From the NCBI RefSeq assembly GCF_030116705.1, contig NZ_JAOTIK010000001.1, forward strand, positions 124,001-188,000: DNA of 64,000 nucleotides. The letters run 5' to 3'. Positions 1 through 64,000 of the stretch are shown in pieces; the stretch's first letter is position 1; each line of letters opens with the position of its first letter. The position numbers were made by a program, and so were the translations under genes. Source of the DNA: Streptomyces sp. ML-6. Its GTDB lineage: Bacteria; Actinomycetota; Actinomycetes; Streptomycetales; Streptomycetaceae. The notes under the pieces were generated by a model. That model did not search any database and had not been told where the DNA came from. It was given only the letters and a program-made list of their open reading frames with translations.

Positions 1-696
1 CGCCAGGGCGAAGGGGCCGGCATGGGTTCCGTCGCCCAGACCGTAGTAGCCACTCTCCGGGACCGTCCCGGTGTCGAACAGGTTGGCGAAATCGAGCTTG
101 CCGGTGAAGTAGCCCACCGCGAACAGCAGCACCGTCAGCGCGATCATGCCGATGAGCTGTGCTGTCACCGCCGCACTGTTGACCTTGTGCGTGATACGCG
201 TGGACGCGGCGACCAGCAGGGCCTGCAGCAGCACCACGCCGGCCGTGATGACCCAGGCGTTCTGTGTCGTTCCGACGTACTGGAACAGCTCGGGGAGGAT
301 CGTGGAGGCGATCGTGTAGTCCACGGCGACCACGACGACCCCGAGGAAGGCGAACGAGATCCAGCCCATGATCCAGCCCCACACGGGACCGACGATCCGT
401 GAGACCCACTGGTAGGAGTAGCCGCTGATCGGGATGCGCGCCGCCAGCGCTCCGAAGACGAGGGCGATGCAGAGCTGGCCGATCACGGATATCGGCCAGG
501 CCCAGATGCCGCGCGGGCCCGAGGTGGCGAGCACCGAGCCGTAGGCCGTGAAGATGCCTGTCGCGATCGACACGAACCCGAAAGCCACGGAGAACGAGGC
601 GTACCAGCCCAGCTCTCGCGCCATCACCGGGTTCGGCTCGCCCTGCTGCACCTCAGCCGTTCTTGGCGCCTGAGCACCTGCTTCTGATTTGGCCAT
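1..696 (-). CDS. APC-family amino acid permease, 3' end outside window
   Basis: The first 232 residues of a membrane transporter, read leftward from an ATG at 696; the gene runs off the left edge. A short hydrophilic N-terminus of about 25 residues (MAKSEAGAQAP...) is followed by closely spaced hydrophobic helices. The first carries a glycine-rich segment (FSVAFGFVSIATGIFTAYG) like the consensus-amphipathic first helix of amino acid-polyamine-organocation permeases. A later conserved stretch (PISGYSYQWVSRIVGP) matches the helix 2-3 region of the same family. The likely role is proton-coupled import of an amino acid or amine. Substrate cannot be read from this part. It diverges from the DeoR-type regulator at 1103 across about 400 bp, so the two may be functionally linked. 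Confidence 0.85.
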   Translation of the reverse strand, partial: MAKSEAGAQAPRTAEVQQGEPNPVMARELGWYASFSVAFGFVSIATGIFTAYGSVLATSGPRGIWAWPISVIGQLCIALVFGALAARIPISGYSYQWVSRIVGPVWGWIMGWISFAFLGVVVVAVDYTIASTILPELFQYVGTTQNAWVITAGVVLLQALLVAASTRITHKVNSAAVTAQLIGMIALTVLLFAVGYFTGKLDFANLFDTGTVPESGYYGLGDGTHAGPFALA

Positions 697-1102
697 GCCC
701 TCGTTCCCTGCTTCAGAGTGCCCCGCCACAGCCGTGAAAGCCAGCGGGTGGTGGGAGAACCGAATGTGATCGGCATCAAGGCGCGTCCCCCAGGGATGCG
801 CTGGAGCCTGTCCGTGGGACGGCTGCAAGGGCGCGATCCGCGCGCCACCTCGACGCCTGTCAATAGCACCCTCGTGACCGTTTGTGTGGACTATTGACTG
901 CTGAGAGTGTGGACCCTTGCCCGTTTGCCGTCAAGGGGTCGCCCTCCCGACCTGGTGAACCACTGCCGATCAGCTCGCAGAAACCGCCTTGATCTGCAGA
1001 GAAAGCCAACTTTGAGGCCGCCGACAGCGCGTTTCGGACATCACATGAGCCCTAGAATGCAGTCAGGGTTCCACAGAAACAGTCAATCAGAGAGGGCCGG
1101 AC
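697..1102. other. Divergent intergenic region, permease / DeoR regulator
   Basis: About 406 bp between two divergent genes, with no convincing reading frame. It should hold both promoters. A purine-rich AGAGAGGG at about 1089-1096 serves the GTG start of the regulator. The stretch around 880-915 is less GC-rich than its surroundings and is a reasonable place for operator sites, but I could not define one. Confidence 0.4.
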
Positions 1103-1864
1103 GTGCTAGCAGCCGAGCGTCACCGCAGGATCGTCGCCGAGATCACTCGGCTCAAATTCATCACGACGGACGACCTGACCAGCCTGCTCGGTGTCTCCCA
1201 CGAGACGATCCGCAGGGACCTCGCTCTCCTGGAGCGCCGCGGCGAGCTGGCACGCGTCCACGGAGGGGCCACCGCCGTCCAGTCCCCCGTCGGGGAGGAG
1301 GCATCCTTCAATGAGCGCAGGAGCGCTTTCCTCGCCGAGAAGCAGGCCATCGGCCGCGCCGCGGCAGCCCTGATCGAACCCAACCAGACGGTCGTCATCG
1401 ATGTCGGCACCACGGCCCTGGAGGTGGCCCGCGCTCTGCCCGCCGACCACGTCGGCGTCATCGCCACCCCTTCCCTGCTCGTGGCCGCCGAAGTGAGCTC
1501 CCGTCCGCACGTCGAGGTCCTGGTCAGCGGCGGGCGGTTGCGCGGAGGCGATCTGGCCTGCTCCAACGCCCAGACCGTCGAATTCTTCAGCAACCTTCGC
1601 GCGGACGCGGTCTTCCTGGGCTCCGGGGGTATCGCCTCCTACGGCCTGACCGACTTCCACCTCGACGAAGTCGCAACGAAGCGCACCATGCTGGCCAACG
1701 CGTCCCACCGCTACGTACTCGCCGATTCCAGCAAGTTCGGACGCACGGCCGCCCACCGCGTCTGTGAACTCGACGGCTTCGACACCCTTGTCACCGACAG
1801 CCCTTGCCCGGACGACCTGAGTGACGCCCTCGGCGCGGCGGGCGACAACATCGTCGTGGCCTGA
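1103..1864 (+). CDS. DeoR-family transcriptional regulator
   Basis: 253 residues, the usual family length. The N-terminal winged helix (about residues 5-60) has the DeoR signature: an ERHRRIV start, then VSHETIRRDLALLERRG, then the RVHGGA turn. The remaining residues form the DeoRC sugar-phosphate sensor domain, with the conserved IDVGTTALEVARAL phosphate-loop segment near residue 93. Such proteins usually repress carbohydrate or nucleoside genes and release DNA on binding a phosphorylated sugar. The GTG start follows a clear ribosome site (AGAGAGGG). The divergent APC permease at 1-696 is the nearest plausible target, although DeoR proteins usually govern sugar rather than amino acid genes. 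The effector is unknown. Confidence 0.9.
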   Translation: MLAAERHRRIVAEITRLKFITTDDLTSLLGVSHETIRRDLALLERRGELARVHGGATAVQSPVGEEASFNERRSAFLAEKQAIGRAAAALIEPNQTVVIDVGTTALEVARALPADHVGVIATPSLLVAAEVSSRPHVEVLVSGGRLRGGDLACSNAQTVEFFSNLRADAVFLGSGGIASYGLTDFHLDEVATKRTMLANASHRYVLADSSKFGRTAAHRVCELDGFDTLVTDSPCPDDLSDALGAAGDNIVVA

Positions 1865-2255
1865 AACCCTCGCGGCCTGAAGGCAGGACGGCCAACCACT
1901 TCCTTCGGCGTCGGCAACTCCCTCTTGCATCGGGCACGGTGGGCCCCCTCCCCAGGAGCAGCGTGAGAATCCAGCCGCTCCACCGCGGCTGTCCAGAGGC
2001 ATCCATCGAAGCCCCCGCCTGGACCTCCTCTTGACTCCCTCCGCCCAGCACGTCCACAATCACAGACAGAAACAGTCAACTTTCCACATGTTCGGGCAAT
2101 CGGAGCGACGGCGCATCATGGCAGGATCGAGACGCTGCAACCCGCCTTCCACGGCCGGACGAACCACTACCACCCCGTGTGTGAGTGTGGCCGACTCGGC
2201 AGCACGGGCCTCCGCTTCACCCCGGCTTTCACACGCATTGAAATCGAGGGAACAC
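1865..2255. other. Intergenic, nothing recognised
   Basis: About 390 bp downstream of the DeoR gene and upstream of the RidA-like gene. I see no conserved protein, tRNA or strong hairpin. GAGGGA at 2246-2251 is the ribosome site for the next gene. Confidence 0.35.
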
Positions 2256-2576
2256 ATGTCCCGACGCGGGAACACCTTCTTGTGTTCCTCCCGCGAGCCT
2301 GTGCTCGGGTACCCCCGGGCCGTCCGAATCGGGAAGCGTGCCTTCGTCGCCGGCATGACGGCCGGGCCCGCCGAAGGTGCCGACGCAGCAGCACATGCAC
2401 GCGAGACCTTCGGTCGTGCCGACTCCGACTCGGCGGGCGCTGTCCACGACTCGGCGGGCGCTGGCCACGGAGAATTCTTCCGCGGCATCTCCCCTGTCAC
2501 GACAGTCGTCGAGGCGGGCGCGCTCGTTGCCGCAGGCCTTCTCGTCGAGATGAAAGCCGACGCCGTCCCGCAGTGA
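2256..2576 (+). CDS. RidA/YjgF-family protein with internal deletion
   Basis: 106 residues, starting at an ATG preceded by GAGGGA. The N-terminal third matches the RidA (YjgF/UK114) fold: GYPRAVRIGKRAFVAGMTAG corresponds to the usual 'YSRAVRVG..VFVSGTTA'. The C-terminal third matches again: HGEFFRGISPVTTVVEAGALV then LLVEMKADAV. Between them a normal family member has about 30 more residues, including the 'VVRTRMYVTDI' strand and its active-site arginine. Here that part is replaced by two copies of a 21-bp tandem repeat (2426-2467), in frame. RidA proteins hydrolyse reactive enamines and imines. This copy probably cannot fold or act normally, although the frame stays open. It overlaps the following HAD gene by four bases (GTGA). 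Confidence 0.6.
   Translation: MSRRGNTFLCSSREPVLGYPRAVRIGKRAFVAGMTAGPAEGADAAAHARETFGRADSDSAGAVHDSAGAGHGEFFRGISPVTTVVEAGALVAAGLLVEMKADAVPQ
2426..2467. repeat. 21-bp tandem duplication inside the RidA-like gene
   Basis: Two adjacent copies, 2426-2446 and 2447-2467, differing at one base (T versus G near the end of the unit). They sit exactly where the conserved middle of the RidA fold is missing. This looks like an in-frame deletion followed or accompanied by slippage. Confidence 0.8.
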
Positions 2577-3229
2577 ACCCGGCCAAGAACATCACCTCGA
2601 TCTTCGACCTTGATGGCGTCCTGACCAGCGAGGACACGATGGCGTCACTGGTCGCAGCCCGTCTGGCAACTCATCCTCTCCGGTTCGTCACTGCGATCCC
2701 ACCGTTCTTGCTCGCCTCGGCAACACCGCCCGGAGGCGCGCTGAAGCCCGCAATGCACCGGGCGATCGTAGCCTTGGCGCTGCGCGGAATGACCTGCGGC
2801 CAGTACGAGAAACTGGCAACCGTGACAGGGCGGACCATGGCAGCCCGGACAGCTGTCAAGCAAGCCGTGGCAAGGTGCCGGTACGCCCGCACTCTCGGTC
2901 CGACAGTCGTGGCGACAGCCTCGGAAGAGAACCTCGCGCGTGCGTTTCTGGACGGCGTCGGGTTGCACGGCATCCCCCTGGCCGCTTCCCGGCTCGACTT
3001 CACCCCACGAGGGCCTCGACTCGTCGCGCACAACGTGGGCGCGGCAAAGGTCGGCGCCGTCCGAGCGCTGGGGTTCGCCCCGGAGGACGCGGTCCTGTAC
3101 ACCGACTCGGCCAGCGACATCCCGCTCGCCCGTATCGCCCGCCGAACCGTCGCCGTCAACGCCGACCGTCGCTCGATCGCAAAGCTCACCAGCGCTTCCG
3201 CAGACATCTCTCACGAGCGCTGGCACTGA
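2573..3229 (+). CDS. HAD-superfamily phosphatase, SerB/HAD-IB-like
   Basis: 218 residues from a GTG that overlaps the previous stop. Motif I is FDLDGVLTSEDT near residue 10, with both catalytic aspartates. Motif II is probably VVATASEE. The motif III lysine lies in AAKVGAVRALGF, and motif IV is YTDSASDIPL, with the metal-binding acids. Spacing and order fit the HAD-IB group (phosphoserine-phosphatase-like enzymes and related lipid or small-molecule phosphatases). Substrate is unknown. The gene looks intact, unlike its RidA-like partner, and appears translationally coupled to it. Confidence 0.75.
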   Translation: MNPAKNITSIFDLDGVLTSEDTMASLVAARLATHPLRFVTAIPPFLLASATPPGGALKPAMHRAIVALALRGMTCGQYEKLATVTGRTMAARTAVKQAVARCRYARTLGPTVVATASEENLARAFLDGVGLHGIPLAASRLDFTPRGPRLVAHNVGAAKVGAVRALGFAPEDAVLYTDSASDIPLARIARRTVAVNADRRSIAKLTSASADISHERWH

Positions 3230-3623
3230 GGCGGCACGCTGTCCCAACTGTCCCTTTCCATAACCACCGTTGCCGCATCCAGAAGTGAAATGAGCATGAA
3301 AGCGCCGCCCGGCCTGCCGCGTCGAAGATGACGGCCGTGGCATACCCGGCCGGCGTTGTCACGTTGTCGAGGAGTTCCCCGTCACCGAGCCCGAGACAGG
3401 GCCCTGAGCAAGGGGAAGCCCGCCCGGATGGCCGCCGTCCTGCCCAGCCACCCGGTCTTGTTCGTCGGCGAGATTCGGGGCACCGGGGCCCGTACGTACG
3501 ACTACGGCCGTTGCTCGGCGGCAAACACGGCACCGGGACAATTGCGTGCGACGACCGCGACGCAGCTGCTGAGCGCAGGCCACGGAAATGAACGCGCGGA
3601 CGCGAGGGCCTCCATGTCCTTCG
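3230..3623. other. Intergenic, nothing recognised
   Basis: About 390 bp between the HAD gene and the IS remnant. No conserved product is visible in any frame, and no clear terminator follows the HAD gene. Confidence 0.3.
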
Positions 3624-4294
3624 TCAAGCGAGGCGGGGTGCTCGGTGTTCGTGGAAGGTGCCGTCGCGGAACATCGCGAACAGCACGCTGATGCAGTGCC
3701 GGGCAAGCCGGAGAAGAGCCTGGGTGTGGATCTTTCCTCGGGCTCTGCACTTGTCGTAGTAGGTGCGGGAGGCGGGATCGTGCAGGGCTGCGAACGCGGA
3801 CAGGAACATCGCCCGTTTGAGCTGCCGGTTGCCTCCCCGTGGTGCGTGTTCGCCGTGGATCGAGGTCCCCGACGACTTTGTGGCCGGGGCGGGTCCGGCG
3901 TAGGAGGCGAGGTGGCCGGCACTACGGAAGTCGCGAAGGACCGGGTCGGGGCGGGTGGCCGCGTGGGGGTCGGGGAGCGTGGTGCGGTGTCGGCTTCTGC
4001 GGTGCCGCCCCGCCAGTCCGGCCAGGCGCATGAGCCGGGCCACCCTGCGGCGCCCGCAGCCGGCGCCCTCGCGCTGGAGGACGGCGTGAACGCGCGGGGC
4101 CTCGTAGGTGCCCCAGGACTGCTCGTGCACGGCAGTGATCTCTCGGTCAGCTCGGCGTCCCGCACCGCGCGGGGTCCGGTTGTGCCTGTGCGGCGGGCGT
4201 AGAAGGCGGCTCGGGAGACCTTGAGTAGTTCACACGTACGCTTGACGTTGTGACCTGCGGTTTTCTCCGCCTCGATGAACAGGTGCACCGTCAC
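3624..4294 (-). pseudogene. IS3 orfB / IS110 transposase hybrid, frameshifted
   Basis: The orfB part begins at a GTG overlapping the orfA stop (GTGA). It shows the IS3 helix-turn-helix beginning (FIEAEKTAGHNVKRTCELL, KVSRAAFYARR). At about 4137 the frame shifts by one missing base. The correct reading resumes as HEQSWGTYEAPRVHAVLQRE and RRRVARLMRLAGLAG. No DDE catalytic core follows. From about 3926 the residues AGHLASYAGPAPATKSSGTS, then GNRQLKRAMFLSAFAAL and DPASRTYYDKCRARGK, are the conserved C-terminal domain of IS110 transposases. Neither transposase is complete. Confidence 0.75.
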
Positions 4295-4512
4295 CGGGTC
4301 TCCTTCGCGAAGAAAGACGTCGCACGCCTGAGGATCTCCACGTCCTCCCGCAGCCTGCGGTTCTCCCGCCGCGAAGCGGCAAGTTCCTCGCGTTCGCCGC
4401 TGGTCAGGCCGTCCCACTGGCACAGCTCGACGATCTCGGCCTTGAATTCCGGCGTGAACGAGCGGCGAGGACGCGGCTTCTTCTTCCCCATGCTCTCCAT
4501 GACGGACATCAT
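4291..4512 (-). pseudogene. IS3-family orfA with internal deletion
   Basis: 73 residues. The start (RPRRSFTPEFKAEIVELC) and the end (REENRRLREDV-like leucine zipper, RRATSFFAKETR) are those of the IS3 orfA DNA-binding protein. A normal orfA has about 30 more residues between them, holding the recognition helix and the 'VREWVKQAE' region. The frame stays open across the deletion. The stop overlaps the orfB start, the usual IS3 arrangement for translational coupling or frameshifting. Confidence 0.75.
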
Positions 4513-4550
4513 CCTTCCGGGGCCGAAGCCCCTGATCTCCGATGTCCGTC
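4501..4550. repeat. Nested inverted repeat at the IS3 end
   Basis: GACGGACATC at 4501-4510 is repeated inverted as GATGTCCGTC at 4541-4550. A smaller hairpin (GGGGC-CGAA-GCCCC) lies inside. The outer arm supplies the stop codon of the neighbouring PIN-like gene, so it is likely the IS tip and the insertion boundary. Confidence 0.6.
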
Positions 4551-5099
4551 AAAGCGGATCAAGCCCAAGGCGCCGCAGCGTGTCATCCAGGGACAGGACG
4601 TCTGGCTCGATGATGTCCCAGACGCTCACCGACTGCGGATCGATGTCGCGCAGGACGCGTTCGGCCAGCCGCCGGGCAAGCCGGTCGAGCGTCTTCAAAC
4701 TCATGAGACTGGTGCCGGTCGTGGTCCACCGGCGCCGTTTGAGATCCAGTACGCGCACCGGCTCGCCCGTCCACCGGTGCGGGGCGGTGGTGGCGATGAT
4801 CGCGCCGTCGGGACGGTCCGGGGTGGGCTGCGCCGCGTACTGGCTGTGCGCCGCGGCCCACGCCTCCTGTCGCGCGACGGCCAGGGCGGCGGCCAGGTCC
4901 AGATCGAGGACGGTGATTCCGGGCAGGGAAGCCAGGTGTTCGACCGTGCAGGGCCGGGCGCGGTCGGCTTCGACTAACGCGCATGCCGGGGCATACAGGA
5001 ACCAGCCCGATTCGGCCTGGGCGCGGTGGATCAGACAGGAAGCGAGGACGTTGCCCGGCCGGCTGCGGCCATCGCGGTGTCGTCCAGGACGATGTGCAT
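4549..5099 (-). pseudogene. PIN-domain-like nuclease, one-base frameshift
   Basis: The ATG at 5099 starts MHIVLDDTAMAAAG, which resembles the first strand of PIN nucleases with its acidic residue. After residue 14 the frame is broken by one missing base in a GGG run. Restoring it gives an open frame of 184 codons to the stop at 4549. That frame carries further PIN-like blocks (ACALVEADRA; LPGITVLDLDLAAALAVA; DGAIIATTAPHRW). PIN proteins are Mg-dependent ribonucleases, often toxins. The last 60 residues (from about TTTGTSLMSLKTLD) are not recognised. The stop falls in the IS3 terminal repeat, so the native C-terminus may be replaced. It contains a TTA codon. Whether the frameshift is real cannot be told from the sequence alone. 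Confidence 0.5.
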
Positions 5100-5357
5100 G
5101 GTGTCGCTCACCGGCTGGTCACCTGGGCCAGGCGCCGGTCCAGCTTGCTGTCCAGGTCCTGTTCCTGGGCAGCGGTTGGAGGGGCAGGTTGGTGATCCGG
5201 GAAGCGGGCGTCGCGGCAGCGACGGGCCTCGGGCCCGGGTGTCAGGGCATCTGGACCAGGCGTCGCTGACCTGACGGGACCGGCGGAGCAGGACGATGGC
5301 TGCGTATACCGCAATGGCGATCAGGAGGAGGGGGATGACGTTGAACAGAGCTTCCAT
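5031..5357 (-). CDS. Possible small membrane protein or remnant
   Basis: The first 35 residues (MEALFNVIPLLLIAIAVYAA then VLLRRSRQVSDAW) look like a genuine single-span membrane segment with a positive inside end. The remainder is low-complexity Pro/Arg sequence that overlaps the start of the PIN-like gene in another frame and is unlikely to be real. The true gene is probably shorter or frameshifted. An upstream partner (antitoxin) of the PIN-like protein would be expected here, but no antitoxin fold is visible. Confidence 0.3.
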   Translation of the reverse strand: MEALFNVIPLLLIAIAVYAAIVLLRRSRQVSDAWSRCPDTRARGPSLPRRPLPGSPTCPSNRCPGTGPGQQAGPAPGPGDQPVSDTMHIVLDDTAMAAAGRATSSLPV

Positions 5358-5569
5358 GGGATCCCCGGAGGCGTACGTCGGAGTCGGATGGTCCAGGTCT
5401 GCGGCCCGTCGACAGCCCGTTCCTCCGGCACGGCGCTGGTCCGGGCACCGGGGACGTCGACGGTGGGGTCGGGCGCTGGTCTGGTAGCAGGTGTCACTGA
5501 CCGCGTCCGGCTGACGAATCTCGATGGCGTCGGCCGGACGACCCCGTGGCGCGGCAGGGCGCTTGAGGG

Positions 5570-6571
5570 TCAGTCGAAGTCGAAGGTGGCGACGACGGGG
5601 GCGTGGTCGGACTCGGGGTATTTGATGTCGGTGGCGAAGGCGATGGAGTCGTCGTGGAGGATCTCGTTGTGGATCTCTGAGCCGCGGTAGTGGGCGAGGA
5701 GGTTGCGGGTGACGAGCATGTGGTCGATCATCTGGCCGCGGCCGTGGTGGAAAAGGGTGTAGCGGGCCTCGCTGGGAATGGTGTGCTCGATGGGGACCAG
5801 GACCCGGGTGGCAAGTTCGCCGTTGTTGGTGTCCTCGACGTTGCCGCAGATCGCCAGGACCGGGACTTCTTCAGGCTCGGCGTTGAAGTCACCGGCGACG
5901 ATGATGCGCGCATCCGGGTCGTGGTCGAGGATCTGGTCGATGAGGCGCCTGACCTCCAGGGCCTGGCTCATTCGCTTCATGGATGACAGGAAGCTGCCTT
6001 CGGCCCAGCTGTCGGCGCTGCTCCAGATGTCCTTCCGGGGGCCGATCAGTTGGCCGGGGATGTCGCTGGGGATCTTGGATTTCAGATGCACGTTGATGAC
6101 GTGCAGGAGCCGGCCGGGGGCTGCGTGGTCGATGTCGATCTGCGCGTGCAGGATGGGCCGTTCGATACCGATCGTGACCGGCGCCGTGTCCGGGGGGTTG
6201 GCGGTGAGCCGCTGGTAGCGGGGCTCGTTGACCAGGTCGTTCTTCAACTGCTGGTGCTTGATGACCGGCAGGTGGGTGGCGATGACCAGGTTGCGCATGT
6301 CGAAGACCGCGTCGTCAGCGGGCTTGGTGCTGGTCAGGGACGCACCGGCGAGGTTGGTGTCGGCGAGGAGCTCCTTGAGGGCGAGCAGGTCACGCGGCTG
6401 TCCGGGGCGTTCCTGGCCGTGGACTTCCTGGAAGCAGGCGATATCCGCGCGCAGCCGGGTGATCTGCGGCTTCATCAACGCGATGCGTTCATCCAGCGAC
6501 GGGTGCGGCACGTTCGGGGCGGGCTCGTCGAAGTTCTCCAGGTTAAACGTGGCAATCCGGATCTGTGTCAC
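5570..6571 (-). CDS. Endonuclease/exonuclease/phosphatase-family protein
   Basis: 333 residues from a GTG at 6571; an ATG at 6622 would add 17 residues of poor family likeness. The EEP fold motifs appear in order: IRIATFNLEN at the start, ADIACFQEVHG (metal-binding Glu), INVHLKS, RIIVAGDFNAEPEE (catalytic Asp-Phe-Asn), MIDHMLVTRN and, at the end, YPESDHAPVVATF (Asp-His pair). All catalytic residues of the DNase I-like superfamily are present. Such enzymes cleave phosphodiester bonds in DNA, nucleotides or phospholipids; the substrate is not deducible. No signal peptide is visible. A small palindrome (TACGT-A-ACGTA) at 6603-6613, just upstream, may be an operator. Confidence 0.85.
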   Translation of the reverse strand: MTQIRIATFNLENFDEPAPNVPHPSLDERIALMKPQITRLRADIACFQEVHGQERPGQPRDLLALKELLADTNLAGASLTSTKPADDAVFDMRNLVIATHLPVIKHQQLKNDLVNEPRYQRLTANPPDTAPVTIGIERPILHAQIDIDHAAPGRLLHVINVHLKSKIPSDIPGQLIGPRKDIWSSADSWAEGSFLSSMKRMSQALEVRRLIDQILDHDPDARIIVAGDFNAEPEEVPVLAICGNVEDTNNGELATRVLVPIEHTIPSEARYTLFHHGRGQMIDHMLVTRNLLAHYRGSEIHNEILHDDSIAFATDIKYPESDHAPVVATFDFD

Positions 6572-6904
6572 ACGTGCTCCCAGGGCTCGCCGCAAGTCGG
6601 AATACGTAACGTAATCAGACATTACCCATAGTGAAAAGGAGGCGCGCTTGCGTTCGTCGGCCGCCCGGCAGTTCGCCGCATCCTGCGACGCCCACTCTGG
6701 AGGTTTTGGATCGGTGCTGGATGTCCTGCGGGGCGCCCGTCTCTCAGGTGGCACAGACGAGGCGTGGCGGGCAGGAACGATCAGGCGCCTCTCTACAGCA
6801 CATCGGGCGTGAGCTCGATGCGTACGCCCTCGCCCTCCCTGAGGATGAAAACGTTGTCGGTCCGCGCCCGCCAGCTGATGGGCACGGCATAGTAACGCCC
6901 GGCA

Positions 6905-7345
6905 CACCAGGACGAGGACGACAGCATCAACGGCTTCAGCCCCGCCCCGGCCGTCGGATTCGGGCTCTACAACGCCTACGAGGAAGCCGCCGCATGGTGA
7001 ACCCGAGCCCGCCAAGCGCAAGCAGCCCACCCGCCGGCGACGGCGGGGCCGAGCCGTCCTGGCCCCTGACCACCTGGCAGGGCTGGCGCCGCTTCGCCAC
7101 CACCGGCCCCGTCCCCCCGCCCCGGCCCGGCGACCCGCCCCGCAGCATGGAAGAACGCCCGGCCCTCACTGATCGTCACCGGACCCGGCGCCGCAGGGAA
7201 AACGACCGTCCTCCTGAACGTCGGCCGCACCTGCCACCTCGCCCACACCCGCAAAAACCCCGCACCGCCCGGATCAGCCCACACTGCAGTATCCGTCGCC
7301 TACGTCCTCGTCCCGCCCGGCGCCACCGCGAAGGGCGGCGACGGC
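6905..7345 (+). mobile_element. Degenerate TniB-like transposition ATPase remnant
   Basis: A short reading frame ends at 7000 (GFGLYNAYEEAAAW then stop). An ATG at 6994 overlaps it and starts a second one. That one opens with a TTWQGWRRFATTGP block typical of actinobacterial NTP-binding proteins encoded beside Mu/Tn7-like transposases. At about 7155 the frame shifts and continues as SLIVTGPGAAGKTTVLLNVG, a perfect Walker A motif (GPGAAGKT), followed by SVAYVLVPPGATAKGG. No Walker B or C-terminal part is left. I read this as the end of a transposase gene followed by the front half of its ATPase partner. Family assignment rests on short motifs. Confidence 0.45.
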
Positions 7346-7393
7346 TTCGCGGGGATCGTCTGGCAGGATCCGCAAGGGTACGGCTGTCCGTTC

Positions 7394-7697
7394 TCACCCC
7401 CTTCCTCTCAACACGGACGCGAGAAGATCTACCAAGCCGGAGATCAGGAGTTCGTCGGCGGCTGCCTCGGGGGTGGCGGGTGGTCGAGACCGTGAAAGAC
7501 CACGGGAGTGCCGTCCTCGGTCCAGGCGACGCTCGCGTCGTGGGCAGTGCCGTAGGGCCGAAGAGCCAGGGCCCTGCCGCGGGGGCCGGAATCCTGAAAT
7601 GCCACAGGAGCACGTAGCCTTCCGTCTCATCCGCAACCCCACCCGCCCCGCAGGCATCGACCGCCTCTACAACCTCACCTGCACCGCAGCCCGACAC
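7394..7697 (-). pseudogene. Unidentified broken coding remnant
   Basis: Three consecutive leftward segments in different frames read like one protein: EGYVLLWHFRIPAPA, then RPYGTAHDASVAWTEDGTPV and VFHGLD, then TPEAAADELLISGLVDLLAS ending at a stop at 7394. The two frame changes both fall in G/C runs (around 7575 and 7470). Codon use is normal for the genome. I do not recognise the family. Confidence 0.35.
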
Positions 7698-8032
7698 TCC
7701 GAGGATCCTCTAACAAGCGGGCAGTTGAGACGAAAACGCCCTCTTATGAAGGTGCGCGGCTACAGGACCCGGCCAGAACCGAGGCCGACCGGTTTCCGAC
7801 CAGACCCAGATGCGTTCTCAGGTAGCCCCCTCCAGCCCACCTCACGTGGTGACCCAGTTCGCCTACGCGACCATTCTCCGTGCGCGCGCCACGCAAACGC
7901 GAGACCCGGTGTCCGGACGGCAGTCCCGAGGGACTTCCCCCGTCCGCCCGTGGGTCACAGCCGGGCGCCGGGGACGGAGGTCGTCTCCGGCGCGTCGGTG
8001 TGCGCCCTCCTTGTTCTCGGGCCGCGCGGGCC
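7698..8032. other. Non-coding stretch downstream of the metallopeptidase gene
   Basis: About 335 bp with no gene I can support. TTGAGACGAAAACGC at about 7725-7739 is unlike its surroundings and might be a transposon-end sequence belonging to the remnant at 6905-7345. That is a guess. Confidence 0.25.
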
Positions 8033-9940
8033 TCACTCGGAGAACAGTGCCGTCTCCGCCGCCGTACTGCTGAAGCCGTTGGTCGTCGTGATGCGCAGAC
8101 GGACGTCGTCCCCGGGCCGGAACTGACCGCGGTCGAGGTGGACCGTGGGCTCCTTGAGCCCGACGCCCAGGGTCTGCCAGGTGCGGCCCCCGTCCGCGCT
8201 GACCTGTGCGGAGTAGGAGAGGTCGGGCTCGAGGTCCTGGTCGAACTCCAGGGCCATGCCGAGCATGCCCTCCTCGGTGCCCGCGGACCGCACGGTCCGC
8301 AGTGCGGGCGGGCTGCCGCCCGGCCGGAAGGTGTCCATCACCTGACCGTCCACGACCAGTTCGACCGCCTCCGGAGCGGATCCGGCCGACGCCACCGCGT
8401 CGATCAGGCCGGTCCGGTCGGCGCTCGGCTCCAGTTCCGAGTTCAACTTGACCGGCACCTGGATCTCCTGCGGCGGTGTCCCCCCGGACTGCAGGATCCG
8501 CAGCACGGCCGTCGGGGCCTGTACGCCGTCCGCCGCCTCCTGCCCGGTCGGCGGGCTCGGGGGAACGGCCGACCGGTCCACCGGGTTGACGAACCGGATG
8601 CTGCCCTCGTGGCGGGTCAGGTTCACCGTCCCGACGACGCTGACGAGTTGTTCGGGCGCCCCGTCCGGGCCGGGACCCGCCCCCGCCTGTGCGCCGGGGC
8701 CCGTCGATGTCACCCTGGTCACGGTGCGCGTGGGGTGGCGGTCGTCGGGCCGCCCGCCGCTGCCACCGAGTCCCGCCCTGACCGTGGTGGTCAGCAGCGG
8801 AACCATCGGGGCTGGTTCGGGGACCGGGCCGGTGCCCGACACGAGGGCGTCCTCGGCGAGCAGGCGGCGCCGCACGCCCTCGTAGGTGTAGGAGCTGAGC
8901 CACTGGAAGTCGCAGTAGGTCATCACGTCGTGCCACTGATCCCCCGGCAGCGCCTTCATCGGCAGGCCCAGGGCCTCGTCGCCGACGTCGAAGCCGACGA
9001 ACGCGTGGGTCTCGTCGCCGAGCTGGCCGTCCTTGAAGGGGTAGTTCAGCAGGTCGTCGTGGCTCTCCCCACAGAATCCGGGGTGTCTGCGGCCCAGAGT
9101 GTGGGCCAATTCGTGGGCGCCGTACCAGTCGCCGTACGTGCCGTCGAAGTCCCAGCCGAAGTCGGCGGAGCCGGTTGGTCCCGACGCCACGGTGGTGGGG
9201 TCGGGCAGCGCGGGTATGCCCGCGGCGGCACCGCGCATGAAGAAGCCGCTGTCGGCCACCAGCCCGTAGTAGTGCGTGCGCTGGTCCCCGCCGGCGCTCA
9301 TGTCGAGCGACCGGATCGCGGCGAGCTGGGCATTGATGTCCTCGGGGCCGAATTGCGGCGGGACGACCGCGTCGACGACTCCGCGCGTGCTGATGACCTC
9401 GGCCACCGGATAGGCGCGCCGGAGCCAGGAGACCAGTGCCTGGTAGTCCTTCTCCCGTGGGGCGCGGACGGTGGCGGGACTGCCGAACGGATAGCGCACA
9501 CCCAGAATGCGCAGACGCAGCGGCGGCCCGGCCTTGAACCAGACCGTGGGTCCGGCAGAACCGGTGAGCGGCAGCGGGATCCCGCTGCCCGCGTCGACGA
9601 CGTTCACCGCCGTGACGCTGAGCGGGCCTTCGGCCGTCAGCCAGCTGGGCAGCAGGAAATTGAGGCTGAGTCCGGCGTCCCCACGGCACGTGGCGAGGTC
9701 GTGGGGCTGGACCGGATCGAGGGTGATCGCGTTGACGGAGGCGATCGTGCCGGCCGGTTCCGCCGGGGAGCTGCGAACGGCAATGGCGCCCCTCACGGAG
9801 ACTGCCGGGCCGGAGGTGCTCCTGAGATACAACCGGACGACAGTGGTCTTTCCCGCGATCAGGGTCACCGAGTGGTTGAGGTTCTGTACGGCTTGGGTGA
9901 TTTCCACTGCGTCCAGAACGCAATGCGGCTGCGAAACCAT
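8033..9940 (-). CDS. Metzincin-type metallopeptidase (HExxHxxGxxH), LodA/LodB operon
   Basis: 635 residues from an ATG at 9940. Residues 276-286 are HELAHTLGRRH, the zinc-binding motif of metzincin-like peptidases with all three histidines and the catalytic glutamate. A methionine that could form the Met-turn follows in DVMTYCDFQWLS. The first 140 residues (CVLDAVEITQAVQNLNHSVT, KTTVVRLYLRS) look like a beta-sandwich often found before this peptidase type. The C-terminal 250 residues hold Ser/Gly/Pro-rich linkers and an Ig-like domain (SYSAQVSADGGRTWQTLGV). There is no signal peptide, which is unusual for such an enzyme. It is the third gene of the LodA-LodB operon, 41 bp after LodB. By analogy with quinohemoprotein amine dehydrogenase maturation, it might process the oxidase, or it may act independently. 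Confidence 0.75.
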   Translation of the reverse strand: MVSQPHCVLDAVEITQAVQNLNHSVTLIAGKTTVVRLYLRSTSGPAVSVRGAIAVRSSPAEPAGTIASVNAITLDPVQPHDLATCRGDAGLSLNFLLPSWLTAEGPLSVTAVNVVDAGSGIPLPLTGSAGPTVWFKAGPPLRLRILGVRYPFGSPATVRAPREKDYQALVSWLRRAYPVAEVISTRGVVDAVVPPQFGPEDINAQLAAIRSLDMSAGGDQRTHYYGLVADSGFFMRGAAAGIPALPDPTTVASGPTGSADFGWDFDGTYGDWYGAHELAHTLGRRHPGFCGESHDDLLNYPFKDGQLGDETHAFVGFDVGDEALGLPMKALPGDQWHDVMTYCDFQWLSSYTYEGVRRRLLAEDALVSGTGPVPEPAPMVPLLTTTVRAGLGGSGGRPDDRHPTRTVTRVTSTGPGAQAGAGPGPDGAPEQLVSVVGTVNLTRHEGSIRFVNPVDRSAVPPSPPTGQEAADGVQAPTAVLRILQSGGTPPQEIQVPVKLNSELEPSADRTGLIDAVASAGSAPEAVELVVDGQVMDTFRPGGSPPALRTVRSAGTEEGMLGMALEFDQDLEPDLSYSAQVSADGGRTWQTLGVGLKEPTVHLDRGQFRPGDDVRLRITTTNGFSSTAAETALFSE

Positions 9941-9981
9941 GATGGAACCCCCAGAACGGGTGATTTGCCCCTCTGCCCACT

Positions 9982-11133
9982 CTACTCGCGGAGCCCCTGG
10001 CCGTCGTGTGGGCGGACGGCCCCCCGCCGTTGCCAGAACGGCAGTTCCGACCAGCGGGTTTCCATCGCGTACGCCTTCGCGTGATGGTGTACGTAGGCGG
10101 TGGCGACGCCGTCGAGGAAGTCCGTGTACGAGGCCAGGACCGGGCGGGGCGGCGCGCCCGCGAGGCACAGGGCCACGGCGAGGCCGGCGCGGGCTCCACT
10201 GTGCAGAGCGGTGAGGATGCCCTGCGAGGAGAGCGGGTCGAAGGCCAGTGCCGCGTCACCGGCGGCGAGCCAGCCCCGGCCGCCGTACGGCGTGAGGCGC
10301 AGGCCGTGGGCGGTGCTCCAGCGCGGAGCCGGCGGACCGGTGAAGTCCCCGGCCGTGAGGCGGGCGCCGATGTACCGGGTGCGCAGGGCGGCGCCCAGGA
10401 ACCCGTCGGGGGTGCGCAGGCGGGGGTCGGCGAGGTCGGGGTCCGTCAGATGAGCGACGATCCGGCCCACGGGGGTCAGCGTCGTGTACCACCATCCGCC
10501 CGGTACCGCTTCGACGACGGTCCTGGTCTCCCGGTCCGACTCCCCGCTGGTGGGGTTTTCCTGGCGTGACATCAGGACGTGAGCGGCAACCAACCGGTCC
10601 TGCCGCCGACGGACCGCTCGACGCCGGGCGAGGGCCGCGCGCCGTCCCGTCGCATCGACGGCCCAGGCGCAGCGCAGCTCCCTTGTGCTGTGCTCCTGGC
10701 GAACGAGCAGGCGCAGGCCGGGGCCGTCGTCCACGGCGTCCATGGCCCGCCCGCGGAGCGGCTCAGCGCCCGCCGCGTGGGCCGCTTCCCGCAGGAACGC
10801 GTCGAAGCGGAGGCGGTCCAGCTGCCATCCCGCGCCGTACGGGTCCTGCACCGGGCCGCGCTCGTGCAGCACGGGCGAGCCCCAGGAGACGTACATCCCG
10901 GTGGAGCGCAAGTGGGGCGCGGCGGTGCTGTCGGGCCACAGGTTCAGGTCGCGCAGCAGCGGGGCGGCGGCCGAGGGCAGGCTTTCGCCGACCTTGTGGG
11001 CGCACGCTGCGGGGGCGGGTGGGTCGTCCACGATCGCCACGCGCCGCCCGGCCCGCGCGAGCACGAGGGCGGCCACCGCGCCGGCCGGTCCCCCGCCGGC
11101 GACGACCGCGTCGTAGACGTCGTGACGCGTCAC
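9982..11133 (-). CDS. LodB-like FAD-dependent oxidoreductase
   Basis: 383 residues. The N-terminal dinucleotide fold is clear: DAVVAGGGPAGAVAALVLAR ending in VAIVDD. It is followed by the HKVGESLPSAAAPLL block characteristic of flavin-dependent tryptophan-halogenase/monooxygenase relatives. The second FAD motif is GWLAAGDAALAFDPLSSQG. LodB-type flavoproteins are required to generate the cysteine tryptophylquinone cofactor in LodA-like oxidases, probably by hydroxylating the tryptophan. The gene starts 34 bp after the LodA-like gene, which strongly supports that role. No halogenase Trp-x-Trp-x-Ile signature is seen. Confidence 0.85.
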   Translation of the reverse strand: MTRHDVYDAVVAGGGPAGAVAALVLARAGRRVAIVDDPPAPAACAHKVGESLPSAAAPLLRDLNLWPDSTAAPHLRSTGMYVSWGSPVLHERGPVQDPYGAGWQLDRLRFDAFLREAAHAAGAEPLRGRAMDAVDDGPGLRLLVRQEHSTRELRCAWAVDATGRRAALARRRAVRRRQDRLVAAHVLMSRQENPTSGESDRETRTVVEAVPGGWWYTTLTPVGRIVAHLTDPDLADPRLRTPDGFLGAALRTRYIGARLTAGDFTGPPAPRWSTAHGLRLTPYGGRGWLAAGDAALAFDPLSSQGILTALHSGARAGLAVALCLAGAPPRPVLASYTDFLDGVATAYVHHHAKAYAMETRWSELPFWQRRGAVRPHDGQGLRE

Positions 11134-11167
11134 CGTCGGCCGCCGGGGTGGGCCGTCGTGTGCCGGG

Positions 11168-13219
11168 TCATCGGTTGCCCGGGAAGCGGGCGACCTTCGC
11201 GATGTAGCCCGCCGACAGTTCCTCGTCGGGTTCCTCGGCGAGGGCGACGGCGGTCGCCAGGACGGCGTCCCGCAGCCGCTCGTCGGCGGCGAGCGGCACG
11301 TGCAGGCTCAGCAGGTTGCGGCCGTGTGGCGGGGCCGGCTCGGCGGGGAAGGAGACTTCGGACTCGACGAGCATCTCGGCGGGCAGCAGGGGGTCGTCGG
11401 TGACGCCCGGACGGCGTTCGACCAGGCCGAGCCTGCCGAAGTCCTTCACCATGGCGTTGATGGTGGCCTTGTAGGGCGAGGGCAGCCAGCGGTCCCAGGA
11501 GGCCCGCCGGTAGAACGCCTCAAGGCGCTCCTCACGCGGGCGCGTGGGGTCGAGGGCGATCAGATAGTCCTCCTCGGTGAGGACGTGGTTGGGCACCCGG
11601 GCGGGCCAGAACGTCGGCAGATACGGGTCGTACCGGCGTTCGTACCCGGAGCGGCAGCTCGCGGTGTCCGTCTGCCAGGGCACGGCCATCCAGCGGGTCA
11701 GGCCGCCGGGTCGTTGGGCGTACAGCGGCCCGTCGTACGACAGCGCGGTCTTCGGGGTGAGCACCTTGCCGTAGGAACGTTCCTGGCTGCTCCGCAGACG
11801 GATGCGAAACGGCGCGCTGTACAGCGTGGTGTGGCGCATCGGCCAGGTGATCTCGCAGCCGGGATGGAAGGCGTCGGCAAGGCAGAAGGACAGGGCCGCG
11901 CGGTCGAGGGCGGCGGGGCGGACGGCGAGCGGCAGCTGGTCGAGTTCCGTGTGCGTGGCGCCGGGACCGGGGACGTGGTCGGGGACGAAGTCGCCGCGGG
12001 TCCAGCGCTCCAGCAGCCGTGTCTGGAGCGGGGACAGGGCCAGGTGCTGGCGTGCGGAGACGGCGGGCAGGCTCATCGCGTCGCCGTAGACGGGCGGCCA
12101 GGGAATCGGTGATGTGCCGTCCCGGTCCGGGTCACGCATGGCCTTCGAGATCTGCCGGCGCAACTCCTTGTGGCGCGCGCCGGGGTCGGCGAGGGCGGCC
12201 AGCAGATCGGGGGCGAGGAAGTGTTCGCGTCCACCGTGTCCGAACAGGGTGGCCAGGCCCTGGTTGACCCATTGCAGATCGCACAGGCGTCGCAGGATGG
12301 GCAGGATGTCGTGTGTGAAGGAGACCTGCTCCGGTTCGGGGAGCATTCCGGCCGTGGTGAACGCGTCGCGGAGGAGGTCGTACAGCGTGCGCACGGACTT
12401 CAGTTCGGGCGCGTAGTTGGGCGGGCCGACCACCACCCAGGCCGGTTCGACGTGCAGCTTGCGGCCGTCGACACGGACCTCGGCGGTGACCGGGCCGTCG
12501 GAGACGTCGTCGTACCAGCCGTCGTTGTTGGCGAAGTCCTCGGCCTCCTTGAAGTCCACGGATTCGGAGACGCCCCGGCCGCCGATGAAGATCAGCCGCC
12601 CGGCCTCGTCGGTGCGCAGCTCGCCGAGGTAGACCGGGATGCGGAGGAACTTCCCTGTGTCAAAACACAGTTCGGGACCGCCTGATTGGTCGGGGCCCTG
12701 CACGGAGCGGGGGCCGGGGTCGATGACGAGCCCGTGGCGGTCCGCACCGGCGACCAGGGGGTTGCGGAGTTGGCTCTCGGCCGCCTGGTCGGCCTCTGGG
12801 ATGTCCAGGGCCAGCTGGAACTGGTACCAGTCGGCTTTCTTGTTGGCGACGTGCACGGTCCAGCGCACCTCGGCGTTGTCCGCGGTGAGCTCGGCCACCG
12901 GTTCCCCGGCCGCGTTGTAGCCGTAGATCCGGAACCGGGCCGCCTGCCGCTTCAGGGCGCCGGTCGCGTCCTTGTACGAGCCGGTGGGCAGTGGGGGCTC
13001 GTCGTCGGTCTCGGGGGCGAGGAAGAAACCGTCGGCGCTGTCGCCGACCCGGGCGACGCCGATCGCGGGGTGGATGGCGGCCCGCACGATCCGGGTGTCG
13101 CACGCCGGAGGCTCGGTGGACGGGGGCTGGACCGGGTCGGGCTCGGCGACCGGGATGCCGTTGGCGTGGTTGTCGTTCTCGAAGGGTCCTGAGGACGAGG
13201 AAGCAGAAGTGACGGCCAT
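11168..13219 (-). CDS. LodA-like CTQ-dependent amino acid oxidase
   Basis: 683 residues from an ATG at 13219. After about 40 variable residues it has the LodA/GoxA family opening (RIVRAAIHPAIGVARVGDS), then PPLPTGSYKDATGALKRQAA and RFRIYGYNAAG. The predicted cofactor residues are present: Cys446 in ALSFCLADAFHPGCE and Trp515 in RWMAVPWQTDTASC. Their spacing of 69 is close to Cys516/Trp581 of Marinomonas LodA. Members oxidise the epsilon- or alpha-amino group of free amino acids (lysine, glycine) with release of hydrogen peroxide, so the product may be antibacterial. Substrate specificity cannot be inferred. No signal peptide is visible. It is the first gene of the operon with LodB and the metallopeptidase. 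Confidence 0.85.
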   Translation of the reverse strand: MAVTSASSSSGPFENDNHANGIPVAEPDPVQPPSTEPPACDTRIVRAAIHPAIGVARVGDSADGFFLAPETDDEPPLPTGSYKDATGALKRQAARFRIYGYNAAGEPVAELTADNAEVRWTVHVANKKADWYQFQLALDIPEADQAAESQLRNPLVAGADRHGLVIDPGPRSVQGPDQSGGPELCFDTGKFLRIPVYLGELRTDEAGRLIFIGGRGVSESVDFKEAEDFANNDGWYDDVSDGPVTAEVRVDGRKLHVEPAWVVVGPPNYAPELKSVRTLYDLLRDAFTTAGMLPEPEQVSFTHDILPILRRLCDLQWVNQGLATLFGHGGREHFLAPDLLAALADPGARHKELRRQISKAMRDPDRDGTSPIPWPPVYGDAMSLPAVSARQHLALSPLQTRLLERWTRGDFVPDHVPGPGATHTELDQLPLAVRPAALDRAALSFCLADAFHPGCEITWPMRHTTLYSAPFRIRLRSSQERSYGKVLTPKTALSYDGPLYAQRPGGLTRWMAVPWQTDTASCRSGYERRYDPYLPTFWPARVPNHVLTEEDYLIALDPTRPREERLEAFYRRASWDRWLPSPYKATINAMVKDFGRLGLVERRPGVTDDPLLPAEMLVESEVSFPAEPAPPHGRNLLSLHVPLAADERLRDAVLATAVALAEEPDEELSAGYIAKVARFPGNR

Positions 13220-13771
13220 GACTCGATCTCCCGCGATGCGGCGCTACCAGGGGTGCACTCGGGTGCGCAGGGCTCGTGGAGTGTTGTGCAGGGGTGCATC
13301 GTCCGTACAGTTCTCCATGCTGACAAACAAGCATGCGACGCGCGACCGAAGGGCGGACCTGCACTCCTCACGGAGAGGCGGTCCCGCAGCGGCGCCCCGG
13401 GGTGAGCTTCGGTGAGTCGCATGTCACCCGGAACTCCACCAGACTGGGCAGTGGGCCCCGCGCCGCCTGATGTGGCTGCCACGCCCGTCGGCCCCGCCCG
13501 TGCGACGTCGGCGCCCCTGTGTCCGCGTGGTGCGGACAAACACGCAATCACCCGTCCACGAACCGGAATGGGGAAGCACCGTTACAGCCGCCGAACATGA
13601 CAGGCGGGACCGTCCGGGCAGCCGGACGCGCCGACGCGCGGTTGGTGCGTCTCCTGGACGCGGCCCGCGAGAGAACCCGGGAGGTGGACCGGCCACCGAG
13701 CACGACCACACCACTCGCCCCGCACATGGTCACGACGATCCTGGTCGGGAGGCACGGGTCACGGCCCACTT
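13220..13771. other. Upstream region of the LodA operon, no gene
   Basis: About 550 bp without a supported gene. It must hold the LodA promoter. The 13590-13720 part (MTGGTVRAAGRADARLVRLL) has coding-like base use, but I could not assign it. Confidence 0.3.
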
Positions 13772-13936
13772 CCTTCGGTCCTGGCGGGGTACAGCGCGGG
13801 GCAGTTGCCCTTCCTCGGGGCCGGTGCGCTGGTTCTGGCGTTCGTGGTGGGGTTCGGGCCGGCCGTGGGGGTGAGGTCCCGACGCCGTGTCGTGGACAGT
13901 TCGCTGCCCCATCCGCAGTCTGCGGGAGCCCGGTAG
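13772..13936 (+). pseudogene. 3' remnant of an MFS-type transporter
   Basis: The plus-strand frame ending at the TAG at 13934-13936 reads PSVLAGYSAGQLPFLGAGAL then VLAFVVGFGPAVGVRSRRR. This resembles the last transmembrane helix and charged tail of a major facilitator transporter. Nothing upstream in this frame continues it, so it is a scrap. The assignment rests on hydrophobicity pattern and is tentative. Confidence 0.35.
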
Positions 13937-13983
13937 GTCTCCCCGGACATCACACGGCCGCCGGCGGCTCCTCGGCGTAGGCA

Positions 13984-14020
13984 GCATGCAGGACCCGGAG
14001 TTCTTCCGGGTCCTGCATGC
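13984..14020. terminator. Perfect 16-bp hairpin
   Basis: Arms 13984-13999 and 14005-14020 (GCATGCAGGACCCGGA and its complement) around a five-base loop, with no mismatch. It lies 48 bp after the MFS remnant and about 257 bp beyond the stop of the leftward MFS gene. It could be a bidirectional factor-independent terminator of the U-tract-less Streptomyces type, or a leftover of a mobile element. Confidence 0.6.
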
Positions 14021-14276
14021 GCGGCGGGTCCCCGATGCGTGCGACAGGGGTACCGGGCGGCCACGAGTTCGTCGCGGCCGGCCAGGAGTTCATCACGGCG
14101 GCCACGGGAGGCCCGTCGAGCTCGTCTCGGCGGATCTCCTTCGTCAGCCGGGGCACTCTCCGGGCCCGTCGAGTCGGCGGGTCAGGATGCGCATCGTGCC
14201 ACCGGGCAGGACCTCAGCCTGCGTCCAGATCACGGACTTCCCGGTCCCGGAACGCCAGGTCTCAGGGGCGGGCGCG

Positions 14277-15479
14277 TCATGTTTCTGCACGTGTGGCAGG
14301 GAATGCCCGGGTTCGGGCGACGACGACGAGGAACGCTGCGATGGTCAGGCCAAGCGCGGTCCAGGCCAGGGCGGGGGCACTCGCGTGGGTGGCCAGGACC
14401 GCGCCGCCGACGATGCCACCACCGGCCACCGCCAGGTTGAACACGGTCACGAATACGGACTGGGCGGCGTCGGTGTGCTCGCCGGCCCGGTCGGCCAGGG
14501 CGGTCTGCAGCAGCGCGGGCGCGCCGCCGAAGCCGAGGCCCCAGACCGCGATCGCGACAGCGATCAGCACGGCGCCAAGGGCCGGGTTGGCCAGGGCGAG
14601 GCCGGCTGTGGCCATGAGGGTGAGCACGCCGAGCACGGTTGCTCGTAGGGCCCGGTCGATGAGCAGGCCGGTGGCGGTGATCCCGGCGAAGGAGGCGATG
14701 CCGAAGATCGCGAGCCCGATGTCGAGGCGCAGCCCGGTCGGGGCGAGCAGGGGTGCGGTATAGGTGTAGAGGATGTTGTGCGCGAGCCCCCACGCGAGTG
14801 CGACGACCAGCACCGCCCGGATACCGGGCAGCAGGATCACGCGCCGCAGCGGCAGATGCGCCGACGGCGCCTGGCCGGGGGCATCGGGCACGGCGGCGCC
14901 GATCCACGCGGCCAGGCCGGCCGCGGCCAGTGAGATCGCGGCGAATACCCACCGCCAGTCCACGAGCGAGCCGGCGAGTGCCCCCAGCGGGACTCCTGCG
15001 GCCAGCGCAATGGGTTGGCCGATCCCGGTGACGGTGAGCGCGCGTCCTTGCTGGGCGGGCGGGACGAGGCGGCGGGCGTACCCGGCCAGCACACCCCACA
15101 CGCGCGCGGCGGCCGCACCGGCGATGAACCGGGCCGCCAGGATCAGTGGGTACCCGGGTGCGAGCGCAGTGACGGTGTTGAACACCAGCAGCGTGAGCAC
15201 CGCGGCCAGCAGTACCTTCTTCCGGCTCACCCGTCGGGTCGCGGCCACGAGCGGGATCGCAGCGAGCACCGACCCGATCGCGTACAGCGTGACCAGCTGC
15301 CCCGCTGCGGATTCGGAGATCCTCAGCCCTGCCGAGAGTTGTGGGAGGAGTCCGGCGGGGATGGTCTCGGTGAAGATCGCGAGGAACCCCGCCGCGGCCA
15401 GCGCCAGCAGTGCCGCCCACGGCAACCTTGCGTGTTGAGTGTGTTCGGGCGTGGTGGTGGCGGGTGTTCCTGTGGTCAC
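14277..15479 (-). CDS. MFS transporter, DHA1/AraJ-like drug or sugar efflux
   Basis: 400 residues with about 12 hydrophobic helices. The first helix region GFLAIFTETIPAGLLPQLSA matches the DHA1 subgroup that includes AraJ and chloramphenicol-resistance exporters. The loop 2-3 motif RRVSRKKVLLAA is degenerate but recognisable. The motif C-like stretch IGQPIALAAGVPLGALAGSL lies in helix 5. The start is an ATG followed by a 20-residue hydrophilic tail. Its C-terminus is intact. The 5' end overlaps by a few bases the end of a leftward reductase remnant at 15476. Efflux of a small hydrophobic or sugar compound is the probable role. Confidence 0.85.
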   Translation of the reverse strand: MTTGTPATTTPEHTQHARLPWAALLALAAAGFLAIFTETIPAGLLPQLSAGLRISESAAGQLVTLYAIGSVLAAIPLVAATRRVSRKKVLLAAVLTLLVFNTVTALAPGYPLILAARFIAGAAAARVWGVLAGYARRLVPPAQQGRALTVTGIGQPIALAAGVPLGALAGSLVDWRWVFAAISLAAAGLAAWIGAAVPDAPGQAPSAHLPLRRVILLPGIRAVLVVALAWGLAHNILYTYTAPLLAPTGLRLDIGLAIFGIASFAGITATGLLIDRALRATVLGVLTLMATAGLALANPALGAVLIAVAIAVWGLGFGGAPALLQTALADRAGEHTDAAQSVFVTVFNLAVAGGGIVGGAVLATHASAPALAWTALGLTIAAFLVVVARTRAFPATRAET

Positions 15480-15612
15480 CGGCCGGCCTCGTCGAGGTCG
15501 CGGTGGCGCTGCATGTCGGCCGGCGAGGCCCAGTCGTCCTGTCCGTGCCCGGCCTCGATCGCGTCGGTGAGCAGTTCGGAGAGCAGATCGGCCATCGGGA
15601 GCCCGAGCCCGG
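15476..15612 (-). pseudogene. 3' end of an NAD(P)-dependent reductase-like gene
   Basis: The leftward frame ending at 15476 reads LGLPMADLLSELLTDAIEAG then HGQDDWASPADMQRHRDLDE. The 'AIEAGHGQDDWA' end is like the C-terminus of imine reductases and beta-hydroxyacid dehydrogenases. Upstream of about 15612 the likeness stops and the opposite strand becomes coding for a CGNR protein, so the rest has been lost at a rearrangement junction. It would have been co-transcribed with the MFS gene. Confidence 0.45.
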
Positions 15613-15615
15613 TCG

Positions 15616-16012
15616 AGGCGGCCTGGCCCGGCGGCTCCGTGAGGCGATCCACCGCATCGGCACCGCGATCGCCCACGACGAGCCGACGACCGAGACGGAT
15701 CGAGCCGTGCTCAACCGGCTCCTGCGCGACGAGCAGCTCTGCCCCGAACTCACCCAGACCGGGCTGCGCTGGCAGCCCATCACCGGACACCATGTGCGCG
15801 GCGCGCTCAGCCGCATCGCCCACGACGCCGTCACCCTCCTCGGCGGCCCCCAGCGCGGCCAGGTGAAGACCTGCCAGAACCCCGACTGCCGAGGCCTCTA
15901 CGTCGACACCAGCCAGGGCCAGAACCGCCGCTGGTGCTCGATGAACATCTGCGGCAACCGCGCAAAGAAGGCCCGCTTCCGCGACCCACGCACCCCCGCC
16001 GGCAACAACTGA
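15616..16012 (+). pseudogene. CGNR zinc-finger protein, 5'-truncated
   Basis: The plus frame from about 15616 reads ARRLREAIHRIGTAIAHDEP (end of the ABATE-type stress domain). It continues to a complete CGNR zinc finger near the end: TCQNPDCRGLYVDTSQGQNR then RWCSMNICGNRAKKARFR, with the four zinc cysteines and the CGNR signature. CGNR proteins are putative DNA-binding regulators of about 190 residues. The first 60 or so, including the usual 'LDFVNT' strand, are missing. Upstream sequence belongs to the opposite-strand reductase remnant. Any start codon would therefore be fortuitous, although an open frame does extend back to 15410. Confidence 0.7.
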
Positions 16013-17087
16013 CCTCCTACGCGCAGGCCACCTCTGCGCCAACACGAAGCAGCTGCGGCGTGGTGACCTCCTTCGCCGAGAAGCCCCGCCCCCGAGGCAG
16101 CATCGGAAGCGATCAGAAGTCGGCCCGACCGGTCCGCGAACGACTTCAACGGCGGGGTGGCCCCAGACGTCTTCGTTCTGGCGGTCGCCCCGGTCTCCTC
16201 CGAGGCGGGCCGTGATCAGGTCCCGGTCCGTGCCGCACACCCGGCGTGTGTTGTGGTCCTCGGTGGGCAGGCGCAAGCGTCCGTCCAGGAGGAGACAGGC
16301 ATGTGCGCCGCCGGACCAGGCAACCGACAGACGAGCGCAGTGGCCGGCACCGCGGCCTCGACGCACCTGCGCCGGAGGTCATCCGCACCGCGTGGGCCCT
16401 CGGCTCCGCGCTCGCCTCGGAGTATGAGCGAGCCGGCACACCACTCCTGAGCGGCCTCGTCCGCCTCGACGGGGACCGGGCCACGCACTCCGCGCGCCCC
16501 ACCGCGTGGCGCATCATCAGACGCTGCGGGCTGCCCGCCAACGCCGAACAGTTGCAGACCTTCGTGGACGTCTGCCGGGTACGCCGGTCTGCCCAGCGGC
16601 ACTACCGCGAGGCCTCCGGGCGCATCCGTGCCGCCCGGTGCAACCGTCCCGCGCCCCCGCAGGACACCGCCCGGCCCGCGCCCGTCCCCGCCCGCGGACA
16701 CGGAACCGGCAAGATCACTCCCTGGTCCAGGGAGCTGATGGAGGACCGGTGGTCTTCCAACAGTTCCTTGTGCCACGCAAGGGAGTTCGGCCGGTCTCGG
16801 TGTGGCAGAAGTATTCCATGGGTGCAGATCGGGCCGCGTGCGGGCGCGGGCCACGTGGCTGTCGTCAACTGACTGTGCCGGCAGCCGGACTTCTCAGCAC
16901 CGACGAGAGTCCGCGGTTCGGGGCCGGGGAGGTGGAGGCGTGGCTGCGCGGCCGTCGGCAAACCCGCGACGGGCTCACCCTGGTGTCCTGCCCCTGCGGC
17001 GGCAAGAGCGGTGCCGCGCTCTCACCACTCGGCCGGGCCGGGAAGGCCGAGCACCGTCGGGGCTGCCCATTCCAGTGGGAGTGCGGC
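16013..17087. other. Degenerate region, no supported gene
   Basis: Over 1 kb between the CGNR remnant and the MerR gene. The most gene-like stretch is a plus frame around 16377-16620 (SALASEYERAGTPLLSGLVR; PTAWRIIRRCGLPANAEQLQ). It has helical, regulator-like character, perhaps the tail of a helix-turn-helix protein, but I cannot name it. Another plus frame at 16930-17050 is cysteine-containing (VSCPCGGKSG) and unidentified. I see only decaying sequence here. Confidence 0.35.
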
Positions 17088-17456
17088 TCAAGCTCCACGG
17101 ACGAACATCGTGCAGTCCGGGCAGTCGTCGAGGTATCGGTGCCGGCACTCAACAGTGTGTTGCAGGAAAGTGATTGCCTGCTGCCTATGGGCGACTTCTT
17201 TCTCGAGTGCCGCGATCTTCGCCCTCACGACGGCCTGCGCCGCCGACTTCTTCGGTGCCATGGCAGCAGTAACCTCGGGCAATGAGAGCCCGACGCGTCG
17301 CAGTTTCAGCACGGTACGGGCCTGTTCCAGCGCGCTGTCGTCGTAGATGCGGTAGCCGTTGCCATCGCGACGCACGGTGAGGGCGCCAACGTTTTCCCAG
17401 TGCCGCAGCACGTGAGCCTCGACGCCGAGCTCTGTGGCGGCTTCCCCGATCGTCAT
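17088..17456 (-). CDS. MerR-family transcriptional regulator
   Basis: 122 residues from an ATG at 17456; upstream in-frame GTGs are possible. The N-terminus has the MerR winged helix: MTIGEAATELGVEAHVLRHW, then ENVGALTVRRDGNGYRIY. The central coiled coil holds LKLRRVGLSLPEV. The C-terminus has three cysteines (VECRHRYLDDCPDCTMFVRG), a pattern seen in small-molecule-sensing MerR relatives, where they may bind a ligand or metal or only stabilise the fold. It diverges from the NmrA-like gene with only 51 bp between the starts. A dyad and a 19-bp promoter spacer lie in that gap (17470-17500), so it very likely controls that gene and itself. Confidence 0.85.
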   Translation of the reverse strand: MTIGEAATELGVEAHVLRHWENVGALTVRRDGNGYRIYDDSALEQARTVLKLRRVGLSLPEVTAAMAPKKSAAQAVVRAKIAALEKEVAHRQQAITFLQHTVECRHRYLDDCPDCTMFVRGA

Positions 17457-17469
17457 CACCACACGCACC

Positions 17470-17500
17470 TTGCCTTCATGTCGACCTGAACCCATAGCGT
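17470..17500 (+). promoter_or_regulatory. MerR-type promoter with 19-bp spacer and dyad
   Basis: TTGCCT (17470-17475) and TAGCGT (17495-17500) are separated by 19 bp, the overlong spacing that MerR activators correct. Between them a near-perfect dyad, TTCATGTCGACCTGAA (17475-17490), is centred on GTCGAC. Transcription would start within a few bases of the ATG at 17508, giving a leaderless or nearly leaderless message. Confidence 0.6.
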
Positions 17501-17507
17501 CACGATC

Positions 17508-18389
17508 ATGCCTGACACCACCCCCTCCACGAATTCCCCGTACCGTCCGTCGATCCTCGTGACCGGCGCCACCGGCAACCTCGGCCGAGAGATCGTTGAC
17601 CGTCTCCGATCCCACGGCGCGCGCGTACGATGCCTTGCGCGCGGTCAGACCAGGCCGCGACCAGGAGTCGAATGGGTGGTCGGCGACCTCACGGATCCCG
17701 GTACCGTGCGCGAGGCGCTCGTGAGCATCGACACGGTATTTCTGATCTGGCCCCTGCTCGATTCCGCCGCTGCCCGCGACCTGATCGCCGAACTCACCAC
17801 GGCTGGGCCGCGAGTCGTCTACCTGTCCTCGAGCGCTGTGGACGACGAAGCCGCTCGTCAGAGTGATCCCATCGTTCAAGTGCACGCGGACATGGAAGCC
17901 CTGCTCCACGATGCCGGCCTGCGACCCGTGGTGCTGCGTAGTGACACGCTGGCCTCCAACGCCCGTGGCTGGGTGCAACAGATACGGGCGGGTGATGTCG
18001 TGTCGGGTCCAGAGACGGCACGCACAGCCGTCATCGACGAGCGCGACGCCGCTGATGCAGCCGTAGCCGTATTGCTCGCACATCACGATCAACTGGACTA
18101 TGGCCCGCATGTGTTGACCGGTCCCGAGGTACTCGGCCGCGCCGACCAGATCGCCCTCCTCGGTGCTGCACTCCGGCGCGATCTGCGATTCCAGGTGCTT
18201 CCCGCCGATCTCGCGCGGTCACGAATGCTTGCCGACGGTCGTCCCGGGCCGCTCGTGGATGCACTGATCGCCGCCTCGGGGCGGCGGCCGGATTCCCATC
18301 GCGTCACCGATCATGTCGAGCGTCTCACCGGCCATCCGGCCGGCACCTTCGCAAGGTGGGCCATCGACCATGCGGCCGAGTTCAACTGA
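17508..18389 (+). CDS. NmrA/QorB-like NAD(P)-binding protein
   Basis: 293 residues. The Rossmann motif SILVTGATGNLGREIVDRLR has GxTGxxG near residue 20, and VEWVVGDLTDP follows. There is no Tyr-x-x-x-Lys catalytic pair of classical short-chain dehydrogenases, which fits the atypical NmrA/quinone oxidoreductase-2 subgroup. The C-terminal half (HVLTGPEVLGRADQIALLGA) contains the usual substrate-domain 'TGPE' block. The group includes NAD(P)H:quinone reductases and redox sensors. It is divergently paired with the MerR gene and probably activated by it. Confidence 0.85.
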   Translation: MPDTTPSTNSPYRPSILVTGATGNLGREIVDRLRSHGARVRCLARGQTRPRPGVEWVVGDLTDPGTVREALVSIDTVFLIWPLLDSAAARDLIAELTTAGPRVVYLSSSAVDDEAARQSDPIVQVHADMEALLHDAGLRPVVLRSDTLASNARGWVQQIRAGDVVSGPETARTAVIDERDAADAAVAVLLAHHDQLDYGPHVLTGPEVLGRADQIALLGAALRRDLRFQVLPADLARSRMLADGRPGPLVDALIAASGRRPDSHRVTDHVERLTGHPAGTFARWAIDHAAEFN

Positions 18390-18651
18390 CGAGGACCGCA
18401 CAACGCCCCACCCCACCCTGATGAACGTGCTCGCTGACCTGCATGGGGTTCTCGGGGAGGCAATCGTCGTTCGTTCTCCGGCAGGAAGGCATCCATGGCA
18501 CACGCCAACGCTCCGTCGGCCATCAACCGTCGCGCCGTCACCCGGCACCTGACCCGCCTCGGTCGACTCCACGCTCGACGTCATCGCCGACTACACCGAC
18601 ACCGATCCCTGACCGGCGGGCCCGGCCTGCGAGACCCCCGGCCCCCATGAC

Positions 18652-18770
18652 CGACTGCAACGCCGCCGAGGAAGTGCTGTTCCGGCTGCGGCTGATGCAC
18701 CCCGAGATCACCATCGCCTGGGCGAAGGTCTTCCCGAACCTGACGATCAAGGCTTATCAAGGCTGTCGGC
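18652..18770 (+). pseudogene. IS5-family transposase fragment
   Basis: The plus frame reads EEVLFRLRLMHPEITIAWAK then PNLTIKA. In intact Streptomyces IS5-type transposases the corresponding region runs 'LRLMHPEI.I.WADSAYAG...LNLTIK'. The DSAYAG part is deleted. No other part of the element is visible. Confidence 0.55.
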
Positions 18771-18892
18771 GTACCCCCGCGCATGGCCAGTGAGGTACAG
18801 CGATACGTCCCTGCCCTGAAGGTGGTCGTGCGCAGGTCGGAGAGCCGGGTCCACCAACCGCTCAACTACTTGCACTCGAGGGGTCGTCGCCC

Positions 18893-19456
18893 TCAGCGGA
18901 TGGTTGCGCCCAGGTAATCGAGGGCCGCGCAGGCGAATCCCGGTGCGGTACGCGGGCACTGCCAGCGGGCGAGCATCTCGGGACCGGAGAGGTTCGCGGG
19001 TTCGGTCTCCTCGTCCTCGGGTTCATCCAGGGAGGCTTCGGGAAGCAGATCCTCAGGAAGCAGGCTGTCGAGTGCCTGGTTCGCTGGGGAGCCCAGCACC
19101 TCCAGGTAGGCGGGAAGATGCTCGACCACATCGTCCAGGTCGACCTCGTACGGATGCCAGACGTGCGTGCACGTCCTGCTGTCGTCATCGCGCGCGACCC
19201 GGCTCAGTACGGCGACGGCCTCGTCCTCGACTCCCGGGCCGGGGTTGCCGAAGGCCACGTAGGGGGCGAGCATCACCAGGCCCAGTGTCCAGAACAGCAC
19301 GGGATCGCCCTCCGACCCCGACGACGTCGTCTCGAGTTGGCGGACGCAGTGGCGCACCGTCTCGTCCTCGTCCTCGTCAGGGTATCCGTTCCGGAGATCG
19401 TCCCAACTGTCGAACGTTGACTGCCAGTTGTCGGGCACAGGTATGACCGTCGACAT
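18893..19456 (-). CDS. Acidic hypothetical protein
   Basis: 187 residues from an ATG at 19456. Codon use is typical and the product is strongly acidic, with Asp/Glu clusters (NGYPDEDEDETVRHCV; EPEDEETEP). Tryptophans are at the start (NWQSTFDSWDDL), and a hydrophobic centre (WTLGLVMLAPYVAFGN) is probably buried rather than membrane spanning. No known domain is recognised. Size, acidity and setting among IS remnants and singletons are reminiscent of immunity-type proteins, but no cognate toxin is visible, so this is only an impression. Confidence 0.6.
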   Translation of the reverse strand: MSTVIPVPDNWQSTFDSWDDLRNGYPDEDEDETVRHCVRQLETTSSGSEGDPVLFWTLGLVMLAPYVAFGNPGPGVEDEAVAVLSRVARDDDSRTCTHVWHPYEVDLDDVVEHLPAYLEVLGSPANQALDSLLPEDLLPEASLDEPEDEETEPANLSGPEMLARWQCPRTAPGFACAALDYLGATIR

Positions 19457-19724
19457 GCCTTCGTGTTTCCCTTCGCGAGGTCCTGGCTCCGCAGGCATTG
19501 GATCACACGGGCTCGCGCCGTCACCCAAGGGCCGCCGCGACGGCCGGCCGGCAGAACCCCTGATCGCCCAGGCGCGGAGGCTGGCCGTTGCCGCCGACCA
19601 GCCGGCCTTGCCACCCAAGCCTCTCCGTTCGAACCCCGAGCTGGGCGAACGGAGAAACGCAACCCGGGCAACATGGCCGGAGAAGGCTCAGAGAAGGCGC
19701 TGACAGGGCCCGACAGGTCTTCGG

Positions 19725-20465
19725 CTATCCGCGGCGGGCGATCGTGATGATCTCGCGGCTGGAGCTGCCGATCGGTGCCATGTTCCAGTCACCGTACTGT
19801 GCCTCGACCTCGAAGCCCGCCTTGGCCAAGAACCCGTTGAGCGTGGCGACGTCGAGGAACCGAAGGTCTTCGGTGAAACCTCGGAGCACCGTGCCATCCA
19901 ACTCGGCCAACGTGCCGCTGATGCTGACCACGTCGCCCACGATGGAGTCGACACCGTGCCAGTACCGAAGCGCTCGACCGGACTCGTCGACCACCTCGGT
20001 CACGTCGGCCGGATTCGAGGATGTCCATCCCTCCCAGGCTCGTGCCTGCGGATGACGCGTCTCGAACACGAAACGCCCACCCGGGCGCAGCGCGCCATGG
20101 ATCCCGGCGAGCGAGGCGCGCACGTCCTGATCGGTGATCAGGTTCTGGAAGGCATGCCCCATCATCGTCGCCAGCTCGAAGTCGGCACCGCGCTCGGCCT
20201 CCGCCGCGGTGCCGTCGATCCACTCGATGTCGGCTCGACGTCGGGCCCGCTCCAGCGCGGCATGGTCCGGGTCGAGGCCCACCAGCCGGCCAGCATGGCC
20301 GCGTTCACGTGCCAGGTGCAGCATGGCCCCGGTGCCGCAGCCGACGTCCAGAACCGTCTCAGCGCCCATCACCAGTGGGAAGTAGAAGGCATCTTCGGGC
20401 CGTCGGCCCGGATCCCACGGGTTCAGCAGGTCGTACAGAGCGGCAGCGTCAGCATCTGAAAACAC
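19725..20465 (-). CDS. Class I SAM-dependent methyltransferase
   Basis: 246 residues, single domain. Motif I is ETVLDVGCGTGAMLHLARER (residues 36-55). The acidic end of strand 2 is LVGLDPDHAALERAR, and the post-I region is ADIEWIDGTAAE. Motif III is GALRPGGRFVFETRHP. The N-terminal 35 residues (DADAAALYDLLNPWDPGRRP) form the helical cap of the methyltransferase 25/11 type. The substrate is unknown. It stands alone, with no obvious operon partner. Confidence 0.85.
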   Translation of the reverse strand: MFSDADAAALYDLLNPWDPGRRPEDAFYFPLVMGAETVLDVGCGTGAMLHLARERGHAGRLVGLDPDHAALERARRRADIEWIDGTAAEAERGADFELATMMGHAFQNLITDQDVRASLAGIHGALRPGGRFVFETRHPQARAWEGWTSSNPADVTEVVDESGRALRYWHGVDSIVGDVVSISGTLAELDGTVLRGFTEDLRFLDVATLNGFLAKAGFEVEAQYGDWNMAPIGSSSREIITIARRG

Positions 20466-21062
20466 CGTGACAGTGTCTGTCGCGTGTTGCCTTGGAGCAA
20501 CCGTTTTGAGCGGGCGGCCATCCTTCCGTTAAACCCAGCGGGACTGATCTCGTGGAGCCGGTGGTCGCTGTCCCTGCTCTCTCCTCGGAACCACCAGCGT
20601 TCGATTCCTGACCTGGCAAAACATGCCCCGGGTCTTTAGGAGCAGGTACTGATCTTGTCGTTCAACGGCCGGTTTCGAGCGCGGATCGGAATGGGTCAGT
20701 GTTTTCGCTTTTCAGCGGACGTGGAGGCGGTCTTCGTCTGATCCTGTGCTCTGTCACAGAGTGGGGCAGCACGAAGGCCGTGTTCGTGAGTTTGGTTCAT
20801 CAGGGCATCCTGCGGATGCGGGCGCGGAGACGTCACTCTTCCGGTCCGACCCGAGCGCCGGCCACCCTCGCAGGATTCGGGGCGGCCTTCTCTGGCATGG
20901 CGCCCAGCGGATATCTCGCTCGTCACGAAGCACCGCCGTTCCGCTGCCGGCTGACGGGAAACGTCGACGCCCCCGCCGGGTTTCGCGGTGCGAGGACACT
21001 TTGTCGTGGGCGGCAGGGTGGCAGGGCTTCATTGGCCTTGCGCTCCCCGTCACACTGATGAG
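20466..21062. other. Intergenic, nothing recognised
   Basis: About 600 bp. I found no supported gene. The stretch 20560-20625 superficially resembles a tRNA T-arm (GTTCGATTCC) but does not fold as a tRNA. Confidence 0.35.
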
Positions 21063-21089
21063 ATGAGGAGACAGAGCCAACCGGTTCCT

Positions 21090-21347
21090 ATGACCACTAC
21101 TGATTCGCCAATGACGGGGCGTGAGATAGCACTGAGTTGGATCATCTGGGGTGCTGAGGCCCGGAACCTCACCGAGGCGTACTCCAACCTTGAGGCGATA
21201 GCCACGAGCCAAGCAGCTGACGCCGTCATTGCGGTGCGGTTCGTCGCGGCGTCAGACACGCACACGAGGGTGGGCTTCTTGTCGGGCGAGTCAATCGAGA
21301 CCCAGACGATCTACCAGGGGTACGGAACCGCTATCCGGTACTCGTGA
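21090..21347 (+). CDS. Small YbjQ-like protein
   Basis: 85 residues from the ATG at 21090 (an ATG at 21063 would add nine). The pattern ATSQAADAVIAVRFVAA followed by a C-terminal TIYQGYGTAIRYS matches the YbjQ/DUF74 fold, in which 'ANAVIGVRFD' is followed by 'AYGTAV'. That fold forms small pentamers once proposed to bind heavy metals; the function is unproven. The protein is shorter than usual in its N-terminal half. No convincing ribosome site is seen before either start, so it may be leaderless or have decayed. Confidence 0.5.
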   Translation: MTTTDSPMTGREIALSWIIWGAEARNLTEAYSNLEAIATSQAADAVIAVRFVAASDTHTRVGFLSGESIETQTIYQGYGTAIRYS

Positions 21348-21455
21348 TGTGCTACCTCCATTCGTCGGCGGTGCGCCCCACATCCTTCACCGCACCCAAG
21401 GGCGCCCCGGACACGGGCATTACAACCCGGCACGGCGACGGCGACGGCCCTGGTC

Positions 21456-21503
21456 CCGGCACCGGCACCGGCACCGGCACCGGCACCGGCACCGGCACCG
21501 GCA
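21456..21503. repeat. Hexanucleotide tandem repeat, eight CCGGCA units
   Basis: Eight uninterrupted copies of CCGGCA. On the plus strand one frame would encode Gly-Thr repeats, but no gene is supported here. Copy number is likely to vary between strains. Confidence 0.9.
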
Positions 21504-21638
21504 CGGCGGAGCGCGGGATGTACGAGGAGGTTCCCCCGAGGCGCGGGGATGGGTGGCAGAAGGTCGGCTGGGTCTCATGAGAGGAGCCCGGACGATGCCT
21601 GCGCGGAGGAAGTGCCCGCTGGAGTTGTGTGGGCGTGC

Positions 21639-21665
21639 GGTCCGGAGGTGCCGCATCTCCGGACC
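21639..21665 (-). terminator. Hairpin terminator after the lanthipeptide operon
   Basis: GGTCCGGAG (21639-21647) pairs with CTCCGGACC (21657-21665). Three more pairs, one a G-U, extend the stem inward to a three-base loop. It lies 33 bp beyond the stop of the last gene of the leftward operon. Confidence 0.65.
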
Positions 21666-21697
21666 GAAGCCCGTGATCCGCCGCTGGGCGGGCGCTT

Positions 21698-22552
21698 CTA
21701 CGGCATCCGAACGAGCCGGCGCATCAGGTGGATGGATGTTCGGCTGAAACCTGTCGACCGGTACAGATGGGTGGCCCGTGTGTTCTCCCTGAACACGGTC
21801 AGAGCCAGGTCGGTGTTTCCCGCGGACGCGGCATGGTTCTCCGCAACTTGGAGCAGCACTCGCCCATGCCCTCGTCCCTGATGTTTCTTCTCGACTCCTA
21901 TGTCGTGGACGAATGCCGTGCGGCCGTCCGCGCTCCTGCCGAGGCATAGGCGTCCGATGTGCTCGCCCCCATGGAAGAAGTCCTGGAGCCGGTAGGACCC
22001 CGCTGTTCCACCCAGTCGTGCGAGGGAGGTGAGGGTCTTCCGTGCGCTGGACTCCGCGTAGTCGCCGGGCAGCCCCAGGTCGCGCAGCACTGTCGCGTAC
22101 CCGCGCAGGAAGCCCCGCTCCCACGACTCCCGCCCGGCCTGCGACGCGCACACGGTCGCATAGCCCTCGCCGAGTTCCGTACCGACCCCGTTGCCCGGGC
22201 CGATCCGCTTGCCCAGGTCGTAGGCGAACTCCTTGTATCCGGCCCGCGACAGCATCGGGAGATCGCCGAACCGGAAGGAGGGAAGCGTCAGGAGAACGTG
22301 ATCGCATCCTGCGCTGAGCAGCACTCGCTCCGCTGCGCGCACCGCCCGGAGGGCGAGACGGCGTTCGTGATCGTCGTCTTCCACCTGGAACGAGTGGATC
22401 CTGCCGACGGGCGCTCCCCCGCCCGTGGCCAGACGAAGGGACCCGACATCCCGTGCCCCCACTCGCAGGACGTATTCCTCGACCGTCGGCTCCACGCCTG
22501 GCGCACCCCCGGGCGTCGCCTCCACGCGACGGAGGTCCTCCGACTGCTCCAT
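21698..22552 (-). CDS. GNAT-family N-acetyltransferase, lanthipeptide operon
   Basis: 284 residues from an ATG preceded by GAGGAGAGG. The C-terminal domain is a clear GNAT fold: FVHDIGVEKKHQGRGHGRVL carries the acetyl-CoA loop (Q-G-R-G-H-G), and LTVFRENTRATHLYRSTGF is the conserved last helix-strand. The N-terminal 150 residues look like a second, degenerate acetyltransferase domain (IHSFQVEDDDHERRLALRAV; MLSRAGYKEFAYD). It is the last gene of the lanthipeptide operon, so it may acetylate the peptide N-terminus or a lysine, or provide self-protection. The precursor core has no lysine, which favours N-terminal acetylation or another target. Confidence 0.7.
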   Translation of the reverse strand: MEQSEDLRRVEATPGGAPGVEPTVEEYVLRVGARDVGSLRLATGGGAPVGRIHSFQVEDDDHERRLALRAVRAAERVLLSAGCDHVLLTLPSFRFGDLPMLSRAGYKEFAYDLGKRIGPGNGVGTELGEGYATVCASQAGRESWERGFLRGYATVLRDLGLPGDYAESSARKTLTSLARLGGTAGSYRLQDFFHGGEHIGRLCLGRSADGRTAFVHDIGVEKKHQGRGHGRVLLQVAENHAASAGNTDLALTVFRENTRATHLYRSTGFSRTSIHLMRRLVRMP

Positions 22553-22590
22553 GCCTCTCCTCGGTTGCTGTGCGATCCGCATGCGATCGG

Positions 22591-23565
22591 TCAGACCGCG
22601 GGATGCCCCAACGCGGCCAGGAGGGCCTGCGTCTCCGAAAGACCGGCTCGTGGCCCCTCGAGGGCGACCACACCACCGGCGCTGACCACGACTTCGTCCA
22701 CTCCGGCCGCCGCGTACTCGGCCACACGGTCCTTCAGTTCGGCCGCGTCCCCGTACAGGAAGACACCACCATCGACGAGGGTCCTCGCCGCCTTCACCGG
22801 GTCCGCTTCCACATCGGTGTCCATGCCGGCCTGCCTCAGCATGTCCCGGTAGTGGGGCAGAGCGAGATGGGCCCGGTTTCCGGCGAGGACGAGCTCTTCC
22901 GTCGCCCGACCGGCCTTGTCCAGCGCGGCAGGCACCATTGCGACGACGCGCGGGACTGCGCGGCCGCGAGCGGCTGCTCCCTCTCGCAGCGCCGGCACGA
23001 TCACGTCACGGATGTATGCGGCAGGCGCCAGCCAGGTGATCGCGACATCGGCCGTCTCTCCGGCAAGCCGCGCCATCCCTGGCCGGAGCACGCCCAGGCC
23101 CACCTCGACCCGGGGACGAGTGACCTTGGGGAGTCTGCCGTGAAAGGAGAAGTACTCGCCCGTGACGGCTGTCTCTTCCCCGTCCAGCAGCCCTTTCAGG
23201 ATGCTCACGTACTCCCGTACCGCTCCCAGCTGGCTTCGGTAGGGGGCGCCCAGAAGCCTCTTCTGGAACGAGACGCTGCCGGGACCGTAGCCGGCGACGA
23301 CCGGGTGCCCGGTCGCGGCGGCCACCGACTGGGCCTGGACAGCCGCGTCGTAAGGGTGGCGCAGCGGCATCAGCGACACGCCGATGCCCGCGGGAACCGG
23401 AAATCCGGCCGCCGCCGCGTGAATGAACGGATGGTGGGTGTCGCCGCTCAGTACCTGGCCGAGCCAGAGCGTGCGCCCGCCCCTCGACTGGGCGAGCGCG
23501 GCGTAGGGCAGGACGGCCTGCATCCGCGCGCCTCCGACGGGCATCATGAGCCCGATGTCGGGCAT
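22591..23565 (-). CDS. F420-type luciferase-like oxidoreductase, candidate LanJ
   Basis: 324 residues. The ATG at 23565 is chosen because AAGGAG is seven bases upstream; an ATG one codon earlier is too close. The TIM-barrel luciferase-like fold is clear: IGLMMPVGGA at the start, TLWLGQVLSGDTHHPF, GIGVSLMPLRHPYDAAVQAQ, GYGPGSVSFQKRL and GEYFSFHGRLPKVTRPRVEV. The family uses reduced F420 or FMN. In class I-like clusters such enzymes (LanJ-C type) reduce dehydroalanine or dehydrobutyrine to D-amino acids, while a relative in actagardine clusters oxidises sulfur. Location in this operon suggests one of these two reactions on the peptide encoded at 30496-30666. Confidence 0.75.
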   Translation of the reverse strand: MPDIGLMMPVGGARMQAVLPYAALAQSRGGRTLWLGQVLSGDTHHPFIHAAAAGFPVPAGIGVSLMPLRHPYDAAVQAQSVAAATGHPVVAGYGPGSVSFQKRLLGAPYRSQLGAVREYVSILKGLLDGEETAVTGEYFSFHGRLPKVTRPRVEVGLGVLRPGMARLAGETADVAITWLAPAAYIRDVIVPALREGAAARGRAVPRVVAMVPAALDKAGRATEELVLAGNRAHLALPHYRDMLRQAGMDTDVEADPVKAARTLVDGGVFLYGDAAELKDRVAEYAAAGVDEVVVSAGGVVALEGPRAGLSETQALLAALGHPAV

Positions 23566-23620
23566 CATCGTGCTCCTTTGCACATCAACCCCCATAGGTA
23601 CGAGAGAAAATCGGGCGCGA

Positions 23621-24154
23621 TCACAGCGGAACGGACGGCGAGGAGAAGATGAATTTGGGCTTGACGCCCGGATCGTAGCCACCGCTCTTGACGACGACGA
23701 ACTGGAACGCCACAGCGTTCTCCCGCTCGCTCGCGGGGCACGAGGCGATCTCGGCGCGGACGTACTCCCGGAGGATTCGGTACAGGTGGTTCTCCGTGAT
23801 CCCCCGGACGCCGGCGGATGCGACGACTCCGCTCAACTTGCCGCAGACCATGAGAACGGACTTGACGTGCCGCCGCTGCGGGGACCACAGGGCGGAGGTC
23901 CAGCCCCTCTCGCACGGTTGCGACGGCCGCTGCCACCCGCCGGTCGAGCGGTCGGCGTGCACGAGGCGGTACAGCACCACGTAGTCGTGCTGGGCGGGGA
24001 TGGGCGCGAAGAACCGCCAGTTCGGGATGAGGCCGAGACGGTCGAACTGCCGCAGCCCGTCGAACACCCGGTGGGGGTGCTGGCTGAGGACCGTCGCGGT
24101 GAACCAGCCCGCGAGAGCGATGCGAACGGAACGGTCGAGAACAGTGCGGCTCAA
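23621..24154 (-). CDS. Uncharacterised protein of the HTTM trio
   Basis: 177 residues from a TTG that overlaps the previous stop (TTGA). A hydrophobic stretch of about 15 residues at the N-terminus (RIALAGWFTATVL) may anchor it. The IPNWRFFAPIPAQHDYVVLY segment is a recognisable block of small proteins encoded next to HTTM/SdpB-type membrane proteins. There is no catalytic motif. Tight coupling to the alpha/beta-hydrolase-like and HTTM-like genes suggests that the three act together, perhaps in export, membrane anchoring or immunity for the lanthipeptide. Confidence 0.6.
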   Translation of the reverse strand: MSRTVLDRSVRIALAGWFTATVLSQHPHRVFDGLRQFDRLGLIPNWRFFAPIPAQHDYVVLYRLVHADRSTGGWQRPSQPCERGWTSALWSPQRRHVKSVLMVCGKLSGVVASAGVRGITENHLYRILREYVRAEIASCPASERENAVAFQFVVVKSGGYDPGVKPKFIFSSPSVPL

Positions 24155-25140
24155 CGGTCGGTCTCCACCTCGTAGAGGTCATGCAGAAAGCGTCTTGTCC
24201 CATGGACGATCCTCTTCGCTCCTTCCTGGTACGGCACTTCTTCTCGCCTGACGTCGTCGAGGACCGTGCTGCCGGCGAAGTCGGGCAGGTCCATGAGTTC
24301 CGCGTGCATCTCCTGGTATGCGAGGCTCTCGGCGTTCCTGGGGCTCGACATGAGCAGGGACACGGGGACGGGGACCTTCGGTATCGCGGCCGGCTCGGCC
24401 AGTTCCCGATGTGCGGCCCGCCACTCGCGTTCCGCCGCGGTCCAGGTCGAGGCCGCGCGGTACTGATCCAGGCAGAGCGACCTCACGTGTCGGGGGACCT
24501 GCTCGATCCACGGGGGCGCCAGCAGCAGCGGGGAGAGGCCGGAGCGCAGGGACTGCGGCATCAGGGTGAAGCCGAATCCGGTTTGCTCGGAGAGTGATCG
24601 AAGCAGCTTCGACCGATGCAGCTCGCCCGGGTACCGGGGGTCGATCACCACCACTCCGTCGACCAGCTGGGGTGCGTCCGCTGCGGCCCGCAGGGCGAGG
24701 AGTCCGCCGAGGCCGTGGCCGACCAGTACCACGCGACGGCCCTCGCACGTCACCCGCACGAGGTCCGCAGTGTCCTTCACGAGCAGGTCAAGAGAGAACG
24801 CGACGGTGTTTCCGAGGCGGCTTCTGCCATAACCGGCGCGGTTGGCCGCCAGGACCGAGAAGTCCTCGCCGAGCGCGGCCTCGACCGCGCTCCATCGCTC
24901 CACGGTGTCGCCCAGGTCCGGCAGGAGCACCACCACGGGATCCGCGGCGAGCGCGGGGCGAGGTGCAGGCCTGAGCCGATATGCGATGGTGCTGCCGCTG
25001 CCGGTGCGTACGAAGCGCTCCGAACCGCTCCCCCGCGCGACCCGGCGGGCCGTCCGTCGCTGCGCGACCGCTCCTGCGAGCAGAGCAGTGCCGAACACCG
25101 TGGCAATCAGGCGCGGCAGCGTGTCATCCCTGGTGTCCAC
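24151..25140 (-). CDS. Alpha/beta-hydrolase-fold protein lacking the nucleophile Ser
   Basis: 329 residues from a GTG preceded by GGAGGG. An N-terminal hydrophobic segment (ATVFGTALLAGAVAQRR) could be a membrane anchor. The fold is clear: VVVLLPDLGDTVERWSAVEA, then VLAANRAGYGRSRLG, then VVLVGHGLGGLLALRAAA. The usual nucleophile elbow Gly-His-Ser-x-Gly-Gly is here Gly-His-Gly-Leu-Gly-Gly (position 143). A C-terminal region (VPYQEGAKRIVHGTRRFLHD) could provide the histidine. Without the serine, ordinary ester or peptide hydrolysis is not expected, so the protein may be a binding or structural relative. It overlaps both neighbours. Confidence 0.75.
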   Translation of the reverse strand: MDTRDDTLPRLIATVFGTALLAGAVAQRRTARRVARGSGSERFVRTGSGSTIAYRLRPAPRPALAADPVVVLLPDLGDTVERWSAVEAALGEDFSVLAANRAGYGRSRLGNTVAFSLDLLVKDTADLVRVTCEGRRVVLVGHGLGGLLALRAAADAPQLVDGVVVIDPRYPGELHRSKLLRSLSEQTGFGFTLMPQSLRSGLSPLLLAPPWIEQVPRHVRSLCLDQYRAASTWTAAEREWRAAHRELAEPAAIPKVPVPVSLLMSSPRNAESLAYQEMHAELMDLPDFAGSTVLDDVRREEVPYQEGAKRIVHGTRRFLHDLYEVETDR

Positions 25141-25993
25141 GGCGTCCCTCCGCTGTGCCGATCATGTTCGGACGCGTCACGTAAAGGATGGCGGGATAGG
25201 TGGAGAAGAAGGCCCACACGAAGCGCGAGAGCCCCATGACCCGGGCGTTGACCAGGTGGAAGGAGCCGGAGACGGCCAGCATGAGAGGAGCCGTCCTCCC
25301 CTTCGCCACGAAGATCACGGGAAATGCGCACTCGAACAACAGCACCCCGTGGCTCACGTACTTCGACAGTTCCGGGAAGCGCTGCGTGAGCCGGTACGCT
25401 CCCTCGTCGCCGTAGATCTCGGTCCGGAGGATGCCGGGCAGCGCTTCGCCCGAACGCCAGCCCGGGCCAGCGAGCTTGGTGACGCCGGCGGCGAAGTACG
25501 AGAGGGCCGACTGGAGTGCGATGAACCAGAGGCAGGCGTCGACCACCTTCGGCTGCCGCTCGCTCAGCCGGGCCACGGCAGCGACTCCCTGCACCGTGAA
25601 GGCCACCTGGTCGGATCCGTCCGTCCCGAAGTGCTGGCGAGGATTGACCGCCAGGGAGGACAGGGCGAGGAAGGATCCGGCGGCCGCTCTGGTCCGGCGC
25701 CCTGTCGACGGCACCAGGAGCGTCGCAGCCGCGGCCACGCGGGCGATCTGAATCGACCGGCTCACCCGCGGCCGGCCGACGAAGTCCAGGGCCCGTTGTA
25801 CGGGGGGAGGCGCCCACGCAAACTCCTCACGGACCAGGTCCCAGTCCACGAGGGGCGCGTTGCGCGTCCGGCGCTCGTTCGTCAGCGACTCGAGAGCTGC
25901 GACCAGATGCGTGATCGCGCTGATCTGCTCGGTCGTCGTCAGTGCGCGTGCGCGGCCCGGCCGCGGCACTCGAAATTTCCCTGACCACCGCAT
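25124..25993 (-). CDS. HTTM/SdpB-like integral membrane protein
   Basis: 289 residues from an ATG at 25993 with GGGG eight bases upstream; a GTG at 26008 is also possible. A charged N-terminus of about 70 residues is followed by several hydrophobic segments. One is VVDACLWFIALQSALSYFAA then GVTKLAGPGWRSGEALPGIL, a block typical of HTTM (vitamin K-dependent carboxylase-like) and SdpB-type membrane proteins. Another is LLFECAFPVIFVAKG and later SRFVWAFFSTYPAILYV. Sdp-type relatives work in toxin maturation or immunity. It follows LanC by about 40 bp and overlaps the next gene, so it belongs to the lanthipeptide operon. Confidence 0.7.
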   Translation of the reverse strand: MRWSGKFRVPRPGRARALTTTEQISAITHLVAALESLTNERRTRNAPLVDWDLVREEFAWAPPPVQRALDFVGRPRVSRSIQIARVAAAATLLVPSTGRRTRAAAGSFLALSSLAVNPRQHFGTDGSDQVAFTVQGVAAVARLSERQPKVVDACLWFIALQSALSYFAAGVTKLAGPGWRSGEALPGILRTEIYGDEGAYRLTQRFPELSKYVSHGVLLFECAFPVIFVAKGRTAPLMLAVSGSFHLVNARVMGLSRFVWAFFSTYPAILYVTRPNMIGTAEGRRGHQG

Positions 25994-26035
25994 GTCTGTT
26001 TTCCCCACCTGTTCCGATCGTCCGCCGGGCTGCTG

Positions 26036-27337
26036 TCAGGCCAGCAGGAGCGCCGCGTCCCACGGCGCCGCCTCGGTGCTTCCCGAGGCGTAGGCGTCCA
26101 GTGCCAGGACGACGCCGGTGGCGCCGTCGAGGAAACCCGGGAGCGCGAGTGTCGTCCGGCCGTCTTCGTCCGGGTATCCGAACCCGAAGGGTTCTTGTTC
26201 GTCGTAGAGCCGGAGAACCACATCGGCGATCTCTCCGCGAACGCGGTTCACCTCCTCCGCATGGGGCCCCGTCGCGAAGAACTTGAGGCAGTTGAGCGCA
26301 CCGGCCCAGCCGTGGCAGAGCCCGGCGCTCCGCACCGGCCATTGGTCCAGCGGTACGCGGACCATGGATTCCACGGCCGAATGGGCCAGCAGGCGCAGTT
26401 CCTCCTGACCGGTCGCGTCCGCCGCAAGGCGCAGCGCCGAGGCGATGCCGAGACTGCCGTAACACCACGCCGTTCTTCCGCTCTCCTCGTCGGTGTCACC
26501 GGAAAGCCACGCGTCCCACGAGATGAAGTCGGGCCAGGAGACACCGTGCTCCCCCGTCCGGGCCCGATCCCGGTAGATGGCGGCCAGCATCTCCATCGTT
26601 TTCAGCTGGCCGGGTACGGACACTCCTTGTTTGTGGGCGAGGGCCAGAAGTGCCAGCGGGCCGGCGATGCCGTGCGACATGCCGAGGTTCAGGTTGCCGG
26701 CGCGTGGCGAGGCGACGAGCCCGCCGCGCGGTCTCGTCAACGTCCAGTAGCCGGGGATGTGGTGGCCGTCGACGGAATGATTCGTTCCGAGAGCGACCAG
26801 TGCCTTCAGGACCGCCATGAGGGTGTCCCGCATCGGGGCGCCCCTCAGCAGGGCGTACCGGCCCACGCCCGCCAGACCGCTGATGGTGTCGAAGCGGGCC
26901 CGGTCACCGATGGGGTCGCGTTCGACGGAGGTGGACATCGCTGCCACGATGCCGCTCAGGGAAGCGTCGAGCTGCTGCAGGGCGCGTCCGTACCCGCTGC
27001 TGCTCCCACGGCACAGAAGGAGCGACAGCGCCAGGCCGCTGATCCCGGAGTGAAGGCCGGGGTCACTGGCCGGACCGCGCTGCAGCAACTGGACGGCCGC
27101 GGTGAAATGCCGGTGTGAGACGCGGTCCATCCGCAGGCCGGGAGGTGCGCAGTCGCCGAAGAGGAGGGCCACGCCGGGCAGCCCGCTGCCCAGGCTCCGG
27201 GTCTGTGCCTCCAGTTGCGCCGGGGTCGCGCCGTCGCCCAGCGCGTCGGTGAACGTCCTCACGACGGAGGCGGGTTCGACGAGCCTGGCCGAGACGTCCT
27301 GGCAGACCCGGTGTACGTGGTTGATTCTGTCGGTCAT
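26036..27337 (-). CDS. lanC: Lanthipeptide cyclase LanC
   Basis: 433 residues; its ATG overlaps the LanB stop (ATGA), so translation is coupled. The alpha-toroid of LanC proteins is seen as repeated Gly-rich helices (GLHSGISGLALSLLLC; GMSHGIAGPLALLALAHKQG). The zinc ligands are present: Cys292 in TAWCYGSLGIASAL, and Cys341-His342 in GLCHGWAGALN. His222 in MSHGIAG corresponds to the catalytic histidine region of NisC. The enzyme adds cysteine thiols to dehydrated Ser/Thr to form lanthionine rings in the cytoplasm, working with LanB. Confidence 0.95.
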   Translation of the reverse strand: MTDRINHVHRVCQDVSARLVEPASVVRTFTDALGDGATPAQLEAQTRSLGSGLPGVALLFGDCAPPGLRMDRVSHRHFTAAVQLLQRGPASDPGLHSGISGLALSLLLCRGSSSGYGRALQQLDASLSGIVAAMSTSVERDPIGDRARFDTISGLAGVGRYALLRGAPMRDTLMAVLKALVALGTNHSVDGHHIPGYWTLTRPRGGLVASPRAGNLNLGMSHGIAGPLALLALAHKQGVSVPGQLKTMEMLAAIYRDRARTGEHGVSWPDFISWDAWLSGDTDEESGRTAWCYGSLGIASALRLAADATGQEELRLLAHSAVESMVRVPLDQWPVRSAGLCHGWAGALNCLKFFATGPHAEEVNRVRGEIADVVLRLYDEQEPFGFGYPDEDGRTTLALPGFLDGATGVVLALDAYASGSTEAAPWDAALLLA

Positions 27338-30300
27338 CGGTGTCGCAGCCTTCGCGCCGCGTGGCCGAGCAGGATGAGGCTCCGTTCCTCGTTCTCCGGG
27401 TTCACACCAACGAGACGGTTGTGCTGCATGTGGAGAAGGCTGGAGATGGCGTAGTTCTGCTGTTTCTCGGAGAACCGGGACGGATCCCGCGCGATGCTCT
27501 CGCCGTAGCCGCGCGCAGCAGCGTTGTCTCCCCAGGCCCGTACCAGGTCGAGGGCCGGAAGGCGTTCGGTGACGCTTCGTGCGACATCCTTGGCCGTCAC
27601 GATCCGGCACACCTCGTCGATCTGGTCACGCCCGACGGCCCCGTCCCTGGACTTCATGAACCGTTCCGCCGCCCATGTGGTCCAGTCCACCCCGAGGGCT
27701 TCCAGCAGGGACGCGTAGTCGGCCACCAGGACGGTGTTGGCGGTGACGCCGAGGGTCTGGCCACGGTTCAACAGACGGATCTGGTTGACGGCTACCTGAC
27801 TGTCGACGCAGAAGATCCTCTCGGCGAGCGACAGCGCCTCGGGGCCGCCGTAGCGCTCGGTCTCCGGCTCGTAGGACTCGGCACTGGCGCGGCGGAGGAG
27901 CCCCTTGCGGATGAGGGCCCGCAGGTTCTCGTGCAGCCGCTCGTGCATCCGGTCCGTCGTCCTCGCATCGGCGCTGTGCAGACGCAGGCGGACATGCGGT
28001 TCCGGATCGTTGAAGCGGATGAAGAACCACTGGTCGGCCAGATCGGCCAGCTCCCTTATCACGTGCGGCAGATGGTGTGCGATCAACTCGTCATGGGTGT
28101 CGAGGTCGGCGTAGAGCCGTACGTACGCCCAGTCGCCGCCGAGACCGTGGTGCACGGGCTCGATCACTGCCGGCGGGTGCGGCGGCCGGGGACTGTCCGG
28201 TTCGGCCCTCCCGCGCAGCGGGACCACGATCTCGTTGGACCGGCCCTGGAGCCAGCCGAAGTCCTCCTCGGCCCTGCCCGGTGCCTCCATCAGGGTGATC
28301 CCGCCCTTGAGCAGGTCGCGGCGGAGGATCTCGCGGTGGAAGGCGTCGTCGAGGTCCAGCCCGTAGACGCGGTCCTGGTCCACGACGCCGACCCGTCGGT
28401 CGACGCGTGACGCATCGCGCCACCGCGAGACCGCCTCGTGCCAGGCCGAAGGGTCCCCCGCGGCCTGGCGCAGGGCAGGGGTGGCACGCCAGGTCCTGGG
28501 GAAGGCGACGACCTTGCCGATACGGACGCGCGGCAGCATGGGCAGCGCGTCGTACCCCTTCCAGTTCCATTCGCGCCAGGCCTTCCGGCCGCTCGTGTAC
28601 CGCAGTTCGCTGAGGAACCTCGCCAGGTTCGGCGCGCCCCCCTGCAGTGCGAGCATGTGCGGGACGAAGGGGTGCACCTCCGTGTCCTCACGCGGCCAGT
28701 GAAGGCGGAGCCTCGTTCCGTCGGAGTGGACGACGAGTTCTCGCCAGTCGATGGGACGGCTGCCGTCCTCCCGGCCGGCGAAGGTGCCGATGGGGAGGGT
28801 GAAGGGGACGAGGCGCGGCGTGCGCATCACGTTGCGGGCGCGCGCCGAGGTCGGCTCGAAGAAGACCTGCGCGTGAACACCGGAGGAGTGGCCGGAGGCG
28901 TAGAGCGCGGCGAGCCGGTCCACGCTGCCGGTCAGTTCCGCGAACCGCCCCATGGTGGCACCCATGACACGCGCGCCGACCAGTGGTGACGAGACCAGCT
29001 CGAAGTCACCGGCGTTCAGGGCGTCGGTGTCCCGGGCCCTGAGCTGGAAGCAGAGGTCCATGTCGTACGGGGGTGCCTGTGTGCTGTCCGCGAGCAGTTC
29101 CACATCGGACTCGTCCAGGACGACCTCTCCGTCCGGGTGCGTCAGTCCGCTGTGCAGCAGCACAGCCACGTGCTCTTCGCGCCGCGCCTGGCGGAGCTCG
29201 TCCTTCGTGCCCGTGACGTCGGGGAAGACCCGGGAGTTGACGAGGGGGTGGCGGTAGCCGGTGGGGAAGCCCAGGCCGCGGTGCGAGTCGACGAGCTGCT
29301 CGAGCCGGACCGCCCCGTACTTGCCGTAGCGGTCCATGAACGCGTAGAAGTACGACACCATGTGCGGGTGCGAGGGCTCGTCGGGAGTGATGCGCCACAT
29401 CGAGGACGCGTACGAATTGACCTCCGCGAGCACGCCGGGCGGGACAGCGGCCCGGATCCCCAGGTCCAAGTCCACCTGGATGGCGCCCTTCGCCGTCTCG
29501 GCGAGACCACTGGCCGTACGGGAGGCTGCCCTGAGCTCCTCGATCCCTTCCGTCGATTCCGGGCGCTCCTCGTAACGGCGCAGGCGGGTGCGGAGCTCCC
29601 GCATCGTGTCGGCCTCCGGACAGGTGCCGTCGTGCGGCAGCTCGTCGAGGAGGTCGGGGCGCAGCGAGGTGAGCAGGACGCCGTTCTGCACGAGCCCGAG
29701 GAGGTAGCGGTCGATCTGTTCGGCCGGGGTGTCGGGCATGGTGCCGGCCAGCCGGTCGGCCAGCTCCGCGTACCGGATCGGCCTCGCCGCCGTCTCACGG
29801 ACGGTGGCCAGGAGCCGGGTCATGCGGATGCTCGCCTGGCCGCTGCCCTTCTCCCCCGTGCCGTCCGGGGCTTGCGTGCTGGGCAGCACGAGCCTGTCCC
29901 CGCGGACGTGGCTGAGGTTGGTGACGACGACGGTCAGCGAGTGGCGCACGCTCGGGTACGTCAGCAGGGTCCGCGCCACCTCGGAGAACCATGCCTCGTC
30001 GAACCGTGCTCTCACACGGCGCTCCGTGTGCTCCACGCGCGCGGTGCCCGCCGTCTCCAGAACGGAGACTCCGGCGTGCAGGCCGAAAGGTGTCGGCCGG
30101 CCGGCTATGCGCAGGGCGTACTTGGTGAGCGAGACGGCCATCTTCATCAGGCGCTTCCGCGGCAGTTCCGCGCCCTCGAGCAGCCGTTCCAGCGTCTTGT
30201 CGAGAGACGGGCTCGACACCGTCACGGCGTCGCGGAGGCGTCGGTCCGATGCCAGAAGCCGGATCTGGGCCAGGAGATCCATGTCGCAGAATTCGTACGT

Positions 30301-30399
30301 TTCGCTCGCCGGAGGCGAGGGAATTTCAGCCGGGCTTTGAGAGGTGGCCACCGCACGAAGCATCAGCGGTTCCTGTGACGTGAAGTAACCCGTCTTCAT
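27334..30399 (-). CDS. lanB: Class I lanthipeptide dehydratase LanB
   Basis: 1021 residues, the length of a full LanB with both domains in one chain. The N-terminal glutamylation domain covers roughly residues 35-680 (LTKYALRIAGRPTPFGLHAG; SYFYAFMDRYGKYGAVRLEQ). The C-terminal elimination domain covers roughly 730-1000 (WFFIRFNDPEPHVRLRLHS; SYEPETERYGGPEALSLAE), with the Arg/His/Glu pattern of SpaB_C. It uses glutamyl-tRNA to activate Ser/Thr of the precursor and then eliminates glutamate to give Dha/Dhb. The start is an ATG with GGAGG upstream. The gene lies 97 bp after the precursor gene and behind an attenuator hairpin. Confidence 0.95.
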   Translation of the reverse strand: MKTGYFTSQEPLMLRAVATSQSPAEIPSPPASETYEFCDMDLLAQIRLLASDRRLRDAVTVSSPSLDKTLERLLEGAELPRKRLMKMAVSLTKYALRIAGRPTPFGLHAGVSVLETAGTARVEHTERRVRARFDEAWFSEVARTLLTYPSVRHSLTVVVTNLSHVRGDRLVLPSTQAPDGTGEKGSGQASIRMTRLLATVRETAARPIRYAELADRLAGTMPDTPAEQIDRYLLGLVQNGVLLTSLRPDLLDELPHDGTCPEADTMRELRTRLRRYEERPESTEGIEELRAASRTASGLAETAKGAIQVDLDLGIRAAVPPGVLAEVNSYASSMWRITPDEPSHPHMVSYFYAFMDRYGKYGAVRLEQLVDSHRGLGFPTGYRHPLVNSRVFPDVTGTKDELRQARREEHVAVLLHSGLTHPDGEVVLDESDVELLADSTQAPPYDMDLCFQLRARDTDALNAGDFELVSSPLVGARVMGATMGRFAELTGSVDRLAALYASGHSSGVHAQVFFEPTSARARNVMRTPRLVPFTLPIGTFAGREDGSRPIDWRELVVHSDGTRLRLHWPREDTEVHPFVPHMLALQGGAPNLARFLSELRYTSGRKAWREWNWKGYDALPMLPRVRIGKVVAFPRTWRATPALRQAAGDPSAWHEAVSRWRDASRVDRRVGVVDQDRVYGLDLDDAFHREILRRDLLKGGITLMEAPGRAEEDFGWLQGRSNEIVVPLRGRAEPDSPRPPHPPAVIEPVHHGLGGDWAYVRLYADLDTHDELIAHHLPHVIRELADLADQWFFIRFNDPEPHVRLRLHSADARTTDRMHERLHENLRALIRKGLLRRASAESYEPETERYGGPEALSLAERIFCVDSQVAVNQIRLLNRGQTLGVTANTVLVADYASLLEALGVDWTTWAAERFMKSRDGAVGRDQIDEVCRIVTAKDVARSVTERLPALDLVRAWGDNAAARGYGESIARDPSRFSEKQQNYAISSLLHMQHNRLVGVNPENEERSLILLGHAARRLRHR

Positions 30400-30423
30400 C
30401 CCCTGCCTCCATAAGAACGAGCC

Positions 30424-30469
30424 GCCAGGCCCATGAAAAGAAGGCTGAGCCCCTTTTCACAGGCCTGGC
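30424..30469 (-). terminator. Attenuator hairpin between lanA and lanB
   Basis: Arms 30424-30440 and 30453-30469 (GCCAGGCC..TGAAAAG type) pair over 17 positions with two mismatches, around a 12-base loop. Placed just after the precursor stop and before LanB, it should lower read-through so that the peptide is made in excess of its enzymes, as in other RiPP operons. Confidence 0.7.
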
Positions 30470-30495
30470 ATTTCCGAATATCCCTCACGGGATGA

Positions 30496-30666
30496 TTACG
30501 CGCAGCAGGTGCGCCAACCGTTGGAGGTGCTGGACCCGTTGCCCATGCTGTCGACCGCACAGCTGTACATCTGGTCGGCCACGTCGCCACTCGACATGAA
30601 GTGGACGTCGAGGTCGAGGTCGCTCAGTTCCTCGTCAGCCGCTGCGATGAGAAGATCCGTGCTCAT
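30496..30666 (-). CDS. lanA: Class I lanthipeptide precursor LanA
   Basis: 56 residues from an ATG with GGGAG seven bases upstream. The leader is acidic: after MSTDLLIAAADEELSDLDLD, where SDLDLDV at residues 15-21 resembles the F(N/D)LD box recognised by LanB, comes SSGDVADQ. The core probably starts near residue 33. It holds Ser35, Cys36, Ser40, a run of Ser45-Ser46-Thr47-Ser48, Thr53 and a terminal Cys54-Cys55-Ala56. Three cysteines allow up to three rings, and the surplus Ser/Thr leaves free Dha/Dhb for the reductase. Cleavage site and ring pattern are not known. I recognise no described lantibiotic in the core. Confidence 0.85.
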   Translation of the reverse strand: MSTDLLIAAADEELSDLDLDVHFMSSGDVADQMYSCAVDSMGNGSSTSNGWRTCCA

Positions 30667-30801
30667 GATGCAACTCCCGTTCATAGTCAGGGCGTGCATG
30701 GAAAGTAACGGATATTTCCCGCGCCCAATGACTCGTGCTCCTGCGAGGAAGAAATATCTGCTACAGGCTTCCATGCCGAACGCCAGAACTTTCCGTTCAG
30801 G

Positions 30802-30831
30802 AACCTAAGTGCCGATGATCACTCGTGTCAA
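30802..30831 (-). promoter_or_regulatory. Candidate lanA promoter
   Basis: On the leftward strand TTGACA (30831-30826) and TAGGTT (30807-30802) are 18 bp apart, a vegetative-type sigma-70 promoter. It would give a 5' leader of about 130 nt before lanA. The region is far more AT-rich than the rest of the window. Confidence 0.5.
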
Positions 30832-30839
30832 CAGCCCTT

Positions 30840-31383
30840 TAAAAGGAAGTAAAGATTCCCCAATCTATGCCCCATATGTGACTATTGATCATGGGAGTCG
30901 CATTGCGCCACCCTGTCATCAAAATTCACTTGACACTCAACCTCCCCCTGTGAAAAGCGCCGCCACCACTCCCCCTCCCTGGGGCCTTCACCCGTGGGAA
31001 AGATTCCGCCACTTCAGTCCTGGCCCTGACGATCCGGGCATCGAAACGCTGCGACAGTACGAGGCAGGGTCGTTTTCCGGCCAAAGAATGCCCTCATCCG
31101 CACTGAGAACGTAAGGGTCCTGGCGACCGGGAAGGTTCCTGGACGGCTCAGGGCTGTCCCGGTACAGCTGGTCACGAGTGGGGCGATCGTCGGGGTGGCC
31201 GGTGTGATCACGGCGTCCGACCCGTCCTGGACAGCATCGTGGCGATTGTCCTCATCCCGCGGCGTCCCAGGGAGCGGGAATCACCAGGCCCCGGTGGCGG
31301 TGGCGAGTTGGCCTTGTCCCGCCACGCCTCCACCCACCCCGAAGCAGAAACCCGCCACGCGTCTTCTACGACCTCCAGGAGTA
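30840..31383. other. Upstream region of the lanthipeptide operon, no gene
   Basis: About 540 bp without a supported gene. The first 120 bp are AT-rich and may contain regulator sites for lanA. The 31340-31450 part has a plus frame (FYDLQEYLDPEGNRDAFGVE; EQLVGLWARL) that looks like a coding scrap of unknown origin, overlapping the hairpin at 31384. Confidence 0.35.
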
Positions 31384-31424
31384 CCTCGACCCCGAAGGCA
31401 ACAGGGATGCCTTCGGGGTCGAGG
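31384..31424 (-). terminator. Perfect 17-bp hairpin after the sugar operon
   Basis: Arms 31384-31400 and 31408-31424 (CCTCGACCCCGAAGGCA and its complement) around a seven-base loop, 47 bp beyond the stop of the last gene of the leftward catabolic operon. It is likely its terminator. Confidence 0.65.
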
Positions 31425-31470
31425 AACAACTGGTCGGCCTCTGGGCCCGGTTGTGGTTGCGATCAAGTGA

Positions 31471-32498
31471 TCAAAGGACGCGAGCCAGTGCCTCCGGCCC
31501 CACGAAGTGCAAGGGTGGATCACCACGCAGGAACCGCAGCACCTCCTCGACGGCGCTTGCGCCGAGCTGCTGCCGGCATTCGGTGGTGCCCGCCGCCTGG
31601 TGCGGGGTGAGCAGTGCGTTCGGCAGGGAGCGGAACGGGTGGTCCGTTGGCAGTGGTTCGGTGTCGAAGACGTCGATCGCCGCGTCCAGCCGGCCCGTGG
31701 CCAGCTCGGTGAGCAGTGCGTCCTCGTCGACGAGCCAGGAACGGGCGGTGTTGACCAGACCGGCGCCGTCGGGCATCAGCGCCAGTTCGCGCGCGCCCAG
31801 CATGCGCCGGGTCTCGGCGGTGGCCGGGGCGTGCACGGCGACGATCCGGCTGCCACGCAGCAGTTCGTCGAGCGGTACGCGCTCCACGCCGAGCTCCCGC
31901 GCGTCCGCCTCGGAGAGGTACGGGTCGCTCACGCCCACCCGTGCCCCCAGTGCCCTCGCCAGGGCGATGTACGCGCGCCCGGTGCGGGAGGCGCCGATGA
32001 CCCCGATGGGGCTGCCGTGGATCTCGTGGCGTGGCGGGGCCTGGCCGGCTTCGTTCCAGTCGGCTCCGTTGTGCAGGGCGTGGTCGAAGCGGTGGATGCG
32101 GTGGAGCAGGGTGAGGGTGAAGGCGAGGGCGACTTCGGCGACCGGGCGGGCCATCGCGTCGCCGGCCTGGGTGACGAGGATGCCGCGCCGGAAGACTTCC
32201 TCGGTGACGTACGGGGCGACCGCCGAGCCGGTGTGGGCGACCAGTTCCAGCCGGTCGGCGGCGTCGAGGAGTTCCTCGCTGAGGCGGGGTGTTCCCCAGG
32301 AGGTGATCAGGGCTCGGGCGCCGGGCAGCGCCGCCGTCACCGCCGCCCGGTCGGTGTGGTGGTCGAGGACGGTCAGCTCCGCGGCCCGTTCCAGCTCCTG
32401 CCACACCTGGGGGGTGAAGAACTGCTCGCGCAGGTGCGGGGGACGGCGACGACGGCCCGCGGCAGGCGGGCCGTCCCCGGGTCAGGAGAGCCAGGCAT
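31471..32498 (-). pseudogene. D-2-hydroxyacid dehydrogenase, split by one-base frameshift near start
   Basis: The main frame (from a GTG at 32406) codes for a D-isomer 2-hydroxyacid dehydrogenase. Its NAD motif is modified (GSPIGVIGASRTGRAYIALA), and it carries the substrate Arg block DGAGLVNTARSWLVDEDAL, the Glu in DAAIDVFDTEPLP and the His in NALLTPHQAAGTT. Its N-terminus is too short there. An ATG at 32498, inside the end of the upstream aldolase gene, starts MPGSPDPGTARLPRAVVAVP. With one extra C in a CCCCC run near 32437 it joins in frame, giving 343 codons. The gene may thus be intact with a sequence error, or genuinely frameshifted with a usable internal start. Its role would be to oxidise or reduce a sugar-derived 2-keto/hydroxy acid. 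Confidence 0.75.
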
Positions 32499-33567
32499 CG
32501 AGGTGCTCCGTGACGAAGGCGTCGTCGGTGAGCCAGGGGTAGGCCGTGGCGACCCGGGTGATCTCCTCGGCCTGTCCGGGAGACAGGACCTCCTTCGGAT
32601 CGAGGCAGCGGGTGTTCGCCAGCAGGCCCTGGCGGCGCAGTACTTCGTGGACGCCGGCGATGCAGCCGCGGAATGCGCCGCGTACGTCGAAGACGGCGCT
32701 GTTGGCGTCGGTGAGTTCGGGGCGGCGGGCCAGGCAGCGCACCATGGCGTCGTGGTTTCCGGTGCGTGCGTGGCGGATGTCGTCGAGGAGGGTGACGGCG
32801 GAGCTGGTCCATACGGCCCACTGGCCGAGGAGGCCGCCGGCGAACCAGCGGGGTCCGTCGGGTGTGGTGCCGTAGGGGGTGAGGAGGTCGCCGATGATGT
32901 CGTCGTCGTTGCCGGTGTACAGGGCCACCTGGTCGGCGCGGTCGGCGGCGGTCACGGCGCGGATGACGTCGGCGGTGCGGTAGCGGTCGAAGGGGGCGAT
33001 CTTGACGGCGGCGGTGTTGGGGAGGTCGGTGAACGAGGACCAGAAGTGCGGCGAGAGGTAGCGGCCGCCGACGGCTTCCTGGAGGTAGAAGCCGATCACC
33101 GGCAGCACTTCGCCGACGGCGCGGGCCCGGTCCAGCAGGCCCTTCTCGTCCGCGCCGGGCACGGCGGGGCTCAGCAGCACGGCGTCGTAGCCGAGTTCGG
33201 CTGCGGTCTCGGCCTCGGCGACGGCCTGGGCGGTGTAGCCGCAGGCCCCGGCGATCTTGATGAAGGGGCGGCCGGCCTCGGTGTCGATGGTCTCGGCCGC
33301 CAGTTCCAGGACCGGCCGGAAGAGGCCGACTTCCGGTTCGCGGATCTCGAACTGGGTGGTGTGCACGGCGACGGCGACGCCGCCCGCGCCCGAGGCGAGG
33401 TAGTAGCGGGTCAGTGCGCGCTGGCGGCGCTCGTCGAAGGAGCCGTCGTCGTGCAGGGCGAGCGGGTGCGCGGGGATCACCGCACCGCGGGCGAGCACGT
33501 CCAGGGCACCGGAAGAGACGGAAGGGGCGCCGGAGGGGGTTCCGGACAGGAGGGAGGGAGTGGACAC
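32482..33567 (-). CDS. DHDPS/NAL-family aldolase-like protein
   Basis: 361 residues from a GTG at 33567. The TIM barrel of the dihydrodipicolinate synthase family is recognisable: ARGAVIPAHPLALHDDGSFD at the start (the usual 'G.I.A..TPF..DG.VD' block), IKIAGACGYTAQAVAEAETA, then YDAVLLSPAVPGADEKGLLD. The Schiff-base lysine is probably in LPNTAAVKIAPFDRYRT. The family cleaves or forms C-C bonds of keto acids such as 2-keto-3-deoxy sugar acids. In this operon a sugar-acid aldolase is the natural reading. It ends in the start of the dehydrogenase gene. Confidence 0.8.
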   Translation of the reverse strand: MSTPSLLSGTPSGAPSVSSGALDVLARGAVIPAHPLALHDDGSFDERRQRALTRYYLASGAGGVAVAVHTTQFEIREPEVGLFRPVLELAAETIDTEAGRPFIKIAGACGYTAQAVAEAETAAELGYDAVLLSPAVPGADEKGLLDRARAVGEVLPVIGFYLQEAVGGRYLSPHFWSSFTDLPNTAAVKIAPFDRYRTADVIRAVTAADRADQVALYTGNDDDIIGDLLTPYGTTPDGPRWFAGGLLGQWAVWTSSAVTLLDDIRHARTGNHDAMVRCLARRPELTDANSAVFDVRGAFRGCIAGVHEVLRRQGLLANTRCLDPKEVLSPGQAEEITRVATAYPWLTDDAFVTEHLDAWLS

Positions 33568-33572
33568 GGGGA

Positions 33573-34601
33573 TCAGAACCTTCCGTCGCGGACCTGGAAC
33601 TTGGTGGGCTTGCCGGACAGCGGCAGCCCGCGGCGCAGCCAGTCGGCCTGCCATTCGACGAGGGTGCGCAGGGAGACGTCCGGGTAGCCGAACAGGGCGT
33701 GGCAGCGGCTGGCGTCGGAGAGCAGCGCGGTGGGCGCTTCCTCGCCGGCGACGACCGGCTCCTTGCCGAATTCCTCGCCGAACCAGTGGGCGAGGCGGCG
33801 CACCGGGGCGGTTTCGGGGCCGGTGAGGTTGAGGGTGAAGGCCTCGCCGTCGGTGGCGTGCAGCAGGGTGCGCAGGGCGACTTCGTTGGCGTATCCCTGC
33901 CAGACCACGTTGGCGTGACCGGTCGTCACGTCGACGCTCTGGCCGGTGTGGACGCGGTGGGCGATGTCGGCGAGGACGCCGTAGCGCAGGTCGACGGCGT
34001 AGTTGAGGCGGATGTTGGCGACCCTGGTGCCGCGGGTGAGGGCCGCGTGGTCGAAGATGCGTTCGCGGCCCAGGCAGGACATGGCGTACTCGCCGACCGG
34101 GCCGACGGGGTCGCTCTCGGTGCAGCCGCCGGAGGAGACCGGCACCAGCGGGTACACGTTGCCGGTGGAGAACGCGGCGATCCGCGCCGTGGGCCAGCGG
34201 CGCGCCACCCGGTCGGGCAGGGCGGCGTTCACCGCCCAGGCGTGTGAAGGGGCCCCGGCGGAGCCGAATTTGGCGCCGACCATGAAGACGACGTTCCCGG
34301 CGTCCGGCAGCTCGGCCAGGTCGGCGGCCGGGTCCATGAGGTCGAAGGCGACGGTGGAGATGCCGGCGGCCTCCAGTTCGTCGGCGGCGGACTTGTCGGA
34401 CCAGCGGGAGACCGCGTACACGGTCACATCGGGGCGGCCGGCGGCGTCCAGCGCCCGGCGGGCCAGCCGGCACAGGCTGGGGCCCATCTTGCCGCCGGCG
34501 CCGAGGATGAGCAGGTCGCCCTCCAGGCGGCCGAGGTCGGCGGTCAGGGCGGGGGTGGGGGTGGCGAGCCGCTCTTCGAGCGCGGCCTCATCGGTGAACA
34601 T
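33573..34601 (-). CDS. NAD-dependent epimerase/dehydratase-like protein
   Basis: 342 residues. The nucleotide-binding motif is GDLLILGAGGKMGPSLCRLA (GxGGxMG, a variant of GxxGxxG). RIAAFSTGNVYPLVPVSSGG follows, and EYAMSCLGRERIFDHAALTR replaces the usual Tyr-x-x-x-Lys: a Tyr is present but the Lys position is occupied by other residues, so catalysis may differ. NVVWQGYANEVALRTLLHAT matches the domain later in the fold. It is expected to oxidise, epimerise or dehydrate a sugar. It lies five bases upstream of the aldolase gene. Confidence 0.75.
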   Translation of the reverse strand: MFTDEAALEERLATPTPALTADLGRLEGDLLILGAGGKMGPSLCRLARRALDAAGRPDVTVYAVSRWSDKSAADELEAAGISTVAFDLMDPAADLAELPDAGNVVFMVGAKFGSAGAPSHAWAVNAALPDRVARRWPTARIAAFSTGNVYPLVPVSSGGCTESDPVGPVGEYAMSCLGRERIFDHAALTRGTRVANIRLNYAVDLRYGVLADIAHRVHTGQSVDVTTGHANVVWQGYANEVALRTLLHATDGEAFTLNLTGPETAPVRRLAHWFGEEFGKEPVVAGEEAPTALLSDASRCHALFGYPDVSLRTLVEWQADWLRRGLPLSGKPTKFQVRDGRF

Positions 34602-34607
34602 GTGTGT

Positions 34608-35588
34608 TTATCCCTTGATTCCGGACGCGGTGACGCCCTCGGTGAAGTAGCGCTGGCCCACCAGGTAGGCGGCGAAGATGGGCACGAACGCGATGACGGA
34701 GCCGGAGAGCACCACGTTGAGGGGCACGTTCTGCTGCTGGAGCGAGGCGATGCCGACGGTGAGGGTGCGCATGTCGGTGGACTGGCCGATGACCAGCGGC
34801 CACAGGAAGTCGTTCCAGTGCCACAGGAAGACGAAGACGCCCAGGGTGGCCAGGATCGGCTTCAGCAGGGGCAGCACGATGCGGTGGAAGACCTGCCATT
34901 CGCTGCAGCCGTCGAGGCGGGCCGCCTCGAACAGTTCGTCGGGCAGGCCCTGGATGAACTGCCGCATCAGGAAGACCGCCTGGGCGTTGGCCAGGGTCGG
35001 CACGATCAGGCCCCAGTAGGTGTCCACGCCGCCCAGCTTCGCGATCATCGCGAACGTCGGGATCATCGTGACGTGGTACGGGACCATCACCATCGACAGG
35101 AACGACCAGAACATCGCCTCCCGGCCCGGGAAGCGCTTCTTGGCGAAGGCGTACCCGGCCAGCGAGGCCAGCAGCAGCACCCCGACCACCGAGACGACCG
35201 AGTAGACCAGCGTGTTGACCAGCCAGCGCGGCACGTCCTGGGCGTTCATGACGGTGTCGTAGGCCTCGCCGGCCAGCGGCCACGGCAGCAGACTGCCGGG
35301 GAACTCGACCGCCGCGGACGGCTTCAGCGACAGCACGACCATCGCGTAGAACGGGAAAACCGTCACGAGCGCCGCCACACCCAGCAGCACGGCGCGCCCG
35401 ATCCGGCCGGCCCGGGTGGGACGCATCCCGTACGGGACGGTGTCCCGCTCGGAGAGCTTGCGCAGCCTGCGTTCGGCCCGCCGCTCGGCCCGGTCAAAAG
35501 CGGGGGTCTTCGCCGCGGGCGGGGTTGTGGTGCCGGGCGGGGGCGGGGTCTCGGCCCGGCCGGAAACGGGGGTGGGGGTGGGGGTCAT
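34608..35588 (-). CDS. Sugar ABC transporter permease, MalG/LacG type
   Basis: 326 residues with six hydrophobic segments after a Pro/Thr-rich cytoplasmic N-terminus of about 75 residues. The EAA loop (FEAARLDGCSEWQVFHRIVL then PLLKPILAT) is the contact site for the ATPase. The C-terminus FTEGVTASGIKG is diagnostic of the MalG group. It pairs with the permease at 35591. No ATP-binding subunit is encoded here; Streptomyces importers of this kind share a general ATPase (MsiK). Confidence 0.9.
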   Translation of the reverse strand: MTPTPTPVSGRAETPPPPGTTTPPAAKTPAFDRAERRAERRLRKLSERDTVPYGMRPTRAGRIGRAVLLGVAALVTVFPFYAMVVLSLKPSAAVEFPGSLLPWPLAGEAYDTVMNAQDVPRWLVNTLVYSVVSVVGVLLLASLAGYAFAKKRFPGREAMFWSFLSMVMVPYHVTMIPTFAMIAKLGGVDTYWGLIVPTLANAQAVFLMRQFIQGLPDELFEAARLDGCSEWQVFHRIVLPLLKPILATLGVFVFLWHWNDFLWPLVIGQSTDMRTLTVGIASLQQQNVPLNVVLSGSVIAFVPIFAAYLVGQRYFTEGVTASGIKG

Positions 35589-35590
35589 GG

Positions 35591-36496
35591 TCACTGGTCC
35601 TTCCCGATCACGAGCCGCTGGATCACCGCGACCACCACGGTCAGCGCGAAGAGCGCGACGCCGATGGCGGAGGCGTAACCCAGGTCGAAGTACTTGAAGC
35701 CCGCGTCGTAGAGCTGGAAGACGAGCGTGTAGCTGGCGTTGGCGGGGCCGCCGCCGGTCATCGTGTAGACGGCGTCGAAGACCTGGAAGGAGGCCGTCGT
35801 CTCGATCACGGCGAGGAAGAACAGGGCGGGCTTGAGCTGCGGCAGCACGATGTGCCGGAACCGCTGCCAGGCACCGGCGCCGTCGGTCAGCGCCGCCTCC
35901 TCCAGCTCCCGCGGGATGTCCTGCATCCGGGCCAGCAGGATCAGCATCCCGTACCCGAAGCGCGACCAGACCCCGACCAGCGCGAGCGCGGGCAGCACCA
36001 GCACGTCGTCGGACAGCCAGGAACCCTCCGGCAGCCCGAACCAGCCCATCACGGTCGACCACGGCCCACCGGTGGAGAAGATCCAGACGAACACGGTGGC
36101 GGCCAGCACCAGCGAGGTGACCACCGGCAGGAAGAACACCGACCGGAAGAACCTCGCCCCCCGGAACGCGCGGCGGGTGATCAGCGCCAGCGACACCGAG
36201 GCGATCAGCGTGCCCGGCACCGCGAGCACGGTGTAGAGCACCGTGACCCTCAGCGCCTGCCAGAACAGCGGGTCGTCCCACAGACGGGTGAAGTTGTCCA
36301 GCCCGACGAAACTCCCCCCGCCCGTGAGGGAGTAGTCGGTGAAGCTCATCAGCACCCCGGCGATACCCGGACCGAACCGGAACGCCAGGAACAGCAGAAA
36401 ACACGGCAGGACGAAGAGCAGGCCGATCCGGGCCTCGCGGCGCGCCTGCGGCCCGCTGCGACGGCCCCGGCGGGTGGGTTCCGCGACCACTGCCAC
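35591..36496 (-). CDS. Sugar ABC transporter permease, MalF/LacF type
   Basis: 301 residues from a GTG at 36496, with AAGGAG six bases upstream. Six helices. The first is IGLLFVLPCFLLFLAFRFGP. The EAA loop is LEEAALTDGAGAWQRFRHIV then LPQLKPALFFL. The block FDAVYTMTGGGPANASYTLV is characteristic of the MalF/LacF permease group. It is separated from the next permease by two bases, so the two are translationally coupled. Confidence 0.9.
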   Translation of the reverse strand: MAVVAEPTRRGRRSGPQARREARIGLLFVLPCFLLFLAFRFGPGIAGVLMSFTDYSLTGGGSFVGLDNFTRLWDDPLFWQALRVTVLYTVLAVPGTLIASVSLALITRRAFRGARFFRSVFFLPVVTSLVLAATVFVWIFSTGGPWSTVMGWFGLPEGSWLSDDVLVLPALALVGVWSRFGYGMLILLARMQDIPRELEEAALTDGAGAWQRFRHIVLPQLKPALFFLAVIETTASFQVFDAVYTMTGGGPANASYTLVFQLYDAGFKYFDLGYASAIGVALFALTVVVAVIQRLVIGKDQ

Positions 36497-36590
36497 GGCG
36501 ATCTCCTTGCGATACGGGGGGAAGGGGTGGGGAGCGGTGCTCCCCCGTCCGCCGGACGTGTGGTTCGGCGGACGGGCGGGGGCGCCGATG

Positions 36591-37844
36591 TCAGCGGCCG
36601 AGCAGCGGACCGGCCGCCTTGGCGGCATCGTCGAGGGCCTGCTGGGGAGACTTCTTGCCGAGCATCGCGGCCTGGATCTCCGGGGCGAGTACGCCCATCA
36701 CCTCGCGGGACTTCTCTTCCAGCGGCCCGGCATCCATGGCCGGGAGTGTGTCGGCGACGGCGGTGAGGATCTCGTCGTCGGGGTAGAGGTTCCCGGCGGA
36801 GGTACGGGCCGGGAAGTTGCCGGACTGCTTCTGCAGTCCGGCGGCGTTCTTGGCCTCGGCGACGAACGAGATCCACTCTCCAGCCGCCTTGACGTCGGCG
36901 CCCTTGAGCATGGACAGCGCGCCCACGGTGCCGTAGCCGACCGACTTGACGTCCTTCAGCGGCGGCTGGACGACGATGTTCTCCTTGCCCCAGAACGGCT
37001 CCACGTCCGCCGGGGTGTTCTGCCAGGTGCAGGCCACCTTCCCCTTGGCGGTCGGGGTCTGCTCCAGCTTCGGCGTGGTGGTGACCAGGTCCTTGTCGGT
37101 GTAGCCGCCGTCGACGAGCTTCTTCAGGTACGTCAGCGCCTTCACACCGGCCGCGTCGTTGAAGGTGACCTGCTTGCCGTCCTCGGAGAAGACGTCCCCG
37201 CCGGCCTGCCACAGCAGCGGGTAGAAGGTCATGTTCAGCGTCTGCTGGGTGTCACCGCCGTAACTGGTGGCGTAGTAGCCCTTCTTCTTCAGCTTCGGCG
37301 CCAGCGCCTCCAGCTCCGCCCAGCTCGTCGGGTAGCCCTTCTCCCCGATCGCCTCGAACACCCGCTTGTCACAGATCAGCGGGTTGGCGCTGGTCAGGAC
37401 GGGAGTGCCGAGCACCTTGCCGTCGACGGTCACGGAGTCGAGGGCAAACTTGGTGTAGTCCGGCTTGGCGTCGGCCGGCATGTACTGGTCCGCGGGGACG
37501 ATGCTCCGCTCGTACTTCGGCAGCTGGTCGGGGATCAGGTAGACGACGTCCGGGCCCTTGCCGGAGGCGATCGCGGTGGCCAGCGCGGTGTCGCGGTTGG
37601 CCCACGGGAAGGTCTCCACCTTCACCTTGGTGCCGGCGTGCTTCTTCTCGAACTCCTTGATCAGGCCGTCCCAATAGGCCTTGTTCTTGGCCTCGTCGAA
37701 GATGACCGGGTAGGTCCACATGGTGATGGTGTCGTCGTCGGTCCCGGATCCGCAGCCGGCGAGGACGGTGGTGGCGAGAGCAGCCGAGAGCAGCGGCACG
37801 GTGAGGGCACGGGGTCTCGGTCGGCGACGGGCGACAGGGAACAT
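36591..37844 (-). CDS. Extracellular solute-binding lipoprotein (sugar)
   Basis: 417 residues, starting at an ATG with AGGAGG nine bases upstream. A lipoprotein signal peptide ends in LATTVLAGC, with the modified cysteine at about residue 31. The mature protein has family 1 binding-protein features: TITMWTYPVIFDEAKNKAYW, GKGPDVVYLIPDQLPKYE and PTSWAELEALAPKLKKKGYY. It captures an oligosaccharide or other sugar outside the membrane and delivers it to the two permeases downstream. The sugar cannot be told. Confidence 0.9.
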   Translation of the reverse strand: MFPVARRRPRPRALTVPLLSAALATTVLAGCGSGTDDDTITMWTYPVIFDEAKNKAYWDGLIKEFEKKHAGTKVKVETFPWANRDTALATAIASGKGPDVVYLIPDQLPKYERSIVPADQYMPADAKPDYTKFALDSVTVDGKVLGTPVLTSANPLICDKRVFEAIGEKGYPTSWAELEALAPKLKKKGYYATSYGGDTQQTLNMTFYPLLWQAGGDVFSEDGKQVTFNDAAGVKALTYLKKLVDGGYTDKDLVTTTPKLEQTPTAKGKVACTWQNTPADVEPFWGKENIVVQPPLKDVKSVGYGTVGALSMLKGADVKAAGEWISFVAEAKNAAGLQKQSGNFPARTSAGNLYPDDEILTAVADTLPAMDAGPLEEKSREVMGVLAPEIQAAMLGKKSPQQALDDAAKAAGPLLGR

Positions 37845-37896
37845 GAGCGGGAACCTCCTGGGATGAGCGGGGAAGGGTGTGGTTCGGGGACGTGAA

Positions 37897-39153
37897 TCAG
37901 CGCGTCGGCACGCTCTGTACGGTGCCGGTGTGCCGGGCACGTTCGGCGGCGAACGCCGCCAGATGGCTGCCGAGCGAGGTGGCGGGGCCGGAGCGGACCG
38001 CCCCGGCGTCACCGGTGGCGACGGCGTGGACGAAGGCATCGACCAGCGCCGTGTCTCCGCCGCCGTGTCCCTCGGCGGCGTTGGAACCGCTCGCCTCGAC
38101 CTCGTGGACGGTGACCTCGTCGGTGCGGAAGTCGTGGACGGTGACGCGCTTGCCGTCGCCGATCAGCCAGCCGTGCGAGCCGAAGATCCGGGTCTGGCGG
38201 TCGGTCTGTTCGGTGAAGGCGACCATGGTGAACGTCGCTGTCATGCCGCCGGAGAGCTGCATGGCGAGGACCTGGTGGTCGACCACGTCGTTGTCGACGC
38301 GGTAGGCGCACAGGCCGTACGGGCCTTCGCGCAGCGCGGTCAGCAGCTCGGTCTCGTCCGTGGAGTCCGTGACGTGGGTGACCGGCCAGATGGAGCCGTG
38401 CTCGCGCAGCCTCGGCACGTACAGCTTGAGTGCGGAGTAGGGGCAGCCGTCCTCGACGGCGCAGTCCAGGCAGCGCTCCGCGGACCCGGCCGGGGCGTTC
38501 TCGGGCCGGAAGTGCTTGAGTCCGCCGAAGCTGGCGACCTGCTCGATGCGCTCCCCGGTGATGTAGGAGATCCAGTCCAGGTCGTGGCAGGACTTGGCGA
38601 GCAGCATCGGGGAGGAGTCCTTCTCGCTGCGCCACGGCCCGCGCACGTAGCTGTGCGCGTAGTGCCACCAGCCGACCGGCTCCAGGTGCTCGACGCTGAC
38701 GAGTTCGCCCAGTACCCCCGAGCCGACAACCTCCTTCACCAGGTCGGTGTAGGGGGTGTAGCGCAGGACGTGGCAGACGGCGAAGAGTACGCCTGCCTTC
38801 TCCACGCCTTCGATGAGGGTGCGTGTTTCGGCCTCGCTGGGTGCCAGGGGCTTCTCGGCGAGGATCGCGTACCCGGCCCGCGCCAGTGCCAGGACGGGCT
38901 CGACGTGATTGCGGTCCTGGGTGGCGACGATGACGGCGTCGGCGATGCGGTTCTCGACCAGCGGGCGCCAGTCGTCGAACTCGAGCTCCGCCCCGGCCGC
39001 GGCGCGGGCCGCCGGGCGGGGATCGGCCACGGCCACGAGGCGGGCGCGTTCGGGGTGGGCTTTGATCCACGCGGCATAGGTGAGGCCGCGGTTGCCGGCG
39101 CCGACGAGAGCCACACGGACGGGCCGGTCGGATATCGGAAGGTGCATGGACAT
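37897..39153 (-). CDS. Gfo/Idh/MocA-family oxidoreductase
   Basis: 418 residues. The ATG at 39153 follows AGGGAG at a good distance. The NAD-binding motif is VRVALVGAGNRGLTYAAWI, and the conserved ILAEKPLAPS carries the catalytic Lys. The second domain has GWWHYAHSYVRGPWRSEKDS and KSCHDLDWISYITGE (probable catalytic His). An unusual Cys cluster (SAERCLDCAVEDGCPYSALK) could bind metal. Members oxidise or isomerise sugars with NAD. Placed first after the regulator in the operon, it probably acts on the imported sugar. Confidence 0.85.
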   Translation of the reverse strand: MSMHLPISDRPVRVALVGAGNRGLTYAAWIKAHPERARLVAVADPRPAARAAAGAELEFDDWRPLVENRIADAVIVATQDRNHVEPVLALARAGYAILAEKPLAPSEAETRTLIEGVEKAGVLFAVCHVLRYTPYTDLVKEVVGSGVLGELVSVEHLEPVGWWHYAHSYVRGPWRSEKDSSPMLLAKSCHDLDWISYITGERIEQVASFGGLKHFRPENAPAGSAERCLDCAVEDGCPYSALKLYVPRLREHGSIWPVTHVTDSTDETELLTALREGPYGLCAYRVDNDVVDHQVLAMQLSGGMTATFTMVAFTEQTDRQTRIFGSHGWLIGDGKRVTVHDFRTDEVTVHEVEASGSNAAEGHGGGDTALVDAFVHAVATGDAGAVRSGPATSLGSHLAAFAAERARHTGTVQSVPTR

Positions 39154-39411
39154 TCCCAAGAGCTCCCTGGAGGTGAAGGAGAGGCATGCGACGGACGAGG
39201 CGTGCGGTGGGCCGGGAGGCGGCTCCCGCGGCGATGCCTGGCAGCGGGGCCGTCAACGGTTACCGGGTGCGGAGGGCTGACAGGGGCCGGCTGCCGGTGC
39301 ATACGGCGGGTACCGGGGCCGTCTGAAAGCCGGAAGGCGGATCGCGCAGGGGTCTTTGCGATGCGGGACACGGGCTGCCCGGGGTGATGACGGGAGGCCC
39401 GGAACGGCTGT

Positions 39412-40575
39412 TCACGGGGTGGCCGTCGTGGGCCGCCGGTTGTGCGCGAGGTACGTCGTCTCGACGTGCTCGATGGCTCGCCAGATCGCGCCGAGCGCGA
39501 CCCGGTCGTCGCCGAGCGAGGACGGCTGGAGATCGGGGACCCGGATGCACAGCGGCTCCAGACGGTTACGGAGGCGAGGGAGCAGGATGTCGGCGGACTG
39601 GGCCAGTCCCCCGCCCAGCACGACCCGTTGCGGGTCGATGGTCAGCACCATGGCTGCGAGGCCGAGGGCCACGTCGCTGGCGTAGCGGTCGACGGCGCGC
39701 ACGGCGACGGTGTCGCCCCGGCGGGCGGCGGCCAGCACATGGGCGGCGGCGTTCCGCGGGGGTACGTCGGAGGGGACGGCGGGAGAGCACGCCAGGCGGG
39801 TGGCGGCGGTCGCCCAGGGGGTGACGGGGAAGCTACCGATCTCGCCCGCCGCGCCGCCGTATCCCCGGTGCACCCGGCCGCCGATGATCAGCGCCGCGCT
39901 GAGGCCGAGACCGGCGTGGATGTAGACGGCGTCCTCGATGTCCCGCGCCGCACCGAGGCGTTGCTCGGCGAGTGCGGCCAGCCGGGTGTCGTTGTCCACC
40001 AGGACCGCCCCGGCACAGTGTTCGCCCAGGTGCTCGGCGAGTCGTACGCCGGTCCAGTCGGCAGCGGCTCCCGCGAGTACGACGTCTCCCTCCGGGCCGA
40101 CGACGCCGGTGGTGCCGGCGCTGATCGTCCAGATCTGGTGGGCGCCGATGCCCGCCTCGTCGAGGCACTCGGTCATCACGGCGCCGATGGCGGCAAGCCG
40201 GTCGGCGCGCCGGATGTCCGACGGCACCGTTCGGCGGGCCGTGGTGACGACCGTGCCGCAGAGGTCGGCGAGCACGGCGAGGACACTGTGGGCGCCGATG
40301 TCCAGCCCGAAGACGTAACCGGAATCGGCCCGGAACCGGTAACGGCGGGCCGGTCGCCCCACCGTGCCGGGGGCGGGCGGGACTTCGGCCGCCCACCCCT
40401 GGTCGGTCAGCTCGGTGGCGAGGTCCTCCGCCGAGGCGCGGGAGAGACCGGTGAGCGTGGCCAGCTCGGTCAGTGTCACCGGCGCGCCCGCACTTCTCAG
40501 CGCCTGCAGCGCGCCGAACGCGTTGAGCCGACGCAGTTGCGCCAGGTCACCACCGGCGGGTCGGGATGTGTCCAT
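39412..40575 (-). CDS. ROK-family transcriptional repressor
   Basis: 387 residues. An N-terminal winged helix (VTLTELATLTGLSRASAEDL; ATELTDQGWAAEV) precedes a sugar-kinase-like ROK domain with the phosphate-binding stretch YVFGLDIGAHSVLAVLADL. The glycine-rich region GYGGAAGEIGSFPVT is followed not by the usual cysteine-rich zinc motif but by TRLACSPAVPSDVPPRNAA, with one Cys. Zinc binding is therefore probably lost. It should sense a sugar or sugar phosphate and repress the operon that follows on the same strand, and perhaps the divergent secreted protein. Confidence 0.85.
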   Translation of the reverse strand: MDTSRPAGGDLAQLRRLNAFGALQALRSAGAPVTLTELATLTGLSRASAEDLATELTDQGWAAEVPPAPGTVGRPARRYRFRADSGYVFGLDIGAHSVLAVLADLCGTVVTTARRTVPSDIRRADRLAAIGAVMTECLDEAGIGAHQIWTISAGTTGVVGPEGDVVLAGAAADWTGVRLAEHLGEHCAGAVLVDNDTRLAALAEQRLGAARDIEDAVYIHAGLGLSAALIIGGRVHRGYGGAAGEIGSFPVTPWATAATRLACSPAVPSDVPPRNAAAHVLAAARRGDTVAVRAVDRYASDVALGLAAMVLTIDPQRVVLGGGLAQSADILLPRLRNRLEPLCIRVPDLQPSSLGDDRVALGAIWRAIEHVETTYLAHNRRPTTATP

Positions 40576-40730
40576 GTACTCCTCTTGACGTCGTTTCGAC
40601 CGTAGGGATTAATCAGAGAGTCCACGAAAATATTGCAGCGGTCAAGCGCCAGACGAGCGCTGATGCCACTCAAGCCTGCGAACAAAACGCCCAGTTATTT
40701 GGAAGACTCTCATAATCTGGAGGCACTACG

Positions 40731-43313
40731 GTGGCCCGAAAACGCCCTGGACCGCTCCTCATCCTGCTGTTGGCCCTGGCCGTTCTGGTCGCGGTTCCTG
40801 CGCCCTTGGCCGCGGCCCGGGGAGGTGGCGGCCCCGGTAGATCGGCACTGGACCGGACATGGTTCGGCCCCGAGGCCGACCTCGGCGTCCAGCAGGAAAC
40901 GGTCTCCATCAACGACGCCGTGGTGGGCACGGAGGACGGCCGGCCCACGATGTACGCGACGGTCTCGGCCGAGAACGCGATCTTCAACGTCATCGACGTC
41001 CGGGACAACCGGCTGCTGCGCTCGTTCACTCTGCCCGGCGTGCAGCAGTCCTGGCGGCATGCGATCGGCCCCGACGGCACCGTCTACATCGCCGCCATCA
41101 CCGGCGGCCAGACGGCAGAGCTGTGGAGCTACAGCCCGGCCGGCAAGGAAGTGCGCAAGCTCGGCACCGTTCCGGGCGAGAAGTCGCCGTGGTCGATGAC
41201 CACGGACCCCGAGGGCAACGTCTGGATCGGCACCTTCCCCAACGGCAAGGTGTTCAGATACGACCCGCAGAGCAAGGACTTCCACGACTACGGGCAGTTG
41301 GTGCCCGGCCAGCAGTACGTGCGCTCCCTCGCTTACCACGACGGATCCGTCTACGCGGGTGTGGGCTCCGTCGGTGCCGTCATCCGGCTCGACACCGCCA
41401 CCGGTACGAAGACGAAGATCTCCGACCAGGTGCCGGCGCTCCTCGGAGTGCAGCCCCAGGAGGTGCCCTTCGCCTACGACATGGCGGTCGTCGACGGCTG
41501 GCTGTTCGTCAAGTTCGCCGACCCGCAGATGAAGCTGCTCTTCTACGACCTCGGCGCCGGCAAGTGGAGCGACAAGTCCGTGGGCAGGAACACGCCTTCG
41601 GACGCGGGGGTCTTCTCCTTCAACCAGCTTCAGTCGCGGGACGGAAAGGTGTACGTCACCAACAACCGCGAGCTGTACGAGATCGACACGGCGACGCTGG
41701 AGTCCCGCTCGACCGGAATCTCCTTCGGCACCTCGCTGCGCGGTGCCGCCTGGATACCGCTCAATGATCCGGACCTCCCCGGGACCTCGCTCGTCACCCT
41801 GCAGTCGGGCGGCAGCATCACCGCTTTCGACATCGCGTCACGGCGGAGCAAGGCGCTGCCCTCAGTGGTGCAGGGCGCGCCGAACCCGCTGCACAACCTG
41901 GAGGCCGCGCCGGACGGCACACTGTTCATGAGCGGCTACCCCGGCGGTACCGGGTCCCGCTTCGACCCGCGCACCGGCCGCACCACCCGCTTCCCGATGG
42001 GCCAGGCCGAGGGCATGGCGGGTCTGGGCGACACGATGTACTTCGGCATCTACCCCGGAGGCATCATCTCCTCGGCGAAGCTGGACGCGGCGGCCCCGGC
42101 CGTCTCCGAGAAGTTCCGTCTCGGTTCCGGACAGGACCGGCCGTACGTGATGAAGGCCCACGACGGCAAGCTGCTCATCGGCTCCATCCCCGATTACGGG
42201 AAGCTCGGGGGCGCGCTGACCATCTACGACCCCGGCAAGGGGGAGAAGAAGACCTACCCCGACATCGTCCACAACCAGAGCGTCGTCGGGCTCGCCCAGC
42301 GCGGCGGACGGATCTACGGCTCCACCACCGTCCACGGCGGTCTGGGGACCGAGGCCACCGAGTCCGAGGCCAAGGTGTTCGTCTGGGATGTCGCCGGCGA
42401 ACGCAAGGTCAAGGAGTTCACTCCCGGCCTTCCCGGCCTCGACGACCCGAAGATGATCAGCGGTCTCGGCTTCGGTCGCGACGGCCTGCTGTGGGGCGCG
42501 GCCGACGGATTCCTGTTCGCGATGGACCCGGACACCCTCCGAGTCGTCAAGTACAAGAACATCTACCCCGCGGTGAAGAACTACGGCATGTGGCGGCCGG
42601 TCTACCTCCGCTGGGGCGCCGACGGCCTGCTGTACAGCACCCTGGCCGGCAAGCTCACCGTGGTCGACCCCCGGACCATGGACCATGTGACACTCGGCGA
42701 CTACGACGAGGAAGTCGCCTTCATGACCCTGGCGCGGGACGCCGACGGCCACGAGAACATCTACTTCCTGGGCAAGGCGGCGGAGTCCCGGCTGCGGATG
42801 ATCCCGGTGCGCCGCGGCCCGGCCGGCGCGGTGGCCGTCGGCAACGCCGGCTTCGAGGTGGCGCCGTCTGCCAACGGCACCGTCCCGGGGTGGCAGGGTG
42901 GTGGCAGCCTGTTCGCCCTCTCCCAAGAGCGGGCGTACACCGGCAGACGCAGCATGAAGATCGTCGATGCGGCCCGGAGCGGCCCCGAGGCGTCGGCGGA
43001 GCTGACCGGTGAGCCGGTGCCGGCTGCCGCGGGCGCGTACTACCGGGTCCGTGCCAAGGTGTACATCGAGGACGGAAGCACCGACGATTCGGTGCTGCTG
43101 CTGAGCTTCTTCGACAGGGCCGGCCAGCCGGTCGGCCGGATGGCGAGCGCACCGCTCCGCGGCGTGGACCAGCGGCGCTGGATCGACACGCAGGCAAGTG
43201 GTACGGCTCCGCCCGGTACGGCGTCGGTCCGCGTCTCGTTGTATTCGTCCGCGTGGAACCTCATGACCGGGTACGTCGACGCGGTGAGCCTCCAACGGAC
43301 CAGGCGCGGGTGA
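40731..43313 (+). CDS. Secreted beta-propeller protein with C-terminal carbohydrate-binding-like domain
   Basis: 860 residues from a GTG with GGAGG upstream. A Sec signal peptide (LLILLLALAVLVAVPAPLAA then ARG) leads the mature chain. Residues about 45-690 contain repeated four-strand blade motifs (DGTVYIAAI; EGNVWIGTFPNGKVFRYDP; DGSVYAGVGSVGAVIRLD; DGKVYVTNNRELYEID), so one or two propellers of the NHL/Vgb type. Residues about 700-860 (VGNAGFEVAPSANGTVPGWQ and on to YVDAVSLQR) form a jelly-roll like family 4/9 carbohydrate-binding modules. No catalytic motif is recognised. It diverges from the ROK regulator, suggesting a role in binding or degrading the polysaccharide whose fragments the operon imports. 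Confidence 0.8.
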   Translation: MARKRPGPLLILLLALAVLVAVPAPLAAARGGGGPGRSALDRTWFGPEADLGVQQETVSINDAVVGTEDGRPTMYATVSAENAIFNVIDVRDNRLLRSFTLPGVQQSWRHAIGPDGTVYIAAITGGQTAELWSYSPAGKEVRKLGTVPGEKSPWSMTTDPEGNVWIGTFPNGKVFRYDPQSKDFHDYGQLVPGQQYVRSLAYHDGSVYAGVGSVGAVIRLDTATGTKTKISDQVPALLGVQPQEVPFAYDMAVVDGWLFVKFADPQMKLLFYDLGAGKWSDKSVGRNTPSDAGVFSFNQLQSRDGKVYVTNNRELYEIDTATLESRSTGISFGTSLRGAAWIPLNDPDLPGTSLVTLQSGGSITAFDIASRRSKALPSVVQGAPNPLHNLEAAPDGTLFMSGYPGGTGSRFDPRTGRTTRFPMGQAEGMAGLGDTMYFGIYPGGIISSAKLDAAAPAVSEKFRLGSGQDRPYVMKAHDGKLLIGSIPDYGKLGGALTIYDPGKGEKKTYPDIVHNQSVVGLAQRGGRIYGSTTVHGGLGTEATESEAKVFVWDVAGERKVKEFTPGLPGLDDPKMISGLGFGRDGLLWGAADGFLFAMDPDTLRVVKYKNIYPAVKNYGMWRPVYLRWGADGLLYSTLAGKLTVVDPRTMDHVTLGDYDEEVAFMTLARDADGHENIYFLGKAAESRLRMIPVRRGPAGAVAVGNAGFEVAPSANGTVPGWQGGGSLFALSQERAYTGRRSMKIVDAARSGPEASAELTGEPVPAAAGAYYRVRAKVYIEDGSTDDSVLLLSFFDRAGQPVGRMASAPLRGVDQRRWIDTQASGTAPPGTASVRVSLYSSAWNLMTGYVDAVSLQRTRRG

Positions 43314-43325
43314 CGCACCCGCGCG

Positions 43326-43365
43326 GACACCGGGCCACGGCGACCGTACGCCGTGGCCCGGTGTC
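43326..43365 (+). terminator. Perfect 17-bp hairpin after the beta-propeller gene
   Basis: Arms 43326-43342 and 43349-43365 (GACACCGGGCCACGGCG and its complement) around a six-base loop, 12 bp after the stop at 43313. Confidence 0.8.
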
Positions 43366-43399
43366 GTCGAAGCGGTGCTCAGCCCTCGCCGTCGGACCC

Positions 43400-43735
43400 G
43401 CACCGCCCGGCATCACCGCCGACACCCTCTCACCCGGCACGGTCCGGACGCCGGTCGACGGCGCGTTCCCCTTCGACCGCGATGCGGTCAGGACCGCCTA
43501 CCGGGAACGCATTCCGCTCGGCCGCTACTCGGTGCCCGACGAGAACATGGGCGCGCTGCTGCTGTTCGCCCCGGACGCCGGGGCGTACCTCAACGGGGCC
43601 CGGATCGTCGTGGACGGCGGCGTGCTCGCCGGACAGACGCACCGGATGCGCTTCCATCCGCCCCACCGCGTACGCGGCTCACGACAACCAGCTCTGCCGC
43701 CCTCGGGTGGCCGGGTCAGCACAGAAGGAACTTGA
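43400..43735 (+). pseudogene. Short-chain dehydrogenase, 3' fragment
   Basis: The plus frame reads PPGITADTLSPGTVRTPVDG, then RIPLGRYSVPDENMGALLLF and YLNGARIVVDGGVLAG. These are the 'PG.V.T' strand, the 'R.P.GR...P.D' loop and the C-terminal 'G..I.VDGG' of classical SDRs. The Rossmann domain and the Tyr-x-x-x-Lys site are absent: the sequence before about 43400 is the terminator region of the previous gene. Confidence 0.7.
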
Positions 43736-43739
43736 CGCC

Positions 43740-44681
43740 ATGACACACACCTTGCGCACCCTCGACCCGGCCGACGAGGCAGCCGTGCACGCGCTATGGG
43801 CGCTCTGCTTCGACGCCCCGCACCTCCCGGCGCTGCACGCCCTGGACCCCGACCGCCACCGGCGGACCTTCGTGGCCGTGCGCGGCGACACGGTCGATGC
43901 CGTCGTCTGCTACGTGCCGCGGCAGCTCCGCGACGCCCACGGCCGGGTCGAACGGGTGGGCGGTATCGGCAATGTCGCCACCCGCCCCGAGGCACGGGGC
44001 CAGGGCCTGGTGCGCCGGCTGCTCGCCCTTGCCGCCGAGGCCATGACCGCCGAGTCCTGCGCCTGGTCCCTGCTGTTCACGGACACTCCCGGGGTCTACG
44101 AGCGCTCGGGCTGGACCGGCTTCCGCACCTCCTGGACCGAGGGCCCGCTCACCGTGGCCGGCCCGCCCGGCCCCCGCTTCCGCATCCGTGCGGCCACCCC
44201 GGCCGACGCCCCGCGGCTGGCAGAACTGCACGCCGGATTCAACGCCGCACGCCCCCTCACCGCGGTGCGGACGGCCAACGACTGGATCCACCGCGTGCCC
44301 GCCTGGTACGGCCCCGGCGCCGAATGGCTGATCGCCGAGGACAACGAGGGGACGGCGGTCGGCTACACCGTGACCCGGCACATCGGCGAGGCCGTCGAGG
44401 TCCGCGAGTGCGCGGTGGCGGAAGCCGCACCGGCGGCCCTCGGCGAGTTGCTCGCCGAGGTGGCCCGCCGGGCCCGTGCGGCGGGCGCCGCAGTCGGCCG
44501 GGCCCACCTCCCCGAGGACCCGGCCGTCCGTGCCGCCCTGCCCCGGTTCCTCGCCCCGGATCAGGTCCGGGAGCGTACGCAGACGGTGGGTATGGCCCGC
44601 CCGCTCCTTGCCCCGCCGGAGGCGATACGCGCCACGCTGCAGGCCACGGGAGCAACCCACTGGCATGGCGACTCGTTCTGA
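43740..44681 (+). CDS. GNAT acetyltransferase, Eis-like
   Basis: 313 residues. The N-terminal domain has the acetyl-CoA loop VGGIGNVATRPEARGQGLVR then RLLALAAEAM (R-G-Q-G-L), and SLLFTDTPGVYERSGWTGF completes the fold. A second, weaker acetyltransferase-like half follows (RFRIRAATPADAPRLAELHA). This two-domain layout resembles Eis-type enzymes, which acetylate aminoglycosides or other amines, but it lacks the third sterol-carrier-like domain. Substrate unknown. Confidence 0.75.
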   Translation: MTHTLRTLDPADEAAVHALWALCFDAPHLPALHALDPDRHRRTFVAVRGDTVDAVVCYVPRQLRDAHGRVERVGGIGNVATRPEARGQGLVRRLLALAAEAMTAESCAWSLLFTDTPGVYERSGWTGFRTSWTEGPLTVAGPPGPRFRIRAATPADAPRLAELHAGFNAARPLTAVRTANDWIHRVPAWYGPGAEWLIAEDNEGTAVGYTVTRHIGEAVEVRECAVAEAAPAALGELLAEVARRARAAGAAVGRAHLPEDPAVRAALPRFLAPDQVRERTQTVGMARPLLAPPEAIRATLQATGATHWHGDSF

Positions 44682-44818
44682 GCCAACGGTTCCAGGATCC
44701 GATGTGCTTGCCGTCGATACGCCCTGTGATCCAGATCACGGTCCGCAGGTGCATCGTGGGCCGCCTCCCGATGCCTTCTACAGGGTGTAGGCGACCGGCG
44801 AGAACAGGGACAGTGCGG

Positions 44819-45325
44819 ATGGAGCAGAGTCGAGCCCGTGCGTTCGACGAGTTCGTGGCTGCCCGGTGGTCGGTGCTGATCCACCTGGCCCGTCTGCTCG
44901 TCGGAGGCGATCGGCACCGGGCCGAGGACTTGTTGCAGGAGTCCTTGGTCAAGCTCTGGTTCGTCTGGCCCAAGGTCGCGGACGAGGCACCGGAGCCGTA
45001 CGTCCGCAAGGTGATGACACGTGCGGCGGCACGCTCGGGACAGCGGCGTTGGTGGGGCGAACGCCCCGTCGAGCAGCTGCCCGAGACGGCTGTGGTCGGC
45101 GACGTGTCGGCGGACGTGGCGGAGCGTTCCCGGCTGGAGGCCGCGCTGGCCCAGTTGTCGCCGAAGCAGAGGGTGGCGGTGGTGCTGCGCTATTACCAGG
45201 ACCTGCCCGAGGGGCAGGTGGCGGAAGTGCTCGGGTGCCCGGTGGGCACGGCTCGGTCCCATGCCGCACGCGGAGTGGCCCGGCTGAGGCAGCTCCTGGG
45301 CCATGTGAACGAGCCGGTGCGGTGA
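44819..45325 (+). CDS. ECF sigma factor, SigE-like actinobacterial subgroup
   Basis: 168 residues from an ATG with AGGGA eight bases upstream. Region 2 is FDEFVAARWSVLIHLARLLV then AEDLLQESLVKLWFVWPKV. Region 4 is LSPKQRVAVVLRYYQDLPEG and QVAEVLGCPVGTARSHAARG, the helix-turn-helix that reads the -35 element. The SigE-like group of about 170 residues is common in Streptomyces. The next gene, 11 bp downstream, codes for a single-pass membrane protein that may hold it inactive. A fresh promoter could lie in the 137 bp upstream. Confidence 0.9.
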   Translation: MEQSRARAFDEFVAARWSVLIHLARLLVGGDRHRAEDLLQESLVKLWFVWPKVADEAPEPYVRKVMTRAAARSGQRRWWGERPVEQLPETAVVGDVSADVAERSRLEAALAQLSPKQRVAVVLRYYQDLPEGQVAEVLGCPVGTARSHAARGVARLRQLLGHVNEPVR

Positions 45326-45336
45326 AGGAGAACCCC

Positions 45337-45846
45337 ATGGATCACTTCGAACGGCAGCTGGCGCAGATGATGCGCGACACCGGGACGGCGCCCGCACCGT
45401 TCGAGCCGAGGCATCGGGAACGTCTCCGGGCAAGGGTGCGTGCCCGCCAACGGAGACGCGCCGCGCGGAGGGCGGTCGGCTCCGTCCTGGCCGTCGTCGG
45501 CCTCAGTATCGGGCTGTCCCTGCTGCCCGGCCATGCGACCCGGGTCGAGCCCAGCCACCCCGGCCCCCGGCCCACGACGAGCCCGTCGGCCTCCGCCCCG
45601 CCCGCAACACCCGACGTGTCCCCGAGTGCGCCCTCCCCCTCGGGCACCTCCACCGTCCCCGCACCCCCGGACGGGACCGCCACGATCGCGCCGTCGGCCA
45701 CGACCGGGAGTACGGCCACGGCCACCGAGACTGCGCCGGGAAGCACGGAGAGCGCGTCGCCCCCCTCGTCCTCGATCCCGCCTTCGGGCACGGCGACCGC
45801 GCGGAACCAGCCGTTGACCGCCTCGTCCTCGCTCATCACCCCATAA
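45337..45846 (+). CDS. Single-pass membrane protein, putative anti-sigma partner
   Basis: 169 residues. The ATG at 45337 has AAGGAG six bases upstream, which is better than the GTG overlapping the sigma stop. Residues 1-40 are charged and cytoplasmic (DHFERQLAQMMRDTGTAPAP; RLRARVRARQRRR). One transmembrane helix follows (AVGSVLAVVGLSIGLSLLPG). The outer 100 residues are Ser/Thr/Pro-rich, without structure or zinc motif. Position and topology fit a membrane partner of the sigma factor, but the classical HxxxCxxC anti-sigma motif is absent. Confidence 0.7.
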   Translation: MDHFERQLAQMMRDTGTAPAPFEPRHRERLRARVRARQRRRAARRAVGSVLAVVGLSIGLSLLPGHATRVEPSHPGPRPTTSPSASAPPATPDVSPSAPSPSGTSTVPAPPDGTATIAPSATTGSTATATETAPGSTESASPPSSSIPPSGTATARNQPLTASSSLITP

Positions 45847-45912
45847 CGCCGTAACGCCGTAGCCCCGAGTGTCTTCGGCCTGCCCCGCACCAAGTCACAA
45901 AGAGGACCAAAC

Positions 45913-47136
45913 GTGAGAGATCAAGGTTCAGTTGCCCTGAAAAACCTGAGCCCGCTGCCGCACCGGGCATCAGTGGCACCCCACCATCCGGAGCCCGTCC
46001 TGGACATGGTCATACCCGTGTTCAATGAGGAGAAGGATCTGGAACCGAGCGTACGGCGGCTCCACGCGCACCTGCGCGAGACCTTCCCCTACCCGTTCCG
46101 TATCACCATCGCCGACAACGCCAGTACGGACAGCACCCCGCGGATCGCCGCCCGGCTGGCCGACGAACTGCCCGAAGCGCAGTGGCTTCGGCTGGCCGAG
46201 AAGGGGCGCGGCCGGGCGCTGCGCACAGCCTGGTCCCTCTCGTCGGCCCCCGTACTCGCGTACATGGATGTGGACCTGTCCACGGAGCTGACGGCGTTGC
46301 TGCCGCTCGTGGCCCCGCTGCTCTCCGGCCACTCCGACATCGCCATCGGCACCCGGCTGGCTCCCGGTTCCCGGGTGGTGCGCGGCCCCAAGCGGGAGAT
46401 CACCTCGCGTTGCTACAACGCCCTCCTGCGCTCCGTCCTCGCCGTGCGCTTCTCGGACGCGCAGTGCGGATTCAAGGCGGTGCGGCGCGAGGTGGCCGAG
46501 CAACTGCTGCCGCTCGTACAGGACTCGGAGTGGTTCTTCGACACCGAACTGCTGGTGATCGCCGAGCGTGCCGGGCTACGCATCCATGAGGTGCCGGTCG
46601 ACTGGGTGGACGATCCCGACACCCGGGTCGACATCCTCGCCACGGCCCTGGCCGACCTGCGCGGCATCGCCAGGATCGGCGGGGCACTGGCGCGGGGCAC
46701 GCTGCCGCCCGGCAGATCGCTCCGCGACGACGGCGCCGCCGCGCGGGGCGGGCTCGCCGCCCAACTCCTGTGCTTCGCCGCCGTAGGAGCCGTCAGCACC
46801 CTCGCGTATCTGTTCCTCTACGCATGGCTGCGCCCCATGGCCGGCTCCCAGGCCGCCAATGCACTCGCGCTGCTGATCTGCACCGTCGCCAACACAGCCG
46901 CGAACAGACGGCTCACCTTCGGCCTCCGTGGCCGCGGCGGTGTGCTGCGCCATCAGAGCAGGGGGCTGTTCGTTCTCCTGGTCGGTCTGGCGTTCACCGG
47001 CGGATCGCTCGCCGCCTTGCACCACGCGGTGCCTTCGGCCGGGCAGGCCGCCGAGCTCGCCGTGCTCCTCGCCGCCAACCTGGCCGCGATGCTGCTGCGG
47101 TTCCTGCTCTTCCGGACGTGGGTGTTCCGCGCATGA
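45913..47136 (+). CDS. Polyprenyl-phosphate glycosyltransferase, GT2 plus GtrA domain
   Basis: 407 residues. The GT2 domain (about 30-260) starts LDMVIPVFNEEKDLEPSVRR, has the DxD-type site VLAYMDVDLSTELTALL and the acceptor-side DAQCGFKAVRREVAEQLLPL with EWFFDTELLVIAERAG. These features match dolichol- or polyprenyl-phosphate mannose/glucose synthases. The C-terminal 150 residues carry four hydrophobic segments of a GtrA-like membrane domain (LLCFAAVGAVSTLAYLFLYA; NTAANRRLTFGLRG). It should load a sugar from a nucleotide onto the lipid carrier for the GT-C enzyme encoded next, with which it overlaps (ATGA). Confidence 0.85.
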   Translation: MRDQGSVALKNLSPLPHRASVAPHHPEPVLDMVIPVFNEEKDLEPSVRRLHAHLRETFPYPFRITIADNASTDSTPRIAARLADELPEAQWLRLAEKGRGRALRTAWSLSSAPVLAYMDVDLSTELTALLPLVAPLLSGHSDIAIGTRLAPGSRVVRGPKREITSRCYNALLRSVLAVRFSDAQCGFKAVRREVAEQLLPLVQDSEWFFDTELLVIAERAGLRIHEVPVDWVDDPDTRVDILATALADLRGIARIGGALARGTLPPGRSLRDDGAAARGGLAAQLLCFAAVGAVSTLAYLFLYAWLRPMAGSQAANALALLICTVANTAANRRLTFGLRGRGGVLRHQSRGLFVLLVGLAFTGGSLAALHHAVPSAGQAAELAVLLAANLAAMLLRFLLFRTWVFRA

Positions 47137-48413
47137 TCAAGACCGTCGTTCGTACGACCGGGGCCGGCACCCCGAGCTGGAACGCGAGGCTGTCCGAGCA
47201 GCCCGCCGGGACGGGCCCCGACCCCCGGAGCCGGCTGCGTCACACAGCCGAACGTTACGGCCCCGTACTGGCCCTCTACGGCACGCTCAAGCTCATCGGC
47301 TTCGCCGTCTTCATGTGGCTGCTGCACTCCGCCGGGGACTACCGCGCGAAGCACCCGCGCTTCGGCGGCGGGGCCCACCCGTGGGACGTCCTGGCCAGCT
47401 GGGACGGCTGGTGGTACCAGCAGATCGCCGTGCACGGGTACGACCCCCGGCTGGTCCCGGTCCCCGGCGCCACCGGCCCGATCACCCTCGAAGAGAACTC
47501 CGCGGCGTTCTTCCCGCTCTACCCGGGGCTGATGCGGCTGGTCTCCGAACTCACCGGCCTCGGCCCGTACGGCGCCGGCCTGCTGGTCTCCGTCGTGGCC
47601 TCCTTGATCGCCGCCCTGGGCATCTACGCCGTCGCCGAACGCTTCGGCGGCAGACGGGCCGGGCTGGCCGCGGCCGGACTCTGGGCCGTCTGGCCCGGTT
47701 CCGGCGTGGAGTGGGCGGTCTACTCCGATTCCCTCTACGTGGCCCTGGCCGTCTGGGCCTGCCATGCCGTCCTGGGCCGCCGCTGGCTCACCGCCGGTCT
47801 CCTCACCTGCGTGGCCGGGCTCAACCGGCCCACCGCCGTGGCGCTGATCGGCGCCGTCGTCGTCGCGGCCCTGCTCGCGCTCCACCGCCGCCGGGACGGC
47901 ATCCTGCGTCCGGTGGCCGCGATGGCCGTCGCCCCGCTCGGGCTCCTCGCCTATCTCGGCTGGGTGGGGCATCGAATGGGGGACTACAGCGGCTACTTCA
48001 GGCTTCAGTCCGACGCCTGGGCCCACGAGTGGGACTACGGCCGGCACACCCTCGACGTCCTCACGTCCCTCCCGGTGGGCCACTCCGACTACCTTTCCGC
48101 CTGGCCCTTCGCGGACCTGATCGGCGTCGGTGTCGTCCTGCTCGCGATCGTGCTGCTCTCGCTGCTGATCCGGCTGCGTCCCCCGGCCGTCCTGGTGGTC
48201 TACACCGTCCTCACCCTTGTCCTCGTCCTCGGCAGCCAGCAGATATTCGCCAACGTCTCCCGCTATCTGCTCCCCCTCTTCCCGCTCTTCCTTCCGGTCG
48301 CCCTCGCCCTGCGCCGCCTCAGCCTCACCCACCAGCTCATGCTCCTCGGCATCGCGGCCGTGGCGTCCGGCTCGTACGCGGGCTACGGCCTTTTCGAACT
48401 CGGCGTTCCGTGA
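47133..48413 (+). CDS. GT-C mannosyltransferase-like membrane protein (PIG-V type)
   Basis: 426 residues with about 10 hydrophobic segments. The first outside loop has the catalytic pattern WDVLASWDGWWYQQIAVHGY (the Asp-Gly-x-x-Tyr-like 'WD..WY..IA..GY' block), and ENSAAFFPLYPGLMRLVSEL follows. Both are typical of GPI mannosyltransferase 2/PIG-V relatives that use polyprenyl-phosphate mannose. Together with the preceding synthase it would glycosylate a protein or lipid outside the cell. The ATG overlaps the previous stop. Confidence 0.8.
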   Translation: MIKTVVRTTGAGTPSWNARLSEQPAGTGPDPRSRLRHTAERYGPVLALYGTLKLIGFAVFMWLLHSAGDYRAKHPRFGGGAHPWDVLASWDGWWYQQIAVHGYDPRLVPVPGATGPITLEENSAAFFPLYPGLMRLVSELTGLGPYGAGLLVSVVASLIAALGIYAVAERFGGRRAGLAAAGLWAVWPGSGVEWAVYSDSLYVALAVWACHAVLGRRWLTAGLLTCVAGLNRPTAVALIGAVVVAALLALHRRRDGILRPVAAMAVAPLGLLAYLGWVGHRMGDYSGYFRLQSDAWAHEWDYGRHTLDVLTSLPVGHSDYLSAWPFADLIGVGVVLLAIVLLSLLIRLRPPAVLVVYTVLTLVLVLGSQQIFANVSRYLLPLFPLFLPVALALRRLSLTHQLMLLGIAAVASGSYAGYGLFELGVP

Positions 48414-48951
48414 CCGAGGGCCCCGGAAACGGATGCCCGATGACCACGGCCCTGTCCACCGCCGGGCGGTCAACGTCGGCTCGGGCACACCGTGATCCTC
48501 GATCACCCGGTCCGTCTTCTCCCGCGGGACGTACATCCTCGTACAGGCCGGTCTCATCGAGGTGCCCCGTGACCGGCGTACTCGGCAGGGATATCGATGC
48601 CGGGCCTCGGGAGCCGAAGGGCTTCGGTGTTGTGGAGGCTCTGGGCGGTGACAGCGCCGACGAACGCGGACACGGTATGTCCGGGAACACCCCACCGGTC
48701 GGTCCAAGAGGTCCGGTAGCGGCCAGCAAGGCTCTGCGGGCTCCTGACGTTCCCGCAGTGCGATCTTCGGAATTCGAGGTTCGAAAGGCGACCTCGAGGG
48801 CTGTCAGGGCTGGATCACTCGTGGCGTCCGACTCCCCAGGCAGCTCAGCGCCTGCATGGCCTCTCGCTCCCTACGGGAAAAGATCGCCGAGGACCGAGCC
48901 GGCCTGGACGAGGCACTGCACATCGGCGGATGTCGGTGGACCGGGCGCCGA
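48414..48951. other. Intergenic between convergent genes, possible coding scrap
   Basis: About 540 bp. On the minus strand a frame at about 48730-48560 (RYRTSWTDRWGVPGHTVSAF; VGAVTAQSLHNTEALRLPRP) has genome-like codon use and ends at a stop. I cannot assign it. The rest shows nothing. Confidence 0.3.
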
Positions 48952-48991
48952 CCCAGGGGCGGCATCCCGCCGAGGGGATGCCGCCCCTGGG
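48952..48991 (-). terminator. Perfect 17-bp hairpin after the hydrolase gene
   Basis: Arms 48952-48968 and 48975-48991 (CCCAGGGGCGGCATCCC and its complement) around a six-base loop, 15 bp beyond the stop at 49007 of the leftward gene. Confidence 0.8.
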
Positions 48992-49006
48992 CAGCACTGG
49001 TTCCGT

Positions 49007-50746
49007 TCAGGCGGCGCGGCGGGTCCTGCGGCGGCGTACTGCGACGGCGGTGCCGCCACCGGCGACGACCAGCACGGCGGCTGCACCAGTGATCGCCGCA
49101 GTGTTGATGCTGAGCGGCGCCCCCATCGGAGCGGACAACGCCTTCGTCGTCATCGAATCCGACGAAGATGCCTCACCGGCGCGCCCGAGGCAGGTCTGAT
49201 TCTTCGTCGGTAGTTTGCCGGTAGCCAGGTACCTGTTGACCTCGTCGTCCACGCAGGCGTTGCCGTAGCGGCCGAAGAGGGCGTGCCGGTCGGCACCCTT
49301 GAGGGTGAGCAGCTTGGAGCCGGGCAGTTGCTCGTGCAGGGTCACGCTGCTCTTGTAGGTGGTGCGCGGGTCGCCGGTAGCGGCCACGATCAGTACCGGG
49401 GCGTCGCGGCGGACCTGGGTGGGTTTCTCGCGGGGACGGTCCCAGAAGGCGCAGGGGCCGATGTTGTTGGTCATCGGGCCGAACACCGGGTGCGTGGCGC
49501 GGCTCCGTTCGATGTCGCGCCAATAGACCTCGGGGTCGCGCGGGGCGGCCACATCCCCGCAAAGAACCGCGGCCTGGACTCCCGACGGTTCGGCCGCGCC
49601 GTGCAGTAGGTACCGGAGGGTCGCGGCGAACTCCGGTGAGAGCGGCGTCGGCGCCGTGCCCCGTGCGGCTCCGCTCAGCACGGCCAGCTGCTCGGCGAGG
49701 AACTCCCGGGTCGGGTCGGTGTCGTCCCCGAGGCTGGAGTAGAGGAGGACCGGCACCTGGGAGTCGTCGATCCGGAAGGCGTCCGAGCCGGTGCCGACGG
49801 TCAGCGGACCGCGGGCGGACGCGTCGAGGACGCGGTCGACGGTGGTGAGCACTTGGGCGCGGGTGCGGCCGAGGCCGTACGCGGCGTCGCGGTCCGCCGC
49901 CCATGCGGCCCAGGCGGCCAGCGCCTTCTCGCTTGCGCGCTCGGTGCCCTTCGTCAGGCGGGGGCCGTAGTCGGCGGGGGCGACCGCGCCGTCGAGCACG
50001 ACGCGGTCGTAGCGGCCGGGGAACATCTGGGTGTAGACGGTGCCCAGGTAGGTGCCGTACGAGTAGCCGAGGTAGGAGATCTTCTTCTCGCCGAGCGCGC
50101 CGCGGATGAGGTCCATGTCGCGGGCCGTGTTGCGGGTACTGATGTACGGCAGCACGGAGGCGCCAGGGGTGCGGCACTTGTCGGCCAGGTCCTTCTGGAG
50201 GGCGACCTGCCGCTCGAAGCTCGCCCGGCTGGTGCCGGCCGAGAACCAGGACGTGCCGACGGGCCAGCCGCAGTCCAGTGGGGTGCTGCGGCCGACGAAG
50301 CGCGGGTCGAAGCCGACGATGTCGTAGCGCGCGCCGACATCCTTCATCGCCTTGCGGACGTCCGGGGGCGACTGGACCGAAGGTCCGCCCGGCCCACCGT
50401 TGTTGAGCAGGATCGATCCGATGCGGTGGTGGATGTCAGTGGCCTTGAGCCGGGATATTGCGACGGTGATCGTGCGCCCTGCGGGGTGGGCGTAGTCGAG
50501 CGGCACGGTGACGTCCGCGCACTGCACACCGGCCTTGTCCAGAACGCGGCCCGTCGTGTCGACGGGGCCCGTGCCGCAGCTGCCCCAGCCGAGGTGCTGC
50601 CGGTAGTACTGGTCGAGCCCGGCTCCGGTGCCGTTCTTGGCGGGGGCCTCTGAAGCTGTGGCCGGGGCGGGGTAAGTGATGAGACAGGCGGCGAGGATGA
50701 GGCTCGCGACGGAGACGCGCCGCGCGGTGGGGCTGAGGAGGGTCAC
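49007..50746 (-). CDS. Secreted tripeptidyl-aminopeptidase-like alpha/beta hydrolase
   Basis: 579 residues from a GTG with AGGGAG upstream. A signal peptide (RRVSVASLILAACLITYPAP then ATA) is followed by a mature enzyme of the SlpD/SlpE/Tap group. The oxyanion block is ILLNNGGPGGPSVQSPPDVR, the nucleophile Ser lies in ISYLGYSYGTYLGTVYTQMF, the Asp in VLIVAATGDPRTTYKSS, and the His in LKGADRHALFGRYGNACVDD. These enzymes remove tripeptides from extracellular proteins and peptides. The last 40 residues are a hydrophobic helix plus an Arg-rich tail (AAITGAAAVLVVAGGGTAVA then RRRR), so the enzyme may be held at the membrane or sorted; no LPxTG motif is present. Confidence 0.85.
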   Translation of the reverse strand: MTLLSPTARRVSVASLILAACLITYPAPATASEAPAKNGTGAGLDQYYRQHLGWGSCGTGPVDTTGRVLDKAGVQCADVTVPLDYAHPAGRTITVAISRLKATDIHHRIGSILLNNGGPGGPSVQSPPDVRKAMKDVGARYDIVGFDPRFVGRSTPLDCGWPVGTSWFSAGTSRASFERQVALQKDLADKCRTPGASVLPYISTRNTARDMDLIRGALGEKKISYLGYSYGTYLGTVYTQMFPGRYDRVVLDGAVAPADYGPRLTKGTERASEKALAAWAAWAADRDAAYGLGRTRAQVLTTVDRVLDASARGPLTVGTGSDAFRIDDSQVPVLLYSSLGDDTDPTREFLAEQLAVLSGAARGTAPTPLSPEFAATLRYLLHGAAEPSGVQAAVLCGDVAAPRDPEVYWRDIERSRATHPVFGPMTNNIGPCAFWDRPREKPTQVRRDAPVLIVAATGDPRTTYKSSVTLHEQLPGSKLLTLKGADRHALFGRYGNACVDDEVNRYLATGKLPTKNQTCLGRAGEASSSDSMTTKALSAPMGAPLSINTAAITGAAAVLVVAGGGTAVAVRRRRTRRAA

Positions 50747-51059
50747 AGGTCTCCCTGGGTTGGTGAGTACGGTCGGTGGCGCGGAACGCGGTGTCCGGGG
50801 CGGCGCGGAAGTCGACTTCGGCCCGGTACCGGGCACCACGTTGCTGTGGAGCTGGAAGTCCGGTGAAGATCTTGTTCCGACTGCCTGACTCAACCGCTTC
50901 GCCCCTGGACGTCGATCGGGGCAAATTTGCCTGGACCGGGCGCGATTTCAAGATTTCCAGTGGTCTTCCAGGGTGGTTCCGACAGCTCTTGAAACATCTG
51001 GTGGCCGTCACGGGTGCGCACGCTCAACCATGCGGGGCCACGCCGGACGGATGAGGTGC

Positions 51060-53297
51060 TCACAGGTCCCCTGAGCCGTTCGGTCGGTCCGCCATCATGA
51101 CCCGTTCGGGTTCCGGGGCAGGTGCATGCGCACGGTGCTGCGGGTGGCTGCCCTGGGTGGGCCGTGGACGGACCGGCCACCAGATGCTCCGTCCGAGGAG
51201 TGCGATGAGGGCGGGGACCAGCACCAGCGAGAGGACGAGCGCGGAGAGCAGGATTCCGAGCGTCATTGCGAAGGCGATCTGCTCGTTGCCCGGAGTCGTG
51301 GCGAGGGTGGCGAAGGAGCCGGCAAGGACCAGGCCTGCGGTCGCGATGGCCGGTGTCGTGTGCTGCACCGCGCGGGCCACGGCGGCGCGGGCCGGGCCCG
51401 GCCGCTGCATCTCCTCCCGGATCCGGTCGCTGATCAGGATGTTGTAGTCGGTGCCCAGTGCCACGACGAACAGGAACAGCACCAGCGGGAGGGAGAAGTT
51501 GACGCCCGACCTGCCGAGGACGTGCTGAAACAGCAGGGTGGCGGCGCCGAGAGTGGCGGCGAAACCGAGTCCGACCGAGAGCATCAGGATCACCGGGGCG
51601 AACAGGCTGCGCAGGAGCAGCAGGAGAATGAGCGCGATGAGCGCGGCCGCGACCGGGAGCACGATCTTCAGGTCGTGGTCGACGGCGGTGGAGACATCGG
51701 CGGAGATCGCCGCCGCTCCGCCCACGTGGGCGGTCGTTCCGGCGGGTGTGTGCTGGGCGACCGCTGCCCGCACGGGTCCGGAGGCCAGGTCGCGGGCCTG
51801 TCGGCTCTGCGGGTCCGCGGTGGGGTAGAGGTCGATCCGGGCGGCGCGGTGGTCCTTGTTCAGGACGGTCCCCGCGACCTGGCCCACGCCTTTGACCTGG
51901 GTGAGGGCATGGGAGAGGCCGTTCAGCCGGTCGATGGTGAGGGTGCCGCCGTCGGTGGCGGTGACGAAGACGCTCGTCGGGTCCGAGACTCCGGCCGGCA
52001 GTGCACGGGAGATCTCGGTGGCGGTAGCCGCCGCAGGGGTCTTGGCAGCGGCGTTGCCCTGTCCGTAGTCCATGCGGATCCCCATCAGCCCGGCGGCCGG
52101 CGCGGCAAGCAGGGCGACGGAGGCGAGCACCATCGTCAGCGGTCGTCGTGCGACCAGAGCCCCGAAGCGGGCGGCGCGCCCCTCGCCCGGCTCGTGGCCG
52201 AGGGCCTTGGAGGGCCAGAACATGTTGCGCCCGGCGGCCGCGAGGAGCGCCGGCAGCAGGGTGAGGCTGCCGAGCAGCATCACCAGGACCGCGACGGCGA
52301 TGGCGGGCCCCAGCGAGCGGAACTGGCCGAAGGTCGCCACGCCCAGCGTGGCGAACGCGGCCACGATGGTCAGCGCCGCCGAGGTGATCGCGGTGCCCAC
52401 CCGTCCCGAGACCTGCCCGGCCGCTTCGCGGGCGGACCGCTCCGGCCGGGCGCGCAGTTGTTCGCGGAAGCGGAACAGCAGGAACAGCAAGTAGTCGATG
52501 CCGATGCCGAGCAGGACCACGCTGATCAGGTCAGGGGTGCCCGCGTCGAGCTTGCGCCCGGTGAGTATCGCGGCACCCGCGACGGCTCCCCCCGCCACGC
52601 CGATGATCATGGCGATCGCGACCAGCGGCAACAGGGCCGCCAGCACGCTGCGGAACACCAGCACGTTGATCAGCAGGATGAGCCCCATCAGGAGGGCGCC
52701 CCCCACCTTCGCGGCGGTCTCGTGGGAATCGGTGGTGTCGACGGTGCCGGCAAGACTTCCGGTGAAGCCGGTGCGCATCCCCGCCTCGGAGAACTGCGTC
52801 CGGGCGGCGTCCCGGAAGGCCCGGTATACGCTCTGGACCCCCTTGTCCGTACGGTTCCCGATCAGCTCGACCGAGAGCAGTTCGAAACTCCGGTCGGGTG
52901 CCACCATCGCCGGGGCGATCCGGGGGGTCTGGGAGTGGTCCGGGACCAGGAAGGTCGGCCTGTCGTCCTCCCTGGGCATGATCACCCGGCGCTGCGCCAA
53001 CTTCGCCGCCTCGGCCTCGATCCGTTTCCGGTCGGCGGCGCCGAGAGCCTTGCCGTCGGACCGGGCGACCAGCATCGTCACGGTGGTGGCATCGGGGTTC
53101 ACCCCGAACTGCTTCTCGGCGATCTCCAGGGCGGCGGCCGAGTCGTAGCTCCTGGGCAGGAAATCCCCGGTCTGGTTCTGGGTGACGCGGTCGATCAGTG
53201 TGGGGGCCAGGGCGCTCAGCACGACACCCAGCACCGTCCAGAGGGCGATGACTTTCCACGGGTGTCTGGTGGAGTATCCGGTCAGGGCGCGGATCAC
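51060..53297 (-). CDS. MMPL/RND-family transporter
   Basis: 745 residues from a GTG at 53297 with GGAGG five bases upstream; an ATG nine codons earlier is an alternative. Two repeats, each a first helix, a large outer loop and five helices, as in MmpL proteins (HPWKVIALWTVLGVVLSALA at the start; ISVVLLGIGIDYLLFLLFRF and FLFVVALGTDYNILISDRIR as the conserved Asp-Tyr helix motifs). Such proteins export lipids, antibiotics or siderophores using the proton gradient. It is divergent from a NarL-type kinase/regulator pair, an arrangement common for regulated exporters. Confidence 0.9.
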   Translation of the reverse strand: MIRALTGYSTRHPWKVIALWTVLGVVLSALAPTLIDRVTQNQTGDFLPRSYDSAAALEIAEKQFGVNPDATTVTMLVARSDGKALGAADRKRIEAEAAKLAQRRVIMPREDDRPTFLVPDHSQTPRIAPAMVAPDRSFELLSVELIGNRTDKGVQSVYRAFRDAARTQFSEAGMRTGFTGSLAGTVDTTDSHETAAKVGGALLMGLILLINVLVFRSVLAALLPLVAIAMIIGVAGGAVAGAAILTGRKLDAGTPDLISVVLLGIGIDYLLFLLFRFREQLRARPERSAREAAGQVSGRVGTAITSAALTIVAAFATLGVATFGQFRSLGPAIAVAVLVMLLGSLTLLPALLAAAGRNMFWPSKALGHEPGEGRAARFGALVARRPLTMVLASVALLAAPAAGLMGIRMDYGQGNAAAKTPAAATATEISRALPAGVSDPTSVFVTATDGGTLTIDRLNGLSHALTQVKGVGQVAGTVLNKDHRAARIDLYPTADPQSRQARDLASGPVRAAVAQHTPAGTTAHVGGAAAISADVSTAVDHDLKIVLPVAAALIALILLLLLRSLFAPVILMLSVGLGFAATLGAATLLFQHVLGRSGVNFSLPLVLFLFVVALGTDYNILISDRIREEMQRPGPARAAVARAVQHTTPAIATAGLVLAGSFATLATTPGNEQIAFAMTLGILLSALVLSLVLVPALIALLGRSIWWPVRPRPTQGSHPQHRAHAPAPEPERVMMADRPNGSGDL

Positions 53298-53412
53298 GGT
53301 GTCCTCCGGCGGACGGGCTTGCATGCGGACGTCTGCCGGGGGCTCCCGGCCGGTCTCCAGACCATCACCCCGAGGGGCCGGGAAGCGTCCTGGCAACGGA
53401 TGATCCGGGGCG

Positions 53413-53449
53413 GGGCCCTGGGTCCTGCCCCGGCCAGGGACCAGGGCCC
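53413..53449. repeat. Inverted repeat in the MMPL / sensor-kinase intergenic region
   Basis: GGGCCCTGG (53413-53421) and CCAGGGCCC (53441-53449), inside a 120-bp tract rich in repeated GGTCCTGG-type words between the divergent transporter and kinase genes. It could be an operator for the response regulator at 54801. Confidence 0.5.
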
Positions 53450-53577
53450 AGGTCCTGGTCCCGATCCGGGTCATGGTCCTGGTCGCGGGCCGCGAGCTGC
53501 CGTCGGCGGTGCTGCCCCCGCGGCTGCTGTGAAACCCTCTACCGAGGGCCGGGAGGCCGGACACGAGGAGAACAGAC

Positions 53578-54804
53578 ATGCGCAGGCGCCGACACATCGG
53601 GCCCGGCGATGCCCGGGAGTCGCTGCACATCGACGGCGCCGGGCCGCCGTGGTCCCGCAACGACGCGCTCGTGACCGGCGGGGCTTGCGCGATGAACCTG
53701 CTCAGCTACGTGTTCTTCGACGACCCCGCCGGCCGATACGCCGTGAGCGTGGCCGGGTTCCTCCTCGTCGCGCTGGCAGCACTGCCGTTGCTCGTCCGGC
53801 GCAGCCACCCGGTGGTGGCGCTCGCTGCCGTATTGGCACTCGACACGACGGCCACCCTGACCGCGCCGCTGCCCAGACACTTCGGTGCCGTCCTGCTGGT
53901 CGCCCTGTACTCGGTCGCCAGGGCCTGCACCGGCCGGGTAACAGCGGTCGCGGCCGTCGCGACGGTGTCGCTGACGTTGCTGAGCCAGAGTCACGGCCGG
54001 ATTCCGCCCTGGCAGGATGCCGCTGTCACGCCCCTCTCCGCCCTGATCGTCGTCGGCACCGCCATGGCGGTCAACCGCTGGCAGCGGGAGGTGGCGGCGA
54101 ACCGCCGACTTCTCGCCGACCGTGCGGTGGCCGACGAACGCCGCCGCATCGCACGGGAGCTGCACGACATCGTGGCCCACCACATCACCACCATGCAGCT
54201 GATGTCCGGCGGAGCCCGGGCCAACCTCGCCCGGCCGGAGGTGGCCCGGGATGCCCTGGTCACCCTGGAATCCTCCGGACGGCTCGCCCTGCGCGAGATG
54301 CGCCAGCTCCTCGATGTGCTGCGGGCCGGTGACGAACCGGACTCCGCGCCGTCGCAGCCCCAGCCGAACATCGACGACCTCGACCGTCTGGTGGTCGAAT
54401 CCCGCCTTGCCGGACTGTCGACCGAGTTCCGCGTCCACGGGCCGCAGCGCCCGCTGCCCCCGACCGTCGGCCTCACGGTGTTCAGGATCACCCAGGAAGC
54501 TCTCACCAACGCCCGCAAGTACGCGGGGCCCGCCCGCGTGTCCGTACGGCTGACATATCGCCGGGATCGGGTCACCGTCGAAGTGCGGGACGACGGTGGG
54601 AGCACCCCGCCACAGGAGCGGGCGTCGTCGGTGGGCTCGGGTGGTTACGGCCTGATCGGCATGCGTGAGCGCGTCGCCCTGCACGGCGGCACCCTCGCCG
54701 TCGGCCCGCAGGCCGACGGCGGATTCGCAGTGGTGGCCGACCTGCCACTGCCCACGGACGAGGCGGCCGAAGCAGCCGTCCGGCACGAGAGGGCACCCCG
54801 ATGA
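53578..54804 (+). CDS. NarL-type sensor histidine kinase
   Basis: 408 residues. The N-terminal half has four or five hydrophobic segments (GFLLVALAALPLLVRRSHPV; VLLVALYSVARACTGRVTAV), so sensing is in or near the membrane. The HisKA_3 phosphoacceptor is ADERRRIARELHDIVAHHIT (His in ELHDIVAHH). The ATPase has FRITQEALTNARKYAGPARV (N-box) and GGYGLIGMRERVALHGGTLA (G-box). It phosphorylates the NarL-type regulator that follows with an ATGA overlap. The signal is unknown. Confidence 0.9.
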   Translation: MRRRRHIGPGDARESLHIDGAGPPWSRNDALVTGGACAMNLLSYVFFDDPAGRYAVSVAGFLLVALAALPLLVRRSHPVVALAAVLALDTTATLTAPLPRHFGAVLLVALYSVARACTGRVTAVAAVATVSLTLLSQSHGRIPPWQDAAVTPLSALIVVGTAMAVNRWQREVAANRRLLADRAVADERRRIARELHDIVAHHITTMQLMSGGARANLARPEVARDALVTLESSGRLALREMRQLLDVLRAGDEPDSAPSQPQPNIDDLDRLVVESRLAGLSTEFRVHGPQRPLPPTVGLTVFRITQEALTNARKYAGPARVSVRLTYRRDRVTVEVRDDGGSTPPQERASSVGSGGYGLIGMRERVALHGGTLAVGPQADGGFAVVADLPLPTDEAAEAAVRHERAPR

Positions 54805-55523
54805 CCGACATCCGGCCGAACACACCGAGGATCAGGGTGCTGATCGCGGACGACCAGTCGCTGGTCCGGCGCGGCCTGTCGCTGATCCTCTCCCCCGACC
54901 CGTCCTTCGAGATCGTGGGAGAGGCCGAGGACGGCGCGCAGGCTGTCGCCCTCGCCCGCCGGCTGCGCCCCGACGTCGTCGTGATGGACATTCGGATGCC
55001 CGTCCTCGACGGTGTCGGCGCGACCGAGGAACTCTCCGCCACCGTGCCCGGCTGCCGGGTCCTGGCCCTCAGCACCTTCGACATGGACGAGTACGTCGTG
55101 GGCGCCCTGCGCGCCGGAGCCTGCGGGTTCCTGCCCAAGGACAGCTCGCCGGAGGACCTGAGCGCGGCGATCCGCACCGTCCACGCAGGCGAGGCCGTCG
55201 TCGCGCCGCGTCTGCTCACCCGGCTGATCTCCACCTACGTACGGGCCCCTCACGGCGGGTCGCAGCCGCTCCCCACCGACCTGGGCGAACTCACACCCCG
55301 GGAGGTCGAGGTGTGGCGTCTGATGGCCATCGGTCTCGACAACGCCGAGATCGCCCACGCCCTGGCCATCAGCATCTCCACGGTCAAGAACTACATCACC
55401 AGCATCTTCGGCAAGCTCGACGTCCGTGACCGCACCCAGGCGGTCATCGCGGCCTACGAATCGGGGCTGGTCACCGCCCGCGCGGCGGCCGGCAACCCGC
55501 GCGGCGACGGAAACTCCGCATAG
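54801..55523 (+). CDS. NarL/FixJ-family response regulator
   Basis: 240 residues. The receiver domain has the acidic pair IRVLIADDQSLVRRGL, the phosphoacceptor Asp in DVVVMDIRMPVLDGVGATEE and the conserved Lys in GACGFLPKDSSPEDL. The C-terminal LuxR-type helix-turn-helix is LTPREVEVWRLMAIGLDNAE then ISISTVKNYITSIFGKLDVR. The cognate kinase is encoded immediately upstream. The divergent MMPL gene is the likely target. Confidence 0.92.
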   Translation: MTDIRPNTPRIRVLIADDQSLVRRGLSLILSPDPSFEIVGEAEDGAQAVALARRLRPDVVVMDIRMPVLDGVGATEELSATVPGCRVLALSTFDMDEYVVGALRAGACGFLPKDSSPEDLSAAIRTVHAGEAVVAPRLLTRLISTYVRAPHGGSQPLPTDLGELTPREVEVWRLMAIGLDNAEIAHALAISISTVKNYITSIFGKLDVRDRTQAVIAAYESGLVTARAAAGNPRGDGNSA

Positions 55524-55757
55524 CCGGGACGACCGGTGCGCCCACTGCGTGCACAGGGTGGTGCCGAGGAGGACCAGGGCATCGGCGGGGCCTCCCGAAA
55601 CTCCTGCACGGCAGGCTTCTCCCACCGTGCGGGCGGGTAACTCCCCGAGTTCCCACAGCCGGGCCTGCCCCGGGGTGGGGAGACATCCCGAGCGGGGACT
55701 GCCCCGGATGCTGGTTCAGTGGCACGGACAGGCCGGGTCAGGTCACCTGATGTCGCG

Positions 55758-55958
55758 TCAGTCCGTGACCCCTGGCATGGTCGTGCCGGTCTCGTATGCG
55801 ATCACCATCGGGTGGGTCCGGTTCTGCGTGCCGAGCTTGGTCAGCACGTTCCCGAAGTGCGTCTTCACCGTCTCCGGGATCGCCCTGCACGACACCGCGA
55901 TCTCCGGGTTGGACAGGCCGGTGGCCATCAAGCGGCAGCACCGCCTCCCCCGGCCCAT
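55758..55958 (-). pseudogene. 3' remnant of a second NarL-type response regulator
   Basis: The leftward frame reads CRLMATGLSNPEIAVSCRAI then PETVKTHFGNVLTKLGTQNR, a LuxR-type DNA-binding domain. The conserved 'LTPRE' start and the whole receiver domain are missing: upstream residues (LGSAEALPQAALMGRGRRCC) are unrelated. A NarL-type kinase/regulator pair may once have stood here, facing the intact one. Confidence 0.7.
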
Positions 55959-56908
55959 CAGCGCCGCCTGCGGCAGCGCCTCGGCGGAGCCCAGCGGGCG
56001 GGGGCCAGATATGGCCGGAGCGTCTCACCACGGGGTCCTTCTTCGCGACGGTGACGCTGTACGTCGACGTTGCGGAGGCCCCCTGGTAGTCGTGAATGCC
56101 AGTCGGCCGCGTCATCCGCCTCTGCTGCACAGCTGTGCGGATGCTCTCCGTACTCGACAACGAGCGTTCCTCGTTCCCGCCTACGGAGCCACTCTCACCA
56201 GAGAGGTGGTGCTGATCGCGGACGGCATCGTGGTGCTGTCCCAGTACATCAGCAGAGCCGCGCAAGTGCGGTTCTCAGGCCAAGGGCCCGCCATGGTCCG
56301 GCCGGTGCGCCGGGCTCCACGTCGCTCCCCACGACTTCCCGTCACCGGAGTCGCTCCACCCGGCTTCTCGTCACCGGAAGGCAGCCGGCCGGACACGGAA
56401 AGTAGCGGAGATGTCGGAGGAGCCACGGTCGGCTGTTGTATGAGATCCCAAGCGGTGGGGTGGCATGCCCTCGCACTCGTCGACGGGCGCCTCGGCGAGT
56501 TCCCCCTTCTCGCTCCCCTCGTAAGGAGGGAGCGGGCCGAGGTCCCGGCTTCCCCGTGTCTCGCTGCTTCCCCAAGGCCGCGCGAACCTCATGCCGGGCC
56601 CCTGCCTCGACCGCTACGGGTCGTCACCACTGTTCTCATGCACCGCTCCGACCGAGAGCACGCGGCGACCGCGCCTGCCGACGAGCCCGTTCGTACAGGG
56701 GCGGGCCGGGCGGGTTCGTGTGGCGCCGTACGTCGGCAGCGACCACGACAGGCATGGCGCGTATTGTCGATATATGCGTAATGCCCGGTATGGCTGGTGA
56801 GGCGCACCATCGTCGGCATCGGCAGGTGGTCAGCCAGGAGCGGCACCGACCTCGGCATCAGAGCTGAAACGGCCCGAAACCCCTGCGGTCGGGTGAGGGC
56901 CCGGTCCG
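55959..56908. other. Non-coding or decayed region
   Basis: About 950 bp upstream of the phosphatase gene. I see no supported gene in any frame. It appears to be decayed sequence following the truncated regulator. Confidence 0.4.
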
Positions 56909-59053
56909 GTGTCGCCGAGGAATGGTGGGAACGTGCGAGAGGCGACCTTCACCCCCGCATCAGGTTCGGGCCTGGAGTTGCTGGACCCCGCTCTGCACCG
57001 GGTCGTACAGAAGACCGGTGCGTCCGTGGGCGCGGTGTACCTGCTCCCGCCGGGCGACACAGTACTGCGCATGGCCGTGCTGACGGGAATCCCGCCGCAG
57101 ATCGTCGCACCCTGGGCAGAGGTGAAGCCGGGGGCCCCGGTCCCGGTGGCCGAAGCCGTACGCGAGCGACGCGTGGTGTGGATCAGCAGCCGCGAAGAGA
57201 TGGCACGCCTCTACCCGAGGCCCGCGCTCGTGCTGCCGTACCACTTTGCGACAGCCGCAGCCCCGATCACCACGGGCGATACCGACCGGGGCGGACTGGT
57301 GCTGATCTGGCCGGGTTCACATCCGCCGCAGCTGTCCGAGCACGAGCGTGCGGCGATCGATGTCTTCTGCCGCCACACCGGGCTTCTCCTGTGGCAGGCC
57401 GCCGACAGGGGCCGCCCGGTGCTCCCCGGACCGGAGCCGCGAGTACTGCCGACCCCCCGCCCCTACACTCCCTGTCCGGGCGAGGCAATGGCCGCAGCCG
57501 ACTTTGCCGAGCGCCTGCCGGAGGGCTGCTTGGCGCTGGACCCGGAAGGCCGGATCTCCTTCATCACCGCTGCCGCTGCAGAACTGGTCGGAGCGGACAT
57601 CCCCGACCTGCTGGGCGCGCTCCCCTGGGAAGCGCTGCCCTGGCTGGACGACCCGCTTTTCGAAGACCGTTACCGGTCCGCGGTGATCAGCCGCCAAGCC
57701 ACGTCCTTCACCGCCCGGCGCCCGCCGGACCACTGGTTGTCCTTCCAGCTCCATCCGGATGCCTCCGGCATCAGTATCCGTATCACTCCTGCCCCCACGG
57801 GCCGTGCCGAGAACGCTCCGAAGGCGCAGTACGCCGCGTCGTCGACTCCGGCGAACCGAGCGAGGTACTTCTTCTACCTGCTGCACCTGGCCGCGACACT
57901 CACCGAAGCCGTCGGCGTGCAGGACGTGGTCGACCAGGTCCCCCGCCAGATCATGCCCGCTTTCGGTGTCCAGGCCCTCGCCCTGATGACCGCGGAGGAG
58001 GGCCGGCTGCGGATCATCGGTCATCGCGGCTACCACACCGAACTCACGGACCGCTTCGACGCCGCTCCCCTGACCTCGCACACCCCCGCCGCGCGCGTGC
58101 TGGCCACCGGCATCCCTGCCTTCTACTCCACCTTCGAGGATCTCCAGAGCGCTTATCCCTCCGCCACCCTGCAGGACGACATGGCCGCCTGGGCCTTCCT
58201 GCCCCTCACCGTCTCGGGCCGCACCGTCGGCTCGATGGTGCTCGCCTACGACCGGCCCCACCCCTTCGCCACAGAAGAACGTGCCATCCTCACCTCGCTC
58301 GCCGGCCTGGTCGCCCAGTCCCTGGAACGCGCCCGCCTCTACGACGCCCAGTACCAGCTCGCCCACAGCCTGCAGGCCGCCCTGCTGCCTCGCGCCCTGC
58401 CCTCGGTCCCCGGGCTGGAGCCGGCCGCCCGCTATCTCCCGACCACCCACGGCGTGAACATCGGCGGCGACTTCTACGACCTCATCCGCCTCGACGGAAC
58501 GAACGCCGCCGCCACCATCGGTGACGTGCAGGGTCACAACGTCAACGCCGCCGCCCTCATGGGACAGGTCCGAACCGCAGTCCACGCCACCGCCGGCGCC
58601 TCCCCCGGCGAAGTCCTCGCCCGTACCAACCGCCTGCTCACCGACCTGGATCCGGGCCTGTTCACCAGTTGCGTCTACATCCACCTCGACCTGGAACACC
58701 ACCGGGCCCGCCTGGCCACCGCCGGCCACCCTCCGCCGCTCCTGCGCCATCCCGACGGGCACACCGAAGTCCTCGACCTGTCACCCGGCACCGTGCTCGG
58801 CATCGATCCGGGCGCCGACTACACGACCAGCGAAATCGCCTTGCCGCCCGGTACCGTGCTCGCTCTCTACACCGACGGCCTCGTCGAAACTCCCGGGGTG
58901 GACATCGAGGACGCCATCGCCGACCTCGCCGAGCATCTCGCGCAGGCCCCGGGCAAGACGGCGGAGGCCCTCGCCGACAATCTCGTCCGGCACGCCACCC
59001 AGTACGCACCCCGCAACGACGACATCGCCCTGCTCGTCATCCAGGTGCAATAG
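56909..59053 (+). CDS. GAF-PAS-GAF-SpoIIE serine phosphatase
   Basis: 714 residues from a GTG at 56909; a GTG at 56933 is an alternative. An N-terminal GAF domain (about 20-165; ALHRVVQKTGASVGAVYLLP) is followed by a PAS-like segment (about 195-290; EGCLALDPEGRISFITAAAA) and a second GAF (about 315-480; VDQVPRQIMPAFGVQALALM). Next is a PP2C/SpoIIE phosphatase domain (about 490-714) with metal-binding acids in VNIGGDFYDLIRLDGTNAAA, ATIGDVQGHNVNAAALMGQV, ALYTDGLVETPGVDIEDAIA and APRNDDIALLVIQV. There is no anti-sigma kinase (HATPase_c) domain. Such proteins dephosphorylate anti-anti-sigma factors to switch on alternative sigma factors in response to a ligand or redox signal; no partner lies nearby. 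Confidence 0.9.
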   Translation: MSPRNGGNVREATFTPASGSGLELLDPALHRVVQKTGASVGAVYLLPPGDTVLRMAVLTGIPPQIVAPWAEVKPGAPVPVAEAVRERRVVWISSREEMARLYPRPALVLPYHFATAAAPITTGDTDRGGLVLIWPGSHPPQLSEHERAAIDVFCRHTGLLLWQAADRGRPVLPGPEPRVLPTPRPYTPCPGEAMAAADFAERLPEGCLALDPEGRISFITAAAAELVGADIPDLLGALPWEALPWLDDPLFEDRYRSAVISRQATSFTARRPPDHWLSFQLHPDASGISIRITPAPTGRAENAPKAQYAASSTPANRARYFFYLLHLAATLTEAVGVQDVVDQVPRQIMPAFGVQALALMTAEEGRLRIIGHRGYHTELTDRFDAAPLTSHTPAARVLATGIPAFYSTFEDLQSAYPSATLQDDMAAWAFLPLTVSGRTVGSMVLAYDRPHPFATEERAILTSLAGLVAQSLERARLYDAQYQLAHSLQAALLPRALPSVPGLEPAARYLPTTHGVNIGGDFYDLIRLDGTNAAATIGDVQGHNVNAAALMGQVRTAVHATAGASPGEVLARTNRLLTDLDPGLFTSCVYIHLDLEHHRARLATAGHPPPLLRHPDGHTEVLDLSPGTVLGIDPGADYTTSEIALPPGTVLALYTDGLVETPGVDIEDAIADLAEHLAQAPGKTAEALADNLVRHATQYAPRNDDIALLVIQVQ

Positions 59054-59141
59054 GCCGGCGGGCTCCGGAGTGATTCCCGGGAGTTTCCTGAGAGCCGATT
59101 TCCGCACCCGTATTGCTTGCGGAAAGCAGCCATGCCGAAAT

Positions 59142-60232
59142 CTACGAGGAAGGAAAGCGGCTCAGCGCGCCGGCGGCCGCGGACCGGTAGAGGTTCGTCG
59201 CCATCAGGCTGGTCTGCCGGGCGCCGCGCTCGGTGTAGAGGGCGGCCACTCCCTCGGCGATGGCGGGGTCGTCGGGGGCCGCTTCCAGGGCGTAGTCCGC
59301 GAGATGGCAGGCCAGGGGCATGTTGTGGGGGCGAGTTCGACGGCGCGGGCGAGGAGCGTGCCGGGGCCGCCGCCCAGGGCCGCGAGCTCGGCCGCGACCT
59401 GCTCGCGCGGGGCCGGTTTGAGTTCGCTCGGCCGCCCGCTCCACCAGCCGCCGTAGTAGCGGATGACATTGCGGACGATGAACTCGGCCTCCTCGTAGAC
59501 GGGTTGCAGCCAGGGCGCCTCGGACTGCGGCAGCTTCACCCGGCGTACGACGTCGACGTGCGGGGGCGAGCCGTCTTCGAGCACGGCCAGGGTCCGGTCC
59601 ACGACCTCCTCCAGGAAGGCGGCCGTGTCCTGGAGGATGCGCCGGACCAGCCCGGGATCGTTCACGACGGGCCCGCCGTGTCCGGGGCACAGCGATGCCG
59701 CGCCGGTCTCCGCCATGGCCCGCAGACCTCTGGCCCAGTCCCACGGGTAGCGCTGCGCCTTCTGCGGGTTGCCCGCGTTGGGGACGCCCCAGATGATCAG
59801 GTCGCCGGTGCAGAGCACGCCGCGCTCGGGGCAGTGGACCCACGTGTGGTCGTCGGTCTCTCCCCGGCAGGCGTGCAGTTCGAATACCGTTCCGCCGACG
59901 TCGAGTTCGAGGGAGCGCTGGTAGTAGCGCGTCGGTTCGTGCGTGGGGTAGCCGAACCGCAACTCCTCGCCCTGGAAGGTGGGATCGTCGTCGCGGCCGC
60001 CGAACTGGCGGCTGTTGATCGTCGCGTTGTGCCGCGGGCTGCGCGCGTAGCGGTCGAACCTCTCGGCCATGCGCTCCTGTGCGACGACGTGCGGTGCGTT
60101 CTGGCCCTCGACGAGGAAGGCATCGAGGCCGAAGGCGTGGTCGATGTGGCCGTGCGTGTAGATCGCGGTGTGCACCGGGAGGTCGGTCCTGGACCGGATA
60201 CGGCCTGCCAGGTCGCCGGCGAGAGGGGCGCC
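59142..60232 (-). pseudogene. Metallo-beta-lactamase-fold hydrolase (alkylsulfatase-like), 5'-truncated, frameshifted
   Basis: The leftward frame carries the metal motif AIYTHGHIDHAFGLDAFLVE (HxHxDH), then ERMAERFDRYARSPRHNATI, ACRGETDDHTWVHCPERGVL and CTGDLIIWGVPNAGNPQKAQ. CPGHGGPVV supplies another ligand. About 290 codons in, one C is missing in a CCCCC run near 59330. The other frame then completes the dimerisation domain (HNMPLACHLADYALEAAPDD) to the stop at 59142. At the 5' end, sequence before the metal motif ends at about 60232, where an opposite-strand paralogue begins. The intact relatives hydrolyse sulfate or phosphate esters. Confidence 0.75.
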
Positions 60233-60235
60233 CCC

Positions 60236-61204
60236 GTCCCGAGGTCGTCGCGCACGAGGCGGTCCCGGCCCGATTCGACCGGTACGTGAGCACGGCGGGC
60301 TACAACACCTGGATCAACCGCAGGCAGTTCGGCGTACCGTCGCTGGACTGGCCGTCCACCTACCGCTATCCCGACACCACCTACCGCAAGCGGATGACCG
60401 TCGAGCGCGGCGATCTGACCTTCGAGCTGGTGCACGCCAGGGGCGAGACCGATGACAGCACGTATGTGCGGGTTCCCGAGCTCAAGACGTTGTGCACCGG
60501 GGATCTCTTCATCTGGAACACCCCGAACGCGGGCAATCCGCAGAAGGTCCAGCGGTATCCGGAGGAGTGGGCCCGTGCGCTGCGCGCCATGCAGGAGCTC
60601 GGCGCCGAACTGCTGCTGCCCGGCCACGGGGTGCCGATCGTCGGCAGGGACCGGGTGCACCAGGCGCTCGACGACACGGCCCGGCTTCTGGAGTCGCTCT
60701 GCGAGCAGACCAGGGAGCTGATGAACGCCGGGCACCGGCTCGACGCGGTGCTGCACGGCGTTCAGGTGCCTCAGGAGCTGCTGGAGCAGCCTTATCTGCG
60801 CCCCGCCTACGACGAGCCGGAGTTCGTCGTACGCAATCTGTGGCGGTTGTGGGGCGGCTGGTACGACCAGAACCCGGAACACCTCAAGCCGGCCCCGGAG
60901 GCCGCGGTCGCCACCGAGTTCGCGAACGCCGCGGGGGGCGCGTCCGTGCTGGCGCAGCGGGCGTTGAAGCTGCTGGAGGAGGGTGAGCCGCGCCTCGCCT
61001 CGCATCTGGCGGAGACCGCCGCGCTGGCGGCCCCGGCCGAGGTGGAAGTGGCACGGGTGCGCGCGCACGTGTCTACGGGCAGCGGACGGCGTCCGAGACG
61101 TCGACCATGGCCTGTGGGGTGTTCCGCTGGGCGGCGGCGGAGTCGGCCGCGGTGGCGGAGGGAACCGATCTGGAGACCGAGCTGACCCGCTCCCCCCGAC
61201 GGCC
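60236..61204 (+). pseudogene. Paralogous metallo-beta-lactamase hydrolase, missing the HxHxDH motif
   Basis: The plus frame starts abruptly at RPEVVAHEAVPARFDRYVST, equivalent to the segment just after the HxHxDH motif of the gene on the other strand. It continues YNTWINRRQFGVPSLDWPST, HARGETDDSTYVRVPELKTL, CTGDLFIWNTPNAGNPQKVQ and LLLPGHGVPIVGRDRVHQAL. It is clearly a paralogue of the leftward gene but lacks the metal-binding start, so it cannot be active. Near 61070 the frame shifts; the tail continues as YGQRTASETSTMACGVFRWA and EGTDLETELTRSPRRPEAG. The exact stop is uncertain. Confidence 0.75.
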
Positions 61205-61337
61205 GGAAGCGGGCTGCCGGGATGATCAGCGTCGGCGTCACGGACGAGGACGGGTGCGGCTGCGGAGCGCCCGGGGAGGACGGGTGACCTCGCCGCCCGG
61301 GGCCGTCGGCCGGCCCCGGGCGGGCGGTCCGGGCGCG

Positions 61338-62690
61338 GTGGCGGAGCGGGCGCGCAGGGGGCCTGGGGCACCACGTGGCTGCTGCTCGCCTTCATGCTGG
61401 TGAACTTCGCCGACAAAACCGTCATGGGGCTGGCCGCCGGCCCGATCCGGGACGATCTGGGGCTGACCCGGGGCGAGTTCGGCACCGCGCAGTCCTCGTT
61501 CTTCGCCCTGTTCAGCCTGGCCGCCCTGGGGGGTCGTTCCTGACCCGCCGGGTCCGTACCACCGTGCTGTTGCTCGGCATGGCGCTGCTGTGGTCGGCGG
61601 CGCAGTTGCCGATGCTGCTCGGTGCCGCCGGCTTCGGGACGCCGGTGGCGACCCGGATACCGCTCGGGGCGGCGGAGGGGCCGGCCGCCCCGGTGGCGGT
61701 CCATCATCTGCACGGCTGGTTCGGGCAGCGGGAGCGGACCCTTCCGACCGCCGTCCTGATGGTCGGCGCAGCGGGCGGGGTGGCGCTGTCCGCCCCGCTG
61801 CTGACCCCGGCGATCGATGCGTGGGGCTGGCGCTGGGCCTTCGGCGCCGTCGGTCTCGTCGGTCTGGTGTGGGCGGTGTGCTGGTACGCATGGGGCGAGG
61901 AGGGGCTGCTCGCACCGGCGCCGGGGGCGGCCCCGGCACCCGGCGCCGAGACCGCCGGCCGGACCGTCCCCCATCGCGGGCTGCTGCTCTCCGGCACCTG
62001 GCTGACGGCTGCCTTCGGCGCGTTCGCCGCCTACTGGCTGCTTTCGGCGGGGCTCACCTGGGCGCCCGACTATCTGCACGAGGCGGCGGGGCTGACCACG
62101 AAGCAGGCGGGGGCGGTGGTGACGGCCACCGCCGTCGGGAACGCCGTGGTGCTGCTGCCCCACGGCCTGCTGGCCCGGCGGTCCTCCCCCAGCGGGGCCG
62201 CGCCCCGGCTTCCGGCGGGGCTCGGCGGGGGTCTCCTGATGTGTGTGGCCGCCCTGTCGATCGCGGTGTTCGCCGAGGTGGACTCCGTGGACATGAAGAT
62301 CGCGCTGATGGTCGGTCCGATGGCGCTGACGAATGTGATCCTCACCGTCTCGCAGACGGCCGTGGCCAGGATCACGCAGGCCGGGCAGCGCGGGGTGGTG
62401 CTGGGTGCGCCGGCCTTCGTCTACGCACTCGCCGGAATCCTCTCCCCGCTGGTCACGGGCCGGTTGGTGGATGCGGGTGCCTCCGTGCCCGCCGGCTACC
62501 GCTCGGCGTATCTGCTGATGGCCGGGCTGGTCGCGGCAGCCGGTGTGTTCGCCGTGTGCTTCCTGCGCCCGGAGCGGGACGCGGCACGGCTGGGCGTGAC
62601 GGAGGCGGAGACCCCGCCGGCGGTGCACCGAGGCGGGACGACAGCCCTGATGGTGCTTCGCCGGGTGCTGTGGCTGCTTCTGGGGCGGAG
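61338..62690 (+). pseudogene. MFS transporter (ACS-like), two one-base frameshifts
   Basis: From a GTG at 61338, with one G restored in the run near 61356, the frame reads AWGTTWLLLAFMLVNFADKT and RDDLGLTRGEFGTAQSSFFA. It stops early after a G run near 61535. One base restores SFLTRRVRTTVLLLGMALLW and the remaining helices (LGAAEGPAAPVAVHHLHGWF; LTPAIDAWGWRWAFGAVGLV; FLRPERDAARLG). Helix order and motifs match the anion:cation symporter branch of the major facilitators. Both breaks are in G homopolymers, so they may be base-calling errors. The C-terminal end runs into an IS5 scrap at about 62700. Confidence 0.7.
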
Positions 62691-62699
62691 CGGGGACGG

Positions 62700-62795
62700 T
62701 TGCCGGTGGTGCGGGTGCACGCCCTGCTCGCTCGGGTCGGCGCCGAAGGCGACTTCGATTGGGTCGTCGCGATCGAAGGCGCCAGTACGCCGACC
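62700..62795 (+). pseudogene. IS5-family transposase scrap
   Basis: The plus frame reads VVRVHALLARVGAEGDFDWV then VAIEGAST, resembling the 'A.GDFDWVVAIDST..RAHQHAAG' region of Streptomyces IS5-type transposases, where DST holds the first catalytic Asp. Here Asp is replaced by Glu-Gly-Ala. It is only about 30 residues, so the call is tentative. Confidence 0.45.
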
Positions 62796-62823
62796 GGGGC
62801 CCGTCGCATGGGCCCCGGTCGGC
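62789..62823. terminator. Perfect 14-bp hairpin between convergent genes
   Basis: GCCGACCGGGGCCC (62789-62802) pairs with 62810-62823 around a seven-base loop, 17 bp beyond the stop of the sensor kinase. It can serve both directions. Confidence 0.75.
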
Positions 62824-62839
62824 GAGCTGTCTTCTCGGC

Positions 62840-64000
62840 TCAGGTCATCTCGTCGGCGATCCCGTGCTGTGACGGGTCGGGCAGGGGCAGCGTGATGCGA
62901 AAGGTGCAGCCTTGGCCGGGTGCGGTGTCGAGGATGATGCGGCCGCCGTGGGCGGTGACGAGGGCGTGGGCGATGGAGAGGCCGAGGCCGGAGCCGCCGG
63001 TGGTGCGGGTGCGGGAGTCGTCGGTGCGGTAGAAACGGCCGAAGACTCGTTCGCGCTCGGCGGGGGTGAGGCCGGGGCCCTGGTCGGAGACTTCGAGGAC
63101 GGCGTGGGGGCCGACGGTGCCGAGGCCGATGCGGATGGGGGTGCCGGAGGGGGTGTGGGTGACGGCGTTGCCGATGAGGTTGGTGACGACCTGGCGGAGC
63201 CGGGCCTCGTCGGCGACCGCGGGGGCGGTGGCGGGCTTGCCGCCGCCGGGGCCGGTGAGGGTGACCGGGCGGGTGGTGTCCAGGGCGCGTACGTCGTGGA
63301 GGGCGTCGGCGGCGAGGGTGCGCAGGTCCATGGGGGCGAGGTCGAGCGCGAAGGCCGGTTCCCGGCCGGGGCGGGCGGCCGGGAGGTGGATGTCCTCGTC
63401 CAGGCGGGCGAGGAGGAGCATCTCCTCGACGAGCCGGGTGAGGCGTTCGGACTCCGCGGCGATCCGGGTCATGGTCTGGTCGATGTCCTCGCGGGTGGGC
63501 AGGGCTCCCATGCGGTAGAGGTCGGTGTACCCCTTGATGCCCACGAGGGGCGTGCGCAGTTCGTGGCTGGCGTCGGCGAAGAAGCGCCGGGTTTTCGCCT
63601 CGGCCTCCGCACGGTCCTGGAAGGCGGTGTCGATCTGGGTGAGCATCTGGTTGAGGCAGGCGGTCAGGCGGCCGACCTCGGTGTGGGGGGCGGTCAGTTC
63701 GGGAACCCGGTGGGAGTAGTCACCGGCGGTGATGGCCGTCGCGGTCTCCTCGATACGGGTCAGGGGGCGCAGTCCGGAACGTACGGCGAACCAGCCGGCG
63801 GCGGTCAGCAGGGCAAGCAGGGCGGCCCCCACCGTCAGGGAGAGGTTCCGGGTCTTGGTGATGGTGCGGTCGACCTCGTCGAGGGAGGTGGCCACGACGA
63901 CGCTGCCCCCGGCTTCGGTGCGCTCGGTTTCGGTGCGCTCGGGCAGGAAGACCTGGGCTGGCTGGGTCAGGGCGATGACCCGCCAGCTGTGGTCGTCGTC
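62840..64000 (-). CDS. HAMP/HisKA sensor histidine kinase, 5' end outside window
   Basis: The C-terminal 386 residues are present; the frame stays open to the right edge. An outer sensor region ends at about ATSLDEVDRTITKTRNLSLT. A transmembrane helix (VGAALLALLTAAGWFAVRSG) and a HAMP linker (IEETATAITAGDYSHRVPEL) follow. The phosphoacceptor is FFADASHELRTPLVGIKGYT (His in SHELRTP). The ATPase has VVTNLIGNAVTHTPSGTPIR, VSDQGPGLTPAERERVFGRF and GGSGLGLSIAHALVTAHGGR. This is an OmpR-type kinase resembling those paired with regulators of antibiotic or envelope stress. Its regulator should lie upstream, outside the window. Confidence 0.9.
   Translation of the reverse strand, partial: DDDHSWRVIALTQPAQVFLPERTETERTEAGGSVVVATSLDEVDRTITKTRNLSLTVGAALLALLTAAGWFAVRSGLRPLTRIEETATAITAGDYSHRVPELTAPHTEVGRLTACLNQMLTQIDTAFQDRAEAEAKTRRFFADASHELRTPLVGIKGYTDLYRMGALPTREDIDQTMTRIAAESERLTRLVEEMLLLARLDEDIHLPAARPGREPAFALDLAPMDLRTLAADALHDVRALDTTRPVTLTGPGGGKPATAPAVADEARLRQVVTNLIGNAVTHTPSGTPIRIGLGTVGPHAVLEVSDQGPGLTPAERERVFGRFYRTDDSRTRTTGGSGLGLSIAHALVTAHGGRIILDTAPGQGCTFRITLPLPDPSQHGIADEMT

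Follow-up and report, generated by a model that had tools for sequence, protein, structure and literature searches.

A class I lanthipeptide operon carrying a linaridin-type gene trio in Streptomyces sp. ML-6

Linaridin clusters, such as those of cypemycin, grisemycin, legonaridin and corynaridin, encode an HTTM membrane protein, an alpha/beta-hydrolase and LinL, in fused or separate genes, and according to PMC9927463 LinL is associated so far only with linaridins and serves to find them. Linaridins contain D residues, and grmL has been named as a potential epimerase gene (PMC10373908). Dehydration in linaridins has been assigned to LinH or LinL, two proteins without similarity to the spr proteins according to PMC7794033.

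Here we describe a locus of Streptomyces sp. ML-6, within a stretch of 64,000 nucleotides (the window, Table 1), in which homologues of these three linaridin proteins are encoded together with LanB and LanC. Judged by its gene content, the locus is a hybrid of a class I lanthipeptide and a linaridin cluster, although the trio itself is already known from linaridins.

An eight-gene cassette under purifying selection

The gene order is lanA, lanB, lanC, HTTM, alpha/beta-hydrolase, the 177-residue protein, LLM and GNAT. The initial annotation had claimed eight leftward genes here with complete LanB and LanC, and all eight were indeed found intact; the Pfam matches to LanB (Lant_dehydr_N 2–649 of 649, Lant_dehydr_C 1–253 of 255) cover both domains in full, as does that to LanC (LANC_like 5–350 of 350), whose WCYG and LCHG motifs we take to be the zinc-ligand motifs. 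LanA has the leader box and the Cys/Ser/Thr-rich core, with several Ser/Thr, that define a class I precursor, and peptides of similar shape also lie upstream of related lanB genes. From its sequence, the operon thus appears to be a complete class I lanthipeptide operon.

Table 1. Features of the cassette and its borders (window coordinates; the starts of the LLM and GNAT genes are corrected ones).
Feature	Position	Strand	Remarks
Conserved cassette as a whole, from the promoter region of lanA to the GNAT stop codon	21698..31148	-	block common to other species
Promoter candidate upstream of lanA	30803..30831	-	TTGACA-17-TTAGGT; identical in three species
lanA, 56-aa precursor	30496..30666	-	DLDLDV box in leader; 3 Cys and GSSTS run in C-terminal part
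lanB, full-length class I dehydratase	27334..30399	-	PF04738, PF14028
lanC, cyclase	26036..27337	-	PF05147; WCYG/LCHG motifs
linG-like HTTM membrane protein, GGCX-like fold, invariant Lys	25124..25969	-	
linE-like alpha/beta-hydrolase	24151..25140	-	catalytic Ser to Gly143, His to Arg299
linL (CypL/GrmL) homologue, 177 aa, TTG start	23621..24154	-	homologues in linaridin loci
LLM-class (F420-type) oxidoreductase, candidate Dha reductase	22591..23568	-	PF00296 (Bac_luciferase)
GNAT acetyltransferase, last cassette gene	21698..22552	-	PF00583; shared block ends here
Hairpin right after cassette, possible terminator	21639..21665	-	strong fold; not common to relatives

The whole block is 94% identical to a locus of S. 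atratus, which in one strain lies on a linear plasmid, and positions 21689–30929 are 93% identical to a locus of S. gelaticus, with a further 191-base piece upstream at 75%. No other part of the window matches these two 20-kb loci at an E value of 1e-10, and the flanks are unrelated between the three species. In all species pairs dN/dS is below 0.5 for each cassette gene (0–0.05 for lanA, 0.18–0.47 for the three trio genes). This is a self-contained cassette under purifying selection, and its conservation in three different surroundings at such dN/dS values means that the gene combination is more than chance.

The promoter candidate proposed earlier upstream of lanA is kept unchanged in the relatives, even though a generic promoter scan of the window did not list it. 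The proposed hairpin fares less evenly, since the fold is strong (−28.2 kcal/mol and z −4.3 for the stretch 21675–21630) but falls outside the block shared with S. atratus and S. gelaticus.

Identity of the trio

By homology, the trio is the linaridin maturation set LinG/LinE/LinL. The HTTM and hydrolase genes adjoin a LinL homologue, as in linaridin loci (where they occur as LinH or LinG/LinE); the three proteins nest among linaridin proteins, and homologues of them accompany a cypemycin-like precursor and also occur in the producer of legonaridin. By domain search alone, the 177-residue protein matched only DUF5819 (E 0.063) and the HTTM protein passed its cut-off (29.2 against 27.7 bits), with a weak SdpB match (TIGR04033, E 0.0019). 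A GTG start of the HTTM gene at 26008 is not kept in the relatives, and the S. atratus record has the protein begin at the position matching 25969.

The state of the three proteins differs. The HTTM protein keeps 34 of 35 conserved family positions and the LinL homologue 25 of 26 (the exception being Asp102 to Met), whereas the hydrolase, already noted to be without its nucleophile Ser, has GHG in place of GHS and has lost the catalytic His as well. Both residues are kept together in 100 of 107 rows, and the linaridin hydrolases retain them. In S. bacillaris, which is likely a second lineage of the hybrid, the same pair is replaced by Arg/Asn (protein P0009) rather than by Gly/Arg.

The model of the HTTM protein is a helical membrane-type fold whose best 15 structural matches are all GGCX, the human blood-clotting enzyme vitamin K gamma-carboxylase; that of LinL begins with a long, hydrophobic helix. 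Lys165 of the HTTM protein is invariant and lies near the catalytic Lys218 of GGCX (K217/K218) by alignment range, which is not a residue-level superposition.

The initial annotation had held that its proposal would be refuted if the trio occurred mostly away from lanthipeptide loci, and this is what was found: lanB adjoins LinL in 2 of 73 named loci and in none of the 61 fetched Streptomyces loci. However, the usual home of the trio is another RiPP class, so its rarity beside lanB does not refute a role in modification. The literature that we searched describes no LanB cluster with LinL or LinH, but it covers subscription journals thinly and is therefore weak evidence of absence.

A proposed pathway and its alternatives

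Taken together, we consider it probable that a class I lanthipeptide pathway has taken in a linaridin module. Ser and Thr would be dehydrated by LanB and the rings closed by LanC, while the HTTM protein and LinL would work as a complex in the membrane, most likely epimerising residues of the core from L to D, in line with the proposal for LinL in grisemycin. The activity of the LinE-like hydrolase would be part of the pathway as it runs in linaridins; we propose that its catalytic residues were lost because LanB does the dehydration, so that here it may serve as a scaffold, that is, as a structural or peptide-binding partner. Leftover dehydroalanine may be reduced to D-Ala by the LLM protein. 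An F420H2-dependent Dha reductase of the LanJC type would be an F420-type member of the LLM class encoded within a lanthipeptide cluster; one is present here, below the NCBIfam cut-offs (best match TIGR03564). Of the roles suggested earlier for the trio, its treatment as one coupled unit stands and a new modification is the best of them.

A bolder version, which we regard as a tentative idea with the odds against it, is that HTTM plus LinL is a portable membrane peptide epimerase of GGCX fold, which, like human GGCX, may abstract a carbon-bound proton by means of a lysine-activated quinol (menaquinol), in this case from the backbone alpha carbon. Beyond linaridins, it would have been taken up by the class I lanthipeptide pathway described here, in which the hydrolase has become a dead scaffold, and perhaps also by radical-SAM/aroma-sacti clusters. 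If true, the lanthipeptide made would carry numerous epimerised residues in addition to its rings.

Dehydration by the trio of positions not handled by LanB, as supposed for LinH/LinL in linaridins (PMC7794033), would find several Ser/Thr in the core to act upon; we think it unlikely, given that LanB is complete and that the hydrolase alone of the trio has a decayed active site, as would be predicted for an enzyme whose reaction is no longer needed. Similarly unlikely is that the Ser-less hydrolase is itself the epimerase, like BotH of bottromycin, with HTTM and LinL merely presenting the peptide. In S. bacillaris other residues than here stand in place of the catalytic pair, and linaridin hydrolases keep Ser and His, yet linaridins hold D residues (PMC10373908); BotH is not among the best 60 of 102 PDB sequence matches, which excludes little.

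That the trio stands in for export, leader removal or immunity, the other roles suggested at the outset, would suit the membrane-type HTTM model, the hydrophobic LinL helix and a cassette that, as had been claimed, holds no LanT, LanP or LanFEG gene. That absence is ordinary, however, since 17 of the 20 fetched loci have lanB+lanC, 11 of these 17 show no ABC ATPase within 7 kb, and actinobacterial clusters typically do without the protease according to PMC11672506. The loss of Ser and His makes a serine peptidase unlikely, and an ABC gene lies within 9 kb in 91 of 120 non-redundant trio loci (a descriptive count, the profile having been made from those same loci), so we doubt these roles strongly. 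That the trio is a functionless hitch-hiking relic, as the missing hydrolase residues might suggest, is very improbable in view of the purifying selection on all three genes and the conserved positions kept in HTTM and LinL.

The cassette may be read as a natural experiment: LanB supplies dehydration, the hydrolase active site has decayed, and the conserved residues of HTTM and LinL are kept, and this contrast makes it directly testable which linaridin protein does what. It would also offer a compact system for placing D residues into lanthipeptides.

Comparison with known systems

Mining with LinL, tied so far to linaridins alone (PMC9927463), would misfile this cluster. In contrast to linaridin clusters, to which absence of LanB and LanC is intrinsic, both are present here; LanA is without the PxxxTP linaridin cleavage motif (among the 18 small genes called in the window, 0 have the strict form), the cassette has no linaridin-type MT, ABC or FAD gene, and the hydrolase has no catalytic Ser and His.

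With class I clusters of Streptomyces and its kin the locus shares the lanA-lanB-lanC order and the DLDL-type leader box. LanB relatives are 47–49% identical (about 33–43% for those with fetched loci), but not one of the 20 loci retrieved for related LanBs contains the trio, LLM or GNAT, S. bacillaris being the probable exception among such clusters.

The GGCX-like fold connects an enzyme of human blood clotting with peptide chemistry in bacteria. However, the HTTM protein corresponds only to the membrane part of GGCX (281 against 624–698 residues) at 12–13% identity, it would act on the precursor of a bacterial RiPP, and carboxylation is not proposed.

Finally, the class V lanthidins cacaoidin and lexapeptide also join two chemistries, lanthionine and linaridin-like N-dimethylation, and in lexapeptide a D-amino acid is made by an F420H2 reductase (PMC10373908). 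Their dehydration and cyclisation proteins are different ones, whereas the window combines LanB/LanC with homologues of LinG and LinL.

Architecture and recurrence of the lanthipeptide operon

The eight-gene leftward lanthipeptide operon proposed in the initial annotation is real, running from lanA through the GNAT gene (table below), with overlaps of 4 bases for lanB/lanC, 4 bases for the hydrolase and 177-residue protein genes, and 17 bases for the HTTM and hydrolase genes. LanB and LanC were correctly described as complete, with both LanB Pfam domains and the LanC profile matched across nearly the full length. For the HTTM gene, the probable start is 25969 and not 26008: conservation does not extend to the upstream GTG at 26008, and the S. 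atratus record has the protein begin at the later site. Across the window, S. atratus and S. gelaticus, the lanA promoter candidate shows no change.

Limits of the operon and an adjoining repeat, in window coordinates
Feature	Position	Strand	Remark
lanA	30666-30496	leftward	first of eight genes
GNAT gene	22552-21698	leftward	eighth of eight genes
Short tandem ccggtg-type repeat	about 21457-21504		just past the cassette end

In S. atratus OK807 (locus L103), a single aligned block corresponds to window positions 21698-31148 with 94% identity, and in S. gelaticus (L104) a single block corresponds to 21689-30929 with 93% identity, accompanied by a 191-base upstream piece at 75%; these 20-kb loci gave no further match to the 64-kb window at E 1e-10. 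From these block limits, the recurring unit spans lanA through GNAT and some 480 upstream bases. It is without a transport, protease or immunity gene, in agreement with the initial annotation. The block is carried by a 0.9-Mb linear plasmid in S. atratus NBC_00041 and is present in three S. atratus plasmid records, and the window itself is close to an end of its 7.8-Mb contig. Open reading frames for all eight genes are present in the window, S. gelaticus and NBC_00041; lanB of S. atratus OK807 is split over two frames (L103 3762-6819). In the three-species comparison, lanA shows 5-6 synonymous versus 0-1 non-synonymous changes, and dN/dS has values of 0.18-0.26 (HTTM), 0.24-0.47 (hydrolase) and 0.24-0.33 (177-residue protein).

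Linaridin clusters as the usual home of the trio

For the 177-residue protein, a LinL homologue, close relatives are scarce in the protein collection (6 at E ≤ 0.001). By genome search, 59 of 392 Streptomyces genomes carry it, the window's own among them, with 68 matches; in named genomes, a pattern scan gave 73 loci. The 61 loci fetched cover 63 of the 68 matches, leaving out the window's own copy and those of genomes G050, G313, G377 and G145. When searched by tblastn with the eight window proteins, they matched HTTM in 61/61, the hydrolase in 50/61 (on the opposite strand in L079) and the 177-residue protein in 59/61, and none of them matched lanA, lanB, lanC, the LLM gene or the GNAT gene. 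lanB and lanC accompany it at two of the 73 named loci (S. atratus and S. gelaticus) and at none of those fetched. LanB (E ≤ 1e-60) is present in 21 of the 59 genomes with the 177-residue protein, versus 21.8 expected from 145/392; co-occurrence per genome is at chance level, and only the physical linkage is special. The window's own genome also holds a second, linaridin-type trio (L003 10204-12629, C1:7.15 Mb) with small peptide, methyltransferase, ABC and FAD genes, and another class I lanA-lanB-lanC set, which lacks the trio (L219 8488-11965, C1:4.76 Mb).

Frequent neighbours of the trio are small peptides, a methyltransferase, an ABC transporter and an FAD oxidoreductase, the last three all occurring within 9 kb in 50 of 120 non-redundant loci, as counted with enzyme profiles built from the same loci. 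In L085, a peptide (7524-7706) adjoins a fused HTTM-hydrolase (detected as HTTM by tblastn, the Pfam HTTM profile falling short of E 0.05), a LinL homologue, a flavoprotein and a methyltransferase. This Streptomyces peptide ends in the cypemycin core, and the core of the peptide in L087, also from Streptomyces, has one residue changed. The strict linaridin precursor motif lies near 44 of the 120 LinL loci, is missing from the other 76, and is near none of 20 LanB loci.

In a quick-method HTTM + LinL tree of 119 rows, with SH-aLRT as its only support, the window, L103 and L104 group together (98), metagenomic P0002 joins them on LinL columns only (99), and all four are nested in an 11-row clade (99), in which four of the seven other members (L106, L107, L111 and L160) carry the strict motif. 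From this nesting, the lanthipeptide operon most likely acquired its trio from a linaridin cluster.

Loss of the hydrolase active site and other users of HTTM and LinL

The nucleophile Ser and catalytic His are both kept in 100 of 107 aligned hydrolases. Five rows have lost both: the pair reads Gly/Arg in the window, L103 and L104, Arg/Asn in S. bacillaris P0009 and Ala/Arg in L110. Single changes occur in L064 (Ala/His) and L108 (gap/His). Among positions at least 85% conserved in the other rows, the window hydrolase keeps 18/26, versus 34/35 for HTTM and 25/26 for LinL (Fisher p 0.003 and 0.024, respectively). Two observations go against a simple decay story, however: L085, L087 and L079 (3 of 101 other rows) deviate at 8 positions with Ser and His kept, and LinL Asp102, present in 116/121 rows, gives way to Met in the window, L103, L104 and P0002 and to Glu in L147. 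A second lineage is likely in S. bacillaris, where LanB P0015 and hydrolase P0009, with its catalytic pair gone, are 49% and 47% identical to the window proteins; they are very probably on one contig, since both have a longest contig of 168,329 bases and 4 members.

Other loci fit a portable HTTM + LinL core with an optional hydrolase. In Nonomuraea deserti (L147, 5522-13153), HTTM and LinL without a hydrolase adjoin a B12-type radical SAM protein, two weakly YydG-like radical SAM proteins and an aroma-sacti-domain peptide; the radical SAM assignments all fall below NCBIfam cut-offs. In Actinacidiphila yanglinensis (L110, 4896-10513), a fused HTTM-hydrolase and LinL lie near a radical SAM gene, an aroma-sacti-domain peptide and a 55-residue Cys/Ser/Thr peptide on the opposite strand; the functional link to neighbours in both loci is one of position only. 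Actinopolyspora L138 (9125-10540) and L158 (9023-10537) encode an HTTM-LinL fusion in one reading frame, with no hydrolase and no obvious adjoining RiPP genes. LinL-like and HTTM-like pairs with no hydrolase match also occur in L070, L073, L075, L077, L081, L091 and L092, in most beside a gene of about 250 residues (cluster c17), and are seemingly not linaridins.

Proposed chemistry and relation to known systems

For linaridins, passages of PMC10373908 describe grmL (LinL) as indispensable and potentially an epimerase gene, and passages of PMC7794033 give LinH or LinL as the supposed dehydrating proteins. In the window operon, LanB would supply dehydration, making dehydration by the trio unnecessary. 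Given a hydrolase that lost its active site beside HTTM and LinL that kept their conserved residues, the simplest division would be dehydration versus epimerisation: the hydrolase triad may serve linaridin dehydration, or another step made redundant by LanB/LanC, and HTTM and LinL may epimerise. A GGCX-like enzyme, forming a carbanion at the membrane, would suit alpha-carbon deprotonation; menaquinol use would be our own extension of the GGCX analogy. For the GNAT protein, N-terminal acetylation and self-protection are guesses.

The operon is filed as a class I lanthipeptide operon that carries a linaridin module, its product and chemistry being predicted. By analogy, the LLM gene fits the LanJC role, which passages of PMC8498797 give to LxmJ in lexapeptide. 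Streptomyces sp. CT34, the source of legonaridin, carries HTTM, hydrolase and LinL like the window trio, at a single locus with FAD and methyltransferase genes and a Thr-rich 63-residue peptide. The trio is already known from linaridins; the literature searched gave no account of its capture by a class I lanthipeptide, with a dead hydrolase and conserved HTTM/LinL.
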